Part shown: positions 1 to 64,000 of the stretch, one piece after another
Position numbering within the stretch: position 1 is the stretch's first letter
Layout: each line of letters begins with the position of its first letter
Source: Pleurocapsa minor GSE-CHR-MK 17-07R
Lineage (GTDB): Bacteria > Chloroflexota > Anaerolineae > Aggregatilineales > Phototrophicaceae
NCBI GenBank assembly: GCA_019359125.1
Contig: JAHHHY010000009.1
Span: forward strand, 1 to 64,000
Reading direction: 5' to 3'
DNA: 64,000 nt
The notes under the pieces: generated by a model
What the model was told of the DNA's origin: nothing
Database searches by the model: none
Seen by the model: only the letters and a program-made list of their open reading frames with translations
Translations under genes and position numbers: made by a program

Positions 1-2
1 TG

Positions 3-95
3 GTGGTTGCTGTCATGCGCAAACTCGTGCATCTGGCCTACGGCGTGCTTAAGTCAAACCGCCCCTTTGATCCTCATTTCGCATCCGCTGCTTGA
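3..95 (+). mobile_element. IS110-family transposase, C-terminal end (cut by window edge)
   Basis: An open frame runs in from the window edge and ends at a TGA. Its last 30 residues include MRKLVHLAYGVLKSNRPFDP, the pattern expected at the C-terminus of IS110/IS116/IS902-type transposases (transposase_20 region). These enzymes are DEDD recombinases that move circular insertion sequences. Only the tail is visible, so it cannot be said whether the element is intact upstream. No terminal inverted repeat is seen after the stop, which fits IS110 elements, as they usually lack them. Confidence 0.65.
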
Positions 96-340
96 CTTTC
101 AAGACGGTATCTCTCCACGATGTGGACTGAGGGGATGACTCAGGGCATATTTCTGACAAACGATGACCGTTTTTTGTCCCTCTCTGCGAAGCGGAGAGGG
201 ACGACGGAGCGCAGCAACGCAGGGTGAGGCCGGGTATTTGCCGCACAAACAGCTTAAAGCCAGCCTCACTCCTAGTTCCCCTCTCTCCAAGTTGTGGATG
301 AAGAGATGGCTCACGGCGTAGCGACGCAGGGTGAGGTTCT
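95..340. repeat. Family C intergenic repeats (two degenerate copies)
   Basis: The stretch carries two degenerate copies of a dispersed unit built from a CCTCTCC...GGAGAGG hairpin followed by GCGACGCAGGGTGAGG. A clear hairpin sits at 176-202, where GTCCCTCTCTGC pairs with GCGGAGAGGGAC. The second copy lies at about 270-336. Related units occur at 27005-27170 and 33390-33455. No convincing gene is seen here. Confidence 0.6.
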
Positions 341-520
341 TCACGCCTCCGGCGGGGTATCCGCGGACTTCTTTTTCTTAGGCCCGGATCCGCCCGACTT
401 TTTGCCTTTGGTGGGCAGTTTCGGGCCAGACCCGCTGCTGCCCGATGTGGGCTGTGACGCTTTAGGCGGGTTTGAGCTGGGCGGCTGAGGCGAGGTCTTG
501 GCGAGCAGTCTCCTGGTCAT
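341..520 (-). CDS. Possible small basic Pro/Ser/Lys-rich protein
   Basis: A 59-residue minus-strand frame starts with ATG 47 bp after the stop of the PPOX gene on the same strand. It is of low complexity: rich in Pro, Ser, Gly and Lys, with a GPKKKKS cluster near the end, and no recognisable domain or membrane segment. It could be a short disordered nucleic-acid-binding protein or simply an open frame in GC-rich DNA. The case for it is the co-directional position and the highly biased composition. I do not recognise it. Confidence 0.25.
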   Translation of the reverse strand: MTRRLLAKTSPQPPSSNPPKASQPTSGSSGSGPKLPTKGKKSGGSGPKKKKSADTPPEA

Positions 521-566
521 GCTGTGTTCCCCCGTGCACGTGATCCTTGCCCTCGATTGTACGCCT

Positions 567-956
567 TTATTCCGCGCTGGCCGCGCCGACTTTGCGGCTG
601 TTGCGGGTGTACGGCTCGGTGTCGATGCCCCAGCTAATGATGTGGCGCGCCTGAATGCGGATCAGCCCGCCGTCGGTATCGAGTGCTTCGGCCACGCCGC
701 GAATCTCGACGCCGCGTGCTTCCCACGGCGGCAGCACATCGTCAATTACAAAACTGACGCGGCCATCGCGCTGCACGTTGCGGAATTTCTTGCTCGTCCC
801 CATCTTGAAACCGCCAATATCGATGCTGTCGAGTGTCGGGTTATAGCGAAAGGTGACCGGCACGTTGTTGGGCGCGCCATCGGCGTCGATGGTGGCCAGG
901 CGTCCGAGGCGCTGTTCGCGCATGTAGGCCAGCTCGCCGGGGGTGAAGTGCGACAT
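567..956 (-). CDS. PPOX-class F420/flavin-dependent split-barrel protein
   Basis: This 129-residue protein has the pyridoxamine 5'-phosphate oxidase-like split barrel. The N-terminal segment reads LGRLATIDADGAPNNVPVTF, followed by a KFRNVQRDGRVSFVIDD strand and a GVEIRGVAEAL strand. The family includes F420-dependent reductases and FMN enzymes that reduce small aromatic or quinone substrates in the cytoplasm. The C-terminal motif reading IISWGIDTEPYTRNSR resembles F420-family PPOX proteins. The length is normal for a single barrel, and it would act as a homodimer. The substrate cannot be told from sequence. Confidence 0.8.
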   Translation of the reverse strand: MSHFTPGELAYMREQRLGRLATIDADGAPNNVPVTFRYNPTLDSIDIGGFKMGTSKKFRNVQRDGRVSFVIDDVLPPWEARGVEIRGVAEALDTDGGLIRIQARHIISWGIDTEPYTRNSRKVGAASAE

Positions 957-1114
957 GGATGTGTTCTCCGTGTGGATATTCTGAGTAACTACTATTCAGA
1001 CGGTCTGACGGGGAAAATCTGTCGCGGCTCTCATCGGATGTTTATGTTGGCGAGGGGGTGGTGATCGTCTTGGGATACAATGCCACGCGATCAGAACGAA
1101 AGGCATGGTGATTC

Positions 1115-1582
1115 GTGCAGAACAGAAAATCAATACGGCTGAAAACGTATAACTATGCTCATGATGGCGTTTATTTTGTCACCCTGTGCGTTGCAGGCAG
1201 GCAACAGCGTTTAAGCCACATTGAAGATTCTATGGTTGAACTTTCTAGGGAAGGCGCTGTGGTTGAAGAGGGGCTGCGTGAATTGTCGTCAACTTATTCC
1301 TATGTGACTCTCGATGCATTTGTCATCATGCCCGATCACCTGCATATTCTGTTGCAAATAGATGCCAAGGATAGTTTGCAGAAAGTCAAACCATTAGGGC
1401 AATTGATCGGTGCATTTAAGGTCACCACCACAAAACGCATCAGGCATGTGAATCAATTTGATGCCCTGAATGAGCCATTTCGTTGGCAGCGCAATTTCTA
1501 CGAACGTGTTGTGCGTGACGAGATCGAATTGAACACATTGCGGGCTTATATCGATACAAATCCATCTCGCTGGAAAGCATAA
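1115..1582 (+). CDS. REP-associated tyrosine transposase (RAYT, Y1_Tnp/IS200-like)
   Basis: The 155-residue product has the Y1 transposase fold. The metal-binding HUH motif is HLH at residues 75-77 within IMPDHLHILL, and the nucleophile is probably Tyr129 in RWQRNFYERVVRDE. RAYTs are single-copy, non-self-mobile relatives of IS200/IS605 transposases that cut and join REP palindromes as single strands. Perfect REP-like palindromes start 63 bp after the stop, embedded in a 35-bp direct repeat, which is the classical RAYT-REP arrangement. Codon use is visibly more AT-rich than in neighbouring genes, a hint of transfer. Start: ATG 1115 is the only good in-frame start close to the conserved region. 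Confidence 0.85.
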   Translation: MQNRKSIRLKTYNYAHDGVYFVTLCVAGRQQRLSHIEDSMVELSREGAVVEEGLRELSSTYSYVTLDAFVIMPDHLHILLQIDAKDSLQKVKPLGQLIGAFKVTTTKRIRHVNQFDALNEPFRWQRNFYERVVRDEIELNTLRAYIDTNPSRWKA

Positions 1583-1601
1583 GTCGACGGGCGCATAACA
1601 C

Positions 1602-1880
1602 CCGGCGTAAAGACAGCCCAAGATGACCCAGCGAGTCGGCTTATGTAGGGGCGCGTCGCGACGCGCCCGGAAGTCCCCAATTCACAAGTCTTCGGTTCTC
1701 TGCGAACGTGACGCATGGGTTTAAGCGGTTTCGTGTAAATGTGAGTCGGCGGGCGCGTCGCGACGCGCCCCTACACCTCAACCTTGCTGAGGGGAAATTA
1801 CCCGCGTAACCGCCGGCGTAAAGACAGCCCAAGATGACCCAGCGAGTCCGCCCGTGTAGGGGCGCGTCGCGACGCGCCCG
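1602..1880. repeat. REP/BIME-like array beside the RAYT gene
   Basis: Three copies of the family A palindrome, GTAGGGGCGCGTCGCGACGC plus CCC, lie at 1645-1670, 1747-1774 (inverted) and 1856-1880. An identical 35-bp direct repeat, beginning CCGGCGTAAAGACAGCCCAA, precedes the first and third copies at 1602-1637 and 1813-1848. The larger unit of direct repeat, spacer and palindrome is therefore itself tandemly duplicated, with an inverted copy between. This fills the whole gap between the RAYT gene and the aminotransferase gene; nothing else is seen. Confidence 0.85.
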
Positions 1881-1911
1881 AGAGTCCTGCAAACATACCT
1901 TGTGCCAAAAC

Positions 1912-3150
1912 CTACGCCTTCGCGGCCATCATTTCCTTAAGCACGCTGCCCAGGCGGCGGATGCCCTCGACGATGCGTTCAGGGCGCGCATTGGAATAAT
2001 TCAGGCGGAACGTGTTCGCGCCGGTGCCTTCCGGGCCGACGTAAAAGCCGTCGCCGGGCACGAACGCCACCTTTTGCTTCACGGCTTCCTGCAAGACCTG
2101 CACGGCATCCATGCCTTCGGGCAAGGTGACCATCAGGAACAGGCCGCCGGTCGGGCGCGTCCAGGTGACGCCTTCGGGGAAGGCTTCTTCCAGCGTCGCC
2201 AGCATCAGGTCGCGGCGTTCGCGGTAGACGCGGCGCAGCGTGGCCACGTGCGTCTCCAGCATCTGCGGGTCGCGCAGCAGTTCGTAGGTGATGAACTGCG
2301 AAAGCGTGCTCGTATGCAGGTCGGTGGCCTGCTTCACCTGCACCAGCTTGTCGATGACGGGCAGGGCGGCGGCCACCCAGCCGACGCGCAGGCCCGGCGT
2401 CAGCGTCTTGGAGAAGGTGCCCGCGTACATCACGCTGCCGTCGATATCGCGGCTGCCGCGTGCCTCGGCTTCCAGCTCCAGCACGGTGGGCATCTTTTCG
2501 CCCTCAAACACCAGGTCGCCATACGGGTCGTCCTCATACATCGGCAGGCCGTAATGCGCCAGCAGGCGGCCGAGGTGGGCGCGGCGGTTGGCGCTCATGG
2601 TCGTCCCCTGCGGATTCTGGAATGACGGAATCGAATACAGCAGCTTGAAGGCATCTGGCTCGGCGGCCAGCACCGGCTCCAGCGCCTCGATGATCATGCC
2701 GTTTTCGTCGGTGGGGATGGCGGTGAAGTCGGGCATATACGGCTTCCATGCCTGCAGCATGCCCACGTAGGTCGGATTCTCGACAATCACGCGGTCACCC
2801 TCGTCCAGCAGCACGCGCGCACACAGGTCCAGCGCCTGCTGCGACCCGCTGAGGATGAGGATGTTATCGGGCGACACATTTAGCTTTCCGCTCGCCGACA
2901 TGCGCTCGGCGATCCAGCCGCGCAGCTCGGCCATGCCTTCGGTGGTGCTGTACTGCAAGGCTTCGCGGCCGCGTTCGTGCAGCACGGTATCGGTCGCCTC
3001 GCGGATTCTGTCCACCGGGAACAGCTCCGGCGCCGGCAGGCCGCCCGCAAACGAGATCATGTCCGGCTGGCTGGTCAGCTTCAGAATCTCGCGCACGGTG
3101 GAGCGTTTCATCTGGGCGGTGCGGTGGGCGAATTGGGTGTCCCAGTTCAT
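1912..3150 (-). CDS. PLP-dependent aminotransferase (2-aminoadipate/LysN-MocR type)
   Basis: A fold-type I class I/II aminotransferase of 412 residues. The N-terminus has the typical SQPDMISFAGGLPAPELFP signature of 2-aminoadipate and branched-chain/aromatic aminotransferases. The cofactor lysine is in AGTFSKTLTPGLRVGW at about residue 248, and YEDDPYGDL and NYSNARPERI also match. The ATG at 3150 is preceded by GGAGAA at good spacing; an ATG 36 bp further upstream has no such site. It transfers amino groups between amino acids and 2-oxoglutarate in the cytosol. The exact substrate is uncertain; lysine/2-aminoadipate metabolism is the closest match. It lacks the DNA-binding domain of true MocR regulators. 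Confidence 0.85.
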   Translation of the reverse strand: MNWDTQFAHRTAQMKRSTVREILKLTSQPDMISFAGGLPAPELFPVDRIREATDTVLHERGREALQYSTTEGMAELRGWIAERMSASGKLNVSPDNILILSGSQQALDLCARVLLDEGDRVIVENPTYVGMLQAWKPYMPDFTAIPTDENGMIIEALEPVLAAEPDAFKLLYSIPSFQNPQGTTMSANRRAHLGRLLAHYGLPMYEDDPYGDLVFEGEKMPTVLELEAEARGSRDIDGSVMYAGTFSKTLTPGLRVGWVAAALPVIDKLVQVKQATDLHTSTLSQFITYELLRDPQMLETHVATLRRVYRERRDLMLATLEEAFPEGVTWTRPTGGLFLMVTLPEGMDAVQVLQEAVKQKVAFVPGDGFYVGPEGTGANTFRLNYSNARPERIVEGIRRLGSVLKEMMAAKA

Positions 3151-3370
3151 GGTGGCACGTTCTCCAAATATTGCAATCGTCATCAATTTTCGTCACAAGA
3201 TGGCACAAGTCTAATCGAGGAGCGCACGAATGTCATGCAGGCCATTAGGCCGGGCTGATCTGATGCGCAAAGTGACCCGTTCAGGCTTGTTTTCAAGCGG
3301 AGACTTCGTGTAGTCGAGGTTTGTATCAGTCCACACGAGCCAGGCCCGTCAGGCCAGACGCGCCAGGGTG

Positions 3371-3379
3371 TGCTATAAT
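3371..3379 (+). promoter_or_regulatory. Extended -10 promoter
   Basis: TGCTATAAT is an exact extended -10 box (TG-n-TATAAT) about 40 bp upstream of the ATG at 3419. No good -35 hexamer lies 17 bp upstream, which is usual for extended -10 promoters. It probably drives the two tandem paralogues that follow. Confidence 0.5.
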
Positions 3380-3418
3380 TAGATAAAATACTGATTTCTA
3401 AATGGAGTACCCTCAACT

Positions 3419-3898
3419 ATGACTATCCTCTTCATCGATTACGATCCTGTCCGTGGTGGTTTTGAGCTGCGCTTTGGCGACCCCCGGGGGGTGGCCACGG
3501 GCGACCCGTATACCGGCAAAATTTCCATTTTCCGCCACGAGGCGAATGACAAGATCACCGGCATCTGGAGCGAGGGCGAGGCCAACGGCATCCATTTGCT
3601 GGGCGATGACGAGTTCAGCGGCATCGCGCACGACATCATCCATGTGCGGCAGAACGGGCCCACGCCCGGCCCGATCCAGGTCGTGCAGACCGAGACTGAC
3701 TTCACCGTGAAATTTGCCCCGCACCTGCTGCCTGAAAATCAGGTGCTGCGCACGGAGACCTTTGCCTCTGACGCCGTGCAGGTGTCGTTTCTGGAGGGTG
3801 AACCCGCCAGGGTGGCCAGCATCCGCTTCAAATCAGACGCGGTGGCGGCGGTGTTCCCCATCCGCGAGATTCACACGAAATGGGAAACCTTCCAGTAA
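3419..3898 (+). CDS. Unknown protein, paralogue 1 of a tandem pair
   Basis: A soluble 159-residue protein that I do not recognise. It begins MTILFIDYDPVRGGFELRFG and is predicted to be mostly beta-strand, with no signal peptide, membrane segment or obvious catalytic motif. It shares its N-terminal DYDP/EYDP...GGFELRFGD motif, the RHE...KITxxW segment, the PGPIQVVQ/IGPIRIVQ segment and the general plan with the next gene, so the pair arose by tandem duplication. An extended -10 promoter lies just upstream. Start: the only ATG ahead of the conserved motif, after GGAGTACCC. Confidence 0.65.
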   Translation: MTILFIDYDPVRGGFELRFGDPRGVATGDPYTGKISIFRHEANDKITGIWSEGEANGIHLLGDDEFSGIAHDIIHVRQNGPTPGPIQVVQTETDFTVKFAPHLLPENQVLRTETFASDAVQVSFLEGEPARVASIRFKSDAVAAVFPIREIHTKWETFQ

Positions 3899-3953
3899 GG
3901 CCGGCTTTGGGCAGAGGCCAGTTGTTCGCATACATAGAGTAAAGCTGCTCAGC

Positions 3954-4466
3954 ATGACAACACTGTATATCGAGTATGATCCCCATCAGGGCGGATTCGA
4001 ATTGCGCTTCGGGGACACCGAACGGGTGTCTTCAGGCGCGAGCCTCGCCGGCAATCTGATGGTTTCCAGGCATGAGCACAGCCATAAAATCACCGCCCTG
4101 TGGACGGCCGATGAGCAGGGTGGCATCTCGCTGCTGGGCGCGCAGGAATTTGGCCATCACGGGGTGCAGCCGTATCCGGACGAGCGGCTGATTCCCCTCA
4201 ACCGCGACGAAACCCGCATCGGCCCGATTCGCATCGTCCAGAGCGCGGATGACCTGACGCTCTGGTTTGGCGAGCATCTGGCCACGCCAGACGATGCGCT
4301 GCACACCGACATGATCGTGCCCGATGCGGTCTGGGTGACCTTTATCACCCGGCAGCCGGACGGCAGGCCGCTCGTGCAGGTGCTGAGCACCCGCTTCACG
4401 GCCGCCGCGCTGCATGCAGACTTTCCGCTTCAGGACGCCCGTGTGGAAGAACACGACTTTCAATAG
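3954..4466 (+). CDS. Unknown protein, paralogue 2 of a tandem pair
   Basis: A 170-residue paralogue of the preceding protein, beginning MTTLYIEYDPHQGGFELRFG. The frame is open further upstream, but the ATG at 3954 aligns exactly with the start of the sister gene, so the upstream extension is rejected. Compared with the first copy it has an insertion around the RIGPIRIVQ segment and a longer C-terminus ending in acidic and His residues. Spacing to the first gene is 55 bp, so co-transcription is likely. Function unknown; the family was not recognised. Confidence 0.65.
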   Translation: MTTLYIEYDPHQGGFELRFGDTERVSSGASLAGNLMVSRHEHSHKITALWTADEQGGISLLGAQEFGHHGVQPYPDERLIPLNRDETRIGPIRIVQSADDLTLWFGEHLATPDDALHTDMIVPDAVWVTFITRQPDGRPLVQVLSTRFTAAALHADFPLQDARVEEHDFQ

Positions 4467-4488
4467 CCCGACACGGCCCTTTTGTGCA

Positions 4489-4494
4489 TATAAT
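4489..4494 (+). promoter_or_regulatory. Candidate -10 box ahead of the first Uma2 gene
   Basis: A perfect TATAAT lies 40 bp upstream of the ATG at 4534, within TTGTGCATATAATTCGG. The -35 region is weak. It suggests this Uma2 gene has its own promoter rather than being read only from the upstream pair. Confidence 0.4.
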
Positions 4495-4533
4495 TCGGCT
4501 ATCCGGGCATGAGTTTTTTGCAGGAATGCACAG

Positions 4534-5079
4534 ATGGCGCTTCCACAGCCTTCAACCAAACAGGTGACGATTCCTGAATTCGCGGAATGGATCGCGCTTC
4601 CCGAACATGCCGAGCTGCGCTTTGAGCTGATCGACGGGGAGATTCGCCAGGTGCCGTCCAATCCGTATTCGTCATGGATCGTCCAGAAAATCCTCGCGGC
4701 ACTGGTGGTTTACCTCCAGCAGCATCCCATCGGCTACGTGACCGGCGAGGCGGCAGGATATCAGATCGGCGGGCAGGTGCTGTCGCCGGATGGCGCGTTT
4801 GTAACCACGCTTCCGGCGCGGCAGGGCTTCAATACTGAACTGCCAAAGCTGGTCATCGAGGTTATCTCGCCCACCGACCGCAGCGCAGATGTAATGCTGA
4901 AGCTGCGCAAATATGGCGCGGCAGGTGTCACGGCCTGGGTGGTATACCCGGAGCAGAAGACTGTGGATGTGTGGGTGCCCGGCCAGCCCGTCGTCAGTCT
5001 GGGCCTGGACGAGGCACTGACCGCGCCGGACATCCTGCCCGGCTTCTCGCTCAGCGTCCGCGCTGTGGTGGAAGATTAA
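4534..5079 (+). CDS. Uma2-family (DUF820) putative endonuclease
   Basis: A 181-residue member of the Uma2/DUF820 family, a branch of the PD-(D/E)XK nuclease fold. Visible landmarks are the N-terminal FELIDGEIRQV segment, LSPDGAFV (the PD motif), PKLVIEVISPTDR (the E-x-K region, here with Ile where Lys is common) and KYGAAGVTAWVVYPEQKTV. The usual length is about 180-200 residues. Cellular function is unknown for the family, which is greatly expanded in Cyanobacteria and Chloroflexota. Four copies or remnants occur in 6 kb here. The missing E-x-K lysine may mean a shifted active site or loss of activity. Confidence 0.85.
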   Translation: MALPQPSTKQVTIPEFAEWIALPEHAELRFELIDGEIRQVPSNPYSSWIVQKILAALVVYLQQHPIGYVTGEAAGYQIGGQVLSPDGAFVTTLPARQGFNTELPKLVIEVISPTDRSADVMLKLRKYGAAGVTAWVVYPEQKTVDVWVPGQPVVSLGLDEALTAPDILPGFSLSVRAVVED

Positions 5080-5093
5080 GGGGAGACAATCCA

Positions 5094-5543
5094 GTGGTGC
5101 GGATCACAGACGCCTGTACTCCAGTGACAGAATCAGACATTCAGGCCTTTGAAACGCATCTGAATGCGCGACTACCTGAAGAGTATCGACAATTCCTGAT
5201 GCAGCACAATGGGGGCAAGCCTGAACCCAGCGTGTTTCGGGTTGATATTGATGGTTTTCCGAATGAAGATCGCATCACCTGTTTTCTTTGTCTGAGCGAC
5301 ACAGAACACGACAGCCTGAGCAGATATCTAAAAAAATATCGAGACAGGATTCCAGTTAATCTGCTGCCCATCGCGCTACCGCTGGCTGTCGATCTGGTGT
5401 GTCTGTCCATTTCCGGCGACGATTACGGCACTGTCTACTTCTGGGATCATAACTGGGAAAGTGATGAACTGGATTACACCAATGTCCATTTTATTGCACA
5501 CAGCTTCAATGAACTGCTGAACAACCTCTACCCTGAGGACTAG
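5094..5543 (+). CDS. SMI1/KNR4-family protein
   Basis: A 149-residue protein with the SMI1/KNR4 (SUKH) pattern: an N-terminal ESDIQAFETHLNARLPEEYR helix, FLMQHNGGKPE, then a beta-rich centre with DLVCLSISGDDYGTVYFWDH, typical of the superfamily. Bacterial members are often immunity proteins against polymorphic toxins, though many are orphans. Start: GTG 5094 follows AAGGGGAGA, a strong ribosome-binding site, and lies 14 bp after the Uma2 stop; there is no ATG. Composition is more AT-rich than the surrounding genes. No cognate toxin is seen nearby, so an immunity role is only a possibility. Confidence 0.7.
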   Translation: MVRITDACTPVTESDIQAFETHLNARLPEEYRQFLMQHNGGKPEPSVFRVDIDGFPNEDRITCFLCLSDTEHDSLSRYLKKYRDRIPVNLLPIALPLAVDLVCLSISGDDYGTVYFWDHNWESDELDYTNVHFIAHSFNELLNNLYPED

Positions 5544-5593
5544 TGAAACACGCAATTGTTTGGGTGATCCGATCTGCTTGACCTTCGCGCGAG

Positions 5594-5622
5594 TTGCGCA
5601 GCATGTCTATTTCCTCTACAAT
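5594..5622 (+). promoter_or_regulatory. Promoter of the VOC gene
   Basis: TTGCGC (5594-5599) and TACAAT (5617-5622) are separated by exactly 17 bp, matching the -35/-10 layout. The palindromic operator at 5623-5638 abuts the -10 box, so it would cover the transcription start and suit repression. Confidence 0.5.
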
Positions 5623-5638
5623 CAGAATATCTGTTCTG
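5623..5638. promoter_or_regulatory. LexA-type operator, site 1
   Basis: CAGAATATCTGTTCTG is identical at 15 of 16 bases to the reverse complement of the site at 30343-30358, which lies upstream of a short LexA-like HTH gene. The core GAAT-N4-GTTC resembles the Gram-positive SOS box (GAAC-N4-GTTC). It overlaps the expected start of transcription of the VOC gene. Confidence 0.55.
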
Positions 5639-5658
5639 ACTGCGCGAGGCAAACCCCC

Positions 5659-6057
5659 ATGACCAGCACCCCACCCATGCTCAGCAAGCTCAGCCCCATG
5701 ATCCCTGCCGGAAAAGACATCCGGGCAGCGGTCGACTTTTATGAACACACGCTGGGCTTCACGGTGACGTACAAGGCCGACGACTGGGGCATGGTCATCC
5801 TGCAGCGGGGCGAGGTGGAAATTATGCTGGCGAACAGTGATGATCCGCACACGGCCGCGCAGACCAGCTTTCGCATTCAGGTGTCGGACGTGAACGCGTT
5901 GTACGCCGAGTACAAGGCGCACGGCATCGCCCCGTTTGAACAGCCCGATGGCGCAGGGCTGGGCACGGTCCGGCAGATGCCCTGGGGCACGCGTGAGTTT
6001 CCGGTGCGCGACCTGGCCGGTGTGTGCATCACATTTTACGAGCGCGTGGCGCGCTAG
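5659..6057 (+). CDS. VOC-superfamily protein (glyoxalase/bleomycin-resistance type)
   Basis: A 132-residue vicinal-oxygen-chelate protein. It shows the repeated beta-alpha-beta-beta-beta modules: SPMIPAGKDIRAAVDFYEHT then LGFTV, WGMVILQRGEVEIML, SFRIQVSDVNALYAEYKAHG and REFPVRDLAGVCITFYE. The C-terminal RDLAGVCITF motif is typical of bleomycin-resistance-like members, which bind drugs as dimers, or of small glyoxalases. The ATG at 5659 sets the normal family length; the longer frame upstream would run through the promoter. A LexA-type operator sits 20 bp upstream, so induction by DNA damage is plausible and would fit a role against a DNA-cleaving drug. That link is inference. Confidence 0.75.
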   Translation: MTSTPPMLSKLSPMIPAGKDIRAAVDFYEHTLGFTVTYKADDWGMVILQRGEVEIMLANSDDPHTAAQTSFRIQVSDVNALYAEYKAHGIAPFEQPDGAGLGTVRQMPWGTREFPVRDLAGVCITFYERVAR

Positions 6058-6104
6058 GCAGTAGAGCGACCACGGGCGACTCACGGCGTGCCCATAGGAA
6101 TTGT

Positions 6105-6165
6105 CTTTAGAAAGCGAAAGAACGCTTAACCGCCAAGACGCCAAGAACGCCAAGACATCATAGGC
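6105..6165. repeat. Family D dispersed repeat
   Basis: The tract GCTTAACCGCCAAGACGCCA, continuing AGAACGCCAAGACA, contains three near-copies of CGCCAAGA(A/C). A related copy is at 33298-33336 (CGAAAGCGCGCTTAACCGCC...). No coding potential. It may be a mobile or rearrangement-associated fragment. Confidence 0.5.
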
Positions 6166-6201
6166 GCCTCACGACGCCCGCCGTCTCATACGCTCAAAAC
6201 T

Positions 6202-6243
6202 AAAAAGAACAGGCCCGACGAATGCCGAACCCGTTCTTTTTAC
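6202..6243. terminator. Bidirectional terminator downstream of ilvD
   Basis: AAAAAGAAC at 6202-6210 pairs with GTTCTTTTT at 6233-6241, with an inner GGC/GCC stem, giving A/T tracts on both sides. It lies between the convergent VOC and ilvD genes and can serve both. Confidence 0.7.
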
Positions 6244-6278
6244 CTTTTAACTTTCTGCCTTTTAACTGATCTGTGTCC

Positions 6279-8003
6279 TTACCGCGCCAGACTGTGCCGC
6301 GTGTTGGTGACCGCGCCGTCATTGGCCTGCGCCACCGACCGCGCATACTTGGCAAACACGCCGCTGGTATAGCGCGGGGTCGGCGGCTGCCATGCCATCC
6401 GGCGCTGCGCCAGAACTTCTTCGCTCAGGTCGACATTGATCGTGCGCGCATCGATATCAATCAGGATGGTGTCGCCTTCCTGCAGCAGGCCAATCGGCCC
6501 GCCGACTGCTGCTTCCGGCGCCACATGCCCAATCATCAGGCCGCGTGTCGCCCCGCTGAAGCGCCCGTCGGTCAGCATGGCCACGCTGCCGCCCAGCCCC
6601 TGTCCCGCCAGCGCCGCCGTGATTTGCAGCATTTCCTGCATGCCCGGCCCGCCCACGGGGCCTTCGTAGCGGATGACGACGATATCGTTAGGCACAATCT
6701 CGGTGCGCTTGACCGCCTCGAACGCCTCAATCTCGCTGTTGAACACGCGCGCCCGCCCGCGGAACTGACGTGGCTCGGTGCCCTTCAGCTTGACCACGCA
6801 GCCATCCGGCGCCACATTCCCCTTCAGGATATGCAGGCCGCCATTGGCATAAATCGGATTGTCGAACGTGCGGATGACTTCCTGGCCGGGGGTCTCGCGC
6901 GCGGTCGATGCTTCCTCGGCCAGCGTCTTGCCTGTGCAGGTGATGGCCGAGCCATCGACGTAGCTGGCATCCACCAGCCGCTTGGCCAGCAGGCGGTTGC
7001 CGCCCGCCTTATACATCTCGGTCGCGACATACTTGCCGGCCGGCTTCAGGTCGCAGATCAGCGGGGTGTGCTTGCTGATTTCCTCGATATCGTCGATGGT
7101 GAAGGGCACGCCTGCCTCGCGGGCGATGGCGATGCTGTGCAGCACAGCATTGGTGCTGCCGCCGCTGGCCGCCACTGCCGCGATGCCATTTTCCAGGGAC
7201 TTGCGTGTGATGATCGTGCTGGGGCGCAGGTCATTGTGTACCATCTGCATGATCAGCTCACCGGCGTTCAGCGAGACGCGGTCTTTGCCCTCGTCCATCG
7301 CCGGGATATCGGCCATGCCCATCGGGCAGATGCCGATGAACTCGGCGAACATGCCCATCGTGTTGGCGGTGAACTGGCCGCCGCATGCGCCTGGCCCGGG
7401 GCACGCCACGTCTTCCATTTCCTTCAGCTCTTCAGCGGTGATCTTGCCCGCCTGGTACGCGCCGATGTACTCGTACACGTCCTGCACGGTCACATCTTTG
7501 CCCTGATAATTGCCCGCGGCGATGCTGCCGCCGTACAGCATGATCGCCGGCACATCCATGCGGATGAGCGCCATAATCGTGCCCGGCATGGTCTTGTCGC
7601 ACGCGCTCAGCGCGATGATGCCGTCGAAAAAGTTCCCGCGCGAGACCAGCTCAATCGAGTCGGCGATCACTTCGCGGCTCATCAGGCTGGCCTTCATGCC
7701 CTCAGTGCCCATGGTGATGCCGTCGCTGATGCTGACGGTGTTGAATTCCAGCGGCGTGCCGCCCGCCTTGCGGATGCCCTCTTTGACCTTCGCGGCCAGG
7801 CGGCGCAGGTGAAAGTTACACGGGCCGATTTCGGTCCAGGTATTGGCGATGCCGATCAGCGGCCTGGCCAGGTCGTCGTCGGTCAGGCCGATGGCCTTGA
7901 GCATGGCGCGCGCACCAGCCCGGTCGACGCCTTCCAGCAGGGTGCGGCTGCGCAGTTTTTGCGCGGTTTCCAGCCCCGCGCGGATTTCGGGGGAATCAGT
8001 CAT
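6279..8003 (-). CDS. ilvD: Dihydroxy-acid dehydratase
   Basis: IlvD dehydrates 2,3-dihydroxy-isovalerate and 2,3-dihydroxy-3-methylvalerate to the 2-oxoacid precursors of valine, leucine and isoleucine, using an Fe-S cluster and Mg2+. The protein has the family motifs [49 protein letters not shown] and [16 protein letters not shown], whose three cysteines are the cluster ligands. [17 protein letters not shown] lies in the C-terminal domain. ATG 8003 (574 residues) is preceded by GGAG at 7 nt and is preferred over an ATG six codons upstream, which has no good site. The length is normal for the shorter IlvD/Edd subfamily. It stands alone, with no other ilv gene nearby. Confidence 0.95.
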
Positions 8004-8126
8004 GAGAAAAACTCCAGTCAAAAAACACCTTTGGGATTGAACGCCTATAGTGTAGCGCGAAAATCAGTCTCCCGAAAAATGGCGTTATACTGGTGGTCAT
8101 ACGCATGTGGAGGCAGCGCAATTCCT

Positions 8127-8672
8127 ATGGCGCTTGAAAGACAGCAGGTCACCCTTGAGCAGTTTGAGGCATTTCTGGCGCAGCCCGAAAACGCGGAACG
8201 CCGCTTCGAGCTGATCGACGGGGAGATTGTCGAGAAGATGGTCACATTTAAACACGGAAAGATCGTCACGAACATCGTCGGCGAGTTTTACATTTACCTG
8301 AAGGCCAATCCAATTGCCGAGATGGCCGTTGAAGCGCGCCACCGTGCAGACCTGTTTACCGACCTTCTGCCGGATATTTCCGTCATGCTGAATGGATATG
8401 CGATCCCCGAACGCGGCCCCGTCATGCGCATGCCCGACCTGGCCGTTGAGGTGAAGTCGCCCGATGACCGCATGAAGGAGTTGCGCCGCAAGGCAGACTA
8501 CTACCTGGCGCATGGCACCGGGATCGTGTGGCTGGTCATCCCTGAAAAACGCCTGGTCACAGTGCTGACAGCCGACGATGAAGTGTTCATGACTGCCACT
8601 GACACCCTGACTGGCGACCCCCTGCTGCCCGGTTTCACGCTGCCCGTGGCCGATATCTTCCGCGGTATTTGA
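8127..8672 (+). CDS. Uma2-family (DUF820) putative endonuclease
   Basis: A 181-residue Uma2 protein with a complete set of PD-(D/E)XK landmarks: RRFELIDGEIVEKM, a GKIVTNIVGEFYIYL helix, DLLPDISVML (PD), MPDLAVEVKSPDDR (E-x-K) and GIVWLVIPEKRLVTVL. It is a close tandem paralogue of the next gene; both end in GFTLPVADIFRGI. ATG 8127 is chosen because it precedes the conserved N-terminus (TLEQFEAFLAQPEN); the frame is open far upstream only as antisense of ilvD. Role unknown. Confidence 0.85.
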   Translation: MALERQQVTLEQFEAFLAQPENAERRFELIDGEIVEKMVTFKHGKIVTNIVGEFYIYLKANPIAEMAVEARHRADLFTDLLPDISVMLNGYAIPERGPVMRMPDLAVEVKSPDDRMKELRRKADYYLAHGTGIVWLVIPEKRLVTVLTADDEVFMTATDTLTGDPLLPGFTLPVADIFRGI

Positions 8673-8684
8673 GTAGAAAGGCGC

Positions 8685-9239
8685 ATGATGGACGCTGAAA
8701 AGCAGCGCGTGACAGTGGAGGAGTTTGAGTCATTTCTCGCTGAACAAACCGGCAATACTGCGTATGAACTGATCGACGGGGAGATTGTCGAGAAGATGAC
8801 GACGGAAGAACATGGGATTATTGCTGGCAATATCGTCACACTGCTGAACACTTACCTGTGGAGTCATCCTGTCGGTCGCGCCAGCGTCGAAACGCGTTAC
8901 CGAATTTCGACAGACATGCATAACGATCGCCTGCCTGATGTCTCCGTGACGACCGACCTGGAACGCCCTGTCACGAGAGTGGGCGCGGTGCCGCGCGTGC
9001 CTGATCTGGCAGTAGAGATCAAATCTCCGGGTGATTCCATGAATCGTATGGTGCGCAAAAGCCTGTTCTTCCTCGATCATGGCACACAGATCGTGTGGAT
9101 CGTGAATCCCGAAAAACGCACTGTGCAGGTATACACAACGCAAGAGGCCATGATTTTTGGCATCTCCGACACCCTCACCGGCGAGCCCGTCCTGCCCGGT
9201 TTCACGCTGCCCGTGGCCGACATCTTCCGGGGCATTTGA
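8685..9239 (+). CDS. Uma2-family (DUF820) putative endonuclease
   Basis: A 184-residue Uma2 protein, 12 bp downstream of the preceding paralogue and preceded by the same GAGTAGAAAGG leader. Motifs are TAYELIDGEIVEKM, DRLPDVSVT (PD), VPDLAVEIKSPGDS (E-x-K) and TQIVWIVNPEKRTVQVY. The tandem spacing and shared leader show recent duplication. The same leader and first 18 codons recur at 9255, where a further copy has been destroyed. Role unknown. Confidence 0.85.
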   Translation: MMDAEKQRVTVEEFESFLAEQTGNTAYELIDGEIVEKMTTEEHGIIAGNIVTLLNTYLWSHPVGRASVETRYRISTDMHNDRLPDVSVTTDLERPVTRVGAVPRVPDLAVEIKSPGDSMNRMVRKSLFFLDHGTQIVWIVNPEKRTVQVYTTQEAMIFGISDTLTGEPVLPGFTLPVADIFRGI

Positions 9240-9254
9240 GTAGAAAGGTGCATC

Positions 9255-9312
9255 ATGGATGTCGAGAAGCAGCGCGTGACAGTGGAGGAGTTTGAGGCAT
9301 TTCTTGCTCGTC
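9255..9312 (+). pseudogene. 5' fragment of a gutted Uma2 copy
   Basis: After another GAGTAGAAAGG leader, MDVEKQRVTVEEFEAFLA matches the start of the two preceding Uma2 proteins almost residue for residue. Homology then stops at about 9308-9312 in a transposase-like sequence. The matching 3' end of the gene is at about 10503-10559. Confidence 0.75.
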
Positions 9313-9390
9313 CACTACAACACCGAGCACCCGCACCTTCCCTACCGCAACATGGGTGCCTGTCCCATCCACACAGTTCATCGTTTCAGC
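9301..9390 (+). mobile_element. Fragment of an IS481/IS3-like integrase-core transposase
   Basis: In frame +1 relative to the Uma2 fragment the DNA encodes FLLVHYNTEHPHLPYRNMGA followed by CPIHTVHRF. The YNTExPHxxYRNxGxxP pattern is the C-terminal end of DDE integrase-core transposases of the IS481/IS3 kind. The rest of the transposase is absent. It marks the left edge of the insertion that interrupted the Uma2 gene. Confidence 0.6.
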
Positions 9391-9439
9391 GCCACTGTCC
9401 GCCAAGAAGGCTTACTGTACATCTCGTTCCACTCGACTC

Positions 9440-10441
9440 ATGACAATGAAGATACGAACCATCCTGGTGGCTGGCTTGGTTGTAATTGGCTTACTTCTGA
9501 TTTTGCATATTTTCATCTCACATTTGTCTAGTAGACCAGTAATCCAGTTTAGCACTTCGGCTGGTTTCTCGTACGGTCAGTTCATAAACAATGGTGCTAG
9601 CATAATTGCGAGCCAAGGTGATCAATGCAATTTATACATTTGGAATGTGAACGGTCAAGTGGAACGCGTCTTGACGAAACTTTGCGAGGTGAGTAACCTC
9701 AATTCACTCGGCCAGACATTGCTTCTTTCCAATAATACTTTGCTGATTAGAGAAGCTCGTTCTGGGGATGGAGACGCTGCGATCTTCGATCTGACGAATG
9801 GCGAGCTGATAACCCAATTCCCTGGCCCCAAGATAACGTCTGGGATGGACTTTGACCCCATACATAACCGAATTATCGCTGGTGGCCAAAACAATACTGC
9901 GACAATTCGCGACGCTGTTACGGGAGATGTCATTCAGACGCTCCAAGGTCATGACCAGGCGATCACCGACACGGATTTCAGCCCCGATGGGAATACAGCC
10001 CTAACCGCTAGTAGGGACGGGACGGCTCGTGTGTGGGATGTCGCATCGGGAATAAATTTGCAGGTTCTGCGAGGGCACACACGACCAGTCCTCAGCGTCT
10101 CCGTATCACCGGATGGAACTCAGGCGGTTACCGCTAGTGAAGACGGCAGCGTGCGTGTGTGGAATTTGAGTGATGGACGGGAAATCTGGAGTGTCGGCCC
10201 AGCTACGCCGGGACCAATGCGAGAAAGTGCACGTTACTCACAGAGCGGATTATTCATCGCAGCAGGAGACTGGCTTACCGGCAGCGTACAGATTCTGGAT
10301 GTGGAGACTGGAACCCTGCTTGATGAATTCGATACGAATGGAAATTATCTACATCGCGGCTTGGCAGTCAGTCCAGACGATCAGCACGTCCTGACTATCA
10401 CGGACGAAGGTGTATTCCTTACCCAAATTTACCCAGGTTAA
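9440..10441 (+). CDS. Membrane-anchored WD40-repeat protein
   Basis: A 333-residue protein with one N-terminal membrane segment (ILVAGLVVIGLLLILHIFI) and an extracytoplasmic beta-propeller. WD40 units are clear in the centre: TLQGHDQAITDTDFSPDG...TARVWDVASG and VLRGHTRPVLSVSVSPDG...SVRVWNLSDG, with more diverged blades on both sides. ATG 9440 is chosen because it puts the hydrophobic segment at the N-terminus. Codon use is clearly more AT-rich than that of its neighbours, and it sits inside a disrupted Uma2 gene next to a transposase fragment, so it was very probably brought in. Role unknown; such propellers usually bind proteins. Confidence 0.75.
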   Translation: MTMKIRTILVAGLVVIGLLLILHIFISHLSSRPVIQFSTSAGFSYGQFINNGASIIASQGDQCNLYIWNVNGQVERVLTKLCEVSNLNSLGQTLLLSNNTLLIREARSGDGDAAIFDLTNGELITQFPGPKITSGMDFDPIHNRIIAGGQNNTATIRDAVTGDVIQTLQGHDQAITDTDFSPDGNTALTASRDGTARVWDVASGINLQVLRGHTRPVLSVSVSPDGTQAVTASEDGSVRVWNLSDGREIWSVGPATPGPMRESARYSQSGLFIAAGDWLTGSVQILDVETGTLLDEFDTNGNYLHRGLAVSPDDQHVLTITDEGVFLTQIYPG

Positions 10442-10502
10442 GGGTATTTCCGAACTGATGTTTAAGTCAGGACAACGCCGAGGAAGAACCAAGGTAAAGA
10501 TA

Positions 10503-10559
10503 GAACGCCTGTTGCCTACGCCTCAGTTTCCGGTGGCATATATCTTCCGGGGTATTTGA
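10503..10559 (+). pseudogene. 3' fragment of the gutted Uma2 copy
   Basis: The frame GAACGCCTGTTGCC... to TTCCGGGGTATTTGA encodes a degraded version of the Uma2 C-terminus, ending FPVAYIFRGI against TLPVADIFRGI in the two intact neighbours. Together with the fragment at 9255 it brackets a replacement of about 1.2 kb. Confidence 0.7.
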
Positions 10560-10566
10560 AACCGCC

Positions 10567-11358
10567 TCACATAATCGTCAGCACCAGCGATGCATACACG
10601 ATCAGCATCTGGCCCGGCCCGTACAGCAGCCAGATGGCATCACCGGTCTCGATGCCTCGCGTCCGCGCCCTGTTAAACAGTTCCGCCGCCAGCAGCAGAT
10701 CGCTCAGCAGAAACAGGATCGCCCCCAGCGCAGGAAGGTAGCGCAGCAGACCATGCAGGTCGGCATAGGCATCCCCGGCCGCGAACGCGATGCCTGCGGT
10801 GCATGCCAGCAGCAGGCCATACGGCAGCGTCATCAGACGCAGCGCGCCGCGCTGTTTTGTCGGGCGATAGACCACGAGGAACCAGGTCGCCGCGCTGACC
10901 AGCACCAGCACGATCAGCGGCAGCAGGCTCATCTGCATCGACGTAGTCGCGATCCCGCTGACCTGAGCGGCGATGTCGTGCGCGCTGATGATATTTGCGA
11001 ACCCGGCGATATAGGCGATGTGCCCCAGCCCAAACAGCGCCATGCCCGCGACAACCCGTGGCGGACGCCGCGCCATGGCGATATCCCCGACAGCGCCCAG
11101 CGTCATGCCCAGCGCGATCAGGCCGCGCGCGGTCTGCATCTCCTCGCTGGCGAAAAAGGCCATCGCCCAGGCCGCGCCGACCAGCACGAATGACGACCCC
11201 AGGCGCGCCCACACGGGCATACGGCGGGCATCGTCGGCAGTCGATTTGCCCAGCAGGAATCCGCCAAACAGCAGCGCCGCCCATCCCAGCCACAGGATGC
11301 CCAGCAGGATCATGACGGGCACATCGCGTGGCCCCTCGGCAAAGCTGACAGTATTCAT
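10567..11358 (-). CDS. YhhN/TMEM86-family membrane protein (putative lysoplasmalogenase)
   Basis: A polytopic membrane protein of 263 residues with about eight hydrophobic segments. Family motifs are ALGMTLGAVGDIAM, LFGLGHIAYIAGF, LPALGAILFLLSDLLLA and LLYGPGQMLIVYA, with the conserved Asp residues expected for YhhN/TMEM86. Characterised TMEM86 proteins hydrolyse the vinyl-ether bond of lysoplasmalogens; bacterial members are mostly untested. It is convergent with the Uma2 remnant and divergent from the amine oxidase gene. The start at 11358 leaves a short hydrophilic N-terminus before the first membrane segment. Confidence 0.7.
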   Translation of the reverse strand: MNTVSFAEGPRDVPVMILLGILWLGWAALLFGGFLLGKSTADDARRMPVWARLGSSFVLVGAAWAMAFFASEEMQTARGLIALGMTLGAVGDIAMARRPPRVVAGMALFGLGHIAYIAGFANIISAHDIAAQVSGIATTSMQMSLLPLIVLVLVSAATWFLVVYRPTKQRGALRLMTLPYGLLLACTAGIAFAAGDAYADLHGLLRYLPALGAILFLLSDLLLAAELFNRARTRGIETGDAIWLLYGPGQMLIVYASLVLTIM

Positions 11359-11455
11359 AAATGTTTCTCTGTATACTCTGGAAAAATAATCTTCCGCCGT
11401 GCTGTGCAGACTTCAGTGTAACCGATTCCGCCAGCGGAACGAACAGGACTCCGTT

Positions 11456-12754
11456 ATGCATCCTCGTATCGTCGTCATAGGCGCAGGGGCCGCCGGCCTG
11501 CTGGCTGCGCGCACGCTCAATGCTGCTGGATATCACGTCACCGTGCTGGAGGCCACCGGCGCTATCGGCGGGCGCATCCGCACCGATACCGATTTCGCCA
11601 ATTTTCCGGTCGAGCTGGGCGCGGAATTCATCCACGGGTCAAATGCCATCACGCGCACGCTGGTGGAAGAAAGCGGCCTGTCGGTGATTCCGGTCAACCG
11701 TATGGGCAACCTGCGCTGGGGGATTCCCGCGCTGCCGCTGGGCAAGCTGTCGCTCAGCGAGCGCAAGCTGATCGTCAGCCTGCAGCGCGACTATCACGCG
11801 CTGGCCAGCGCGCCGTTGTACGGCGATATGAGCCTGCGCGATTATTTTGCTGGTCTGGGCTATGACAGCGACGGCCTGCGCATGGCCGATGTGCTGCTGG
11901 CGCAGACCTGCTGTGCCAGCCTGGAAACGCTCAGCATCGCCGATTTACAGCGCGAGATGCAGGTCGATCACGCGGGCGGGCTGGCCTACGACGGGGAAGC
12001 GCGCATTGAGCAGGGCTATGCCGAGCTGCTGCGGATGATTTCGCGCGGCCTGACGATTCGCCTGCACAGCCCGGTCAGCGATATTCAGCGCCATGGCGGC
12101 GGCCTGACCATTTATGCGCATGGCGAGGCGCATATGGCTCGCGCCTGCATCCTCACCGTGCCGGTATCTGTGCTGAAAAAAGACACGATCCGCTTTGACC
12201 CGCCGCTCAGCCGCGCCAAACGCGATGCCATCCATACCTTCCGCACCGAGCGCGCCACCAAGCTGATCTATCGCTTTTCCGAACGGTTATGGCCGGACGA
12301 TGCCACTTATCTGACCGGTGACATGGACGCGGCCCGCTGGTGGGCGCCTGATCTGGGCCGTGGCGACCAGGCTATCCCGGTGATCAGCTGCTATGTGACC
12401 GCCAACCGCGCGCGCGTGTTTGACCTGATGGACGATTATGCGGCGCTGCGCTGGGGGCTGGTGCAGCTGGCCGAGCTGCTGGGCACCAGTCAGTATCAGC
12501 TGGAGCGCCATTTTGTGGCCGGCAAGCGCATCTCGTGGGCGCACGAGCCGTATGCGCGCGGCGGGTATGCGCACGTGCCGCCTGGCGCTGCCGATGCCCG
12601 CGTGACGCTGGCCGAGCCTGAATCGGGGGGATTATTCTTCGCCGGGGAAGCGACCGCCTACGACACCAATCCGCAGACGGTGCACGGCGCGTTTGAAAGC
12701 GGGATACGCGCCGCCAGAGAGGCCGACGCGTATCTGCGCGACATTGTGCGCTGA
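11456..12754 (+). CDS. Flavin-dependent amine oxidase (monoamine/polyamine oxidase family)
   Basis: A 432-residue FAD amine oxidase. The N-terminal dinucleotide-binding motif IVVIGAGAAGLLAARTLNAA is followed by EATGAIGGRIRTD, the second FAD contact of the family. The C-terminal FAD motif GLFFAGEATAYDTNPQTVHG is complete, and ELGAEFIHG matches the substrate-side motif. It would oxidise an amine with O2, giving an imine/aldehyde and H2O2, in the cytosol as no signal peptide is seen. ATG 11456 is next to the FAD motif, the usual position. The amine substrate cannot be told from sequence. Confidence 0.85.
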   Translation: MHPRIVVIGAGAAGLLAARTLNAAGYHVTVLEATGAIGGRIRTDTDFANFPVELGAEFIHGSNAITRTLVEESGLSVIPVNRMGNLRWGIPALPLGKLSLSERKLIVSLQRDYHALASAPLYGDMSLRDYFAGLGYDSDGLRMADVLLAQTCCASLETLSIADLQREMQVDHAGGLAYDGEARIEQGYAELLRMISRGLTIRLHSPVSDIQRHGGGLTIYAHGEAHMARACILTVPVSVLKKDTIRFDPPLSRAKRDAIHTFRTERATKLIYRFSERLWPDDATYLTGDMDAARWWAPDLGRGDQAIPVISCYVTANRARVFDLMDDYAALRWGLVQLAELLGTSQYQLERHFVAGKRISWAHEPYARGGYAHVPPGAADARVTLAEPESGGLFFAGEATAYDTNPQTVHGAFESGIRAAREADAYLRDIVR

Positions 12755-12759
12755 GGCGG

Positions 12760-13374
12760 TTACTTTGCTTCCGCGCGCACCTGTTTCAGCACCTGTTGCA
12801 GCGTCTCGACCGGCACCGCGCCGGGGACCAGATACCGCTGATTGAAAACCAGCGCCGGCACGCCCTGCAAGCCAAATTCACGCGCCTGGCGCACATCCCG
12901 GCTGACCTCGGCGTCGTACAGCGCGCGCGAGGCAGGCTCGGTGATCGCTTTCTCGAACGCCTCGCCATCCAGCCCGACCGACTGTGCGATTTCGCGCAGC
13001 ACGCTCACCTGGCTGATGTCTTTGGCCTCCACCCAGTAGGCGCGGGTGGCTGCCTCGTGGAAGTCGAAGTTTCCCTGCGACTCGGCGTATTTGTCGGCAA
13101 TCAGGGTGATGCGGCTGTTGATGCCAAACGGTCCAGAATTGATGACCACGCCGTGATCTTCGAGCATCATCTGGTTGAAGCGCGGGCGCGATTCGTTCTC
13201 AATTTTGGCGAGGTATTCCGGCGAAATCGGCGGCGAGCCCGCCGGGCGCAGCTCGTACGCGTGCCAGACGACCTCGACATCTTTCTCTGTTTCCTGGAGG
13301 GCCTTCAAACTGAAAGCCACGGTGTAACACCACGGTCAGACGAAATCTGACCAGACGTCGATGCGAATCGTCAT
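12760..13374 (-). CDS. DsbA/FrnE-like thiol oxidoreductase, probable selenoprotein (UxxC)
   Basis: From ATG 13374 the frame reads MTIRIDVWSDFV, then an in-frame TGA (13338-13336), then PWCYTVAFSLKAL and on to residue 204. FrnE/DsbA-like 2-hydroxychromene-isomerase relatives carry (V/F)CPWC at exactly this place, so the TGA replaces the first redox cysteine, giving U-P-W-C. AAAGGGA precedes the ATG at good spacing, and the frame is open on both sides of the TGA. An 8-bp hairpin with a GUU loop starts 17 nt after the TGA, as expected for a bacterial SECIS. The rest (GVPALVFNQRYLVPGAVPVE with the cis-Pro) is a normal thioredoxin-fold end. The alternative is a TGC-to-TGA nonsense mutation or a sequencing error, with a shorter GTG-started product lacking the active site. 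Confidence 0.75.
13300..13318 (-). promoter_or_regulatory. SECIS-like hairpin for selenocysteine insertion
   Basis: On the coding strand GGCTTTCA pairs with TTGAAGGCC (eight pairs, one of them U-G) around the loop GUU. The loop guanine is the 26th base after the TGA, within the 16-37 nt window known for bacterial SECIS elements, whose short apical loop carries a conserved G/GU. It lies inside the coding region, as bacterial SECIS elements do. Confidence 0.6.
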
Positions 13375-13431
13375 CTGCAAAATCCCTTTCTATCCTGGGG
13401 GTATCCGGAAGACTGTAACCCGCGGCGGGGC

Positions 13432-13848
13432 TTACCCATTCACCCGCCGAAAGCTGGCGGTGATGCCCAGGGCATCCAGCGCAGCGCGCACCCGCGCCAC
13501 GTCGGCTGCATCGTCGGCATCCGCCGTCAGCACATGGACGAGCCGATCATCGCGGTCTTTACCCCGCGACCGGCTGGCAGTGGTCACTTTCGACTTGTAG
13601 CCCAGCGCGCCCGTGCGTGTGGCTTCTTTCACAGCCGCCCACAGCGCGTCCGCCTGCACCGCGTCCGTCTCGATGACGAACACGCCCGCGCGCGACGTCG
13701 GCGGGGCGACCGGCACTTCCGGCTTGTACTCAATCCAGTACACGCCTTCCATCTGCGAGGGCAAGGCCTCGGCATCATGCGCCATGCGTGCCCGCTGGAC
13801 CATCTGAATCAGCGACAGGTCGATCTTGTCACCTTTGGGCTCGGTCAT
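13432..13848 (-). CDS. DUF1917-like protein (BLES03 / phosphothreonine-lyase-like fold)
   Basis: A 138-residue soluble protein. The segment VYWIEYKPEVPV...AGVFVIETDAVQADALWAAV, then GALGYKSKVTTA, DRLVHVLTADADD and DVARVRAALDALGI follows the order of the DUF1917 family, which is related to the eukaryotic BLES03 protein and the OspF phosphothreonine lyase fold. The match is from memory of the family pattern and is moderate. Its ATG overlaps the stop of the upstream histidine kinase gene by 4 bp (ATGA), so the two are translationally coupled. A role beside the kinase is likely but unknown. Confidence 0.4.
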   Translation of the reverse strand: MTEPKGDKIDLSLIQMVQRARMAHDAEALPSQMEGVYWIEYKPEVPVAPPTSRAGVFVIETDAVQADALWAAVKEATRTGALGYKSKVTTASRSRGKDRDDRLVHVLTADADDAADVARVRAALDALGITASFRRVNG

Positions 13849-15926
13849 TGCGACACGCTCGTTTCCTGCGTGCGCGGCTCGTTGGAGTCCACTTTTGCAT
13901 GCAGCGGCATGGTGAAGCCAAAGGTGCTGCCCTGGCCGTAAGTGCTGGAAAAGCGCATCGCGCCATCGTGCTGCTCGATGATGCGCTTGACCAGATACAG
14001 GCCCAGGCCGGTGCCGTCGATGCGCGCCGTTTCCTCGCTTTTCACGCGGTAGAACGGCTCGAACAGGCGCGTCTGCGCTTCGGCGCGGATGCCGATGCCC
14101 GTGTCTGAGACCTCGAACAGCACCTTGCCCGCTTCGTCCGCGCTGCGCAGGCGCACGGTCACAAAGCCGCCACTTGCGGTGTATTTGATCGCATTGCTGA
14201 TCAGGTTATCGATCGCTTCTGGCAGGCTGGTGATATCGGCCATGACCAGGAAGGTGGTGTGCGGCTCGATATCGGTAATCAGCGAAACTTCTTTCTGGCG
14301 CGCTGAATCACGGTGATCCATCAGGCTGCGCAGGGCGAGGTCATTCAGCGAGACCGGCGCGCGCGGCTGATTACGCAGGGCATTCACGCGCTCCAGCGAC
14401 AGGATTTCCGTGCTCATGCGCTGGATGCGCTCGGCGGCGCGGCGCATGGCGTCGAAATACTCGCGCTGTTCTTCGTTCAGCACCGGGTCAAGGTCAAAGG
14501 TCAGGATGTCCAGATAGCCCACGATGATGCCCAGCGGGCTGCGCAGGTCGTGGCTGGCGATGCGGATCATGTCGGTCTTGAGCTGTTCCAGCTCGCTCAT
14601 GTGGCTGTACAGCCCGCGCAGCTCGCCCAGCTGTTCCTGCGACAGCTGATACAGGCGCGCATTCTCGATCGCCTCGCCCGTGCGCGCCGACAGCATCACC
14701 ATGTATTCCAGCACGCTCTCGTTGAACACGCCGTCGCGGTTGATTTCCAGATTCATCACGCCCAGCACTTTATTGTGCGTGATCAGCGGCACCGCGATTT
14801 CGGCGCGCGTGTCTGCGTTGTCAGCGATATAGTCCGGGTCTTTCGAGACATCCAGCACCAGCAGCGGCTGGCGCAGGCGGATGGCTCGCCCGACAATGCC
14901 GTGCTCCACTGGCAAATCTGCTTCATACTGCGCGCTTTCGCCCGCCACACGCACCAGCTTCAGGCGGTCATTTTCCAGCAGGCCGATGAAGCCGGTCGTC
15001 GCGTTGCTCAGCAGCATGGCCGACTTGAGCGCGACGACCAGCACCTTGTCCAGCTCCAGCGTCTGATTCAGCTCGTTGTCCATCTGCTGCAGCACCGACA
15101 GCAGCACCATGCGCTGGGCCAGCGCTTCCTCCACTTCCTTGCGCTTGCTGACATCGCGCACGATGCCGCGAAAGCCCACCGGCTCGCCATGCCGACCGCG
15201 CATCAGCGAGATCGACAGCTCCACATAAATTTCAGTCCCGCCGCGCTGAATCGCCTTGCCCTCCAGCGCCGCAATGGGCGTGCCGGTGCGGAACACGGCG
15301 TTAAAATGCCGTTCGGCCGATTCCTTGTTCACCTCGTCGGTGAACACGCGAAACGACCGATGATCGCCGCGCAGCAGGGTGTCGCGGTCCACATTCAGGA
15401 TGCGGCACAGGCCGTCGTTCACCAGCGTGAATTCACCCGCCAGGCTGACCTCGTAGTAGCCATCCTCGATATTGTCGATCATCGCCCGGTAGCGGTTTTC
15501 GCTGGCCGTCAGGGCTTCTTCGCTGTTTTTACGCTCGGTGATGTCAAACGTGACGCCCAGCACGCCTTCAATTTCGTTGGCGGTGGAATACAGGGGGTTG
15601 GCACGGGTCTCAAACCAGCGGTCGCCGATCTGCATGACCAGCTCGATCGACTCGCCGCGCATCACGCGGTTGAAGCCGTCGATGATTTTGGGCATGTCCA
15701 GGGCCGCGGCAATTTCCGGCACCGATTTGCCGATCATCGACATCGGCTGTGTTACGGCGCGGTCCAGCTCACGGCCTTCAATCAGCGTCAGCACGCCCTG
15801 CTTGTCCAGCGCAAAAAGGATCACCGGCACATGCCGCATGATCGCTTCAAGACGGCGCTGGGCATCGCGCGCGCTGGAGCTACGCCGAGCCAGACTTCCG
15901 GTCTGCCGATTGTTGTCGCTCGTCAT
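13845..15926 (-). CDS. Soluble PAS-PAS-GAF sensor histidine kinase
   Basis: A 693-residue kinase. Domain order: PAS with PAC (about 25-140, ending GVTFDITERKNSEE), a second PAS (about 145-265, ending RDVSKRKEVEE), GAF (about 290-430, NATTGFIGLLENDRLKLVRV to EYMVMLSARTGEAIENARL), HisKA with the phospho-accepting His in MIRIASHDLRSPLGIIVGYL, and HATPase_c with NLISNAIKYTASG, VSDTGIGIRAEA and GTGLGLYLVKRI. No membrane segment, so it senses a cytosolic signal. ATG 15926 is preferred over an ATG at 16052, which would run into the start of the divergent portal gene. No response regulator is adjacent. The 3' end overlaps the DUF1917-like gene by 4 bp. Confidence 0.85.
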   Translation of the reverse strand: MTSDNNRQTGSLARRSSSARDAQRRLEAIMRHVPVILFALDKQGVLTLIEGRELDRAVTQPMSMIGKSVPEIAAALDMPKIIDGFNRVMRGESIELVMQIGDRWFETRANPLYSTANEIEGVLGVTFDITERKNSEEALTASENRYRAMIDNIEDGYYEVSLAGEFTLVNDGLCRILNVDRDTLLRGDHRSFRVFTDEVNKESAERHFNAVFRTGTPIAALEGKAIQRGGTEIYVELSISLMRGRHGEPVGFRGIVRDVSKRKEVEEALAQRMVLLSVLQQMDNELNQTLELDKVLVVALKSAMLLSNATTGFIGLLENDRLKLVRVAGESAQYEADLPVEHGIVGRAIRLRQPLLVLDVSKDPDYIADNADTRAEIAVPLITHNKVLGVMNLEINRDGVFNESVLEYMVMLSARTGEAIENARLYQLSQEQLGELRGLYSHMSELEQLKTDMIRIASHDLRSPLGIIVGYLDILTFDLDPVLNEEQREYFDAMRRAAERIQRMSTEILSLERVNALRNQPRAPVSLNDLALRSLMDHRDSARQKEVSLITDIEPHTTFLVMADITSLPEAIDNLISNAIKYTASGGFVTVRLRSADEAGKVLFEVSDTGIGIRAEAQTRLFEPFYRVKSEETARIDGTGLGLYLVKRIIEQHDGAMRFSSTYGQGSTFGFTMPLHAKVDSNEPRTQETSVSQ

Positions 15927-16050
15927 AGATTGTCCGAAAGACACCGCATGACGCACACGCGCGCGCGTCCGTCTGCGGTCATGATTATGCTGATTACCAT
16001 ACCACAGTTTCAGCCCATCCGCGCAAGGTTCCGCATTAAGGAGATTGCTC

Positions 16051-17238
16051 ATGTTTCAATGGTTTCGCAACTCAATTCGCTCCCGTCGCGCTCCCGTGCT
16101 GGCCCCGGCCCGCAGGTTAGAGACAGCCGCCCACAGCGGGCCGTTTGGCGCGGCCCCGCCGTTTGATGCGCGCATGAACCGCGTGTATCAGCAGTCGCCG
16201 TGGGTATACGTCGCCGTCAACCGCATCGCCGAGGCGGCCGCGCTGACGCCGCTGCATGTCTCACGCCTCACGCCGGACGGCCCGGTGCGCCTGCCCGACC
16301 ATCCGCTGCTCCGTTTGCTCGATCATCCGAATCCCTTATTCAGTCGTTTCGAACTGCTGGAATAGACCGTGGGGATGCTTGAATTGTTTGGAAATTCGTA
16401 CTGGTATCTGGTGGGGGATGCGTCCGGCCTGCCTGCTGAAATCTGGCCGCTGGCGCCAGACCGCGTGCGCGTGGTGCCGGACGCGCTGCATCACATCGCC
16501 GGGTATGTGTATGAGCTGGATGGCCAGCGCACCCCGCTTCAGCCGGAAGAAGTCGTGCATTTCAAACGCTGGCACCCGTCCGACGACCATTACGGGCTGT
16601 CGGCGCTGGAAGCGGCCCGGCTGGCGGTGCAGAGTGACCGCGCTATGGCCGAATGGAACGCGGCGGCCTTTGGCCAGGATCGCGGCGTGCCAGCCGGCAT
16701 CGTCTCGATTCGCGATTTCATCAGCGATGCCGATTTCGAGCGCCTGAAACGCGACTGGGCCTCCAGCTACGGCGGCGGCCAGCGGCGCACGGCCTTCCTG
16801 CGCGGCGGCGGCGTGGAATGGCAGCACATCGGCCTCAGCCACCAGGACCTCGATTTTCTCAATGGGCGCTCTGCCCACCGCGACGAAATCCTGAATATTT
16901 TCGGCGTGCCCATCGGCATGCTGTCTGAAAATGCGACCGAGGCCAACGCGAAAGTGGCCGAGCGCGTGTTTATCGAGCGCACGCTGTGGCCGAAGCTGGA
17001 GCGCATCGCCCAGAAAATTTCGCAGGAACTGCTGCCTTTCTGGGGCGGCGGGGCCGTCGCCCGCTTTGAGGATATTCGCCCGACCGATGTGCAGGCGCGC
17101 CTGGACGAAATCCACGCTGCCTATCCGGTGCTGAGCATCAATGAAATCCGTGCGCGTTTCTTCGCCATGCCGCCCGTCCCGTGGGGGGATCGCCCTGCCG
17201 GGCAAGACGAGCAGGATATCCAGGGCGCAACGCGCTAG
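16051..17238 (+). pseudogene. Phage portal protein (HK97 type), interrupted by an in-frame TAG
   Basis: From ATG 16051 (AAGGAG at 16038-16043) the frame encodes an HK97-type portal: VYQQSPWVYVAVNRIAEAAA near the start, then LFSRFELLE, a TAG at 16363-16365, then TVGMLELFGNSYWYLVGD, PEEVVHFKRWHPSDDHYGLS, LDFLNGRSAHRDEILNIFGV and ENATEANAKVAERVFIERTL, all in the same frame. Without the TAG the product would be 395 residues, about normal. Portals form the dodecameric ring through which DNA enters the capsid. No terminase, capsid or protease gene is nearby. The otherwise intact frame suggests a recent nonsense mutation, a sequencing error or readthrough. A downstream restart at GTG 16369 would lack the N-terminal part. 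Confidence 0.8.
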
Positions 17239-18110
17239 CGTGCGCGGCGCGACAACCGTGCCGTCACGATGCCCTTCGATGGGGAGAATAAAAACACGAG
17301 GATGAACATCAGCGTCAGCGTGAGCACGATGGCCGCGCTGGGGGCGATGCGCGTGTGCCACGCCACATACATGCCGATCACCCCGCCCAGCGAGGCGATC
17401 ACGGCGCTGGTCAGCATCATGACGTGCAGCCGCTTCACCAGAAAGCGCGCCGTCGCCGCGGGCGTGACCAGCAGTGCGGCCACCATCACCACGCCCACCG
17501 CCTCCAGGCTGATGACGACCGTCAGCGACAGCATGACCAGCAGCAGGATGCGCAGCCCCTCGGCCGGCAGCCGCAGCGAACGCGCCAGCGTCAGGTCGAA
17601 GCTGATGATGAGGAATTCTTTGTAGAAGAGCGTGACCAGCACGACCACGACCAGCGCCACCAGCGCGATCACGCCGATGTCGCTCACCGTGACGCCCAGC
17701 ACGTTGCCGATCAGCAGGTGCGACAGGTCGGTGGTGTAATTGCGCGCCAGCGAAATAATGGCGATGCCCAGCGCCAGCGTGCCCGCAAATACGATGCCGA
17801 TGGCGGTGTCCTCGCTCACGCGGCCGCGGCGCGTCAGCAGGCCGATGCCCAGCGCCGACAGCACCCCGGCGATCATCCCGCCCAGCATCACATTGTCGCG
17901 GTTGCCGGTGGACAGATAGGCGATGGCCACGCCCGGCAGCACGGTATGCGCCATCGCGTCGCCCAGGAACGCCATGCCGCGCGTGACTACGTACGTGCCG
18001 ACGATGCCGCACACCACGCCGATCAGGATGACGGCCAGCATGGCGCGCTGCATAAAGGCGGGCGCCAGCGGGTCGATCAGCAATTGCTGTATAAATGTGG
18101 TGACATCCAT
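17235..18110 (-). CDS. Metal (Mn/Zn/Fe) ABC transporter permease, ABC-3 family
   Basis: A 291-residue polytopic permease with about eight membrane segments. Family motifs are GIVGTYVVTRGMAFLGDAMA with HTVLPGVAIAYL, DTAIGIVFAGTLALGI, DLSHLLIGNVLGVT and LEAVGVVMVAALLVTPAATA. Members such as ZnuB, MntB and SitC move Mn2+, Zn2+ or Fe2+ inward with an ATPase and a metal-binding lipoprotein, neither of which is encoded here. The gene is an orphan, or its partners lie elsewhere. Its 3' end overlaps that of the convergent portal gene by 3-4 bp. Metal choice cannot be decided. Confidence 0.85.
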   Translation of the reverse strand: MDVTTFIQQLLIDPLAPAFMQRAMLAVILIGVVCGIVGTYVVTRGMAFLGDAMAHTVLPGVAIAYLSTGNRDNVMLGGMIAGVLSALGIGLLTRRGRVSEDTAIGIVFAGTLALGIAIISLARNYTTDLSHLLIGNVLGVTVSDIGVIALVALVVVVLVTLFYKEFLIISFDLTLARSLRLPAEGLRILLLVMLSLTVVISLEAVGVVMVAALLVTPAATARFLVKRLHVMMLTSAVIASLGGVIGMYVAWHTRIAPSAAIVLTLTLMFILVFLFSPSKGIVTARLSRRAR

Positions 18111-18237
18111 CGGGAGGCAGGTCTTTCAGTGAAACGCGGTATCATTACGCGCAATCATAGTGCCGCTGACGAGAAATGTCTACACCGCGCAAACTTCGGT
18201 ACAATGTGCGCCAGCCACCAGCCATGAAGGACGCCTG

Positions 18238-19314
18238 ATGATGAACAACTGCCGCGTAACCATTCGCACGGCCTCGGATATCGCCCGCATCAATGTGCGC
18301 TCCGGACCGGGGACGCATCACGCCGTGCTGTCGCAGCTCGATGTCGGGCTGTCAGGCCTGGTGGTGCAGGAAGTGCGCCCGGACGAGCGCGGGCAGAGCG
18401 TGCGCAGCCGCGTGTATCAGTGGTTCCGCATCACGCTGCCTGACGGGCGCTCTGGCTGGGTGCGCGATGACCTGGTGGATATCGAAGGCGAATGCACCCC
18501 GTTTGGCTATGGACGGCTGGCGCAGCGCGTGCGTGCCGGCAACCTCACGCGCGATATGCGCCCGACGCCAGTTGCGTCTCCCGAAGACCATGCCGCCATG
18601 GGGCGCGTCCATCGCGCCGCCTTCAATATTACGGCGGGGTTTGAGGGGGGCAGTTATGCCGCCTATCAGACCTACGACCGCGCTATCGTCAGCTATGGCC
18701 GCTTCCAGTTCACGCTGCTGGGCGGCGCGCTGGAGTCGGTGATCGAGCGTTATCTCAAGACCGCGACCGGCCCGGATGCCGATAAACTGCGCACGACCTA
18801 CCTGCTGCGCATCGAGGCCAAAGACGCTACCCTGCGCAACGATGCAGGGCTGAAAGACCTGCTTATCCGCCTTGCTGACGACCCGGTCATGCAGGCCGCG
18901 CAGGACGAGCACACCATCGACGCCTACTGGACGACCGTCCAGCGCATGTCGGTGCTACCGCGCGGCATCAAACACCCGCTCTCGCTGGCGATGCTGTTTG
19001 ACATGCACATCCAGCACGGCCCCACCGGCGCCGAGACGCAGTATGTGCGCCCCGCCGAGCAAAGCCTGGCGGCCCCGGTGCGCAGTATGCTGGGCGTCAA
19101 TGGCATGACCGAAGAACAACTCATCCGGCGCGTGGCCCAGATTCGCCGCGACAGCCTGTATGCCACCGCCGCCGCACGCGGCCTGGGCGGGCTGCGTCCG
19201 CGTGGCGATTTCTGGGTGCGCCTGATCGAATCCGAGGACTGGGCGCTCCAGGGCGACGCGTCCGGCGAGATCGAAATCAAGATTGGCCGCAAAGTACAGG
19301 TGCGCACGCCGTAG
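18238..19314 (+). CDS. SH3-domain protein with chitosanase/lysozyme-like catalytic domain
   Basis: A 358-residue protein. Residues 1-80 form a bacterial SH3 domain (ARINVRSGPGTHHAVLSQL ... WFRITLPDGRSGWVRDDLV). The rest resembles a GH46-type chitosanase/lysozyme fold: FNITAGFEGGSYAAYQ with a likely catalytic Glu, then AIVSYGRFQFTLLGGAL and MLFDMHIQHGP. The match is by overall pattern, so the substrate (chitosan or peptidoglycan) is open. No signal peptide is seen, unusual for such an enzyme, so export by another route or a misplaced start is possible. Two ATG codons (18238, 18241) precede the SH3 domain; the first is used here. Confidence 0.55.
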   Translation: MMNNCRVTIRTASDIARINVRSGPGTHHAVLSQLDVGLSGLVVQEVRPDERGQSVRSRVYQWFRITLPDGRSGWVRDDLVDIEGECTPFGYGRLAQRVRAGNLTRDMRPTPVASPEDHAAMGRVHRAAFNITAGFEGGSYAAYQTYDRAIVSYGRFQFTLLGGALESVIERYLKTATGPDADKLRTTYLLRIEAKDATLRNDAGLKDLLIRLADDPVMQAAQDEHTIDAYWTTVQRMSVLPRGIKHPLSLAMLFDMHIQHGPTGAETQYVRPAEQSLAAPVRSMLGVNGMTEEQLIRRVAQIRRDSLYATAAARGLGGLRPRGDFWVRLIESEDWALQGDASGEIEIKIGRKVQVRTP

Positions 19315-19332
19315 GGGGTGTTTTCACCCGCT

Positions 19333-19382
19333 GCCGTCAGCGCCGCCGCCTGGGGCTCAAAGCCCGGGGCGGCGCTGACGGG
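19333..19382. repeat. Family B hairpin repeat, possible terminator
   Basis: CCGTCAGCGCCGCC (19334-19347) pairs with GGCGGCGCTGACGG (19368-19381), with an inner GGGCT/AGCCC hairpin around TCAA. The inner part matches family B repeats at 41012-41183 and 62759-62858. It lies just after the SH3/chitosanase-like gene, but no T-run follows. Confidence 0.6.
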
Positions 19383-19470
19383 CGCACCCACATGTCCCTT
19401 ACCACTTGTGCCATTTCCACAATCTTTGCCCCGAAAACGCCCGATTGTTCTATTCATCACAATGCGCCTG

Positions 19471-19479
19471 TGTTATGAT
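19471..19479 (+). promoter_or_regulatory. Extended -10 promoter of the copper cluster
   Basis: TGTTATGAT fits an extended -10 box (TG-n-TATGAT), 53 bp upstream of the first gene of the cupredoxin/PCuAC/SCO1 cluster. The -35 is weak. Confidence 0.4.
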
Positions 19480-19531
19480 CGTCTCATGAATTATTCATCT
19501 TTGCGCGCGCCGCGAGGAAGAAAGTGATCCT

Positions 19532-20167
19532 ATGCACCGTAGGGACCATGTCGCAGGGGGAACAGCACTGATTGTGGCCGGGCTGGCTGTGGCGGCCCTG
19601 CTGCTCACCAGCCTGCCGTCGGCCCCCACACTGGCACAGGACAGCTTCGTCTCCACCGCCGTCGTCGCAGCGACGCCCGCGCCGTGGGGCACACCCGATC
19701 CTGTCGTGGCGACGCCACCCGCGCCCATCCTTGATGATGACAGCGGCCTGTTTATCTGGCCGGTCACGCTGCGCGCCATCGGCATTCCTGCTGCCTTCAT
19801 CGCTGAAACCGGGCAGTTTCGCACGCAGTCCAACCCGCGCATTGATGCCTGGGCGGGCGATGTCGTGCGCATGACGCTGACCAATGCCAGCGGCCGGCCG
19901 CAAAGCTTTGCCGTCCCCGCGCTCAATATCCTCAGCCCGATCGTCCCGCCGGGAGAGTCGATCACGTTTGATTTCGTACCGACGACCGTAGGCGAATTTG
20001 AATATGAAAGTGGCGACCCCGCGCTGGCCGACGCCGGGATGCGTGGTGTCCTGCGCGTGGCCGGCGTGATTGAAGTGGGCAGCCGTGTGGGCGATATTTT
20101 CTCTGCCGCTGAAGCGACCATCGAGGTTTGCGAGGCCACCCCTGAGGTGACGCCGCCAGCCCCGTGA
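19532..20167 (+). CDS. Exported cupredoxin-like protein
   Basis: A 211-residue exported protein with an N-terminal hydrophobic signal/anchor (TALIVAGLAVAALLLTSLPS) and a Pro/Thr-rich linker. The beta-sandwich segment DAWAGDVVRMTLTNASGRPQ...FAVPALN...VPPGESITFDFVPTTVGEFEYES has the layout of cupredoxins, in which the last loop normally carries Cys, His and Met copper ligands. The canonical ligands are not all present, so copper binding is uncertain. It is the first gene of a cluster with PCuAC and SCO1 proteins, 21 bp upstream of the PCuAC gene, which supports a role in copper handling outside the membrane. Confidence 0.65.
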   Translation: MHRRDHVAGGTALIVAGLAVAALLLTSLPSAPTLAQDSFVSTAVVAATPAPWGTPDPVVATPPAPILDDDSGLFIWPVTLRAIGIPAAFIAETGQFRTQSNPRIDAWAGDVVRMTLTNASGRPQSFAVPALNILSPIVPPGESITFDFVPTTVGEFEYESGDPALADAGMRGVLRVAGVIEVGSRVGDIFSAAEATIEVCEATPEVTPPAP

Positions 20168-20188
20168 CACATTGTTTGAAAAGGACAG

Positions 20189-21115
20189 ATGACCATGCGC
20201 AAGTTCCTGCTGGTTTGTTTCCTGCTTCTCCTGACCGTGCCTGCGGCCTATGCCCAGGACATGATGCCCGCCCACGCTAATGCCGATGCGCCGGTCGTGG
20301 TCTACAGCGATGTCTGGGCGCGCGCGACCGTCGCCGGAGTCAATATGGCCAAACAGGCCATGGGTGGCGTCAGCGCGGCCTACATGACGATCACCAATCT
20401 GAGCGATGCCGATGTCACCCTGACTGGCGTAGCTGGCCTGGTGGCCAGCATGATTGAGATTCACAACGTCGTCATGGACGGCGATGTCATGATGATGCAG
20501 CCGCTGGCCGACGGACTGGTGATCCCCGCGGGCGAAAGCGTCGCGCTGGCCCCCGGTGGCTATCACATCATGCTGATGGACTTGCAGATGGGCCTCGTGC
20601 CAGGCGATGCTTTCCCGCTGGCCCTGACGTACGCGCTGGCCGATGGCAGCACGATGGAAGACAGGATTGCTGTGCCGGTGCTGGAAGAAGCGCCGGAAGC
20701 GGCCCCGTTTGCCGTGGCCGGGGTGTGGAGCCGCCCGACGATCGCCGCTGATGACGATGCCAACACGGTCGAGCCGGGTGGTGTCAGCGCCGTGTACATG
20801 CACCTGCTGAACGTGGGCGAGGCCGACGATGTGCTGGTGGGCGTCGAGACCAGCGTCGCGACTGTGTCCGAAATCCACGAGGTGCGGATGCAGAACGATG
20901 TCATGCAGATGCAGCCGCTGGCTGACGGGCTGATGCTTCCGCCGGGCGAGGGTGTCATACTGGCCCCGGGTGGCTATCACATCATGCTGATGGACCTGAC
21001 CCAGCCGCTGCGCGATGGCAGCGCCTTTGCCGTCACGCTGACGCTGGAAAGCGGCGCCAGCTTCACCGTGGGCGTGCCCATTTATGACCGGACGATGTCG
21101 ATGGCGGGCATGTAA
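20189..21115 (+). CDS. Double-domain PCuAC periplasmic-type copper chaperone
   Basis: The 308-residue exported protein (signal FLLVCFLLLLTVPAAYAQ) contains two complete PCuAC domains. Each has the copper motif H-x-x-x-M...M-x(n)-H-x-M: IEIHNVVMDGDVMMMQPLAD with YHIMLMDL in the first half, and SEIHEVRMQNDVMQMQPLAD with YHIMLMDL in the second. PCuAC carries Cu(I) to the CuA site of cytochrome c oxidase together with SCO1. A tandem fusion is less common than the single domain. ATG 20189 gives a four-residue leader before the signal; the second ATG (MRKF) is equally possible. Confidence 0.9.
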   Translation: MTMRKFLLVCFLLLLTVPAAYAQDMMPAHANADAPVVVYSDVWARATVAGVNMAKQAMGGVSAAYMTITNLSDADVTLTGVAGLVASMIEIHNVVMDGDVMMMQPLADGLVIPAGESVALAPGGYHIMLMDLQMGLVPGDAFPLALTYALADGSTMEDRIAVPVLEEAPEAAPFAVAGVWSRPTIAADDDANTVEPGGVSAVYMHLLNVGEADDVLVGVETSVATVSEIHEVRMQNDVMQMQPLADGLMLPPGEGVILAPGGYHIMLMDLTQPLRDGSAFAVTLTLESGASFTVGVPIYDRTMSMAGM

Positions 21116-21164
21116 GGCTGTGCCTTTTCTGCCATCTGTTGCGACTTACACGAAGGATGTCCCA

Positions 21165-21932
21165 ATGCCTGCAGCTTCTCTGAGCCCCTCTTACCGTCGC
21201 TGGATCACCGCGCTGGCCCTCGTCTGCCTGTGGGCGCTGGCGGCCTGTGGTGGATCTTCACCCGCGGCCACCAGCCCGACATCTGCGCCCACCGACGCCC
21301 CGGCGTCTGAGGATGCAGACGTCACGCCTGAAGCGACAACCGCGCTGGAACTGGTGGCCCCGGAAGGCCCGATGGACACCATCGACGGCGTGTTCGTGGG
21401 CGATTATCTGCCGACGACCTACACGCTCACCGACTTCAGCATGCCCAGCACCCGTGGCGCAGATTTCAGCTTCAGCGACATGAACGGCAAGTGGCGGCTG
21501 GTCTTCTTTGGCTACACCCACTGCCCGGATTTCTGCCCGCTCACGCTGGCCGAGTTCCGCATCGTCAAGCAGGCGCTGGGCGAGGCCGCCGAGAATGTCG
21601 AATTTGTGTTCATCAGCGTGGACGGCTCGCGCGATTCGCAGGAATCGCTGACCGAATACATGGGCCGCTTCGACCCCGAATTCGTGGGTATGAGCGGCAC
21701 CGATGAAGTGCTGGCGCAGATTCAGCCGGACTGGGGCTTTTACTACCGCCGCCGCGTGGACACCAATACATCAGCCGATTACCTGGTCGACCATTCCACG
21801 CGCTCGTATCTGGTCGATCCCGATGGCGTGCTGACCTCGTCGTTCACCTATGACACCGCGCCCGATGCGATTGCCGCGGCGGTCGCCTGGTGGATTGAAA
21901 ATGGGTCCGACGCAGGCCGAATCGGGTCGTAG
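21165..21932 (+). CDS. SCO1/SenC-family copper chaperone lipoprotein
   Basis: A 255-residue lipoprotein with the lipobox LWALAACGG (Cys28) and a low-complexity Thr/Pro linker. The thioredoxin-fold SCO domain has the copper motif FFGYTHCPDFCPLT (C-x3-C) and the distal histidine in YLVDHSTRSYLVDPDG. SCO1 proteins load Cu into the CuA centre of cytochrome oxidase or act as thiol reductases there. The gene lies 49 bp after the PCuAC gene, and such pairs are well known. ATG 21165 is chosen because it directly precedes the signal sequence. Confidence 0.9.
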   Translation: MPAASLSPSYRRWITALALVCLWALAACGGSSPAATSPTSAPTDAPASEDADVTPEATTALELVAPEGPMDTIDGVFVGDYLPTTYTLTDFSMPSTRGADFSFSDMNGKWRLVFFGYTHCPDFCPLTLAEFRIVKQALGEAAENVEFVFISVDGSRDSQESLTEYMGRFDPEFVGMSGTDEVLAQIQPDWGFYYRRRVDTNTSADYLVDHSTRSYLVDPDGVLTSSFTYDTAPDAIAAAVAWWIENGSDAGRIGS

Positions 21933-21990
21933 GGGCATTTCGGGGCGGGCACGCAGAATCTTGTCCGAACATCATTCCTGGGGTTGGATC

Positions 21991-22126
21991 GGCGGGCGCC
22001 TCGCGAGGCGCCCCTACACGGGCGAGCCTGGCCGGTCGTCACGAGCTGTGGTAAAGCCGAATTTCCCGCCTGTTGATGTTTACCTCACGAGGTTGGAACT
22101 GTAGGGGCGCGTCGAGACGCGCCCGG
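21991..22126. repeat. Two family A palindromes
   Basis: The palindrome GGGCGCCTCGCGAGGCGCCC with CTAC on its 3' side is at 21991-22017. GTAGGGGCGCGTCGAGACGC plus GCCC is at 22101-22126 in the opposite orientation. The first has arms GCGCC/GGCGC instead of GCGCG/CGCGC, with both sides changed together. No gene is seen in the 230-bp gap. Confidence 0.8.
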
Positions 22127-22162
22127 CGGTTGTGTGCAAACAACCACCCGCATCATGCACGA

Positions 22163-22972
22163 TCAGCCGTTGTTCAGGAAGTCTTTAATCGTGAGGTGGA
22201 AGCGTTCCGGTTCGTCCATCATGGGGAAATGGCCGCTGTTCTCGAACCACGAGATGCGGCTGGTGGGGGCAAACTGTTTCAGCACCTGCGACTGTTTTGG
22301 GTCCACGATCAGGTCTTTTTTGCCGTAAATGCCCAGAATCGGCATCTTCAGGTCAGCGAGGCGCGGGCGCAGGTCGGTTTCGCGCAGCGTGGTGATGCTC
22401 TCGATGAACGGCTCCAGGTTCAGCTTGGCCACGTCGTCGGTCAGCATCTTGCCCAGCATATTGCCATCTTTGGCCAGAAAATATGAGTAGCCGCGCAGCA
22501 GCGGCCGGAACCCCGCCTGAAACACCGAGTACAGCCCAGGGGCGCTTTGCCCCAGGCCGATCCACTGGCGGTTGGCGGCCAGCTTCAGCAGCGGGCTGAG
22601 CGACGACCCCACGATTGGCGAGCCCACCACGATCACCTTGACGATCTTGTCGGGATGCGCCAGCGCCACGCTCAGGCTGACGGTGCCGCCCATCGAATGG
22701 CCCACCAGCGGCGCCTTGACGATGCCCATGCGGTCCATGAAGGTGTTGACCATCAGCGAGAAATTGGTGACGGAGAATTCTTTGGCCTGGTCGCCGGAAT
22801 CGCCAAAGCCGAGGAAGTCGAGCGCGTACATGCGAAAATCACGACCCAGAAGCTGGATCGTGTCGCGCCAGACGGCCCATGAGTTCATCCAGCCATGCAG
22901 GAGGAGAACAGGGCGTCCGCGACCGTAGGCTTCATAGTGTACGATGCCCTGTTCGGTGACGAGTGTTGCCAC
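22163..22972 (-). CDS. Alpha/beta-hydrolase
   Basis: A 269-residue alpha/beta-hydrolase of the haloperoxidase/lipase-like group. The oxyanion-hole motif VLLLHGWMNSWAVW is near the N-terminus, the nucleophile is the Ser in VGHSMGGTVSLS, the acid is the Asp in GIYGKKDLIVDP, and the catalytic His is in ENSGHFPMMDEPERF. It is cytosolic by sequence. It lies 22 bp downstream of the GTPase gene on the same strand, so it may share its transcript. The substrate is not predictable. Confidence 0.85.
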   Translation of the reverse strand: MATLVTEQGIVHYEAYGRGRPVLLLHGWMNSWAVWRDTIQLLGRDFRMYALDFLGFGDSGDQAKEFSVTNFSLMVNTFMDRMGIVKAPLVGHSMGGTVSLSVALAHPDKIVKVIVVGSPIVGSSLSPLLKLAANRQWIGLGQSAPGLYSVFQAGFRPLLRGYSYFLAKDGNMLGKMLTDDVAKLNLEPFIESITTLRETDLRPRLADLKMPILGIYGKKDLIVDPKQSQVLKQFAPTSRISWFENSGHFPMMDEPERFHLTIKDFLNNG

Positions 22973-22994
22973 GGTGTGCGCCCTTTAGCCCGGA

Positions 22995-23549
22995 TTACTT
23001 GGCCTTTTCCAGCTCATCCAGAATCGAATACAGCAGCTGCAGCAGGACTTCCTTCACGCTGTCCTTGTCACTGGCCACGCAGGGCAGCAGCTTGACGTTT
23101 TCGTCCAGACGCAGCACGATGCGCATGTCGTTGATGCTCCACGCATCGTTCAGGTCCTGCTTGTTGGCCGCCACCACAAACGGCGTCGGCGCGTAGGCGC
23201 GGAACGTATCGAGGATGTCTTTGGCTTCGCGGTACGTCTCCGGGCGCGTGCTGTCCACCATCACGATGAAGCCCAGCATGCCTTCTGCCAGGATCTCCCA
23301 CATGAAGTCAAAGCGGCGCTGGCCGGGCGTGCCGAACAGCAGCAGCACCAGGTCATCATCGACAGTGATGCGGCCGAAGTCCATTGCCACGGTCGTCTCA
23401 TTCTTGACCGCTTTTTCAGCGCCAGAGGTGATCGTGCGGTTGGTCTCCACCACATCGATCTCGCTGATTGCGCGGATAAACTCGGTCTTGCCAGAGCTGA
23501 ACGGCCCTGTGACCACCATTTTGACCTGTCTGACTTTATCCTGCTGCAT
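22995..23549 (-). CDS. Small Ras/Arf-like GTPase (DUF4388 partner)
   Basis: A 184-residue single-domain GTPase. G1 is VVTGPFSSGKTEFI, G2 the Thr in ETTVAMDFG, G3 FGTPGQRRFDFMW and G4 NKQDLND; the G3 Pro-Gly-Gln form is typical of the bacterial MglA/Arf-like group. Such GTPases usually occur with roadblock or DUF4388 proteins and steer polarity, motility or signalling. The DUF4388 gene lies upstream on the same strand, supporting a functional pair. No roadblock (MglB-like) gene is in the window. Confidence 0.9.
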   Translation of the reverse strand: MQQDKVRQVKMVVTGPFSSGKTEFIRAISEIDVVETNRTITSGAEKAVKNETTVAMDFGRITVDDDLVLLLFGTPGQRRFDFMWEILAEGMLGFIVMVDSTRPETYREAKDILDTFRAYAPTPFVVAANKQDLNDAWSINDMRIVLRLDENVKLLPCVASDKDSVKEVLLQLLYSILDELEKAK

Positions 23550-23618
23550 GGCTTATCGCTCTCTTCAGAAATGATGACATCAGGCCGGACGAAATCACCC
23601 GGAAAATGCAAGCTTTGG

Positions 23619-24503
23619 TCAGCCGCCAGGGCTGCGCAGGCGGTTGATGATGCGTTCGACGACGCTTTTCTCGACGTTGGGCGCACGGGTCTGCACCTGC
23701 GACCCGGAGGCGCCTTCGCGCGTTTCTGGCCGTGCGCCGGGGGGCGCCACGATCTCGACCAGACCCGCCTGTTCCAGCCCATACACGATGCGCCGGATCT
23801 CGATTTCAGACATATTGTTGGCTTTGGCAATCTGGCGGATGGTGTTGCGCGGATTGACGAAGCTCACCACACGCCATTCTTCCACGCTCAGGTGAATGCC
23901 CTTGAACTTCTCACGCGGATTTTCAGGGAACTTGAGCGCCATATCCAGATTGGGCAGGTGTGACGTCAGCTGCTCAATCTCGCGGATGCGGCGGGCGCCC
24001 TCGATGATCACATTTTCCAGGTCGATGGGCACCATGATGCGGTCATTGCTGGGCAGCACGTTGTCTTCGAACCGGAACGGTCCTTCGCCCCATGTCAGCA
24101 GGTTATACACCACATCGAGGGTGTGCTGCTGCACGCTGGCGACGATATCGCGCTGGCTGACGTAATTGGCGTTGATGAGCAGCAGGGCCAGGGCCTTGTC
24201 GCTGGTGTTTTTGGCGCGTTCGCGGATGATGCGCGCCTGGTCGTCGGTCAGCTTGCCGGCCTTGTTCAGCACAGAGACCAGGTTGCCGTCCTGCTGGCCC
24301 AGCTGGGCAGCGATCAGCTTGCCCGCCTTGAAGGCCACGCGTGAACGCTCGGTCCCCGGAACCTGTTTCACCTTTCCCTGGGCATCCTTTTCGTTGGTGT
24401 TGATGCCGTCGAAAATGGCAAGCGTGCCCGTCTTACCGGCAAGGTTGATGAGATTCAGCAGTTGGGTGGTACTAAAGTCGCGGAGATTGCCGTGCAGCGG
24501 CAT
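23619..24503 (-). CDS. DUF4388 (PATAN) domain protein
   Basis: A 294-residue protein starting with a DUF4388 domain: MPLHGNLRDFSTTQLLNLIN, LAGKTGTLAIFDG, RVAFKAGKLIAAQLG and YNLLTWGEGPFRFED. The C-terminal third, VEEWRVVSFVNPRNTIRQIA with NNMSEIEIRRIVYGLEQAGLVEI, is a winged-helix-like fold. DUF4388/PATAN proteins act as regulatory partners of small GTPases or two-component systems. The GTPase gene follows 69 bp downstream on the same strand. Start: ATG 24503 begins the domain exactly. Confidence 0.85.
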   Translation of the reverse strand: MPLHGNLRDFSTTQLLNLINLAGKTGTLAIFDGINTNEKDAQGKVKQVPGTERSRVAFKAGKLIAAQLGQQDGNLVSVLNKAGKLTDDQARIIRERAKNTSDKALALLLINANYVSQRDIVASVQQHTLDVVYNLLTWGEGPFRFEDNVLPSNDRIMVPIDLENVIIEGARRIREIEQLTSHLPNLDMALKFPENPREKFKGIHLSVEEWRVVSFVNPRNTIRQIAKANNMSEIEIRRIVYGLEQAGLVEIVAPPGARPETREGASGSQVQTRAPNVEKSVVERIINRLRSPGG

Positions 24504-24815
24504 GAAAGCCCCTCGCTAAACTGAAAAACCTGGCACACGCAGCAGAGCAGATGACCGCCCGTTGATGTCTTGTGGGGCTGATGGCGAGAGATTACAACTG
24601 ACATTCTCCCGTAATCCTATGTGGATTATAGCCACGCACATGGTAAGCGTCAAACAGCCATAATCGGTCAATGCTGTTTGCATTGTAATATACCTTGCAA
24701 ATCCCAACCATTGAGTAAAGAAAAACCGGGCCCGCCCGCCAGCAGGCTGTTTCCCTTTTAACTTCACTCATTTCGCGTTAAAGTCAGGCAACGCATGATT
24801 AAGGAGGTTCCGATC
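24504..24815. other. 312-bp intergenic region between divergent genes
   Basis: This AT-rich stretch separates the divergent DUF4388 and DUF1269 genes and must hold both promoters. No hexamer pair with good spacing stands out. The only clear signal is the AAGGAGG ribosome-binding site at 24801-24807 for the plus-strand gene. No repeat of families A-D is present. Confidence 0.5.
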
Positions 24816-25331
24816 ATGACGCACAAGCGAGAACTCGCCGTATTTGTTTTCCCCACCCGCGGTAATCTGGTCGATGCCACGCAGGCCATTAATGATCACG
24901 CCGGCGTGAAGGTGCACCGCAGCGCCGTGCTGGCGCGCGCCGAAGATGGCGAAGTCACCATTTTTGACGATGACATCAATGCGGTTGAAGGCGCCATCAG
25001 CGGTGGCACGCTGGGCGCGGTCATGGGCACGCTGGGGCTGGCTGGCCTGGGCGCGCTGCTGCTGCCAGGCGTCGGCGCGATCGTTGCGCTGGGGCTGGGT
25101 GCGCTGGCAGGCGGGGCCATCGGTGGCGGCATCGGCGCTGGCGTCGCCCGGGTGATGGACCTGGGCATCAAGGACCACACGCTCGACCACATCGCCCATC
25201 TGCTGCACGAAAACCAGGTCGCAATTGTGCTGGAGCTGGATGGCACGGCCGAGGATGTCGCCGATATCGCCGGCACCCTGACCAGCCAGTACAATGCGAT
25301 CGTGATCGATCCCGATACTCCCGCGTCCTGA
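24816..25331 (+). CDS. DUF1269-family protein, copy 1
   Basis: A 171-residue DUF1269 protein. The N-terminal half is a ferredoxin-like domain (ELAVFVFPTRGNLVDATQAI ... DGEVTIFDDDI), the centre a Gly/Ala-rich hydrophobic stretch able to form two membrane helices (LGAVMGTLGLAGLGALLLPG and IVALGLGALAGGAIGGGIGA), and the C-terminal part a second alpha/beta piece. AAGGAGG at 24801-24807, eight bases before ATG 24816, decides the start against an ATG seven codons upstream. Function is unknown for the family. A paralogue follows 49 bp downstream. Confidence 0.8.
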   Translation: MTHKRELAVFVFPTRGNLVDATQAINDHAGVKVHRSAVLARAEDGEVTIFDDDINAVEGAISGGTLGAVMGTLGLAGLGALLLPGVGAIVALGLGALAGGAIGGGIGAGVARVMDLGIKDHTLDHIAHLLHENQVAIVLELDGTAEDVADIAGTLTSQYNAIVIDPDTPAS

Positions 25332-25380
25332 TCGACGCCGGACACGCCTGCTTGGCCTCACGAAAGTCCCTGGTGCGCGC

Positions 25381-25881
25381 ATGGACGACCTGGTTCTGAT
25401 TGTCTTTCCGTCCCGCTCCGCGCTGACCAAAGCGCTGGACCATTTGTCTGAAATCGGCGGCATCGAGTACGAGCGCGCGGCCATTGTGGCGAAAGCCCAG
25501 ACCGGCGAAGTCACCGTGCTGGACGACAAGATTGGCGCGGACGAAGGCGGCATCGCCGGGGGCACGCTGGGCGCAGCCATGGCTGCGTTTGGCATCGCGC
25601 AGCTGGGCGCGCTGGCCTTGCCTGGCATCGGCGCACTGATCGCCATCGGATCGGCCGCGCTGGCTGGCGCATTCGTTGGCGGGCTGACCGGCCGCGTGGC
25701 GGGCAACATGATCGAATCGACCGGCCACGCCAATCTGGCCCATATCCTGTCTGACCGGCTGGAGGCGGGGCATCCGGCGCTGGTGCTGGCGATGAAAAAC
25801 GCCCGCGAGATGATGCCCGTGCTGCGCGCCGAGCTGGAGCCGTTTAAGGCTGAAGTCATCGAACGCATCCGCGCCGAATGA
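25381..25881 (+). CDS. DUF1269-family protein, copy 2
   Basis: A 166-residue paralogue of the preceding protein with the same plan: DLVLIVFPSRSALTKALDHL, TGEVTVLDDKIG, a hydrophobic Gly/Ala-rich centre (GALALPGIGALIAIGSAALA) and a C-terminal alpha/beta piece. It lacks a clear ribosome-binding site, so it may be translated by coupling. The two proteins may form a heteromer in the membrane; this is inferred only from the tandem arrangement. Confidence 0.75.
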   Translation: MDDLVLIVFPSRSALTKALDHLSEIGGIEYERAAIVAKAQTGEVTVLDDKIGADEGGIAGGTLGAAMAAFGIAQLGALALPGIGALIAIGSAALAGAFVGGLTGRVAGNMIESTGHANLAHILSDRLEAGHPALVLAMKNAREMMPVLRAELEPFKAEVIERIRAE

Positions 25882-25929
25882 TATACTAGCGGCCTTCTTG
25901 CACGCATGTTCACACAGGAACCAGACATT

Positions 25930-26940
25930 ATGGCTGTCCGCGAACCCCGCACAAAATCAACCGCCAATGGCCAGGGCCAGGCCGCGCACGACGATGCGCG
26001 CAATCCGGGCATCCCGCTCGATATGGGCTGGGTGAAGTCGCAGCGCGTGAATACCAGCGCCGTCGAGCGCCGTGCCGCCACCATGGGCACCCGCCGCAGC
26101 GTCAAGAAAGACTGGCAGGCGGCCTGGCTGCTGCGCGCCATCACCTGTATCGACCTGACCACCCTGTCTGGCGATGACACGCCGGGCAATGTGCTGCGCC
26201 TGTGCGCCAAGGCCAGGCAGCCCGTGCGCGCTGATCTGCTGGAGGCGCTGGGCATGGCCGACGAGGGCGTCACGACCGGCGCCGTGTGCGTGTACCACAA
26301 TCGCGTGGCCGACGCGGTGGACGCGCTCAAAGGCACGAATATCCCCGTGGCGGCGGTCTCGACCGGCTTTCCCGCCGGCCTGACGCCGCATCGCCTGAAA
26401 CTGGAAGAAATCCGCGAGAGTGTGGCCGCTGGCGCCCGCGAAATCGACATCGTCATCAGCCGCGAACATGTGCTGCTGGGCCACTGGGACGCGCTCTACG
26501 ACGAGGTGAAAGCCTTCCGCGAGGCGTGCGGCCCCGCCCACATGAAGTCGATTCTGGCCACTGGCGAGCTGTCCAACCTGCGCAATGTCGCGATGGCCAG
26601 CCTGGTCGCCATGATGGCGGGCAGCGACTTCATCAAGACTTCGACGGGCAAAGAACCGGTCAACGCCACGCTGGAGGTCAGCCTGGTGATGTGCCGCATG
26701 ATCCGCGCCTACTACGAGCGCACCGGCCACAAGGTTGGCTTCAAGCCTGCGGGCGGCCTGCGCACAGCCAAACAGGCGATGAACTGGCAGATTCTGATGA
26801 AAGAGGAATTGGGCGACGACTGGCTGATGCCGAACCTGTTCCGCATCGGTGCCAGCGCCCTGCTGACCGATATCGAGCGCCAGCTGTCGCACCACGTCAC
26901 CGGCCGCTACGCCAGCGACAAATACATGCCCATGGGGTGA
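25930..26940 (+). CDS. deoC: Deoxyribose-phosphate aldolase (long, animal-DERA type)
   Basis: DeoC cleaves 2-deoxyribose 5-phosphate to glyceraldehyde 3-phosphate and acetaldehyde, the last step of deoxynucleoside breakdown. The 336-residue protein has a class I TIM barrel: CIDLTTLSGDDTP, VCVYHNRVADAVDAL, VAAVSTGFPAGLTPHRLK, AREIDIVISR, SDFIKTSTGK with the Schiff-base lysine, and GHKVGFKPAGGLRT with the second catalytic lysine. The length and N-terminal extension match the longer DERA type found in animals and some bacteria rather than the 220-residue E. coli type. ATG 25930 follows AGGAA and is preferred over an upstream ATG. Confidence 0.9.
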   Translation: MAVREPRTKSTANGQGQAAHDDARNPGIPLDMGWVKSQRVNTSAVERRAATMGTRRSVKKDWQAAWLLRAITCIDLTTLSGDDTPGNVLRLCAKARQPVRADLLEALGMADEGVTTGAVCVYHNRVADAVDALKGTNIPVAAVSTGFPAGLTPHRLKLEEIRESVAAGAREIDIVISREHVLLGHWDALYDEVKAFREACGPAHMKSILATGELSNLRNVAMASLVAMMAGSDFIKTSTGKEPVNATLEVSLVMCRMIRAYYERTGHKVGFKPAGGLRTAKQAMNWQILMKEELGDDWLMPNLFRIGASALLTDIERQLSHHVTGRYASDKYMPMG

Positions 26941-27004
26941 GGCTCACCATCAGGGGCTCAGTTCATCTACGAGCAACCGGGTATGCCCTGAACACTGCGT
27001 TGTG

Positions 27005-27170
27005 CCGCGTCTGTGTCCTGCCTCACCCTGCGTCGCTGCGCTCCGCCGTACCTCTCCACGCTGTGGAAGAGGGACAAAAAGCGTATTTGGTTGGTCGAAA
27101 AAGAGACCTGAGTCATCCCCTCTTCCACATCGTGGAGAGGGGAATGAGGGGTGAGGACGGTGTCGTGGCG
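27005..27170. repeat. Family C intergenic repeats
   Basis: CTCACCCTGCGTCGCTGCGC, then CTCTCCACGCTGTGGAAGAG, and farther on CCCTCTTCCACATCGTGGAG with AGGGG give two facing copies of the family C unit also seen at 95-340 and 33390-33455. The 255-bp gap between deoC and the next gene holds nothing else. Confidence 0.6.
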
Positions 27171-27196
27171 GTTCAACTTGTCACTCAGCACCAGCC

Positions 27197-27694
27197 CTAC
27201 AGCCAGTTTGCCAGCAGCGCGACCCCCACCAGCAGGTAGAAAATCCCGAAAATCATCGGTGCCAGCTGCTCCAGCCGCGTGATCGGCCAGTACAGATTGC
27301 GGTCATGACCTTCACCCAGCACTTCCCATTCGCGGCCATACAGGCGCACTGGAAGCTGCATTTCAATTTCCAGGATGATTTTAAATCTGGCGCGGTTAAG
27401 CTGCTGGTACGACGTGATCGTGCGGTACCACACATAGCACAGCAGTATCGACACCACCAGCACGATACCCGGAAACAGCGCCGACACCCCCGCCGGACGC
27501 GCGCCTACGATCGTCGCCAGGCCGGCGATCAGGCCGGTATTCAGCGTGAAATAGAAGTTGTTGGCGTGGCTGCGCCGTTCGCTCGTCTTGTCGGTCATTT
27601 CCACGAACAGCCGGTACTGATCAGACAGCAGCGACATGCGCGTGTCATCGGTATACGGGACTGGGTTGAACAGGGCTGGATCGGTCATGGGCAT
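27197..27694 (-). CDS. RipA-like small membrane protein with two helices
   Basis: A 165-residue protein with a soluble N-terminus (LLSDQYRLFVEMTDKTSERR, then SHANNFYFTLNTGLI) and two membrane segments (about 65-85 and 145-162). The pattern of a helical Ser/Glu/Arg-rich lead-in, NNFYFTLN, and a long cytosolic segment between helices fits the RipA family of octameric membrane proteins and resembles SLATT-type proteins. Its role is unknown; relatives occur in defence-like contexts, but no effector is adjacent. Another ATG three codons in is equally possible. Confidence 0.55.
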   Translation of the reverse strand: MPMTDPALFNPVPYTDDTRMSLLSDQYRLFVEMTDKTSERRSHANNFYFTLNTGLIAGLATIVGARPAGVSALFPGIVLVVSILLCYVWYRTITSYQQLNRARFKIILEIEMQLPVRLYGREWEVLGEGHDRNLYWPITRLEQLAPMIFGIFYLLVGVALLANWL

Positions 27695-27777
27695 GCCTTC
27701 CTGCTGTGGCCGGGCGCGAAAGCTGTTTCATGGCAGGATACCACCAATTGGCGTGCGCGCTGAAAAAGATTACGGTC

Positions 27778-28488
27778 TTACAGGGGATTATTAGATGGCG
27801 TGCCCGGCTTGCGCGGATAGGCCGCCGGAGACGGGGCCGCTTTCTTCACGCGCACAAGGAAATGCGGCTCGGCCACGCCCGGCAGCGCGATTTCGTCGAT
27901 GCCGTCCAGCTGGCCGCCCAGCTTGTTCATCGCCCGGCGCGCGGCGTCGGCTTCGTCGTGCGCGGTCGTGCCTTTCATGGCCACGGCCAGCCCGCCCACT
28001 TTCGCCAGCGGCAGCAGATACTCCAGCAGCACCGGCAGGCGCGCCACCGCCCGCGCAATCACGATGTCATAGGCGGCGCGCTGGCCGGGCATATGGCCGG
28101 CGTCTTCGGCCCGTGCGTGCAGGAACTCAATGCCGTCGCGGATGCCGGTTTCCTCGCACACCTGCTGCAGGAAGGTCAGCTTTTTGCCGGTCGCTTCCAT
28201 CAGCGTGACGTGCAGGTCCGGCCGCAGGATCTTCAGCGGCAGGCCGGGGAATCCGCCGCCCGTGCCCACATCGATCAGGCGCGCACCTGCCGCCATGGGT
28301 ACATGCTGCGCCACCGACAGCGAATCCAGAAAATGGCGCACGGTGATGCCTTCCGGGTCGGTGATGGCCGTCAGGTTCATGCGCGCATTCCACTCCACCA
28401 GCAGGCGCGCATAGGTGTCAAAGGCTGTCGCCTGGGCATCGGTCAGCGTGATGCCGAAGTGTTCGTGCGCGAGTGATGATAAAGTCAT
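27778..28488 (-). CDS. rsmG: 16S rRNA (guanine527-N7)-methyltransferase
   Basis: RsmG (GidB) methylates N7 of G527 in 16S rRNA using S-adenosylmethionine. The 236-residue protein has the family signatures [13 protein letters not shown] near the N-terminus, [17 protein letters not shown] (the SAM-binding loop), [11 protein letters not shown] and [20 protein letters not shown]. The usual length is about 210-240. ATG 28488 overlaps the stop of the upstream DegT gene by 4 bp, so the pair is translationally coupled. Loss of the gene gives low-level streptomycin resistance in other bacteria (family knowledge). Confidence 0.93.
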
Positions 28489-29612
28489 GCGCCCGCCCTG
28501 CCGCCCACGACGTCACGCAGCGCGTCGGCCACGGTGCGCACCTGTTCCAGCGACATCTCCGGGTAAATCGGCAGGCTGAGGATGCAGTTGGCCGCGTGTT
28601 CCGTGTGGGGGAAGGCGCCCACCGCGTAGCCGCGATGCGCCAGCGCCGGCTGCATGTGCAGCGGCAGCGGATAATGGATGCCCGCTTCCACGCCGCGCGC
28701 CTTCAGCGCCGCCTGGATGGCATCCCGGTCGCCAGACACCGTCACGCAGTAAATATGAAAGACGGGCACACCGTTCGGGTCGACATAGGGCGTGCAGATG
28801 CCCTCGGCACCGTCCAGCAGCTCGGTATATTCCCCGGCGATGCGTCGGCGTGCTTCATTCCAGTCAGCCAGATGCGGCAGCTTTGCGCCCAGAATCGCGG
28901 CCTGCAGCGCATCCAGCCGCTCGCCAAAGCCGATGATGTCGTGGGCATATTTGCTCGTGCGGCCGTGGTCGCGCAGCTTGGCGATTTTGTCGGCCAGCGC
29001 GTCGTCGTTGGTGCACACCGCTCCCGCGTCGCCATACGCGCCCAGGTTCTTGCCCGGATACATGCTGAAGCAGGCGGCATCGCCCCACTGGCCGGCGCGT
29101 TTGCCCAGGTATTCCGCCCCGTGCGCCTGCGCGGCATCCTCGATCACAACCAGCCCGTGACGCCGCGCGATGTCCATAATCACGTCCATGCGCGCCATCT
29201 GCCCGTACAGATGCACCGGCATGATCGCCTTCGTGCGCGGGGTGATGGCCGCCTCGATTTGCGTCACGTCCATGTTGAAGGTCGCCGGGTCGATGTCGAC
29301 GAATACGCTGACCGCGCCGGCCGCTTCGATCGGCTCCACGGTGGCGATGAACGAGTGCGGCGTGGTGATGACCTCGTCGCCCGCGCCGATGCCCAGCGCG
29401 TGCAGCACCAGCGCGATGGCCCCGGTGCCGCTGGCGATGCCCACGCAGCGTTTCACGCCCTGGAATTCGGCAAACGCCTGCTCGAACGCGCTCACTTCTT
29501 TGCCGCCGATGAAGCTGGTATTGGCAATCACGCGGGCGATGGCGCCGTCAATCTCCGGCTGAATCGCCGCATACTGCGCCTTCAGGTCAACAAGCGGAAT
29601 CGGGTGGGACAT
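28485..29612 (-). CDS. DegT/DnrJ/EryC1/StrS-family sugar aminotransferase
   Basis: A PLP-dependent aminotransferase of 375 residues, typical of enzymes that add an amino group to nucleotide-linked keto-sugars. Motifs are [78 protein letters not shown] and [15 protein letters not shown] with the cofactor lysine. It overlaps rsmG by 4 bp. No other amino-sugar gene is adjacent, so the product (for example a surface glycan or secondary-metabolite sugar) is open. Confidence 0.88.
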
Positions 29613-29809
29613 AAGGACCTTTCAGGAAATAAAGTGCTGAGTGCTGAGCAATGAGTGCTGAGCAGGAGAGCCCAGTGTTGAATCCCCTGTTCATGGAGAC
29701 GGCTGGCGGCTCGGGAACCGCCCCTGCAATGGCAGACCCTGCAAAGCATCAGGCCCTGTCATTACGTCAAATACCCATCATGTTTATGTTACTTCGTACG
29801 GTCGGAGGC

Positions 29810-29834
29810 GTAGGGGCGCGTCGCGACGCGCCCG
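29810..29834. repeat. Family A palindrome
   Basis: GTAGGGGCGCGTCGCGACGC plus GCCC, identical to the copies beside the RAYT gene at 1645 and 1856. It sits 14 bp from the 3' end of the small hypothetical gene, between two minus-strand genes. The gap also contains the short direct repeats GTGCTGAGTGCTGAGC around 29634-29665. Confidence 0.8.
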
Positions 29835-29848
29835 TCAATGCTCAGCAC

Positions 29849-30202
29849 TCATTGCCCGGTACTCGCTTTTTCCCACGCTTCCCATGCGGCCGCATCCACA
29901 AAGGCGCCATCGGTGATGTGCTGCTCAAGCAGACGGCGTTTGTCGTCAAAGATCAGGTCGACCTCGACGTTCTGGCGGCACTTCACCCCGCGCACCACCT
30001 TGTGCACGAACAGGCCGGGGCCTTCATCCGCTTCGCTCAGGTCGTTCGCCAGGTTGATGCGCAGGCGCACCACTTCCTCGCAGCCGTTCGGGCGCACATA
30101 CAGATACAGCCCGGCGCGGTCGCCCGGCACCTGTGCGCCGCCGCCTTTCCCGCCCAGCAACCCGCCCGTGAGAAAGTCGATTGTCTTTTTCAGAAAGCTC
30201 AT
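29849..30202 (-). CDS. Conserved-looking small protein of unknown function
   Basis: A 117-residue soluble protein with a Gly/Lys-rich N-terminus (FLTGGLLGGKGGGAQVPGDR) and an alpha/beta body: AGLYLYVRPNGCEEVVRLRI, GLFVHKVVRGVKC, NVEVDLIFDDKRRLLE and GAFVDAAAWEAWEKA. Two cysteines flank the central strands. The composition and codon use fit a real gene. I do not recognise the family. No partner gene is suggested by the context. Confidence 0.6.
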   Translation of the reverse strand: MSFLKKTIDFLTGGLLGGKGGGAQVPGDRAGLYLYVRPNGCEEVVRLRINLANDLSEADEGPGLFVHKVVRGVKCRQNVEVDLIFDDKRRLLEQHITDGAFVDAAAWEAWEKASTGQ

Positions 30203-30342
30203 CAGACTGCCACCTGTCTCACCTATGCATGAATACCGACATTATGCGGCATCCACGGGCTTTTTTCCACGCCAGCCGATGACCATTCAATCCAAATGCC
30301 TACCCGATTCAATCCACATTCTAGCAAATCCAGGCATAAAAT

Positions 30343-30358
30343 CAGAACATATATTCTG
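30343..30358. promoter_or_regulatory. LexA-type operator, site 2 (autoregulatory)
   Basis: CAGAACATATATTCTG is palindromic at seven of eight pairs and matches the reverse complement of site 1 (5623-5638) at 15 of 16 bases. It lies just upstream of a TATACT -10 box (30368-30373) and of the LexA-like HTH gene, the expected place for autorepression. Confidence 0.6.
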
Positions 30359-30418
30359 AAATTACCGTATACTAAGCAGGTTAAGTTCCTGTTACAGCCC
30401 GCCCGAAAGGAGCAAACG

Positions 30419-30715
30419 ATGGGGAAACACAAGCCCGCCAGCACCCCCCGCGAGGTCGCAATTCAGGCAAACGAGGAGGCGGTTCTGGCATTTATCACAG
30501 GCTATATCCGCGAACGACGCGTATCACCTACGCTCAGCGAGATCGGCGCTGCGACATTTATGTCGCGGGGAAATGTGGTCCGCTATCTCGACCGGCTCAC
30601 GGTGCAGGGGCGCATCGAGCGCTATCCGGGCATGGCGCGCGGCATCGTGCTGCCTGAAGCTGATGACGCGTCATCAGCCGGGCCACCTGCGCCCTGTCCG
30701 CCTGGGCAGATATGA
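30419..30715 (+). CDS. Short LexA-like winged-helix DNA-binding protein without protease domain
   Basis: A 98-residue protein whose core, AVLAFITGYIRERRVSPTLS, then EIGAATFMSRGNVVRYLDRL and GRIERYPGMARGIVL, is the LexA N-terminal winged helix, including the C-terminal wing. The S24 peptidase half of LexA, with its Ala-Gly cleavage site and Ser/Lys dyad, is absent; the protein ends in a Pro-rich tail. It could be a stand-alone repressor. ATG 30419 follows AAAGGAG. The operator at 30343-30358 overlaps its promoter. How it would be inactivated without self-cleavage is unclear. Confidence 0.75.
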   Translation: MGKHKPASTPREVAIQANEEAVLAFITGYIRERRVSPTLSEIGAATFMSRGNVVRYLDRLTVQGRIERYPGMARGIVLPEADDASSAGPPAPCPPGQI

Positions 30716-31034
30716 TTTCGGGCAGGGCGCAGCATGCATCCATTCAGCAGTGAAAGATGACCCGCAGGTGTGGCTGATTCATGGCCTTGTCCAGCGAGAT
30801 TTAATGCCAGAAAAACGATAATAGTCCATCTATTTACATCAATAAAACTCGCCTGAACATTCAAAAAAATTCAAATTACACAAATCGAAAGCGAACGAAA
30901 ATGTATAAACCTTGTACAAAGTGAATAAGACCTGCATAATCAAATCTATATTTAAATCAACAACCATTTCGCGTTGACGTGACGCATTATTTACAGATAT
31001 TGCCACCTTTACGGTCGATCAGGAGCCTGCACCA
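30716..31034. other. 319-bp AT-rich intergenic region
   Basis: The region is much more AT-rich than its surroundings from about 30800 on. It carries the sigma-factor promoter at 30912-30940. No repeat of families A-D and no further open frame are seen. Confidence 0.5.
30912..30940 (+). promoter_or_regulatory. Promoter of the ECF sigma operon
   Basis: TTGTAC (30912-30917) and CATAAT (30935-30940) are separated by 17 bp, close to the housekeeping consensus. The transcript would have a leader of about 85 bases before ATG 31035. Confidence 0.5.
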
Positions 31035-31679
31035 ATGATTTTGAGAGTGGATGATGCCACGCAGAAGCCGCATGATGAGGGGTCAGTGTCAGATGGAGCC
31101 CTGATTGAACGGTTGTGTGCCAGTGATTTTGAGGCGTTAGGCCAGCTCTTTGATCGCTACTACACCCAGGTTTACCGCACCGCCATGTCTATCGTGCGCG
31201 ATTCCGCGGTGGCCGACGACATCGCCCAGGACTGCTTCCTAAAACTGAATCAGCATGCAGCACGCATCGATACCAGCCTGCCGCTGATGCCCTGGCTGTA
31301 CCGCGTCACTGTCAATCTGAGCTACTCGTGGGTGACGCGCCGCCAGAAACGGCGTATCTCGCTGGAGGCGCTGGTGGATCAGCTGATGAGCCCGTCGTGG
31401 CTCGGCCCGGAAGTGATGGCCGAACAGGGCGAGACGATCCAGCGCGTGCAGACCGCTATCAGCCAGCTGCCGTTTAACCAGCAGGTGGTCATCGCGCTGC
31501 ATTATCTGAGTGACCTGTCCCTGGAAGAAATTGCCGGGACGCTGGAAGTGCCTGTGGGGACTGTGAAAAGCCGCCTGCATTACGCGCGCGAAAATCTGCG
31601 TCGTACGCTGGGCAGTGCATCGCTCGACTTCAGGCTGTCACACGGAGGCGCGCATGGCTTTGCGGGAGCACAGGGATAA
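31035..31679 (+). CDS. ECF-type RNA polymerase sigma factor
   Basis: A 214-residue sigma-70 family protein of the extracytoplasmic-function type. Region 2 is EALGQLFDRYYTQVYRTAMS with DSAVADDIAQDCFLKLNQHA; region 4 is ISQLPFNQQVVIALHYLSDL with SLEEIAGTLEVPVGTVKSRLHYARENLRR, a clear helix-turn-helix. The 11-residue leader before the domain is acceptable for ATG 31035. It overlaps the next gene by 26 bp. The promoter recognised by such factors is often their own, but no second copy of its box was found. Confidence 0.9.
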   Translation: MILRVDDATQKPHDEGSVSDGALIERLCASDFEALGQLFDRYYTQVYRTAMSIVRDSAVADDIAQDCFLKLNQHAARIDTSLPLMPWLYRVTVNLSYSWVTRRQKRRISLEALVDQLMSPSWLGPEVMAEQGETIQRVQTAISQLPFNQQVVIALHYLSDLSLEEIAGTLEVPVGTVKSRLHYARENLRRTLGSASLDFRLSHGGAHGFAGAQG

Positions 31680-32022
31680 ATCCCACGCACAAACCACTTG
31701 TATATCTGTCCCCGATCAGATGCTGGATGAAACCATCCGCGCTGCCGTGCGACAGGGCGCTCATCCCACCAGCCATCAGCAGGCCCGCGCACGTTCCCGT
31801 CTGATGCAGACGGTCTATGCGGCCCAGCCGCTGCCTGCCGAGGACGATGCCCTGTTCCGGTTGCACGGCCCGTGGGGGATGCTGCTCAGTCTGCGCGATG
31901 CGATCGTGCGCCTGATGGTGGACGACCGCGTGTATGACCGTGCGCGTGAGCTGGCCGCCAGCAAGTCGCGGGTGAACCTGCACCGCCATTACGCGATCCT
32001 GTCGCTCAAGTATTCTGGCTGA
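31654..32022 (+). CDS. Unknown protein coupled to the ECF sigma factor
   Basis: A 122-residue soluble, basic protein, His- and Arg-rich, starting 26 bp inside the sigma gene with its own ACGGAGG site. It has no membrane segment and lacks the His-x3-Cys-x2-Cys motif of zinc anti-sigma factors. The segment DETIRAAVRQGAHPTSHQQA reads like an amphipathic helix, followed by a helical C-terminal half. Position suggests an anti-sigma or co-regulator, but sequence alone does not show this. A terminator follows. Confidence 0.6.
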   Translation: MALREHRDKSHAQTTCISVPDQMLDETIRAAVRQGAHPTSHQQARARSRLMQTVYAAQPLPAEDDALFRLHGPWGMLLSLRDAIVRLMVDDRVYDRARELAASKSRVNLHRHYAILSLKYSG

Positions 32023-32050
32023 GCTCAGCCAATCCCCCTGAAAAGACCTG

Positions 32051-32083
32051 CGGGCGCATCCACACGATGCGCCCGTTTGTTTT
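32051..32083 (+). terminator. Rho-independent terminator
   Basis: CGGGCGCATC (32051-32060) pairs with GATGCGCCCG (32066-32075) around CACAC, followed by TTTGTTTT. It ends the sigma-factor operon, between convergent genes. Confidence 0.85.
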
Positions 32084-32088
32084 GTGCG

Positions 32089-33210
32089 CTATCCGGCCAG
32101 CGCGGCGCCCAGGTCGTCGATCAGATCATCGGCATGCTCCAGCCCGACCGACATGCGCAGCAGGCCGTCTGGCGTGGTGCTGTCCGGCCCTTCAATCGAG
32201 CGCCGATGCTCGATCAGCGTTTCCACCCCGCCCAGGCTGGTCGCCCGCGTGATCAGGCGCAGGCGCGCCGCCAGCGCAAACGCAGCCTCCCGCCCGCCAA
32301 CCACCTCGAACGACAGCATGCCGCCGAAGCCGCGCATCTGCCGCCCCGCGATGGCGTGGCCGGGATGCGTCTCCAGGCCAGGATAATGCACCCGCGAGAC
32401 ACCGGCGTGCCCCGCCAGAAATGACGCGATCTTCCCGGCCGATTCAGTTTGCGCACGAACGCGCAGGGGCAGCGTCGCCAGGCTGCGCAGCAGCAGCCAG
32501 CAGTCAAAGGGCGATGCCACTCCGCCGCCGTGATGCTGGATATGCCCCAGTTTTTCAGCCAGCGGGCCAGCCTCGCGGACGATCAGCGCGCCGCCCAGCA
32601 CGTCGCTGTGACCGCCGATATATTTGGTCGTGCTGTGCATGACCAGGTCAGCCCCCAGCGCCAGCGGGTTTTGCATCACGGGCGACGCCCAGGTGTTATC
32701 GACGCCGCACCACGCGCCCGACGCATGGGCGATAGCAGCGACCGCCTCGATATCCGCAATTTTCAGGCTGGGGTTCGAGGGCGTTTCGGCCCACACCAGC
32801 CGCGTATTCGGACGCACGGCGGCGCGCACGGCGTCCAGCTTCGCCATATCGACAAAGCTGGCCTGAAGCTGCGCCGGGGCATACACCGTGTGCAGCAGAT
32901 GGCGCACGCCATAGTAAATTTCGTCCGGGAAAATCACATGGTCACCCGGCGAAAGCGCCCGCAGCGTCGCGTCGATAGCTGCCATGCCCGACGCAAACGC
33001 AAAGGCCGCCACGCCGCCTTCTAATTCGGCCAGCGCAGTCTCCAGCGACATGCGGTTCGGGTTGCTCTCGCGGGTGTAGGCAAAGCCGGTCGGATAGCCC
33101 CCGTCGGCGGCGCGCTCAAAGGTGGTGGACAGGTGAATTGGCGGCATGACCGCGCCAGTGGTCGCGTCCGGCGCACGCCCGGCATGGACAGCCCGTGTGT
33201 CAATATGCAT
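32089..33210 (-). CDS. Cys/Met trans-sulfuration PLP enzyme (cystathionine gamma-synthase/lyase type)
   Basis: A 373-residue enzyme of the Cys/Met metabolism PLP family. Motifs are TRAVHAGRAPDATTGAVMPP at the N-terminus, YTRESNPNRMSLETALAELE, AFASGMAAIDATLRAL, the PLP-stacking ETPSNPSLKIADIEAVA, and HSTTKYIGGHSDVLGGAL with the cofactor lysine. The family includes cystathionine gamma-synthase, beta-lyase, gamma-lyase and O-acylhomoserine sulfhydrylases, which this level of reading does not separate. It is cytosolic and forms tetramers. No riboswitch is seen upstream; that region carries repeats. Confidence 0.9.
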   Translation of the reverse strand: MHIDTRAVHAGRAPDATTGAVMPPIHLSTTFERAADGGYPTGFAYTRESNPNRMSLETALAELEGGVAAFAFASGMAAIDATLRALSPGDHVIFPDEIYYGVRHLLHTVYAPAQLQASFVDMAKLDAVRAAVRPNTRLVWAETPSNPSLKIADIEAVAAIAHASGAWCGVDNTWASPVMQNPLALGADLVMHSTTKYIGGHSDVLGGALIVREAGPLAEKLGHIQHHGGGVASPFDCWLLLRSLATLPLRVRAQTESAGKIASFLAGHAGVSRVHYPGLETHPGHAIAGRQMRGFGGMLSFEVVGGREAAFALAARLRLITRATSLGGVETLIEHRRSIEGPDSTTPDGLLRMSVGLEHADDLIDDLGAALAG

Positions 33211-33297
33211 GGTGAGGCATCCCCTTATGAAGCTGTGTCCCGCGATTATATCCGCAGGCGCGATTTCAGGAGCAGGCCATCGGCATTAGGTTTAAAA

Positions 33298-33455
33298 CAC
33301 GAAAGCGCGCTTAACCGCCAGGACGCCAAGACACAATGCAGTTCCCTCATCAATCCCCTAAGGGCATATTTTTGACCAGCGGCGTAAGTTCTTTGTCCCT
33401 CGTCCACATCGTGGAGAGGGACGGCGGAGCGCAGCGACGCAGGGTGAGGCGAGGT
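33298..33455. repeat. Family D and family C repeats side by side
   Basis: CGAAAGCGCGCTTAACCGCC with AGGACGCCAAGACAC (33298-33336) matches the family D copy at 6105-6165. GTCCCTCGTCCACATCGTGG with AGAGGGAC, then GCGACGCAGGGTGAGG (to 33449), is a family C unit. Nothing else is seen in the 250-bp gap. Confidence 0.55.
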
Positions 33456-33459
33456 GAAA

Positions 33460-34518
33460 TCACGCTTTCCAGGTTTTACGCAGCACGCGCAGCCAGTTCT
33501 CGTGCGTGATTTTGCGCAGCGAGTCATCGTCGTAGCCTGCCCGCGCCAGCGCCGCAATCAGCACCGGGTAGCTGGACGCATCCGGCAGGTCTTTCGGGAA
33601 GGGCGCATCGCCATAATCCGCGCCGATGCCCACGCGGTCGATGCCCAGCCGTTCGACCAGATAATCGACGTGGCGCACGACCGTCTCGACCGGTGTATCG
33701 CGGTCATCACGCGCATCTTCACGCAGCAGCGCGGTCACCAGGTTGACGCCCACCATGCCGTCCGATTCAGCGATGGCCGCCAGCTGTTTGTCGGTCAGGT
33801 TGCGCGGAAGCTGGCACAATGCGTGCGCGTTGGAGTGCGTGGCCACCAGCGGCGCGTCGGTGATTCCGGCCACGTCCCAGAAGCCTTTTTCGTTCAGGTG
33901 CGACAGGTCGATCATGATGCCCAGTCGATTACATGCGCGCACCAGCGACTTTCCAATATCGGTCAGGCCGGGGCCGGTGTCGGGCGAATGCGGAAACTTG
34001 AACGGGACGCCGTGGCCGAAGATCGTCGGGCGGCTCCACACGATGCCCAGCGAACGCAGTCCCGCCTGGTAATACACCTCCAGCGCGTCCAGATGCGCGT
34101 CAATCTGTTCCGCGCCCTCAAAATGCAGGGCAGCGCCCAGCACCCCGTCGCGCAGACAGGCCTCCATGTCGGCCACTGTCCGAACGACTCTGACCTGCCC
34201 GCCAGACTGCGCCTCGATGCGGAACAGATTGGCGACCATCGCCATCGCTGCTGGCTGCGCTGCTGCATAGGGCAGTTCGGGCATCTCATAGATTTTGGTG
34301 GGATCGAAATGATGCGCCAGGTCCAGCGATTCGGCCTCGCTGATGAACACGGCGAAGAAGCCCGCGGCCAGCCCGCCTTCACGCGCACGAGGCAGATCCA
34401 CCTGGCGCCCGTCGATGCGCTCAAAAAACGTGCTGACAGGCGCACTGGTGGGCGGCGAAAAGTACATCAGGGCGTCGTTGTGCCCGTCGATAATCGGGTA
34501 GCGCGGCAGGTCGGTCAT
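33460..34518 (-). CDS. Membrane-dipeptidase-family (M19) metallopeptidase
   Basis: A 352-residue zinc peptidase of the renal-dipeptidase family. The N-terminal metal motif is PIIDGHNDALMYF (H-x-D), with further ligands in GALLHFEGAEQID-like text (AALHFEGAEQIDAHL), MIDLSHLNEKGFWDVA and VATHSNAHAL. HVDYLVERLGIDRVGIGADY belongs to the C-terminal barrel. The family cleaves dipeptides, including D-amino-acid ones. ATG 34518 places the H-x-D motif about 10 residues in, as usual; a longer frame to 34599 is rejected. No signal peptide is seen. Confidence 0.9.
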   Translation of the reverse strand: MTDLPRYPIIDGHNDALMYFSPPTSAPVSTFFERIDGRQVDLPRAREGGLAAGFFAVFISEAESLDLAHHFDPTKIYEMPELPYAAAQPAAMAMVANLFRIEAQSGGQVRVVRTVADMEACLRDGVLGAALHFEGAEQIDAHLDALEVYYQAGLRSLGIVWSRPTIFGHGVPFKFPHSPDTGPGLTDIGKSLVRACNRLGIMIDLSHLNEKGFWDVAGITDAPLVATHSNAHALCQLPRNLTDKQLAAIAESDGMVGVNLVTALLREDARDDRDTPVETVVRHVDYLVERLGIDRVGIGADYGDAPFPKDLPDASSYPVLIAALARAGYDDDSLRKITHENWLRVLRKTWKA

Positions 34519-34684
34519 GACAGCGTTGTCCGGGACAGGCGGCAAGTTTAAGCGGATTGTAGCCATTCCTGCGGTCAAACCTGTAAAAAAGCTGTGCAAG
34601 TATGGCGGGTCAGATTGTGCGCTGCCTGCACGCCTGTATACTGGAATTCATCGGATTAAATAATTTATAACGACTGGAAATTTT

Positions 34685-36973
34685 ATGCAGCGCCGACACG
34701 TCCGCCTGTACACCGTGTGTATTCTCGTGTTCATCAGTCTGTTTGCTGCACATGCTGCGCTGGCCCAGCGCGACCCGGACACCGACGGTGATGGCCTGCC
34801 GGACAGCGTCGATGCCTGCCCCAGGGAATCAGGCCCACGCGAGAACGGCGGCTGTCCGCTGCCCACGCCCGTGCCAGACAGTGATGGCGACGGTCTGGTC
34901 GATACCGCCGACAACTGCCCGAATGCGTCTGGTCCGCGTGAAAACGGCGGCTGTCCGCTGCCCACGCCGGTGCCCGACAGCGATGGCGATGGTCTGGCCG
35001 ATACCGCGGACAACTGCCCGAATGCCTCCGGGCCACGCGAGAATGGCGGCTGTCCGCTGCCCACGCCCGTGCCCGACAGCGATGGTGACGGTCTGGCCGA
35101 TACCGCCGACAACTGCCCGAATGCGTCCGGTCCACGCGAAAATGGCGGTTGTCCGCTGCCCACGCCCGTGCCCGACAGCGATGGCGACGGCCTGCCTGAT
35201 AATGCCGACAACTGCCCGAATGCCTTTGGCCCGCGCGAAAATGGCGGCTGTCCGCTGCCCACGCCGACACCGTTCCCGGCCATTGTCCCGCTGTCCGGCT
35301 CAGTCGAGCCCGGCCTGATGCAGCCCACCCAGGGCCCCATCACCAGCACCGCGCCGGGCTGCTTCCTGCGCAATGTCGGCACCACCCCGTATCCGGTTGT
35401 GTATTACGATGCCTCGCTCAACTTCAGCACTGTCGATTATCCGGACTATATCAACTGGGTGCAGGGCGTGGATTACAACGACAGCACCAGCGCGCCGGAA
35501 ATTCAGGCGGTGAGCGATGATATCGTGGCTATCATGGCGCCAGATGCCTTTCAATACGTGGAGAAGATCCTCAATGTGCCTGTGCCCGGCCTGGGCCTCG
35601 TGCAGGTCTATCGCTTGTGGCTGGGAGGCTGGGTGATTCCCGGCGCGTTCCCCGGCGAAATTCAGCTCATCCTGGGGACGCCGCCGTGCCCGGAAGAACT
35701 GCTGATCGGCACGCCGGATTTCGACATCACGATTCCTGAGCTGGATTTTGACTTCCTGCCGGACGGGATTCGCCTGGCTGATATCATCGGACCGACGCTG
35801 GCCCCGTGGGGCGCTGGCGATGCGGACGCCTCCAACGGGACTCCGGCGCTCTCGCCCGATTTCCTGCGCGGGGAGGCGACCTGCCTGCGGGTGGGGCGCG
35901 GCGGCCTGGCCGTGTGCCTGCCACAGTCCGCGGCGACTGATGCCGATTCACCAGCGCAGGACTTGCATTTCCTGCCCGTGGACCGCGGCATCTTCGGGCT
36001 GGTCGATTCGCCTGATGGTGCGCGGCCTGTGCTGATGGTCGACGACCTGCTGCTCGATGGCGCTGCCATTGCCGCCGCGCTGCTGGATGATGCGCCCGCA
36101 GCGCCGGATGCGCCCTTCGCGCCTGGTCGGCGCGGCAGCATGACCTTCCTGCCCAACCTGGGCATCCCCGGCATGATCGGCTTCCTGCTCAATGTCGACG
36201 GGGACTCGCTGCTGCTGCCCGTGGGCGTGGGTGGAGATGGCTGTACAGGTGGCATCGGCATGCTGCTGGCGGGGGGACAGGCGATCTTCTGCGGCGATTT
36301 GGATGGCGACGGCGACACCGACAGCGCCGATGCCGATGCGTATTTTGGCGCTGACGCGCCCGGGCTGGTCTTCAACGGCATCATCGTGTTTGGCGAAGAC
36401 GGCGCCAGTGTGCGCGATCCGCTTGGCCGCGACTTCGATATTGCCTCGGAAGACGGCAGCATAATTGCAGTTAGCTTGCTGCTGCCCGCTATCCAGAAAG
36501 TCCGGGAAGCGGCGGCGCGCGCTGTCGCGTGCGATGGCTCGGTTTTGCCTGCCGAACTGGCCCAGAGTTTCCAGTTCTGCGATGGCTCGGTGATGCCGTC
36601 CGACGCGGGCCAGATTATACCGGTGGAAGTGTTTGGAGATGGCAGTGTCGTGCCTGCCGAAGCGCTGGCCGCGCTGGAGAATGGCGCTGGCGTGGGCGGG
36701 CTGTCTGTGCTGCTGCTGGCTGAAGCGCCGGGCGATGGGTCGGTGATGCCCGCGGCGCTCTCGCTGCTGCCCCCAGGGACTGACATCAGCGGCGACGGCA
36801 GCGTCATGCCCGGCGATGTTATGCAGGCAGGCGATGGCTCGGTCTTCGTGCTGCTGCCGGGAGACAATCAGCTTGTGCTAGGCGATGGCTCGGTGATTCC
36901 CGCGCCGCTGGGCGCGCTGTTCGGCGTCGTCGGTGGGCAGGCATTCCTGGCTGTGCCGTCCGCTGCCGGCTAA
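34685..36973 (+). CDS. Exported thrombospondin-type-3 / DGSV-repeat protein
   Basis: A 762-residue exported protein (signal VCILVFISLFAAHAALAQ). Residues 32-197 are five near-identical 33-residue calcium-binding units of the DSDGDGLxDTADNCPN type, each ending GPRENGGCPLPTPVP. The centre (about 200-400) is an unrecognised beta-rich part. A dockerin/EF-hand-like DLDGDGDTDSADADAYFG follows at about 538. Then LLLPAIQKVREAAARA, similar to the helix of DUF1559 prepilin-like proteins, precedes seven spaced copies of (C/G)DGSV(x)P. The protein is probably a cell-surface, calcium-stabilised adhesin or structural component. A terminator lies right after the stop. Confidence 0.75.
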   Translation: MQRRHVRLYTVCILVFISLFAAHAALAQRDPDTDGDGLPDSVDACPRESGPRENGGCPLPTPVPDSDGDGLVDTADNCPNASGPRENGGCPLPTPVPDSDGDGLADTADNCPNASGPRENGGCPLPTPVPDSDGDGLADTADNCPNASGPRENGGCPLPTPVPDSDGDGLPDNADNCPNAFGPRENGGCPLPTPTPFPAIVPLSGSVEPGLMQPTQGPITSTAPGCFLRNVGTTPYPVVYYDASLNFSTVDYPDYINWVQGVDYNDSTSAPEIQAVSDDIVAIMAPDAFQYVEKILNVPVPGLGLVQVYRLWLGGWVIPGAFPGEIQLILGTPPCPEELLIGTPDFDITIPELDFDFLPDGIRLADIIGPTLAPWGAGDADASNGTPALSPDFLRGEATCLRVGRGGLAVCLPQSAATDADSPAQDLHFLPVDRGIFGLVDSPDGARPVLMVDDLLLDGAAIAAALLDDAPAAPDAPFAPGRRGSMTFLPNLGIPGMIGFLLNVDGDSLLLPVGVGGDGCTGGIGMLLAGGQAIFCGDLDGDGDTDSADADAYFGADAPGLVFNGIIVFGEDGASVRDPLGRDFDIASEDGSIIAVSLLLPAIQKVREAAARAVACDGSVLPAELAQSFQFCDGSVMPSDAGQIIPVEVFGDGSVVPAEALAALENGAGVGGLSVLLLAEAPGDGSVMPAALSLLPPGTDISGDGSVMPGDVMQAGDGSVFVLLPGDNQLVLGDGSVIPAPLGALFGVVGGQAFLAVPSAAG
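34778..35275 (+). repeat. Five tandem 99-bp coding repeats (TSP3 units)
   Basis: Five units of about 99 bp are near identical at DNA level (for example GAAAATGGCGGCTGTCCGCT and CCCGACAGCGATGGCGA recur). They encode the type-3 calcium-binding repeats of the protein. The high DNA identity implies recent expansion or homogenisation, so copy number may vary between strains. Confidence 0.85.
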
Positions 36974-36996
36974 ATAACGCGTGATCGTTTAAAACA

Positions 36997-37036
36997 ACAC
37001 GCCCGACAGAATCAAACCTGTCGGGCGTGTCCTTTT
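36997..37036 (+). terminator. Rho-independent terminator
   Basis: ACACGCCCGACAG (36997-37009) pairs perfectly with CTGTCGGGCGTGT (37018-37030) around AATCAAAC, followed by CCTTTT. It separates two convergent genes and probably serves the TSP3 gene. Confidence 0.9.
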
Positions 37037-37065
37037 ATGTGTGAGGTTCGTCGCCCCGTTGACGC

Positions 37066-39384
37066 TCAGCGCAGCAGGGCGCCCGCGCCATCGGCCACGA
37101 CATCCCCACCCGCCGCGATGGTGACGCTGTTCCCGGAAATCGTCACGCTGTAGCCCGCGCCAGCCGTCAGGCCAGACGCCAGCACGCGCCCAACTGGCCC
37201 GCCCGCATCGATGGTCAGCGGCAGCGGCAGCCCGGCAGCCAGATCGACCGGGAAGATCGCCAGCGTATCGCCCGCCAGCACGGCATCGAACCCGGCGCCG
37301 CTCACGCGTACCGCGGGCAGGGCCGCGGCACCCGCATCGGCCCCCTGCAGCACAGTCAGGAAGCGCGTGTTGGCCGGCGCGCCGGTCGCCTCAATCAGCA
37401 GGCGGTAATTCATGTTTTCGCCAAACGCCGGATTGGCGCTGGCCTCAGGTGTGAACGGATACGCCGTGATATCTGCCGCTTCGGGCAGCACGCTGGTCAC
37501 GAACAACTGCTGTCCGGTCGCGGTGGCCATGCTGGCGACGCGCTCGGTCACGGTGGCCTCGGCCGGGAAATTCAGGTGGAACTGCTTGACGCGGCCCTCG
37601 CTCAGTGTTTCGGCGCGGTCGTACACGAAAATCATGTCCGGCATCAGCCAGAACACGTCGCGGCTGGCATGGCCCACATCGAGCAGATTTTCATAGTCGG
37701 TGTTGTACAGGCTGGTGCTGTCGCCGCTGGCAAAGGTATAGCTTTCGGCCGTGCTGATGCGCGGCGGCGGGCCGTCATTGCCGATATACAGCCACTGCGA
37801 GCCGCGCTGGTTGAGCATATAGCGGTAGTCGGTGCTCTCGCGGTCGACGGCGCTGTTCTGGATGGTGATGGTGTTCATGTGGTCAGACGAGATATAGTCC
37901 AGGTCGTAGCCCACGCGCACTTTCGTCAGCCATTCGCCGTCGCGATAGAACTCGATGGCATTGCCGTTGGCGCTCTGGTGATCGACGCGGTTCCAGCTCA
38001 GCCCATAGGTAAACCACGCGGCATCGTCGGCCCAGCTCGTGCGGACGCTCAGGCGGCGCATGCCCTCGGCATACCACGCGGTGGGCAGCGTCGGGCGCGG
38101 GTTGGCCGGTTCGGGCGCCCCCGGCTCAAACAACAGGTAATACAGCACGCTCATCTGGTACTGTTCGCTGTCGCCGGCGCGCTCCAGGAAGCCCTCAGCC
38201 AGGCCGGGCGCGCTGTTCAGTTCGATCCAGCGCAGGGCATCCAGCCGGTCAGCATTGCCGGTCATCTGGTCATACACGCCCAGCGCGCCAAACATCTCGA
38301 TATGGTCGGGCATCCAGTAGTTCTGGCCGCTGCCATACCATGCCGGCAGATAGGCCTCGCCGTACCACTCATTGGGCGCGGGGACCGGGCTCATGCTGGT
38401 CAGGTAGGCCGGGATGGTCTGGTCCCAGAACGGATTGGCATCAAACGACACCTGCGGCCCCCACACATCAGGGCGATTCTCCCCGGCGGTGTGCAGCGCC
38501 AGCAGGAATTGCGCCGTGTAACCGAGCGACTGCGGCGAGTATTCAAAGCCCTCTGCGCCCAGCCCGCCCGCGATGTCATTGCGCATCATGTGGTCGATGA
38601 CGTACATCCACGCGCCGGTCGCGTTGGCCAGATAGCCATACAGGGCGCCATCAGGATCGTCGGCCGGGTCCAGCGCCAGCGCCATCAGGCCCATATTGCG
38701 CATGTGCGCCGCGTAATAGTTGTTGTTCGACCAGCGAAAATAGCCGGGATCGGCCAGCAGGGCGGGATCATTCAGCACGTCTACCGGCTGCGGATGGTTG
38801 TTATTGGTGGTGTCAGCCAGCTTGTTTTCGGCGCTCCAGCGCAGGAACACCTCGCGGATGAGCGCCTTGTCCTCGGTTGTGAATGTCTGGTACGCCCAGT
38901 CCACCGTCAGCGGGAAGGCCACGCCGTACCAGCGCGACCGGTCGCTGAGCGCGAAATACGGGTCGCGGAACATTTCGCCAGCCGCCGGGCCCTGTGCCGC
39001 TGCCGTGATGATCGGCATCAGCATGTCATGCGCGCGCTGGGCGAAATCGGCGCGTTCGGCGGCGTCAGGATGCATCAGCGACACGAACGCGAACAGCATG
39101 GCCACGTTTTCGCCCGGGTATTCCGTCCACGCATACTCGCCGTTATCGCCGCGCGTCAGCGTGCCATCGTCCATATAGCCGCGCAGTTCCTCGGCCAGCA
39201 CCAGAATCCCCTCAGACCAGATCGGATTATCGGCGGTGGCACGCGCCTGCATCAGAGGCAGCGTGTCCTGATTGATCCACAGGCGCGGATGGCCCACAGA
39301 CGGGCGCTCCCCCTGGGCGAAGGTCGTGCCAGCCAGCAGCACGGTGAGACTTACCAGCAGCAGGACACGTCTGAACAGGCGCAT
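37066..39384 (-). CDS. Exported heparinase II/III-like polysaccharide lyase
   Basis: A 772-residue exported protein (signal VLLLVSLTVLLAGTTFAQ). The N-terminal two thirds is a helical alpha/alpha-toroid with GHPRLWINQDTLPLMQARA and NNNYYAAHMRNMGLMALAL. The C-terminal beta-sandwich contains LSWNRVDHQSANGNAIEFYR, then DGEWLTKVRVGYD, the heparinase II/III His/Asp motif. Such lyases cut uronic-acid polysaccharides by beta-elimination. Tyr and His in the toroid are probable catalytic residues but were not assigned. It is larger than typical PL12/PL21 members because of a C-terminal beta-domain. The substrate is unknown. Confidence 0.75.
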   Translation of the reverse strand: MRLFRRVLLLVSLTVLLAGTTFAQGERPSVGHPRLWINQDTLPLMQARATADNPIWSEGILVLAEELRGYMDDGTLTRGDNGEYAWTEYPGENVAMLFAFVSLMHPDAAERADFAQRAHDMLMPIITAAAQGPAAGEMFRDPYFALSDRSRWYGVAFPLTVDWAYQTFTTEDKALIREVFLRWSAENKLADTTNNNHPQPVDVLNDPALLADPGYFRWSNNNYYAAHMRNMGLMALALDPADDPDGALYGYLANATGAWMYVIDHMMRNDIAGGLGAEGFEYSPQSLGYTAQFLLALHTAGENRPDVWGPQVSFDANPFWDQTIPAYLTSMSPVPAPNEWYGEAYLPAWYGSGQNYWMPDHIEMFGALGVYDQMTGNADRLDALRWIELNSAPGLAEGFLERAGDSEQYQMSVLYYLLFEPGAPEPANPRPTLPTAWYAEGMRRLSVRTSWADDAAWFTYGLSWNRVDHQSANGNAIEFYRDGEWLTKVRVGYDLDYISSDHMNTITIQNSAVDRESTDYRYMLNQRGSQWLYIGNDGPPPRISTAESYTFASGDSTSLYNTDYENLLDVGHASRDVFWLMPDMIFVYDRAETLSEGRVKQFHLNFPAEATVTERVASMATATGQQLFVTSVLPEAADITAYPFTPEASANPAFGENMNYRLLIEATGAPANTRFLTVLQGADAGAAALPAVRVSGAGFDAVLAGDTLAIFPVDLAAGLPLPLTIDAGGPVGRVLASGLTAGAGYSVTISGNSVTIAAGGDVVADGAGALLR

Positions 39385-39537
39385 GGGAGTTTGCTTTCTG
39401 TCTGGGCGGGGGCGGACGGCGGGCGTTTGGTGTCGCCTGCCGTTTGCCTATATACTACGCTTGAAACCAGTTTTACGCTGGCTCAGGGCGAGTATCGCTA
39501 CAGCTTTTTTATCTTTTGCGCGACGGGAGCGCACGGC

Positions 39538-40593
39538 ATGACATCACGACGACTGTTCTGGGCATCCGCAGGCATCATGCTCGTGCTTTTCAGCCTGTGG
39601 GCGATGATGCTGCCTGCCCTGGCCGAGCCCGCCCCGCGCCAGGTCGCCACGGTGGATATCAACCTGACCGGTACTATCCCGCCCACCGTGATTGTGCTGC
39701 CCACAGCCGCCCCACCCACCGCGATTCCCACCGTGCCGCCGGGATTCGTGCCGCCGTCACCGTCGCCCGTGGGCTGCGCCCAGCCGCTGCCGCTCTCTGT
39801 AGGATCGACCATTTCACTGGAGCCGGGCGTCAACCTGCGCAATATCCCGAACCTGAACGGCGCGGTCACCAATTACTACCAGATCGAGACGCTGCTGATC
39901 GTGCAGGAAGGCCCGGTGTGCAACAACGGCTATAACTGGTGGCGCGTGTCTGGCTCTGGCGAGCCCGGCTGGGCCGTCGAAGGCCGCCCCGGTCGCTATT
40001 TCATTACGCTGATCGACACGACCGACCGCTCATGCTTCGAGCCGTTGGACTTGTCCGAGGGCGATGAGGCGCTCATCCTGACCGGCGTCGCTGTGAACGC
40101 TCTGCCAGACCCGAATTCGCTCACGCTGCATGCGCTGCTGACCGGTGAGAATGTCGTCATCCTGGGCGAGCCGATCTGCCGCGAGGGGCTGAACTGGTGG
40201 CGCGTGCGCGCGCCGTTCGGCAGCGCCGGGCAGAATCGCACTGTCGAGGGCTGGATTGGCGAGGGCTATCCGCTCGACCAGTACTGGATTCAGCCGCGCA
40301 TCCTGCCCACCCAGGCGCCCTACTGCCTGCGCCCGCTGCGCCTGTTCCCCGGCGTCTCCCGTGCTGCCGTGACCTATGCCGACGGGGTGGCCCGCACATT
40401 GCGCGCCGCGCCAGACCAGCAGGCCCAGCCCATCCAGTCGCTGATTGCCGGCGTGGCCTTCGACATCATCGGCGGGCCGGTGTGCGCCGACGGCTTCAAT
40501 TTCTGGCAGGTGCGCCTGCTGGTGACCGGCCAGGTGGGCTGGATCGCCGAGGGCCGCCCCGGCAATTACTGGTTCGACATCATCTTCCAGTAG
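39538..40593 (+). CDS. Exported protein with three SH3-like repeats
   Basis: A 351-residue exported protein (membrane segment ASAGIMLVLFSLWAMMLPAL) with a Pro/Thr-rich linker and three SH3-like domains. Each begins with a cysteine and P-L (GCAQPLPL, SCFEPLDL, YCLRPLRL) and has a second cysteine before a conserved aromatic block (VCNNGYNWWRV, ICREGLNWWRV, VCADGFNFWQV), so each domain may hold one disulfide. EGRPGxYxxxI closes domains one and three. Such proteins bind cell-wall or surface glycans. ATG 39538 follows CGGGAG and directly precedes the signal. Confidence 0.75.
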   Translation: MTSRRLFWASAGIMLVLFSLWAMMLPALAEPAPRQVATVDINLTGTIPPTVIVLPTAAPPTAIPTVPPGFVPPSPSPVGCAQPLPLSVGSTISLEPGVNLRNIPNLNGAVTNYYQIETLLIVQEGPVCNNGYNWWRVSGSGEPGWAVEGRPGRYFITLIDTTDRSCFEPLDLSEGDEALILTGVAVNALPDPNSLTLHALLTGENVVILGEPICREGLNWWRVRAPFGSAGQNRTVEGWIGEGYPLDQYWIQPRILPTQAPYCLRPLRLFPGVSRAAVTYADGVARTLRAAPDQQAQPIQSLIAGVAFDIIGGPVCADGFNFWQVRLLVTGQVGWIAEGRPGNYWFDIIFQ

Positions 40594-40724
40594 GGCGGGC
40601 CTGGCCCGTTGATATACAGGCTGGATGAAGCAGTATCACCTGCATCGAGTGCAGCGCAGGCAAAGGCCGGACGAAAATCGGGTGTAGAATCAGGCGATGC
40701 AGGCAGTGAGGAAGATACCTACTC

Positions 40725-40961
40725 ATGAGCGCACTCGAACGCGAAATTCTCGAAAAGTTTCAGCAATTGGATCCGGACGCCCAGCGGCGCATCATACAAA
40801 CAATTTCCGCGACCCGGCCAGAAGCGGAAGATCAGCCCGATCCGTGGGGCTCATGGCTGCGCACCACCCAGGCACTGCGGGCTGAATTGCAGCAAAAATA
40901 TGGCCCCTCAACGGGAATCGATGTCACCGCGCTGGTTCGTGAAGCGCGCGAGGAAGATTAA
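40725..40961 (+). CDS. Putative antitoxin of a VapBC-like module (partner truncated)
   Basis: A 78-residue helical protein rich in Glu, Arg and Gln, without a recognised DNA-binding motif. Its stop codon overlaps the ATG of a truncated PIN-domain toxin by one base (TAATG), the usual order and coupling of antitoxin and VapC-like toxin genes. GAGGAAG precedes the ATG. With the toxin gone the gene may be decaying or serve to neutralise a related toxin elsewhere. Its identity as an antitoxin rests on the context. Confidence 0.55.
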   Translation: MSALEREILEKFQQLDPDAQRRIIQTISATRPEAEDQPDPWGSWLRTTQALRAELQQKYGPSTGIDVTALVREAREED

Positions 40962-41068
40962 TGTCGGGGATAGTGCTCGATTCAGGGATTCTGAGTTCAC
41001 TGGCGCACCCCTGTGCCTACGCCGCCTGCGGTTCAAAACCGCAGGCTACGAGAAGCCCAAGTCCCTGA
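40961..41068 (+). pseudogene. Truncated PIN-domain (VapC-like) toxin gene
   Basis: The frame starts MSGIVLDSGILSSLAHP, the first strand of PIN-domain nucleases with the catalytic Asp in VLDSG. After 17 residues it enters a family B repeat and stops at 41066-41068. The rest of the roughly 130-residue toxin is missing, so it is inactive. Confidence 0.65.
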
Positions 41069-41183
41069 AGGGACTGAAAAGCAGCCTTTTGAGGTATGCA
41101 TTCCGCGAAGCAACCACGGCCAGTCCCTTCAGGGACTTGATCGGTTTGTAGCCCTGGGTTTTGAACCCGGGGCGGCGCCTGCG
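41012..41183. repeat. Family B composite inverted repeat (MITE-like)
   Basis: Hairpins CCTGCGGTTCAAAACCGCAG+G (41025-41045) and AGTCCCTGAAGGGACT (41060-41075) are mirrored by AGTCCCTTCAGGGACT (41122-41137) and CCCTGGGTTTTGAACCCGGG+G (41152-41172). The whole is two facing copies of a unit also present at 62759-62858. The element starts exactly where the PIN-toxin reading ends. Confidence 0.75.
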
Positions 41184-41283
41184 GACATGGCGAGTCTTTT
41201 GAACCCGGTGCGGCACTTTAGCTCCCTGCCCATGTCATCATTCCTGAAATAGTGATAGAATATTTGAGCTAATTTCAGGGGGA

Positions 41284-41994
41284 ATGATGATGAGCCAGAA
41301 TGCGCCGCAGCGGTTGTATCTCATGCAGGTTGGGATTATGCCGGAATACCACATTCCGATTGTGTGCTATCTGGTGCAGACGGGGGACGGCCGCAATATC
41401 CTGATCGACAGCGGCCTGCCGGAGATCATCCCCGAAGAAGCATCGGACTTCAAGAATGGTCACGACGTGATCGCGCAGTTGGCGGGCATCGGCCTGAAAC
41501 CGGACGATATCGATACCGTCATTTCGACGCATTATGATGTCGACCATGCTGGAAGGCACGCGGCCTTCACCAAGGCGGACTATGTGGTGCAGCGTGCGCA
41601 TCACCTGGATGCCGCCACCAACCCGCGCTATGCGTCCATTCGACCCGAATGGGATCAGCCCATCGAGCGCATCCGGCTGGTCGACGGCGACACTGAGTTG
41701 CTGCCTGGGCTGACGCTGATCGAGACGGGCGGGCATGTGCCGGGCCATCAGTCGGTGCTGGTGCGGCTGCCCCAAACGGGGGCGATTCTGCTGACGGTGG
41801 ACGCTGTCCCTTTTGCCGCCGGCTTCACCCGTGAGATGCAGGACGATGGTAGTAACCCGGACGCCGGGGCGATCCACGCCAGCACGGTCAAGCTGCTGGA
41901 TCTGGTCGAACGGGAGCAGATCGACATGGTGATTTTCGGTCATGACATGGCGCAGTGGCAGATGCTCAAAGAAGCGCCAGCGTTTTACGACTAA
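41284..41994 (+). CDS. MBL-fold hydrolase, N-acyl-homoserine-lactonase-like family
   Basis: A 236-residue metallo-beta-lactamase-fold protein. The metal motif is STHYDVDHAG (His83, Asp85, Asp87, His88), where classical AHL lactonases have H-x-H-x-D-H; Asp85 replaces the second His. Other motifs are NILIDSGLPE, GGHVPGHQSVLV, LLTVDA and FGHDMAQW, which complete the metal site and order. The family includes lactonases and many enzymes of unknown substrate. Three ATG codons open the frame; the true start may be the second or third. A terminator follows. Confidence 0.8.
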   Translation: MMMSQNAPQRLYLMQVGIMPEYHIPIVCYLVQTGDGRNILIDSGLPEIIPEEASDFKNGHDVIAQLAGIGLKPDDIDTVISTHYDVDHAGRHAAFTKADYVVQRAHHLDAATNPRYASIRPEWDQPIERIRLVDGDTELLPGLTLIETGGHVPGHQSVLVRLPQTGAILLTVDAVPFAAGFTREMQDDGSNPDAGAIHASTVKLLDLVEREQIDMVIFGHDMAQWQMLKEAPAFYD

Positions 41995-42007
41995 GCCTCA
42001 CTTAAAT

Positions 42008-42047
42008 AAAAACACCCCTTTCGTCGGTTGATGAAAGGGGTGTTTTT
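42008..42047. terminator. Bidirectional terminator
   Basis: AAAAACACCCCTTTC (42008-42022) pairs with GAAAGGGGTGTTTTT (42033-42047), giving A and T tracts on both sides, between convergent genes. Confidence 0.9.
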
Positions 42048-42070
42048 GTTTAGCCTGCTGTGCGCGCCGA

Positions 42071-43321
42071 TTACGGCAGCACGGTGACCTGCATCACGTC
42101 CCGGGCAATCGCCTCGGTGGGGTCTCCCAGCGTCTCCGGCACAAACCAGGTCGTCACCGGGATCAGCGCCAGACCAGCTTCGCCTGTCTCATCGGCGACG
42201 TAGTCGTACTCGCCGTCCGCAATCGCCATCGCCCAGAAGTCGACATTGTCGATGGTGGTCACGATGACGCCGTTTTCCACCGGCTGGATGCGGCTGATGG
42301 CGAACGCCGACTGCACGAACACTTCGCTGTCCACACCCGTCTCCAGGTCGATCCGGTGCAGGATGGTGGTGAAGCGGTTGAACGAAGGCTCACCCAGCAC
42401 GGCGCTCAGGCGTTCTGCACGCTCGCCTTCCAGCACGACGGTGGTGTCGTAGGCCTGCACGCTGAAGTACAGCGCGCTGCCGTCTGCACTCCATGCCACG
42501 CGGTCAGGCATGGCGTTAATCAGGATGCGCGAGATTTCGCGGGTCTCCAGGTCGATCACCAGCAGCTCCGGCGACGAGGCCGGGTTCAGCAGCGTGGGGA
42601 TAGCGGCCAGGCGGGTGCGGTCCGGGGACAGCGCGACGCGGGCCACATCCATGAAGGTTTCCTCGCTGCCGCCGTTTTCAGGGCTGTACAGCGTCACACC
42701 GACGCCATTGCAGTTCGGGCTGTACACGATGCCGAACGGGGTGGCCGCCAGCATCAGCGAGTTGCCGCCCAGGCCCAGCGTCTCACGGGTGTACAGGGTT
42801 TCGGTCGGCAGTTGCAGGCCGCCGCCACAGCCGATATTGGTGCGCAGCGATGTCACTTCGGCCTCGCCGCCGTCCAGCGGCTGCACATACACATCCAGCG
42901 CGTTGAAGGCGCTGCCATCGTCGTTCTGGCCGATGCTGGCGCCCTGCATCGCATACACGATGCTCGCGCTGTCGATGGTGAAGCTGACCGGGTAGGCCGG
43001 CGCCGGATTCTGCGCGATAGTGGTCGGCAGGCCGGTCGTCGTGTCGTAAGCGACCAGGGTGCTTTCTCCGGTAGCATCTTCATAGGCCACGTAGGCGATA
43101 TAACGGCCATCCGGGCTGGCGGCGGTCTGCGTGATGCTCACGCCTTCGACCCCGGCGACCAGCTCCGTCGGCGTGCTGCCTTCATAGATGACCAGTGCGT
43201 TGTTTTCGACACCTGTAAAACGAAGGGTGTCTTCCTGCGCGCTGGCGGCAACGGCACCGGCCAGGGCGATGCCAGCCACGAACATGCCGGCCAGCAGGTG
43301 GGGAGTGCGGTTTTTCAACAT
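42071..43321 (-). CDS. Exported beta-propeller (TolB/WD40-like) protein
   Basis: A 416-residue exported protein (signal LLAGMFVAGIALAGAVAASA). Repeating blades have the TolB-like signature: TAASPDGRYIAYVAYEDATG, LVAYDTTTG, VALSPDRTRLAAIPTLL, LLVIDLETREISRI and VAWSADGSALYFSVQ. Such propellers bind proteins or ligands and are common in Chloroflexota exported proteins. Downstream of the LysM and STAS genes on the same strand, with 77 bp to the LysM gene, so it may be part of their operon. Role unknown. Confidence 0.75.
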   Translation of the reverse strand: MLKNRTPHLLAGMFVAGIALAGAVAASAQEDTLRFTGVENNALVIYEGSTPTELVAGVEGVSITQTAASPDGRYIAYVAYEDATGESTLVAYDTTTGLPTTIAQNPAPAYPVSFTIDSASIVYAMQGASIGQNDDGSAFNALDVYVQPLDGGEAEVTSLRTNIGCGGGLQLPTETLYTRETLGLGGNSLMLAATPFGIVYSPNCNGVGVTLYSPENGGSEETFMDVARVALSPDRTRLAAIPTLLNPASSPELLVIDLETREISRILINAMPDRVAWSADGSALYFSVQAYDTTVVLEGERAERLSAVLGEPSFNRFTTILHRIDLETGVDSEVFVQSAFAISRIQPVENGVIVTTIDNVDFWAMAIADGEYDYVADETGEAGLALIPVTTWFVPETLGDPTEAIARDVMQVTVLP

Positions 43322-43398
43322 GATGCGTTACTGCTCCTTGAAATACTTGCTTGCGAACCATGCGGCGCGCCCTGCTGCCAGGGTGCGCCACACAGGAG

Positions 43399-43821
43399 TT
43401 ACTGAATCGTGACTTCCGGGATGTACAGTACCTGCCCGGGGTAGATGACGTTGACGTTGGTGATGTTGTTCACCTGCGCCAGCACGCGCCAGTCGATGCC
43501 ATAGCGGCGGGCGATGCTGCGCAGATAGTCGCCGCGCTGCACCACGTAGGTGATATTGCTGATGGGCGGCATCTGGGTAGTCGCCACGCACAGGTTCAGA
43601 CCGGCGAAGATGCGCGTGCTGGTGCCCAGCCCGTTGATGGCCTGAAGCTGGCTGACCGTGGTGCCGTAGGCGTTGGCGATGCGAAACAGCGTATCGCCCC
43701 GTTGAATGTGGTGCGTGCGGGTGCAGGTGACGGCCCCCTGTGCGCTGGCCGGCGTCGCGCTGACGAGCAGCAGCCAGGCCGTCAGACCCAGAATCGCGAT
43801 GAAAAGACGTTTGACGAACAT
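43399..43821 (-). CDS. Exported double-LysM protein
   Basis: A 140-residue exported protein (signal LFIAILGLTAWLLLVSATPA) made of two LysM domains: HHIQRGDTLFRIANAYGTTV...LQAINGL and YVVQRGDYLRSIARRYGIDW...LAQVNNI with VIYPGQVLYIP. LysM binds N-acetylglucosamine-containing glycans such as peptidoglycan. No catalytic domain is attached, so it acts as a wall-binding module alone. AGGAG precedes ATG 43821. Confidence 0.85.
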   Translation of the reverse strand: MFVKRLFIAILGLTAWLLLVSATPASAQGAVTCTRTHHIQRGDTLFRIANAYGTTVSQLQAINGLGTSTRIFAGLNLCVATTQMPPISNITYVVQRGDYLRSIARRYGIDWRVLAQVNNITNVNVIYPGQVLYIPEVTIQ

Positions 43822-43842
43822 GATGATGTGAAACTCCTGAAA

Positions 43843-44301
43843 CTAGAATTGACTGACCTGCTGAATGAGTTGTGTGGTTGCCGGATTGCGATACGATGAT
43901 GCGGCCTCGTGCAGCGTCAGGAAGATATCGACCGCACGGGTGAAGTCGGCGCGAATGAAGGCCGCCATGATGCTGACGCTGGGCGACAGGATGCGCAGTT
44001 CGCTGCCCGTGCCCATCTCGATCATCTGCTCCATGTGATGGAAGGTGTGCCAGCTCCACAGGTTGTCTGCCACCCACTCGCCGCGGATGAGCAGTGCTGC
44101 CTGGACCAGTGCCAGCAGCCCCGACCCGTTGATCGCTGTCACCTTGTGCATGTCGAAGATCAGGTTGCGGTCGCCACGGCTGACCAGCATCCGGACGACA
44201 TCGACGAGCTGACGCGACAGCCGATCATTCAGCGCGCCTTCTACGCTGACCAGCGTAATCGGCACATCATCAATCAGGGTTTTGTAGTGAATGTTGTTCA
44301 T
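43843..44301 (-). CDS. STAS-domain protein (anti-sigma-factor-antagonist type)
   Basis: A 152-residue protein. The central VPITLVSVEGALNDRLSRQL, RNLIFDMHKVTAINGSGLLA and later segments follow the STAS fold; the Ser in NGSGLLAL occupies the place of the phosphorylated Ser/Thr of SpoIIAA-like antagonists. The C-terminus is longer than usual (about 50 residues, helical). ATG 44301 follows AAGGATAC and is preferred over an ATG 14 codons upstream. Its partner kinase or sigma factor is not adjacent. Confidence 0.7.
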   Translation of the reverse strand: MNNIHYKTLIDDVPITLVSVEGALNDRLSRQLVDVVRMLVSRGDRNLIFDMHKVTAINGSGLLALVQAALLIRGEWVADNLWSWHTFHHMEQMIEMGTGSELRILSPSVSIMAAFIRADFTRAVDIFLTLHEAASSYRNPATTQLIQQVSQF

Positions 44302-44374
44302 CGGCTTGTATCCTTCTGGCGTGTCTGTTTGTTCACGCGTCATAGTGCTTAGGATACGCCGTGCCGGAAAACAA

Positions 44375-44399
44375 AAAATCCGTCGTTGGGGACGGATTT
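44375..44399 (-). terminator. Terminator of the CPBP protease gene
   Basis: On the minus strand GAAATCCGTC pairs with GACGGATTT around CCCAAC and is followed by TTTTGTTTT. It lies between the CPBP and STAS genes and separates their transcripts. Confidence 0.75.
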
Positions 44400-44469
44400 C
44401 TGGCCACGTTGGGCGGATTGTTTTTCTCGGTCTTTAGGCGGAGAACTGGGTACTGGCCGGGCGAGTCGC

Positions 44470-45234
44470 CTAGGCCGGCGGCACCGAGCTGATCAGGTAG
44501 ATCACCTTCACCAGCGCGAACAGCCCAAAGGCCGACTGCGCCACGATGGCGGTGCGCGTGCTGCCGGTGGCCGCCCGCACCATGCCGAAGATCACGGCGG
44601 CGATAAACGGCGTCACCACGCCATACCACACCGACGACAGATTACTGGCATTGGCGTAGGCCGAGGCGTAAATGGCGATGTGGAAGACCGCGCTGGCGGC
44701 CGCCGCGACCAGGATGCCCGGCCATGCGCCCAGCCGGGCGCGCAGCACCGGCAGCAGCAGCCCGCGAAAGACCACGCCCTCGGCAATTGGCTGCAAAAAC
44801 AGCGCAAAGGCCATCGCCACCACCCAGTGAAAGCTGTTGACGGTGGGCTGCACCAGGCTGGCCAACTCTGCGGCCGGCAAAAACTGCCCGGTCACCACGA
44901 TCGCCAGCAGGTCCACCGACAGCGCCAGCGTGAAGCCGATGAAGGCGATCACCGGCAGCGGTGTGGCGGGCTGCATCTTCAGCGCCAGCCGCTGATCCGG
45001 CTTGCTGCGCGTGCGCGCCACAAAGTAGGTTGTCGCGGTGGCGCCCAGGCACCAGCCCGCCAGCAGCGCATACGGCTGGTCGGGCGCCCAGACGCCCACC
45101 GGAATGCTGCCGAGGATGAACAGCGCCATCGCGATCAGGATGGCCACCATCGCGCTGGTCAGGTTCCAGGGCGGGGCAGGTTCCAGGGTCCGGATGCGCT
45201 GCATCAGGGACGGGGCTTTTCTTGAAGTGGTCAT
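44470..45234 (-). CDS. CPBP-family intramembrane protease homologue
   Basis: A 254-residue protein with about eight membrane segments. The CPBP motif 1 appears as QPIAEGVVFRGLLLPVLR, where the normal E-E-x-x-x-R is E-G-x-x-x-R: the second Glu is Gly. Motif 2, FHIAIYA, keeps the His; motif 3 is less clear. CPBP (Abi/Rce1-like) proteins are glutamic intramembrane peptidases used in bacteriocin immunity and protein maturation. The substitution may weaken or abolish catalysis. Terminator downstream at 44375-44399; no bacteriocin gene nearby. Confidence 0.8.
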   Translation of the reverse strand: MTTSRKAPSLMQRIRTLEPAPPWNLTSAMVAILIAMALFILGSIPVGVWAPDQPYALLAGWCLGATATTYFVARTRSKPDQRLALKMQPATPLPVIAFIGFTLALSVDLLAIVVTGQFLPAAELASLVQPTVNSFHWVVAMAFALFLQPIAEGVVFRGLLLPVLRARLGAWPGILVAAAASAVFHIAIYASAYANASNLSSVWYGVVTPFIAAVIFGMVRAATGSTRTAIVAQSAFGLFALVKVIYLISSVPPA

Positions 45235-45279
45235 GCATGCCTCAACACTGCAATACGAACGATAGATCTGCGGATGCCG

Positions 45280-46074
45280 CTAACGCTTGCCCGTCCGCCA
45301 TTTATCAAACAGGCCGCGCGTGTAGGCCTGATAAACAGACGTCACAGGGATGACCCTGTTGATGGCCCACATCACGCGGAACGTCAGCGATGGATAGATT
45401 TCACGCTTGCCCGCGTCGATGCCCAGCACGAGCTGGTCGGCCACATATTCGGGCGTCTGCGAGGGCCACGGCGTCGCCGGAAGCTGGCTGGCCGCGCTGC
45501 TGAAAAAGGCCGTGCGCGTGGCGATCGGATAGGCCAGCGTCAGCGTCGCGTTGGGTGGCAGTTCCTGCGCGTAGCTATCGGCAAAGCGGTCGAGCGCGGC
45601 CTTGGTGGAGGCATACAGCGCGTAGCCCGCCAGCCCCAGCTTTGCCATGCTGCTGGCCGTAATCACCACCTGGAACGGCGAGCCATCGCTGTGAAGCTGG
45701 GTCATCTTCGCCAGCGCATACAGCGGCGAAATCGTGTTCACGCGGAAGATCGACTCGATATGGGCCCAGTCCGGCTTGCCGAAGGCCTCGTAATAGGCGA
45801 AGCCCGCGTTGGCGATGAAGATGTCGATGCCGCCCATCTCGCTGATGGCAAAGTCGATGGCGCGGTCGACGCCGCCGCGTTCGCCCATATCCGCCGCGTA
45901 GGCCGAGACTTTGCCGGCCGGGCTGATGATTTTATTCACCATCGTGTGCAGTTGGGCGTCATCCTTGTCGATGGCGACGACCCTGCACGGGATGCCCGCC
46001 AGACGCTTGAGCAGGGCAAAGCCGATACCGCTGGCCGCCCCTGTCAGGACAATACGTGAGCCTTCCAGCTTCAT
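45280..46074 (-). CDS. Short-chain dehydrogenase/reductase
   Basis: A 264-residue SDR. The NAD(P) motif is RIVLTGAASGIGFALLKRLA (TGxxxGIG), NAG is in IDIFIANAGFAYYEAF, and the active site is the Ser in VVITASSMAKLGLAG with YALYASTK (Y-x3-K). The substrate is unknown; the C-terminal part (LPPNATLTLAYPIATRTAFF) resembles classical SDRs. ATG 46074 overlaps the stop of the upstream gene by 3 bp (ATGA), so the two are coupled. Confidence 0.88.
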   Translation of the reverse strand: MKLEGSRIVLTGAASGIGFALLKRLAGIPCRVVAIDKDDAQLHTMVNKIISPAGKVSAYAADMGERGGVDRAIDFAISEMGGIDIFIANAGFAYYEAFGKPDWAHIESIFRVNTISPLYALAKMTQLHSDGSPFQVVITASSMAKLGLAGYALYASTKAALDRFADSYAQELPPNATLTLAYPIATRTAFFSSAASQLPATPWPSQTPEYVADQLVLGIDAGKREIYPSLTFRVMWAINRVIPVTSVYQAYTRGLFDKWRTGKR

Positions 46075-46814
46075 GGTGTTTCCTCCAGCGCGACGCCTTC
46101 TTTGATGACCGGCACAGGAAATGTAATCACAAACTTGTCCAGTTTCACCGCGCCCAGGGGCGTCATCCCCAGCGCCTGAAAGTCCGGCACATGCACGCCG
46201 TCTCCCCACAACTGCGACACATCCAGCACCTCGATGCCGGCCTTCAGCGTCAGCTTCGAGTAGTAGGCCTGGCCTTCCCACTGCTGCACCAGCGTGACCG
46301 GAAACAGGCCGGTGTTGATCGGGATGCGCGCCAGCCCCGCCTTGCACACCATCGAGCAGATCGTCTGCCCGTCCAGCGAGGCGGTCAGGTGATCTTCGCC
46401 ATTGTCATGCGCCACAATGCTGAAATCAGCGCGGTCTTTCGGGATGCCCCAGTTGGCGCGCCCGCTGACCACGCTCTCCCAGCTGCTCACCCAGATGCGG
46501 CTGATCGACCAGTATTTGCCCCTGCCGCGCCCGCGTGCTTTGGGGACTTCGATGCGGCCGGGAACCAGCATCAGCTCGTCATACGGGCCGACTGGCGTGT
46601 CGCGATACTTCATCCACACCAGCCCGCCTATGCCGCCGCGCCAGTACGGGCGCATGCCGTGGGTGGCCGCGTAGTCTCCGTGGCGTCGGCTGCGGTCAAA
46701 TTTGAAAAAGACAATCCAGCCATCGCCGCGAATCGGCCACGGCGGCCCGGCGATTTCCAGGTCCGGCGCGACCTGCAGGCCGTCCGGGCGAAGTGTGTGC
46801 GTTGAGTCGGTCAT
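46071..46814 (-). CDS. Acetoacetate-decarboxylase-family protein
   Basis: A 247-residue protein. The central segment LMLVPGRIEVPKARGRGRGK and WESVVSGRANWGIPKDRADF follows the ADC (acetoacetate decarboxylase) beta-cone fold; the catalytic lysine of true decarboxylases is not evident here, so it is more likely a relative with another activity. ATG 46814 is preferred over a longer frame because the leader beyond it is atypical. It is coupled to the SDR gene, suggesting a joint small-molecule pathway. Confidence 0.6.
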   Translation of the reverse strand: MTDSTHTLRPDGLQVAPDLEIAGPPWPIRGDGWIVFFKFDRSRRHGDYAATHGMRPYWRGGIGGLVWMKYRDTPVGPYDELMLVPGRIEVPKARGRGRGKYWSISRIWVSSWESVVSGRANWGIPKDRADFSIVAHDNGEDHLTASLDGQTICSMVCKAGLARIPINTGLFPVTLVQQWEGQAYYSKLTLKAGIEVLDVSQLWGDGVHVPDFQALGMTPLGAVKLDKFVITFPVPVIKEGVALEETP

Positions 46815-46968
46815 GCGCGTGTGAAACTCTCTGATGTGCAGAATGTGGCCTGATTGTACCGAAAAGCACGACAACTTTGGCGGGCAATCTTGCCACAAAA
46901 GGCGCGCGACCGGCCGTATGGGCCAGTCGCGCGCTCAAGATTGCATTTGGATGCTGCCCGTGGGCGGA

Positions 46969-48474
46969 TCAGCCGCCCGGATTCAGCGTGGCGCCGGCTG
47001 CTGCCGTGGGACGGGCGGGCATGGTCGGCGCGGCGTTGGTATCTGCTCCGGGGATCGCTGGCACCTGCGGCAAAGCGCCGGTGCCGCTGCCAGCCTCTTC
47101 GCTGCCGCCTGCCGGGGCACCCAGCAGGGCCGGGTCAGGCGTGGGGACGATATTGGCGCCCAGCGGCGCGCCGGTCGTGTTGCCAGCCAATGCGGCGCTG
47201 TTGGCATCGGCCACGCAGCGGAAGCCCGTTTCAGCGTTTGCGTCGATTGGATCGAGGCTGCGTCGATGCATCGTGCGCGTGAAGAAGGGCACCGTGTCCC
47301 AGCTTCCGCCGCGCGTTACTTTTTCGGTGCCGGTGGCCGGGCCTGCCGGATCGGGGCCTGCGGCTTCGGGGCGGCCGTAGTACGACGGTGAATACCAGTC
47401 GCTCACCCACTCGCTCACATTGCCGGCCATATCCAGCACGCTGTACGGGCTGGCGCCCAGCGGGAAGCTGCCGATGGCAACCTTTGTCAGGGCAATCGAA
47501 CGGCGCGAGGCGCTGTTGGCCGGGTCCCACGTGTTGCCCCACGGATAAATATAGCCGAGGTCGCCGCGGGCGGCGCGTTCCCATTCGGCTTCCGTGGGCA
47601 GGCGGCGGCCGATAGCCTGGCAGTACGCCTGCGCGCCGTACCAGGTCACGTTCGTCACCGGGAAGTTCAGAACAGCGGCGTTCACGTTGTAGTTCTGGCT
47701 GTCAAAGGTGACATTGCTGGTTTCGCTGTCTGTTGTCGTCTGCATGCAGGGCTGGCCCAGGCATCCGTTGCGGTGGCTGCCCGGCCCCATGATGTTGAGG
47801 AAGGTGAGGTACTGGTCGTAGGTCACTTCAGTCACTTCCATCTGGAAGGGGCTGACGGTGACGAGGTGCGCGGGAAACGAGTCCTCGCCGTACGAGAGCA
47901 GGCAGGTACCCGGTTCGCCGCCGTAGCCCTGCGCGCATTCGTTCACGGCGGTGGTCACTTCGGCCACGGTCGTGCCCATGTTGAACTGGCCGCCCGCGAC
48001 TGGCACCAGCCGCGTGCCAACCGCTACCAGTCGGTCAAACTGGCCGCCGGTTACGCCGGTGCCGCCAGTGCCCTGCTGATTGTTGAATGCAGCGGGTGCG
48101 CTGGTGCTGGTGGGAATAATCAGTGATTGTGTGGCGAGCTGCTGCGTGGGGGGCAAAGTCAGCAGGGTGGGCAGAATTGTCGGGCTGGGCGTGGGCGCGT
48201 TGACTTCCAGCGGCACATCCGTGCTCAGATCGACGGTCGGGGTCAGCGTTGCTGTCGCCGGGGCCGCAGTAGCGGTCACGACGATAATCTGCGCGGTGGG
48301 TGTGGGCGCATTCGCCAGCGAGGTGCCACCAATGCCCACCAGCCCGGTGATGAAACCGACCAGCAGCACGATGACCGCGCAGCCAAAGCCCAGGATACCG
48401 CCGATAATCAGCCATTGCCATACGGCGCCACCTGCGCGCCGCCCACCGAGAGAACCATAATTGTTTCGTGTCAT
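46969..48474 (-). CDS. Membrane-anchored formylglycine-generating-enzyme-fold (FGE-sulfatase) protein
   Basis: A 501-residue protein: one N-terminal membrane segment (WLIIGGILGFGCAVIVLLVG), a long Thr/Pro-rich linker, then an FGE domain (about 165-425) with FNMGTTVAEVTTAVNECAQG, TEVTYDQYLTFLNIMG, PVTNVTWYGAQAYCQAIGRR, LPTEAEWERAARG, YPWGNTWDPANSASRR and KVTRGGSWDTVPFFTRTMHR. RCVADA closes the domain. True FGE converts Cys to formylglycine in sulfatases, but many such extracellular domains have other roles; the active-site Cys pair is not certain here. No sulfatase is adjacent. GAGGAGAG precedes the ATG. Confidence 0.85.
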   Translation of the reverse strand: MTRNNYGSLGGRRAGGAVWQWLIIGGILGFGCAVIVLLVGFITGLVGIGGTSLANAPTPTAQIIVVTATAAPATATLTPTVDLSTDVPLEVNAPTPSPTILPTLLTLPPTQQLATQSLIIPTSTSAPAAFNNQQGTGGTGVTGGQFDRLVAVGTRLVPVAGGQFNMGTTVAEVTTAVNECAQGYGGEPGTCLLSYGEDSFPAHLVTVSPFQMEVTEVTYDQYLTFLNIMGPGSHRNGCLGQPCMQTTTDSETSNVTFDSQNYNVNAAVLNFPVTNVTWYGAQAYCQAIGRRLPTEAEWERAARGDLGYIYPWGNTWDPANSASRRSIALTKVAIGSFPLGASPYSVLDMAGNVSEWVSDWYSPSYYGRPEAAGPDPAGPATGTEKVTRGGSWDTVPFFTRTMHRRSLDPIDANAETGFRCVADANSAALAGNTTGAPLGANIVPTPDPALLGAPAGGSEEAGSGTGALPQVPAIPGADTNAAPTMPARPTAAAGATLNPGG

Positions 48475-48590
48475 GCGTTCACACTCTCCTCATCGCGGTC
48501 GCGCCCCCAGTGTGCGCAAGCGATTATACCCCATCATCGCCATACGCCACCGCGCCATAGTTACCGTGACAAGCGCCATGATACTAAACA

Positions 48591-48615
48591 AAAGACCCTA
48601 CAGTGTAGGGTCTTT
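48591..48615. terminator. Bidirectional terminator
   Basis: AAAGACCCTACA and TGTAGGGTCTTT form a perfect 12-bp inverted repeat around one base. It lies between the pilin and FGE genes. Confidence 0.85.
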
Positions 48616-48644
48616 CGGATTATTGCAATAATTGCGGAATGATT

Positions 48645-48842
48645 TTAGAGCACATTGACCAGATTAGAATAGATGTTTCCCACCCACGGGCCCAGCACAG
48701 TGACGACGACGAAAGCGACCAGCACGACCAGTACCAACAGCAGCGCGTATTCTACCAGTCCCTGACCTTCACGGGGGCTTCCCCGGGCCGTCAGGAGCGC
48801 GTACAGCCAGTGCAGGCGCGCCTGCAGCGCTTGCCTCCACAT
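48645..48842 (-). CDS. Flp-family type IVb pilin
   Basis: A 65-residue prepilin of the Flp/Fap class. GQGLVEYALLLVLVVLVAFV is the hydrophobic helix with the conserved Glu (E5 of the mature form), following a basic leader that would be cut before it by a prepilin peptidase. GAGGAGG precedes ATG 48842. Flp pilins polymerise through the Tad machinery, but no tad, rcp or peptidase gene is in the window, so the gene is either orphan or served from elsewhere. Confidence 0.85.
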   Translation of the reverse strand: MWRQALQARLHWLYALLTARGSPREGQGLVEYALLLVLVVLVAFVVVTVLGPWVGNIYSNLVNVL

Positions 48843-48986
48843 GATCTTCCTCCTCGATGATGTGATAAATGATTTTACAGGGCATAAAGTCCCCGAAATG
48901 ATATCAACACTCAGAGTGTAGCATAAGACAGCATGGATACCGTAAAGAATGTCCTGATGTACTTAAGGAAATTGTATTTATTATGC

Positions 48987-51900
48987 TTAAATAATATCTT
49001 CTTCGGCACCCACATCGGATGGGCGTCCGTTGCGATCCGCCACTTTTTCCGGCTGAGCCAGCAGTCGGCGCAGGCGCAGCGTGAAGACACTGCCTTCGCC
49101 CGGCTTGCTGTTCACGGTCAGCTCACCGCCGTGCATGGCGATAATCTGGCGGGCGATGCTCAGCCCCAGCCCGGTCCCCTCCACATGGCTGACGACACGG
49201 TAAAACGGCTGGAAAATATAAGGCAGATGCTCCGGCGCGATGCCCACGCCTGTGTCTGCGACCTCCACCGTCACCATCTCCTCGTCTGGCGGGCACAGCA
49301 CGCGCACAGTGACGCTGCCCTGCGGCGGCGTGTAATTGATCGCGTTGGTCACCAGATTGGTGATGACCTGCGCCAGTCGTTCGCTGTCAGCCTCCACAAA
49401 GGTGCGCTGTCCGGGCGCTTCGTAGCGCAGCGTCAGGCCTTTGCGCTCCGCTTCCGGCCGCTGAATATCGACGACGCTGCGCACCTCATGGTCGATATCG
49501 AGCATGGTCGGTTGCAGCGGGATGACGCCGCGCTCCAGCCGCGAGATATTCAGCAGGTCTTCCACCAGGCGGCGCATGCGCTCCGTCACCTGTTCCAGTA
49601 CTTCCAGATGCGCTTCCAGCTGTTCCGGCTTGCGGCGCAGCAGATACAGGCGCGTCTTCAGGTTGGTGATCGGCGTGCGCAGCTCGTGCGAGGCAAACGC
49701 CACCAGGTTAGACTGCTGCTGTTGCAGCGCGCGAATCTTGCTGATATCGCGCATGACCGAGACGGCGCGCACCACGCTGGTCTCGGTGCCCACCCGCGCC
49801 ACCGTCAGCCCGGCAAAGAAGCGTGAGCCGTCTTTGCGCTTCAGGCGCAGGTCGCCACGCCACAGGTTGTTGACGCTGATTTCGTTGACAATTTCGTCCA
49901 GTATCGACACAGTTTCCAGATCGTCCCCGCTGCTCAGGATTGAGGCTGGCGCGCCGATCAGATCGTCCATGCTGTAGCCTGTCAGCGTGCACATTGCCTG
50001 GTTGACATAGCGAATCTCGGTGCCTTCGGTGTAGAAGATGCCTTCGCCGGTCGAGTCAAGCATGGCGGCGATGCGCTGGCGCTCCAGCAGCAGTTCGGCG
50101 GTGCGCTGCTGCACCTGTACTTCCAGTTCCTCGGCATCGCGCAGCACCTGCTCATACAGGCGCGCATTACGAATGGCGATGGCGACCTGGTTGGCGAATG
50201 TCTCCAGCGTGGTGGCCTGCGCATCGCTGAAGGCATTGGTCCGCCTGCTGGTCACATTCAGGAACCCGATCGTTTCGCCATCCAGCTGAATGGGCGCGCC
50301 CAGTGTCGAGCCAATCCATGCCGTGGCCTCGTGAAAGCGCCACATCGGATGTGTTTCGGTATTGTCGATGCGCAGCGACTTGCCGGTGCGCAGCATCGTC
50401 TGGAACGTGGGCATATTGCGGATGTTGAAGGTAAACCGGCGCAGGTCTTCATCGTGATTGAATTCAGTATAGCCGCGGGCTTCCAGCACATGCCCATCGT
50501 CACCCTCCAGCAGGATGATGTCGGCAGCCTCGCACGGAATCACGCGGTAGGTTTGATCGAGGATGCGGCGCATGACTTCGTTCAGGTCGAGCGTCTGGTT
50601 GATCGTCACAGCGGTGTCGCGCAGCGCGTCGTTCAGGCGATACTGGGCGCGTTCGGCCTCCTGCGCCTGGCGCGATTCGGTGATGTTGATCGACAGCCCA
50701 CGCAGGATTTTCACGTTGTTGACCGTATCCAGCGAGACAATGTCGCGCAGCCACACGATCCGGCCGTCCGCCGCCACCATCCGGTATTCGCGCTGAAAGC
50801 CGGTGTTTCTGGCAATGGCATCTTTGGCAATCGACAGCATCGTTGGGCGGTCTTCCGGGTGCACCAGCGAGCGCCACAGCCCGGAATCCTTATAGAAGCG
50901 CTCCATGCGATAGCCGGTGACCTGCTCCACCTGGCGCGTCATAAACATCGTCTGGAAGTTATCCGCGCGGCACATCCACACCACGCCATCGATCGAGTTC
51001 AGCAGGTCACCGTAGCGGCGTTCGCTTTCCGTCAGCGCGACTTCGGCGGACTTGCGGGCGCTGATGTCGAACGCGGTGCCCACGATGATTTCTTCACCAT
51101 TCAGCATGCGCCGTGACAGCGACACATTCAGCCAGACCGGCGATCCATCGCGTCGGCTGGCTTCCACTTCCATCAGTTCAATCTGGCCCTGCGTCCTCAG
51201 TGTGTCTGCCACTTGCAGGCGCACGTCACGCGCCATGACATTGCTCAGCGCGCCCGGCTCCAGCAGCCCGTCTGGCGGATAGCCCAGCAGCTTGTGGCAG
51301 GTTGCGTTGGCATACAGAATCTGCCCGTCATTCAGGCGCATGAGCAGGATGCCCATCACGTTATGGTCGCTCAGGGCGCGCAGGCGGCTTTCGCTGGCGC
51401 GCAGGGCATCTTCCGTCAGGCTGCGTGCGCGCTGAATGGTTCCGTTCAGGATGGCGAAGGTGCCCAGCGTGCTCAGCACAATGCAGGCGACCGTCAGGTT
51501 AAGCAGATCGCTGCGCCCCAGGATGCCGCCGACCGGGATCGTCAGGGTGAGCTGATGCGCGATGGTGATGACCAGCAGGGCCACCAGCCAGCGGGTGCGC
51601 AGCAGCGCCTGCGCCACCAGCAGCGACAGGAAGGGGAATTGCAGCATCATGATGTAGCTTATGACGCCGATGTCACTGGCGCGCAGCAGGTGAATAAACA
51701 GCGTCGTCAGCCACAGTACCCCGGTCAGCAGCCAGCTGCCCAGGTGCAGCTGGCCCCGGCGCAGCGCAAAGAAGGTGATCAGCAGGCCGAGGATGGTGGG
51801 GATCAGCGTGTGGGCATTCCCGCTGGCCTCGTGCAGCACGATCATTTGCAGCCCGACCAGCGGCAGCAGAAACAGGATCAGCAGCATCAATCCGCGCTGA

Positions 51901-52016
51901 CGAATCTGATCCGCTGGATCGGCCTGGGCAATGCTGGGCGTTGTCATACGGTTCAACAGTGGGCGCAGGCCGATGCTGGATGATGCTTTATGGGGTGGCG
52001 TGCTCCCGCTGGCCAT
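48987..52016 (-). CDS. Membrane hybrid-sensor histidine kinase with PAS/GAF array
   Basis: A 1009-residue kinase. Residues about 35-215 hold six membrane segments (MASE-like sensor region). PAS domains follow at about 225-340 (ending GTAFDISARKSAEV), 345-470 (ending LSINITESRQAQEA), then GAF (about 485-640, EAADIILLEGDDGHVLEA to FANQVAIAIRNARLY), another PAS (about 660-780, ending MRDISKIRALQQQQ), HisKA with LVAFASHELRTPITNLKTRL, and HATPase_c with NLVTNAINYTPPQG and GTGLGLSIARQI. AAGGAA precedes ATG 52016. No response regulator adjacent. The signal is unknown; PAS ligands such as haem or flavin are possible. Confidence 0.85.
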   Translation of the reverse strand: MASGSTPPHKASSSIGLRPLLNRMTTPSIAQADPADQIRQRGLMLLILFLLPLVGLQMIVLHEASGNAHTLIPTILGLLITFFALRRGQLHLGSWLLTGVLWLTTLFIHLLRASDIGVISYIMMLQFPFLSLLVAQALLRTRWLVALLVITIAHQLTLTIPVGGILGRSDLLNLTVACIVLSTLGTFAILNGTIQRARSLTEDALRASESRLRALSDHNVMGILLMRLNDGQILYANATCHKLLGYPPDGLLEPGALSNVMARDVRLQVADTLRTQGQIELMEVEASRRDGSPVWLNVSLSRRMLNGEEIIVGTAFDISARKSAEVALTESERRYGDLLNSIDGVVWMCRADNFQTMFMTRQVEQVTGYRMERFYKDSGLWRSLVHPEDRPTMLSIAKDAIARNTGFQREYRMVAADGRIVWLRDIVSLDTVNNVKILRGLSINITESRQAQEAERAQYRLNDALRDTAVTINQTLDLNEVMRRILDQTYRVIPCEAADIILLEGDDGHVLEARGYTEFNHDEDLRRFTFNIRNMPTFQTMLRTGKSLRIDNTETHPMWRFHEATAWIGSTLGAPIQLDGETIGFLNVTSRRTNAFSDAQATTLETFANQVAIAIRNARLYEQVLRDAEELEVQVQQRTAELLLERQRIAAMLDSTGEGIFYTEGTEIRYVNQAMCTLTGYSMDDLIGAPASILSSGDDLETVSILDEIVNEISVNNLWRGDLRLKRKDGSRFFAGLTVARVGTETSVVRAVSVMRDISKIRALQQQQSNLVAFASHELRTPITNLKTRLYLLRRKPEQLEAHLEVLEQVTERMRRLVEDLLNISRLERGVIPLQPTMLDIDHEVRSVVDIQRPEAERKGLTLRYEAPGQRTFVEADSERLAQVITNLVTNAINYTPPQGSVTVRVLCPPDEEMVTVEVADTGVGIAPEHLPYIFQPFYRVVSHVEGTGLGLSIARQIIAMHGGELTVNSKPGEGSVFTLRLRRLLAQPEKVADRNGRPSDVGAEEDII

Positions 52017-52206
52017 ACGGGGGGTTCCTTACATGCGTAGCGTTTTTGGCATTCATGGATCAGCAATGTTGACTTAAGAGTATAGCATTTTCACAAAATG
52101 GGGACTTAATTGTTTGGCCCGGCGCTGCGGGGATGTTCGTATGGGGACAATCGCTGGTGCCGCAGAATTTGTCAGGATCGGGGCAAGATTACTGCAATCG
52201 TCTGAC

Positions 52207-52233
52207 CGGCGGACGCCTCGCGAGGCGTCCGCC
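52207..52233. repeat. Family A palindrome, variant arms
   Basis: CGGCGGACGCCTCGCGAGGC with GTCCGCC is palindromic around TCGCGA but has GGACGCC/GGCGTCC arms, different on both sides from the GGGGCGCG type. It sits in the 234-bp gap between LutB and the large kinase; no gene there. Confidence 0.7.
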
Positions 52234-52250
52234 TGATCCAGATATCGGAC

Positions 52251-53666
52251 TTAATCGCCCTTGTTCGCCTTCCACCACTCGCGGAAGCTGTGCGCCGGGA
52301 AGGCTGGGAAATCGCGATTGTCCGTCCAGCCGTTCAGCGGCGGCGGCAGGGCGGGCATTTTGCGCGAGCCGTCGGCGGCCTCCTGGCCGATGAATGTGCT
52401 GGCGATGCTGGCGGCCTTGCCGCCAAAGGCATACAGCAGCGGATGGCTGAAGCCGAACGCGTAGGCCTTCATGCCCAGCTTCCACAGCGGGTCCTGAGAC
52501 GGGTTCAGGTCACGGCGCAGCTTCAGCAGCATGTCGGGAATGTCGATGTCTACTGGACAGGCCTGCTTGCACGCGCCGCACAGGCTGCTGGCAAACGGCA
52601 GCGGCGCGGCATTTTCCTTGCCTTTCAGCAGCGGCGTCAGGATCGCGCCAATCGGGCCGGGATACACCCAGCCGTAGGTGTGGCCGCCCACATTCTGATA
52701 GACCGGGCAGGCATTCAGGCACGCGCCGCAGCGGATGCACGCCAGCGCCTCGGTGTATTCGCTGGCATAAATGTCCGTGCGGCCGTTGTCCACCAGCACC
52801 AGATAAAATTCATCCGGGCCGTCTGGCTCGTGCGCTTTGCGCGGGCCGTTGAACATGTTCACGTACACGGTCATGCGCTGGCCGGTGGCGCTGCGCGGGA
52901 GTAACTGCACCAGCGTGGCGAAGTCTTCCCAGGTCGGGATGACTTTCTCGATGCCCACCATGGCGATATGCACCGGCGGCACGCTCGTGCTCAGGCGGCC
53001 GTTGCCCTCGTTGGTGACGATGACGACCGTCCCCGTTTCGGCAATCAGGAAGTTGCCGCCGCTCATGCCAAAGTCCGCTTCCAGGTATTTCTCGCGCAGG
53101 ATGCCACGGATGAAGGCCGTCATGTCGGACGCCTGCTCGGTGTACGGCATGTCCAGCTTGCGCATGAACAGCTCGCGGATTTCCTCTTTCGTCATGTGCA
53201 TGACGGGCATCACGATATGGCTGGGGTGGCTCTCGTTGATCTGCACGATGTACTCGCCGAGGTCGGTCTCCACCATCGTGATGCCGGCCGCTTCCAGCGC
53301 GGCCACCAGCCCGACTTCCTCGGTCACCATGCTCTTGCTCTTGACGCCGCGCTTCAGGTTTTTGGCTTTGCAGATGTCGATCACGTGCTGGTTGGCTTCG
53401 GCGGCATCGCGCGCCCACAGCACATGGCCGCCGCGCGCGGTCACGTTCGCTTCCAGTTGTTCCAGCAATTCAGGCAGGTCGTGCAGGCCGCGCAGACGCG
53501 CCCCACGCGCCTGCTGGCGCAGCGCCTGGCTCAGATCCAGCTCGCTCATCACGGTGCGGCGGCGGCCGTCGGCGTTGCCCGTGCCGCGGTCAAGCGCGGT
53601 TTGCAGCGTCACATCATGCAGCGCGATTACAGCCGATTCCTGAAAACGATTGGCGGTCAGTTCCAT
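52251..53666 (-). CDS. lutB: LutB/LldF-type iron-sulfur protein of L-lactate oxidation
   Basis: A 471-residue member of the LutB/LldF family. An N-terminal LUD domain carries KAKNLKRGVKSKSMVTEEVG, AETGTVVIVTNEGNGRLSTS and MVGIEKVIPTWEDFA. The C-terminal part has two 4Fe-4S motifs, CIRCGACLNACPVYQ and CGACKQACPVDIDIPDML. In bacteria LutABC together oxidise L-lactate to pyruvate. No lutA or lutC gene is adjacent. An ATG 39 codons in (MSELDLSQALRQQARG) is a possible alternative start, since the leader is unusual for the family. Confidence 0.88.
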   Translation of the reverse strand: MELTANRFQESAVIALHDVTLQTALDRGTGNADGRRRTVMSELDLSQALRQQARGARLRGLHDLPELLEQLEANVTARGGHVLWARDAAEANQHVIDICKAKNLKRGVKSKSMVTEEVGLVAALEAAGITMVETDLGEYIVQINESHPSHIVMPVMHMTKEEIRELFMRKLDMPYTEQASDMTAFIRGILREKYLEADFGMSGGNFLIAETGTVVIVTNEGNGRLSTSVPPVHIAMVGIEKVIPTWEDFATLVQLLPRSATGQRMTVYVNMFNGPRKAHEPDGPDEFYLVLVDNGRTDIYASEYTEALACIRCGACLNACPVYQNVGGHTYGWVYPGPIGAILTPLLKGKENAAPLPFASSLCGACKQACPVDIDIPDMLLKLRRDLNPSQDPLWKLGMKAYAFGFSHPLLYAFGGKAASIASTFIGQEAADGSRKMPALPPPLNGWTDNRDFPAFPAHSFREWWKANKGD

Positions 53667-53781
53667 ATCACAGCCTCAATCATCAATGGTCGTGCGGGGA
53701 GTATCTGTTAGCATGACTATACCGCACCGCCAGCCCGACCGGCACAAAACGAAACCAGCCCGCCCTAAAACTGAAAGCCCC

Positions 53782-54180
53782 TCAGCGTCCGCCGCGCCAT
53801 GCGGCCAGCGCCAGGCACAGCCAGCCAGCGATCAGCGCAGCCCCGCCCACCGGTGCAATCGCGCCCATGAAGCGCAGTTGCAGCACGCTCAGCAGGTAGA
53901 GTGCTCCGGCAAATACGATGATGCCGATCACGAAGGCAATGCCCGCCAGACGCGTCCAGCGCGACGGCGCGATCTGGTGCAGCAATGCGGTCAGCAGCAG
54001 CGCCAGCGCATGCACCTGGTGATACTGTACGGCGGTGTTGAACGTCGGTTCGCGGTCTGGATTGGCCGCGAAATAGGCCGACAGCCCGTGCGAGTCAAAC
54101 GCGCCGATGGCCACGGACAGCGCGCCCAGGATGCCCGCGGCCAGCAGGAAGCGCCGCGACAAGGGAGACAAGGGAAGCAT
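53782..54180 (-). CDS. DUF423 (YgdD/TMEM256) family membrane protein
   Basis: A 132-residue membrane protein with four hydrophobic segments. LLAAGILGALSVAIGAFDSH, then YHQVHALALLLTALL and GIVFAGALYLLSVL-like text (VIGIIVFAGALYLLSVLQL) and GAIAPVGGAALIAGWLCLAL are the DUF423 signatures, including the buried GAF(x)SHGL motif. Function is unknown; members occur in many bacteria and in animal TMEM256. ATG 54180. Confidence 0.88.
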   Translation of the reverse strand: MLPLSPLSRRFLLAAGILGALSVAIGAFDSHGLSAYFAANPDREPTFNTAVQYHQVHALALLLTALLHQIAPSRWTRLAGIAFVIGIIVFAGALYLLSVLQLRFMGAIAPVGGAALIAGWLCLALAAWRGGR

Positions 54181-54327
54181 CGTTTTTCTCCGGATGGGAA
54201 CAAATGGACGGGATGCCCATAAGCATAGCAGGCCTGTTGAAGACCATCAGCGGCCATGTATGGGATCAAAGGGGCGCTTTAAGTGAATTTCTTGCCCCGT
54301 CCTTGACCCTGGACGCCAGGATGTCTT

Positions 54328-54466
54328 GTAGGGACGAGGCCCGCCTCGTCCGCTGCCTTTTGGATGACGAATCATTCATAGCGTCATTTGTAGGGGCTTG
54401 GCATGCCAAGCCCCTACGGCAAAATCCTTTGCGAGCGGGTAGGGTAGGGACGAGGCCAGTGCATCC
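54328..54466. repeat. Family A palindromes in the DUF423-ROK gap
   Basis: GTAGGGACGAGGCCCGCCTC with GTCCG (54328-54352), the perfect 28-bp palindrome GTAGGGGCTTGGCATGCCAA plus GCCCCTAC (54390-54417), and a half unit GTAGGGACGAGGCC from 54444. The rest of this 405-bp gap holds the ROK promoter and operator. Confidence 0.85.
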
Positions 54467-54525
54467 TCAACACCCGCATGAAACTACGAACTATCCTCGT
54501 GAAAAAACCAGTTTTGACGAAATGC

Positions 54526-54554
54526 TTGACAAAAATTTCGAGGAATTGTAGATT
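54526..54554 (+). promoter_or_regulatory. Promoter of the ROK gene
   Basis: TTGACA (54526-54531, exact consensus) and TAGATT (54549-54554) are 17 bp apart. The candidate operator at 54568-54581 lies just downstream, over the expected start of transcription. Confidence 0.65.
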
Positions 54555-54567
54555 AGGGGCAAGTTAA

Positions 54568-54581
54568 TTTACTCAGTGAAA
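54568..54581. promoter_or_regulatory. Candidate ROK operator 1
   Basis: TTTACTCAGTGAAA shares ACTCA(G/A)TGAAA, 10 of 11 bases, with the reverse complement of the site at 55794-55808. Its place between promoter and ATG 54586 fits autorepression. Confidence 0.5.
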
Positions 54582-54585
54582 AAAG

Positions 54586-55773
54586 ATGCGTAATTCGATT
54601 CCCGGCAACCGCGACCTGATTAAAGCCATGAACCGCAACCTGCTGCTCAACATCCTGCGGCGGGAAGGCCGGCTGTCGCGCACGCAGCTGACCGAAGTTT
54701 CTGGCCTCAGCGTGGGCGCCGTGTCGCAGATTACGACCGAGCTGATTGAAGAAAACTGGGTCTTTGAGAGCGGCGAAGGCGACTATACCGGCGGACGTCG
54801 TCAGGTCTTCCTGCGCCTGAATGCCGACGCAGGCTACGCGCTGGGGCTGAAGCTGATGGAGACGCGCGTCGTGTGCGCCATCACCAGTTTCGAGGCCGCC
54901 GTGCTCTACTATCAGGAATTTCCGCTGGGCAGCGACCACAGCCCGGCCGGCATCGCCCGCGCCCTGGCCGACATCGTCGATGCGGCCATCAATGCGGCTG
55001 GCCTGCCCCGCAAGTCCTTCTTCGGCGTGGGCGTCGGCGTGGCCGGTGTGATTAACCCGCATGAGGGCGTCGTGCATTACTCGCCGTTCTTCGGCTGGCG
55101 CGATGTGCCGCTGGCGGGCATGCTCCAGCAGCATCTCGGCCTGCCGGTGACCATCGAAAACGACGTCAATACGCTGACGCTGAGCGAGCATCTGTTTGGC
55201 GCAGGCCGCCATCAGCGCAACTTCATCGTCATCACGGTGGGGCGCGGCGTCGGTATGGGCATGGTGCTGCACGGCCAGCTGTATCAGGGCGAGCGCGGTG
55301 GCGCGGGCGAGCTGGGCCACAACATCATCGACCTGGAGCGCGCGCGCAGGTCGGTCGAGCTCGGCAGCATCGAGACGCTGGCGTCTGACCCGGCGATTCT
55401 GGCGGCGATGGCGGCTGATGGCCTGCCTGCTGGCACGCTGAACGACGTGGTGCAGGCCGCCGCCAATGGCTCGGCAGTCGCCCGTGAAGCCCTGCGCCGC
55501 AGCGGTGAGCTGGTGGGCGTGGCGCTGGCCGGCGTGGTGAATATTCTGGCGCCGTCGCTGGTGATTATCAGCGGCGAGGGCGTGACGGCGGGCGATTTTC
55601 GCCTGGGGCCGATGCTGGAGGCGCTGCGGCGCTATACCTTCAACGGCCTGCTCGACCATGTGGAAGTCATTGTCGAGGCGGCGGATGACCGCGCCTGGGC
55701 GCGTGGGGCGGCCACCCTGGTGCTGAACCGGGTGTTTGCATCGCCGCTGATGCATGTGGAGCCGCTGGTCTGA
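54586..55773 (+). CDS. ROK-family transcriptional repressor
   Basis: A 395-residue ROK (NagC/XylR-type) regulator. An N-terminal winged helix (LLLNILRREGRLSRTQLTEV and GAVSQITTELIEENWVFESG) is followed by the sugar-kinase-like domain: GVGVGVAGVINPHEGVVHYS, TIENDVNTLTLSEHLFGAG, VITVGRGVGMGMVLHGQLYQ and RGGAGELGHNIIDL. The normal zinc site CxCGxxGC(x)E is replaced here (GHNIIDLERARRSVELGSIE), which has no cysteines. ROK repressors bind a sugar and release DNA. It heads the sugar operon and two matching operator candidates flank it. Confidence 0.88.
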   Translation: MRNSIPGNRDLIKAMNRNLLLNILRREGRLSRTQLTEVSGLSVGAVSQITTELIEENWVFESGEGDYTGGRRQVFLRLNADAGYALGLKLMETRVVCAITSFEAAVLYYQEFPLGSDHSPAGIARALADIVDAAINAAGLPRKSFFGVGVGVAGVINPHEGVVHYSPFFGWRDVPLAGMLQQHLGLPVTIENDVNTLTLSEHLFGAGRHQRNFIVITVGRGVGMGMVLHGQLYQGERGGAGELGHNIIDLERARRSVELGSIETLASDPAILAAMAADGLPAGTLNDVVQAAANGSAVAREALRRSGELVGVALAGVVNILAPSLVIISGEGVTAGDFRLGPMLEALRRYTFNGLLDHVEVIVEAADDRAWARGAATLVLNRVFASPLMHVEPLV

Positions 55774-55793
55774 TAATTTTTTTCAGTATGTTT

Positions 55794-55808
55794 TTTCATT
55801 GAGTGAAA
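55794..55808. promoter_or_regulatory. Candidate ROK operator 2
   Basis: TTTCATTGAGTGAAA contains the perfect inverted repeat TTTCA-N5-TGAAA. It matches operator 1 in reverse orientation and lies 12 bp upstream of the first permease gene. Confidence 0.55.
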
Positions 55809-55819
55809 GATGATGCGTA

Positions 55820-56716
55820 ATGTCCTGGAATAGTGGAATTCACAAATGGAAATGGGTGGCGCTGTTTCTGCTGCCCGGCCTGTTTGGGCTTTCCCTGTTC
55901 GTGCTCTATCCCATCCTGTCGTCGTTCTGGCTGGCGTTTCAGGACTGGAACCTGCTGCGTCCGCCCGAATTCATCGGCCTGGGCAACTTTCAGGAGCTGA
56001 TGGGCGACCGCGATTTCTGGCGCGCGCTCGGCTACACGCTGACCTTCATCCTGATGTATGTGCCGGTGGTCTTCGTGCTGGGTCTGGCGCTGGCCCTGTT
56101 CCTTAACCAGAAAGCGCGCGGCATGCTGATCGTGCGCGCGTCCAGCTTCCTGCCGGTGGTCGCCTCGTGGGTGGTCGTCTCGCTGATCTGGAAATGGATC
56201 TTCAACCCGCAGTACGGCCTGATCAACTATGGCCTGGGGGTGCTGGGGATTCAGGGGCCGGCCTGGCTGTTCGAGCCGCAGACGGCGGTCTACGCGATGG
56301 TCATCACCAGCGTATGGAAAGACGTCGGCTATATCGCGCTGCTGTACCTGGGCGGCCTGCAGAATATCTCCGAAAGCTATTACGAGGCCGCGCGCATTGA
56401 CGGGGCGACCCGCTGGCGGGTGATGCGCCATATCACGCTGCCGCTGCTCACGCCGACCATGTTCTTCGTCACCATCACGTTGCTCATCAACTATTTCCAG
56501 ATGTTCGAGCAGGTCTGGCTGATGCCCATGCGCGACAGCGCCGCCGATCGACAGGTCGAGGTCATCGTCACCGAGGTGGTGAAGAACGCCTTCAGCTACA
56601 GCCGGATGGGCTACGCGTCGGCCATGTCGTGGGTGCTGTTCGTCCTGATTTTCGCCATCACCATCGTCCAGCTCCGCTTGCAGAAACGGTGGGTCTACTA
56701 TGAATCAGCAGAGTAA
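55820..56716 (+). CDS. Sugar ABC transporter permease (MalF/UgpA type)
   Basis: A 298-residue permease with six membrane segments. ALFLLPGLFGLSLFVLYPIL is the first, and the cytoplasmic coupling loop YYEAARIDGATRWRVMRHIT with LPLL is the EAA motif that docks to the ATPase. It is the first of three transport genes; the next permease starts 17 bp before its stop. The transporter imports a carbohydrate, probably an oligosaccharide given the linked glycosidases. ATG 55820 directly precedes the first segment. Confidence 0.9.
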   Translation: MSWNSGIHKWKWVALFLLPGLFGLSLFVLYPILSSFWLAFQDWNLLRPPEFIGLGNFQELMGDRDFWRALGYTLTFILMYVPVVFVLGLALALFLNQKARGMLIVRASSFLPVVASWVVVSLIWKWIFNPQYGLINYGLGVLGIQGPAWLFEPQTAVYAMVITSVWKDVGYIALLYLGGLQNISESYYEAARIDGATRWRVMRHITLPLLTPTMFFVTITLLINYFQMFEQVWLMPMRDSAADRQVEVIVTEVVKNAFSYSRMGYASAMSWVLFVLIFAITIVQLRLQKRWVYYESAE

Positions 56717-57599
56717 TGCCATGCAGATGAACCCAACCGTGTCTACGACTGTGCAGGCTGCGCCGAGGGCTGGCGGGCCGCTGGCCGGACGCATCGCCCG
56801 TGTGCTGATGATGATCGTGATCGTCGCGCTGATGGTGCTGCCGTTCCTGTGGATGCTGAGCACGTCGCTCAAGTCGCAGCAGTACATCCTGCAAACGACG
56901 CCGCAGCTCATCCCCAATCCGCTCACGTTCGAGAGCTACACCGGCCTGGCCGAGCGTATCGACCTGGGGCGCACCTTCTTCAACAGCCTGTTCGTGGCGG
57001 TGGTGGGCACCGCCGGGCAGATCGTGATTTCATCGATGTCGGCCTATGCTTTCGCCCGCCTGCAATGGCAGGGGCGCAACGCCGTCTTCCTGCTCTACCT
57101 CATGACGATGATGATTCCCGCGGTGGTGATGGTCATCCCGCAGTTTATCCTGGTGCGCTCGCTGGGCTGGATGAACAGCTACGCCGCGCTGATCGTGCCC
57201 GGCCTGTTCAGCGCGTTTGGCACCTTCCTGCTGCGCCAGGCCTTCATGGGCATCCCGAAAGATTTCGAGGAAGCGGCGTTCGTGGATGGCGCGAATCACT
57301 TCACCATCTTCTGGCGCATCATCATGCCGCTGTCGACGCCTTCGCTGGCGACGCTGGGCGTGTTCAGCTTCATGGGTTACTGGAACAACTATCTGTATCC
57401 ACTCTTTGTGGCGCGTCAGGAAGATGTCGTGACGCTGCCCATCGCTCTGGCGACGCTGCAGGCTGGGCCGCGCGCGCTGACCGAGTGGAACATGGTGATG
57501 GCCGGTGCGGTCATCACAGTGCTGCCGATCCTGGTGGCATACCTGCTGGCGCAGCGCTGGTTTGTCTCCGGCGCGATCTCCAGCGGGATCAAAGGTTAG
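56700..57599 (+). CDS. Sugar ABC transporter permease (MalG/UgpE type)
   Basis: A 299-residue permease overlapping the preceding gene by 17 bp. Membrane segments begin at VLMMIVIVALMVLPFLWMLS; the EAA loop is FEEAAFVDGANHFTIFWRII with MPLSTP. The C-terminal AQRWFVSGAISSGIKG is typical of MalG-type proteins. An ATPase gene is not in the cluster, which is common when a shared MsmK/MalK-type ATPase is used. Confidence 0.9.
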   Translation: MNQQSNAMQMNPTVSTTVQAAPRAGGPLAGRIARVLMMIVIVALMVLPFLWMLSTSLKSQQYILQTTPQLIPNPLTFESYTGLAERIDLGRTFFNSLFVAVVGTAGQIVISSMSAYAFARLQWQGRNAVFLLYLMTMMIPAVVMVIPQFILVRSLGWMNSYAALIVPGLFSAFGTFLLRQAFMGIPKDFEEAAFVDGANHFTIFWRIIMPLSTPSLATLGVFSFMGYWNNYLYPLFVARQEDVVTLPIALATLQAGPRALTEWNMVMAGAVITVLPILVAYLLAQRWFVSGAISSGIKG

Positions 57600-57667
57600 G
57601 TTTCGTCAAGCGACGAAATGCGCTTGTTTAAGTGAACGATTGTAATGCATTGAAAGGGAAACACATT

Positions 57668-58891
57668 ATGTTACGCCGTCTTCTGTTCGCTGTTGGCTGT
57701 GCTTCGCTGGTGCTGGCTGCCCCTGCCCTCGCGCAGGACAGCACCACCGTCCGCTATTTCACCTTCTCCGCTGCGCCAGATTATCTGGAAGAGCTGGATA
57801 CCATCGTCACCGCATTTGAAGAAGCCAATCCTGGCGTGAACGTCGAAGTGGAAACCGCGCCGTTCGCGGATTATTTCACGCTGCTGCAGGCCGGTGTGGC
57901 CAGCGGCGATGCGCCCGACGTGTTCGAGCTGAACTACGAGAGCTTTGTCACCTACGCCGCCAATGGCGCGCTGCTCGACATCTCCGACCTGGTGAGCGCC
58001 GATGCGCCGTTCTATCCGCGTGCGCTGGAAGCCTTCCAGTATGAAGGCGCGCAGATGGCGCTGCCGGCCACCTTCTCCACCGTGCTGATGTTCTACAATG
58101 CCGACCTGTTCGACCAGGCCGAAGTCGCTTACCCGACTGCCGACTGGACCTGGGAAGATGCGATTGCCGCCGCGCAGGCCATCCGCGCGCTGGGCGACGA
58201 CACCTGGGGCCTGTTCTCCCCCACGCAGTTCTGGGAATTCTATAAGAAGGCCGCCCAGAATGGCGAATGCAGCTTCTTCAATGCCGATATGACCGAATCG
58301 ACGATCAACTCGCCCGCCTGCGTGAGCACGCTGGAGACGATGGTCGGTTTCATGAACGACGACCTGATGCCGACCGCTTCCGAGCTGTCCGGCGTGTCTG
58401 ACTCCGAGCTGTTCCTGAGCGGCAAGCTGGGTATGCTGGTCACCGGCATCTGGATGTTCGGCGCCTTCGCCGACGCCCCGTTTGCCTGGGACGTGGAAGT
58501 GGAACCCGCCATCAACCAGAACGCCAATCACTTCTTCGCCAACGGCGTGGCCGTGAGTTCGTCGACCGCCAACGGTGAAGCTGCCGCCGCCTGGGCCACC
58601 TTCCTCGCCTCCAGCGAAACCGCCGCCAATGTGCGCGTCGAAGCTGGCTGGGAACTGCCCGCGCTGAACGAACCCGCTTACTTCGAAGCCTACCTGGAAC
58701 AGACCCCGCCGGAAAACCGCGAAGCCGTGTTTGCCGCGCTGGAAAACCCGGTCACCCCTCCCGTGATCGAACGTCAGAACGAGATGCAGGATGCCGTCAA
58801 TGCCCTGCTGACCCAGGTGGTCGATGGCGAGCTGACCGCCCAGGAAGCGCTGGACCAGGCCAAGGCCGAGCTGGACGCGCTGATTAACTAG
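57668..58891 (+). CDS. Extracellular solute-binding protein (sugar, family 1)
   Basis: A 407-residue exported binding protein (signal LLFAVGCASLVLAAPALAQ) without a lipobox Cys at the cleavage site. Family 1 landmarks are IVTAFEEANPGVNVEVETAP, LLQAGVASGDAPDVFELNYE, GALLDISDLV, FYNADLFDQAEVAYPTADWT with WEDAIAAAQAI, and KLGMLVTGIWMFGAFA. It delivers substrate to the two permeases upstream. ATG 57668 precedes the signal directly; a GTG 12 codons upstream is rejected. How it is held at the cell without a lipid anchor is unclear. Confidence 0.9.
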   Translation: MLRRLLFAVGCASLVLAAPALAQDSTTVRYFTFSAAPDYLEELDTIVTAFEEANPGVNVEVETAPFADYFTLLQAGVASGDAPDVFELNYESFVTYAANGALLDISDLVSADAPFYPRALEAFQYEGAQMALPATFSTVLMFYNADLFDQAEVAYPTADWTWEDAIAAAQAIRALGDDTWGLFSPTQFWEFYKKAAQNGECSFFNADMTESTINSPACVSTLETMVGFMNDDLMPTASELSGVSDSELFLSGKLGMLVTGIWMFGAFADAPFAWDVEVEPAINQNANHFFANGVAVSSSTANGEAAAAWATFLASSETAANVRVEAGWELPALNEPAYFEAYLEQTPPENREAVFAALENPVTPPVIERQNEMQDAVNALLTQVVDGELTAQEALDQAKAELDALIN

Positions 58892-58943
58892 ACCGGAACA
58901 CCTGCCGGGGCGGGGCACATGCTTCGCCCCAGCGTGTGTGGTG

Positions 58944-59303
58944 TGGTGTGGCAGGGTCATGCCATGCCCCATAGGTACCAAGTTAAGGAATTTTCGCTGA
59001 GGATTCAGTTGGATTTTGGTCCTCCAGGGCGGACACATAGGTCCGCCCCTACTCGGAGTCGCTCGGATTTGAAGGAAAAAACTCGCGGTTGCAACTGTTT
59101 GTCCGCGAGGAATGTAGGGGCGGACCTGCGTGTCCGCCCGGCAAATAGGAGAAGAATCGTCTTAACTTGGTGCCCATGGGGCATGGCATGCCATGCCCCT
59201 ACGCAAAAGCAGCGATGATCTTTGAGATAACGGGCGGCTCGCGAGCCGCCCCTACAACGGCAACGGTTATGGGTCGGGTAGGGGCGCGTCGCGACGCGCC
59301 CGC
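58944..59303. repeat. Dense array of family A palindromes between binding protein and GH15
   Basis: In order: a half unit GGGTCATGCCATGCCCC (58955-58972), an imperfect GGGCGGACA...GTCCGCCCCTAC (59028-59053), GTAGGGGCGGACCTGCGTGT with CCGCCC (59114-59141), CATGGGGCATGGCATGCCAT with GCCCCTAC (59176-59202), CGGGCGGCTCGCGAGCCGCC with CCTAC (59231-59255) and GTAGGGGCGCGTCGCGACGC with GCCCGCC (59278-59303). The 519-bp gap contains no gene. Confidence 0.8.
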
Positions 59304-59410
59304 CAATCCAATGTCCCGAACCAAATTGGGAACGCGGTGTTCGATCGGCGTGCCTGAATTGCCTGCTGTTTCCTGCAATCACCTGTCCCCACCTTCTATG
59401 GAAAATCCCT

Positions 59411-60490
59411 ATGCCTGACTACCATCGACGCAGTATCGAGATTATTCGCGCAGAGCAGTTTGACGGCGCCTATGCCGCCAGCATGAGTTTCTCCCAGTAT
59501 GGGTATTCGTGGCTGCGCGACGGCGCGTGGATCGCGCATGGCATGGATGCCGCCGGGCAGGCCGACAGCGCGCGCGCTTTTCATCAGTGGGCGGCGCGCA
59601 CGCTGCTGCGTTACAGCGGCAAGGTCGATGCGCTGCTGGACAAGCTGGCGCGCGGCGAGACGCTGCACGAAAGCGATTATCTGCCCACCCGCTTCGAGCT
59701 GGACGGGCGCATTGGCCAGGAAGACTGGCCCGATTTTCAGCTGGACGGCTACGGCGCATGGCTGTGGGGTCTGGTGCAGCACGTGAACAAACATGATGAC
59801 CGCGCCTTATGGGACGAAGCCTGTCCTGCGGTCAGCCTGCTGGTGCGCTATCTGGCGGCCCTGTGGCCGTCCCCCAATTACGACTGCTGGGAAGAACATC
59901 GCCAGCAGGTGCATCCGGCCACGCTGGCCGCGCTCTACGGCGGGCTGACCGCTGTGCGCACACTCGCGCCTGAGTTGGTGCCCGTTGGACTGCCCGAAGC
60001 CATCCGCGTGTTCGTGCTGGCACACGGCGTGGCGGCTGACGGCCATTTCATGAAATTTCTGGGCAATGCCAACGTGGATGCCAGCCTGCTCTGGCTGGCG
60101 CTGCCGTATCGGCTGGTTGAAGTCGATGATCCCCGTTTCCTGAAAACTCTGGATAAAATTGAACATGACATTCATCGTGCGGGCGGCGGCGTGTATCGCT
60201 ACCGCGCCGACACGTATTTTGGCGGCGGCGAATGGCTGCTGCTGACGCTCTGGCTGGCCTGGGCGCGGCTGGAGCTGGGCCAGGTTGATGAGGCGCGCCG
60301 GTTGGTCGCCTGGGTCGAGTCGCAGGCCGGGCCGGATGGCGCCATGCCGGAGCAGGTGGCCGGCCATCTGCTGGCCCCGGAATATTACGACCAGTGGGTG
60401 CAGAAATGGGGCACATCCGCCTCGCCGCTGCTCTGGTCGCATGGCATGTATTTATGGCTGACTTCTCTGCTGAAGGAACGTTCAGAATGA
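59411..60490 (+). CDS. GH15-like glucoamylase-type glycoside hydrolase
   Basis: A 359-residue (alpha/alpha)6-barrel protein of the GH15 type. YSWLRDGAWIAHGMDAAGQA is the conserved lead-in, DGYGAWLWGLVQHV the substrate-side helix, DCWEEHRQQVHPATLAALYG carries the probable general acid Glu, and GPDGAMPEQVAGHLLAPEYY with the second Glu, then SPLLWSHGMYLWLT, completes the family pattern. It would release glucose from alpha-glucosides; lacking a signal peptide it works inside the cell on imported sugar. It overlaps the GH31 gene by 4 bp. Confidence 0.82.
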   Translation: MPDYHRRSIEIIRAEQFDGAYAASMSFSQYGYSWLRDGAWIAHGMDAAGQADSARAFHQWAARTLLRYSGKVDALLDKLARGETLHESDYLPTRFELDGRIGQEDWPDFQLDGYGAWLWGLVQHVNKHDDRALWDEACPAVSLLVRYLAALWPSPNYDCWEEHRQQVHPATLAALYGGLTAVRTLAPELVPVGLPEAIRVFVLAHGVAADGHFMKFLGNANVDASLLWLALPYRLVEVDDPRFLKTLDKIEHDIHRAGGGVYRYRADTYFGGGEWLLLTLWLAWARLELGQVDEARRLVAWVESQAGPDGAMPEQVAGHLLAPEYYDQWVQKWGTSASPLLWSHGMYLWLTSLLKERSE

Positions 60491-62643
60491 CCACAATTGT
60501 GCATACCCCGCTTGGACAGGAACATCCGTACGAGCATGTGCCGGAGGAGCGTTTCCCGCGCCAGCCGCTGGCCGGCGAGCCGTTTACCGTCGGGATTGTC
60601 ACCCGGCCTGCGGGGGCGGCCGAGGCGGTGCGTGTGCATTACCGCGTCAACGACGCGCCGGAAATCAGCATGCCCGCCATCCATCAGGCCGACTGGCAGC
60701 AGAAGCAGGAGGAGGGTGTGGGGGCAGAATTCCTGGAGCGCATGGTGCGCATCGACCAGGATGTGTGGCATGCCGCGCTGACTGCGCCCGCGTTTGGCGA
60801 CACGCTCACGTACTGGTTTGACGCCGATGGCGTGACCAGCGACGTCTATACCGTGCGCGGCGAGTCGTGGGTTGCTGCGGATGCGGCCGCGTTTCAGCCC
60901 GTGCTGCATGGCGACGCGTCCGGCTGGTCGGGCGCCGTGCGTGCCGAATTCCTCACCGATGGCGTGACTCCCCGCCGCGTCCGCCTGACGTTTGCGTGCG
61001 CGCCCGACGAGCGCTTCTTCGGCCTGGGCGAACGCTTCAACGCCCTCGATCAGCGCGGCAATGTGCTGGATGTGCGCGTGTATGAGCAGTACAAAAACCA
61101 GGACAAGCGCACCTATATGCCCATCCCGTTCCTGCTCTCGTCGGCGGGCTTTGGCCTGTTTGTGGACAGCAAACGCTGGATGCAGTTTGACCTGGCGGCC
61201 TCGTCGCCCGACCAGTGGACGCTGGAGGCCGATCTCGGGCCGGATGGCGCGCTGCCGCTGCACGCCTTCACCGCGGCCGATCCGCTGGACATCATCGCCG
61301 CGTTCACGCGCCACACCGGGCCGGCCGCGCTGCCGCCCGAATGGTCGTTTGGCCTGTGGATGAGCAGCAACGAGTGGAATTCGCAGGCGCGCGTCGAGCA
61401 GGAAGTGCGCACGTCGCTGGAAAACGGGATTCAGCCGTCGGTCGTGGTGATCGAGGCCTGGAGCGACGAAACCACCTTCTATATATGGAATGATGCCGAG
61501 TATGCTGCCAGGCCCGGAGCCGAGGCGTTTTCGCTGGGCGACTTCACCTTTCCGGCGGGCGGCAAGTGGCCCGACCCGAAAGGCATGGTCGACTGGCTGC
61601 ACAGCCTGGGCATCCGCATCCTGCTGTGGCAGATTCCCGTGCTCAAAGTGCTGGAAGCGCCGCATGCCCAGCATGAGGCCGACCACGCGCATTTTACCGG
61701 GTCCGGCTTTGGCGTGCGCGAGGCCGATGGGGCGCCGCACAAGGTGCGCCCGTTCTGGTTCCGCAACGGCTATATCTGGGATGTGACCAACCCGGCCGAG
61801 CGTGACTGGTGGCTGAACAAACGCGCCTATCTGCTGGATGATGTGGGCATCGACGGCTTCAAGACCGATGGCGGCGAGCATATGTGGGGCACAGACACCC
61901 GCTTTGCCGATGGCCGCACGGGTGCCGAACTGTGGAACGAATATCCACAGTTGTACACCAGCGCGTATTACGAATTCGCCCGCGAGAAGCGCGACGGCCT
62001 GACCTTCAGCCGCTCCGGCTTCACAGGCTCGCAGCGCGCGCCGATGCACTGGGCGGGCGATGAGAACTCGACCTGGGACGCCTTCCGCCATTCGATTTTC
62101 GCCGGGCTGAGCGCGGCCGTCTCCGGGATTCCCTTCTGGGGCTGGGACTTCGGCGGCTTCAGCGGCGAGATTCCCACCGCCGAGCTGTATCTGCGCGCGG
62201 CGGCGATGGCCGTCTTCTGCCCAGTGCTGCAATACCACTCGGAATACAATCCGAAGCGCGACCCCAGCCGCGACCGCACGCAATGGAACATCCAGAAGCT
62301 GACCGGCGATGCGCGCGTGATACCCGTGTTCAAAGAACTGATGGCGGTGCGCGAGAAGCTGCTGCCCTATGTGTGGGCCGAGGCCCAGCACAGCGCCGCA
62401 TCTGGCGAGCCGATGATGCGCCCGCTGAAGCTGTGGCACGCGGAAGCAAATGACTATCAGTATTATTTTGGCCGCGACCTGCTGGTTTGCCCGGTGGTCG
62501 AGCCGGGCGTAAACAGCGCGTCGTGCTGGCTGCCTGCCGGTGACTGGGTCGATTTCTGGACGGGCGAGACGATCTCAGGCGGGGCTGTCGTGCAGGTCGA
62601 CGTGCCGATCGGGCGCATCCCCGTCTTCCGCAAGGCGACATAA
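60487..62643 (+). CDS. GH31-family glycoside hydrolase (alpha-glucosidase/xylosidase type)
   Basis: A 718-residue GH31 enzyme. The N-terminal beta-sandwich has ERFFGLGERFNALDQRGNVL, the barrel GLWMSSNEWNSQARVEQEVR, GIDGFKTDGGEHMW with the nucleophile Asp, and FSRSGFTGSQRAPMHWAGDE with the general-acid Asp just after (WAGD). WGWDFGGFSGEIPTAELYLR follows. GH31 members hydrolyse alpha-glucosides or alpha-xylosides; the substrate class is not settled by these motifs. ATG overlaps the GH15 stop (ATGA). No signal peptide, so cytosolic. Confidence 0.9.
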   Translation: MTTIVHTPLGQEHPYEHVPEERFPRQPLAGEPFTVGIVTRPAGAAEAVRVHYRVNDAPEISMPAIHQADWQQKQEEGVGAEFLERMVRIDQDVWHAALTAPAFGDTLTYWFDADGVTSDVYTVRGESWVAADAAAFQPVLHGDASGWSGAVRAEFLTDGVTPRRVRLTFACAPDERFFGLGERFNALDQRGNVLDVRVYEQYKNQDKRTYMPIPFLLSSAGFGLFVDSKRWMQFDLAASSPDQWTLEADLGPDGALPLHAFTAADPLDIIAAFTRHTGPAALPPEWSFGLWMSSNEWNSQARVEQEVRTSLENGIQPSVVVIEAWSDETTFYIWNDAEYAARPGAEAFSLGDFTFPAGGKWPDPKGMVDWLHSLGIRILLWQIPVLKVLEAPHAQHEADHAHFTGSGFGVREADGAPHKVRPFWFRNGYIWDVTNPAERDWWLNKRAYLLDDVGIDGFKTDGGEHMWGTDTRFADGRTGAELWNEYPQLYTSAYYEFAREKRDGLTFSRSGFTGSQRAPMHWAGDENSTWDAFRHSIFAGLSAAVSGIPFWGWDFGGFSGEIPTAELYLRAAAMAVFCPVLQYHSEYNPKRDPSRDRTQWNIQKLTGDARVIPVFKELMAVREKLLPYVWAEAQHSAASGEPMMRPLKLWHAEANDYQYYFGRDLLVCPVVEPGVNSASCWLPAGDWVDFWTGETISGGAVVQVDVPIGRIPVFRKAT

Positions 62644-62699
62644 AGCAGACGCTGGTTGGGGGGATACCTTCGTTCCGAATCGCCAGGGATTATGTCCCC

Positions 62700-62727
62700 G
62701 TAGTGGCTTGGCATGCCAAGCCACTAC
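62700..62727. repeat. Family A palindrome with compensated arm change
   Basis: GTAGTGGCTTGGCATGCCAA plus GCCACTAC is a perfect 28-bp palindrome. It differs from the one at 54390-54417 only by G-to-T in one arm and the matching C-to-A in the other. Confidence 0.85.
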
Positions 62728-62758
62728 TACCCACAAGACGCTGTGACTCTACAGCCGC

Positions 62759-62858
62759 CGCTGTGGTTGCTTCGCTGAATCTGCACCCCAGGACGTTGCA
62801 TTTCAGTCCCTTCAGGGACTTGGGCTTCTCGTAGCCTGAGGTTTTGAACCTCAGGCGG
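62759..62858. repeat. Family B repeat
   Basis: Hairpins AGTCCCTTCAGGGACT (62805-62820) and CCTGAGGTTTTGAACCTCAG+G (62835-62855), with GGTTGCTTCGC ahead, repeat one half of the composite element at 41012-41183. The stem arms differ from that copy on both sides together. Confidence 0.75.
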
Positions 62859-62921
62859 CGAGGGCGGGTGGGTGCCTGCCGTGCACACCGCACGATGTGG
62901 GGACACAGGCGCAGAATGGAC

Positions 62922-63743
62922 TTACCCCTCCGCCATCTCCAGCACCTGCGCCATCAGCGCCCGGCTGAGCTGCACGGCCTGCCCGTTATGCTCGGTCAGG
63001 ATGCGCTCCAGCGTGGCGTGCCAGCCGTCGGGCATGACCGGCAGCATCGACGCCATCGTCAGCATCCATTTGGCGCTGGCCTCCCAGCGGCCGTTCAGCG
63101 CGAACAGCGCCCGAATCAGCGCGGTCGCGTCTTCCTGCAAATAGGTCAGCAGGGCGAGCGATTCGCCGCGCGCGGCCAGGCGCAGCATGGTCGTGTGGCG
63201 TTCGTCATTGGTGGCCAGCTTGCGCAGGTCATCCAGCAGCCGTTTACGCAGATTAGGCGGATACAGCGCCGCCGCCTCCTGCCACTGGCCCAGCAGGCCA
63301 TTCGTGCGCAGGGGCACCGCCGAGACGACAATTTCGGCCAGCGTCAGGGCTTTCAGGTCGTACACTTTTCCCTGCAAAATCGGCGTCAGCGAGTTTTCCA
63401 GCGCGGCGTACGTCTGCCACCCGGCCTCCACGCTGACCCCCTGAAACACGCCTGAAATCCAGTATGAATCATCCTGGCGCGGCTTGAAGTGCAGCACGTA
63501 ATCGCGCACGCCCATGCTGTACAGCCATTCGGCGCGGTCGTCTGGCGCGGGCAGTGCTTCTACCCAAAAGTTAATTTCCAGGTCGCTGTCGGCATCGGCC
63601 AGCCCGCGCGCGGCCGAGCCGGTCAGCGCGATTTCCTGGCCCAGCGTGATCGGGCAGCTGCGCGTCAGGAGCAGCGCCAGCGTCAGGCGCTGTCGGCTTT
63701 CAGGCGTGGCATATTCTGGCAGTGCGGATTCTGCTGAGGTCAT
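62922..63743 (-). CDS. Nucleotidyltransferase-fold protein
   Basis: A 273-residue protein with a Pol-beta-type nucleotidyltransferase N-terminal domain: ALTGSAARGLADADSDLEIN is the G-S-x-x-x-G...D-x-D motif (GSAARG, DSDLE), which binds metal and NTP. The helical C-terminal part (LRKRLLDDLRKLATNDERHT and LALLTYLQEDATALIRALFA) resembles aminoglycoside/lincosamide nucleotidyltransferases and their many relatives of unknown target. ATG 63743 is preferred over an upstream frame to 63791. No other gene in an obvious operon. Confidence 0.7.
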   Translation of the reverse strand: MTSAESALPEYATPESRQRLTLALLLTRSCPITLGQEIALTGSAARGLADADSDLEINFWVEALPAPDDRAEWLYSMGVRDYVLHFKPRQDDSYWISGVFQGVSVEAGWQTYAALENSLTPILQGKVYDLKALTLAEIVVSAVPLRTNGLLGQWQEAAALYPPNLRKRLLDDLRKLATNDERHTTMLRLAARGESLALLTYLQEDATALIRALFALNGRWEASAKWMLTMASMLPVMPDGWHATLERILTEHNGQAVQLSRALMAQVLEMAEG

Positions 63744-63864
63744 CCGGGATTCTCGCTGCTGTAAGCTGTTTACTAATCTATTTCTTTGCACAGTGTAACA
63801 TTATTGGCCATAATTCACCGATGAAGGTTGGCAAAAACTTACCGTATTCGAGATTGGTTGCTCC

Positions 63865-64000
63865 ATGCGTATTGTCATGTTCTCGATCACCCCGCTGTTC
63901 CCGGATCACGACATGGGCGGCGGACAAAAGCATCTGCGCCGAATCGCGATGCATCTGGCCGAGATGGGGCACCAGATCACCATTCTGTGCACCCGCCGGG
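63865..64000 (+). CDS. Glycosyltransferase family 4/1 (N-terminal fragment, cut by window edge)
   Basis: The frame from ATG 63865 starts MRIVMFSITPLFPDHDMGGG and QKHLRRIAMHLAEMGHQITI, the start of GT-B-fold glycosyltransferases of the GT4/GT1 group (acceptor-binding Rossmann half, G-G-x-x motif). Only 45 codons are inside the window. It is divergent from the nucleotidyltransferase gene. Confidence 0.7.
   Translation, partial: MRIVMFSITPLFPDHDMGGGQKHLRRIAMHLAEMGHQITILCTRR

Follow-up and report, generated by a model that had tools for sequence, protein, structure and literature searches.

Within the 64-kb stretch of DNA analysed here (the window), a minus-strand gene very probably encodes a cytosolic FrnE-type thiol-disulfide oxidoreductase with a UPWC active site, in which selenocysteine (Sec) would be inserted at the UGA of codon 13 (Table 1). 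We infer Sec insertion, as the initial annotation had done, from computed evidence: the conservation of the TGA, a covarying hairpin, the Sec machinery of the source genome, Cys-containing counterparts of the gene and the modelled fold. The minus-strand frame 12760–13374 translates as MTIRIDVWSDFV-TGA-PWCYTVAF... and runs to a TAA; the TGA in place of the first redox Cys, claimed earlier, is present at 13336–13338, and the frame is open and retains homology on both sides of it, a criterion for selenoproteins. In a mechanical scan of the 64-kb window, seven in-frame TGAs have UxxC or CxxU spacing, this one included. The ribosome-binding site previously proposed before the ATG corresponds to AAAGGG at a distance of 9 nt. 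An ordinary gene caller had been expected to start instead at GTG 13320 and so to lose the active site, and the mechanical list does hold this 186-aa ORF, which by DSSP on the structural model lacks strand 1 (residues 3–9) as well as the active site.

Table 1. Features of the predicted selenoprotein gene (positions in the window)
Feature	Position	Strand	Details and basis
Predicted Sec-containing FrnE/DsbA-like gene	12760..13374	minus	204 aa if TGA is read as Sec, ending at TAA; PF01323 match, FrnE profile match, model
In-frame TGA	13336..13338	minus	Codon 13, residue 1 of UPWC; conserved in 63/92 distinct genes
Cys16 (TGT) of UPWC	13327..13329	minus	Invariant in alignment A1 (13 rows)
SECIS-like hairpin GGCUUUCA-GUU-UGAAGGCC	13300..13318	minus	8 bp, loop GUU 13308-13310; covariation in 63 Sec genes
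RBS-like AAAGGG	13384..13389	minus	9 nt before ATG 13374; sequence
GTG (Val19)	13318..13320	minus	Start in mechanical ORF list; 186-aa ORF
Pro173 of invariant V172-P173 pair	12856..12858	minus	Invariant in A1

With the TGA read through, residues 5–196 of the 204 match the DSBA family PF01323 at 99.7 bits (cut-off 25.6, E = 2.3e-28), and a profile of 13 relatives finds FrnE in the PDB at 2.4e-36. The AlphaFold model has a mean pLDDT of 94.6, and Foldseek ranks D. radiodurans FrnE entries in its first five places (TM by query 0.85–0.87, 30–32% identity), with SCO1869 next. By profile and by fold, D. radiodurans FrnE (DR_0659; PDB 5cnw, 5co3, 5cp1) is the best match of solved structure, and the earlier description of the protein as FrnE/DsbA-like stands. 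The five NCBIfam matches all lie below the curated cut-offs (best 28.1 vs 92.75). Assignment of the gene to COG2761, the FrnE group, is presumptive and draws on the FrnE match. D. radiodurans FrnE has a CP(W/F)C site, whereas the protein in the window has a predicted Sec in place of the first Cys, positioned in the model directly before helix 14–29. Cys16, the presumed resolving residue, is the only Cys besides site 13 in the 204-aa translation, so that a second Cys pair is absent; Pro173 occupies what is presumably the cis-Pro place of thioredoxin folds.

D. radiodurans FrnE is longer than the protein in the window and carries a C-terminal CXXXXC motif that the latter lacks. Passages of the Deinococcus study (PMC8945050) call FrnE cytoplasmic, propose that the C-terminal CXXXXC regenerates the enzyme, and place this motif in many FrnE proteins while naming some that do without it. 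No signal peptide is seen by eye in the translation, and this, together with the missing second Cys pair and the cytoplasmic location given for FrnE in that part of the study, points to a cytosolic reductase or isomerase supplied by an outside electron donor. The predicted disulfide reductase/isomerase role is moderately likely, and the location, catalytic direction, substrate and electron donor are likewise predicted. In the mechanism that we propose, the ribosome would meet the UGA at codon 13, and the hairpin, with its loop 25 nt downstream, would recruit SelB carrying Sec-tRNA(Sec), leading to insertion of Sec. Positioned at the start of helix 1, the selenolate would then attack substrate disulfides and Cys16 would resolve the mixed selenenylsulfide, the enzyme most likely reducing or isomerising cytoplasmic disulfides.

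The codon at the active site was read in 92 distinct genes including that of the window, and is TGA in 63, TGC in 24 and TGT in 5, with no other codon seen; the Cys/Sec pairs that the initial annotation had suggested seeking among FrnE-like homologues thus comprise 63 TGA and 29 TGC/TGT genes. The 92 are no census: for the named loci among them, the best 80 of 332 confirmed were taken, and the search used two peptide patterns, one with Cys at the site. From 123 loci, L135 was dropped as its match begins past the site, and 30 were dropped as duplicates (same 156 nt). Ten distant FrnE-like rows, all TGC, are part of the 92 and are left out of the close group, which then holds 63 TGA and 19 Cys genes. 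Loci L142–L154, read later and kept outside the 92, add six distinct TGA genes from further Chloroflexota genomes. By title, the named loci (best 80 of 332) are mostly Chloroflexota MAGs or Herpetosiphon; L082 is labelled Bacteroidetes and is identical in sequence to L047, and L141 is a Mizugakiibacter gene of the Cys form on a long branch. Among 61 close genomes including that of the window, 20 hold a relative at E <= 1e-10. The 13 close relatives (the genus plus three further family members) divide into eight TGA and five TGC, and the same genus alone into 6/10 and 4/10. Of 400 genomes drawn from the phylum, 14 gave a strong match, that of the window included, eight with one internal TGA and six without; at the site itself the other 13 have TGA (seven) or Cys (six), where one TGA row duplicates L090 and four of the Cys rows duplicate named Herpetosiphon loci. 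Plasmid-borne copies were considered and rejected, since all 29 matching plasmid records lie below 60% identity (34.0–34.3% for the five matches listed).

This distribution bears directly on the possibility that the TGA is a true stop, leaving either a pseudogene or a truncated protein begun at GTG 13320. The conventional 186-aa ORF is compatible with such a reading. Against it, 62 other distinct genes share the TGA at this codon and are conserved on both sides of it; residues D6, V7, W8, S9 and D10 upstream of the TGA are invariant in the 13 rows of A1, and a start at GTG 13320 would cost the strand at residues 3–9 together with the active site. A true stop is therefore highly unlikely. An annotation that reads the TGA as a stop would presumably lose the active site in the 62 other TGA genes as well.

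The hairpin downstream of the TGA has its loop G 26 nt after that codon and, folded alone, an energy of -8.9 kcal/mol. The limits of bSECISearch were applied as quoted in passages of a review (PMC13188914): a loop of 3–9 nt, a stem of 4–16 bp, a G at loop position 1 or 2, a location 16–37 nt after the TGA, and an energy <= -7.5 kcal/mol. The earlier placement of the hairpin inside the bacterial SECIS window agrees with all of these as quoted (GUU, 8 bp, 25 nt, -8.9 kcal/mol). Energy alone was nevertheless rejected as proof: the 66-nt region has no folding advantage over shuffled versions of itself (z -0.10; 91/200 at least as good), our own version of the SECIS rule is passed by 195/2083 control TGA triplets of the window, and, with contiguous stems only, <= -7.5 kcal/mol is reached by 15/63 Sec genes vs 4/19 close Cys genes. 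As energy hardly separates the two forms, the evidence lies in the conservation of the TGA and in the covariation of the hairpin. In 58/63 Sec genes, the hairpin that ranks best has a 3-nt loop and lies at 25 nt.

All 63 TGA genes carry A, G, T, Y, T at +25 to +29 after the TGA, as do five of the six further TGA genes; the sixth (L154) has at +25 a G that is able to pair as G-U. The eight pairs of the hairpin in the window are formed in 82.7% of cells, and both-sided (compensatory) changes occur at seven of the eight pairs, a count reached by 14/500 shuffles. Both-sided changes occur in 51 cells, where shuffling gives 13.1 on average, and the covariation score of 0.320 compares with 0.133 after shuffling; neither value is reached in 500 shuffles. 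Pair 23–37 fails in 41/63 Sec genes, and the A-U pair adjoining the loop is invariant and hence uninformative. As related sequences may exceed shuffles in the absence of structure (a warning of the tool), more weight falls on two controls: all six slid registers score lower (0.073–0.141), and the 19 close Cys genes give no hairpin signal, with a score of 0.139 (shuffled 0.149) and pairing of 44.1%, no better than shuffles. A lack of hairpin conservation, named in the initial annotation as grounds against a selenoprotein, is thus contradicted by covariation across the 63 Sec genes. The Cys genes L025, L080 and L053 keep parts of the SECIS loop, e.g. AGTTTG or AGTCTG. These remnants look like SECIS decay after replacement of Sec, and the AGTTTG of L025 and L080 suggests that the change there ran from Sec to Cys.

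The source genome (4.85 Mb, 98% complete) contains all four components that the initial annotation had proposed to look for, namely a tRNA-Sec (selC; 66.4 bits, cut-off 47, anticodon tca), selA (537 bits), selB (382 bits) and selD (379 bits). The selD gene itself (L017, G000:C22:304596-305531) has an in-frame TGA near the N-terminus (ASCAG-TGA-AAK), and a hairpin may follow it; the position before AAK is, we assume, the usual Sec/Cys place of SelD, and this SelD is probably a selenoprotein too, a known situation. That the UGA is read as a residue other than Sec, by near-cognate readthrough or in a TGA-reassigned code, is extremely unlikely: low-level readthrough is compatible with the sequence, but all 29 of the 92 genes that lack the TGA have Cys aligned at the site, tRNA-Sec, SelA, SelB and SelD are present, and covariation of the hairpin goes together with the TGA.

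Presence of the TGA form follows the Sec trait in the family of the window, where 25 of 98 genomes searched carry the close subfamily. Genomes with the TGA form have tRNA-Sec in 12/13 and selB in 13/13 cases, those with the Cys form in 0/12 and 0/12 (Fisher 2.7e-6 for tRNA-Sec vs TGA form, with genomes that are not independent); the one genome that misses tRNA-Sec (G121) is 68% complete. In all, 70/98 family genomes have tRNA-Sec, and 58 of those 70 hold no close copy of the gene. Beyond the family, the TGA form is accompanied by tRNA-Sec in 6/7 phylum genomes and in 40/47 named loci (from the best 80 of 332), and the misses in all three sets (1/13, 1/7, 7/47) came from searches with stricter filters. 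G285 (84% complete) and the genome of L090, which have the same gene and both lack tRNA-Sec, probably represent a single genome that entered both sets. Pooled, tRNA-Sec accompanies 58/67 TGA vs 7/21 Cys entries (Fisher 6.1e-6, one genome probably counted twice). The Cys form occurs without tRNA-Sec in the genomes of L080 and L141. In all six Herpetosiphon (f42) genomes (Cys-form loci L113, L114, L116 and L120) it occurs with both tRNA-Sec and selB, and in the genome of L108 with tRNA-Sec, so that the coupling of Sec form and Sec trait is not universal.

In the trees, from which six of the ten distant rows were left out, the Sec/Cys changes needed with the site masked number at least nine (quick tree, 82 rows) or eight (careful tree, 81 rows, L141 out), counts that give no direction of change. 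A single clade for all 18 Cys rows of the 81-row tree (L141 out) is rejected (p-AU 1.5e-12). The gene in the window groups with the Cys genes L020 and L021 (set of three rows, 100/93), and TGC in these nearest relatives would suit a sequencing or assembly error in which the codon is really TGC. Against this, the conserved-loop hairpin is intact in the window and not in L020 or L021, and their genomes (G011 and G010) lack the tRNA-Sec and selB that the genome of the window has, making an error barely credible. TGC in sister strains had also been listed in the initial annotation as an argument against a selenoprotein. The observation holds, as five of the 13 close relatives have TGC, but the argument does not, because the genomes of those five lack tRNA-Sec and selB, which fits Sec/Cys replacement and not an error. 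More broadly, we favour, with moderate rather than strong confidence, a Chloroflexota-wide FrnE selenoenzyme that tracks the Sec trait, in which loss of the machinery would have led to repeated Sec-to-Cys replacement and SECIS decay, Herpetosiphon having swapped the residue and kept the machinery.

Selenoproteins of this kind have been known since 2005, when DsbA-like UxxC selenoproteins of COG2761 were described from the Sargasso Sea (PMC1088965), and the Chloroflexota group is an addition to them. In the portions of later sources that bear on the matter, DsbA-like selenoproteins are counted as 4 in 2006 (PMC1794560) and as 41 and 45 in 2016 (PMC5029168), going by the apparent meaning of the columns in both; DsbA 1 and 2 appear in the GOS survey (PMC2398784), DsbA-like selenoproteins in a 2022 review (PMC9312934), and DsbA-like form 1 (PF01323, UxxC) in a 2026 review table (PMC13188914), a review that also names the DsbA-like selenoprotein NIP15863.1. 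The earlier statement that UxxC recurs in thioredoxin-fold proteins accords with these descriptions (PMC1088965, PMC13188914). Likened by description, the published form 1 and the gene in the window share the Pfam family, UxxC and a SECIS predicted downstream, and Cys homologues are widespread for both in the accounts given there (PMC1088965, PMC13188914). No report of this Chloroflexota group was found in the passages and listings of open-access papers that were covered. At the level of titles and opening lines of abstracts, papers on FrnE and selenoproteins yielded no bacterial FrnE selenoprotein, and work on selenoproteins or selenocysteine in Chloroflexota or Anaerolineae yielded nothing on the gene; PMC12013277 has no mention of DsbA, Chloroflex or Anaerolin.

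The Cys-form Chloroflexota orthologues (L020, L021, L025, L027, L030, L113/L114/L116/L120 and others) belong to the same subfamily at up to 67% identity and differ from the gene in the window by a TGC/TGT codon at the site and by the absence of a conserved hairpin. The main value of the group lies in this natural series of repeated Sec/Cys swaps, with 63 Sec and 19 close Cys genes as natural variants of one small soluble enzyme. If the evolutionary reading is true, they form a ready series of paired orthologues in which to ask what selenium buys, and, as tRNA-Sec was checked in most of the genomes, why Sec is kept becomes testable.

The neighbourhood was rejected as a clue to function and no operon is claimed: across 80 sets of flanking genes, from the window and 79 named loci, the Bles03-domain gene upstream in the window has matches in five loci and the amine oxidase downstream in three. 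The commonest neighbour group among the 15 groups listed covers 15 loci, with the gene itself and frames antisense to it excluded. Directly upstream in the window (13432–16052, minus strand) are two genes, one for a protein with a Bles03 domain (PF08939) and one for a PAS/GAF histidine kinase; each has a match on the upstream side of the gene in L062, L077 and L079 as well. Further along, a frame at 16045–17238 (plus strand), by eye resembling a phage portal protein, is broken by an in-frame TAG at 16363–16365, with both halves open in the same frame; either decay of a prophage gene or a recoded amber codon may account for this.
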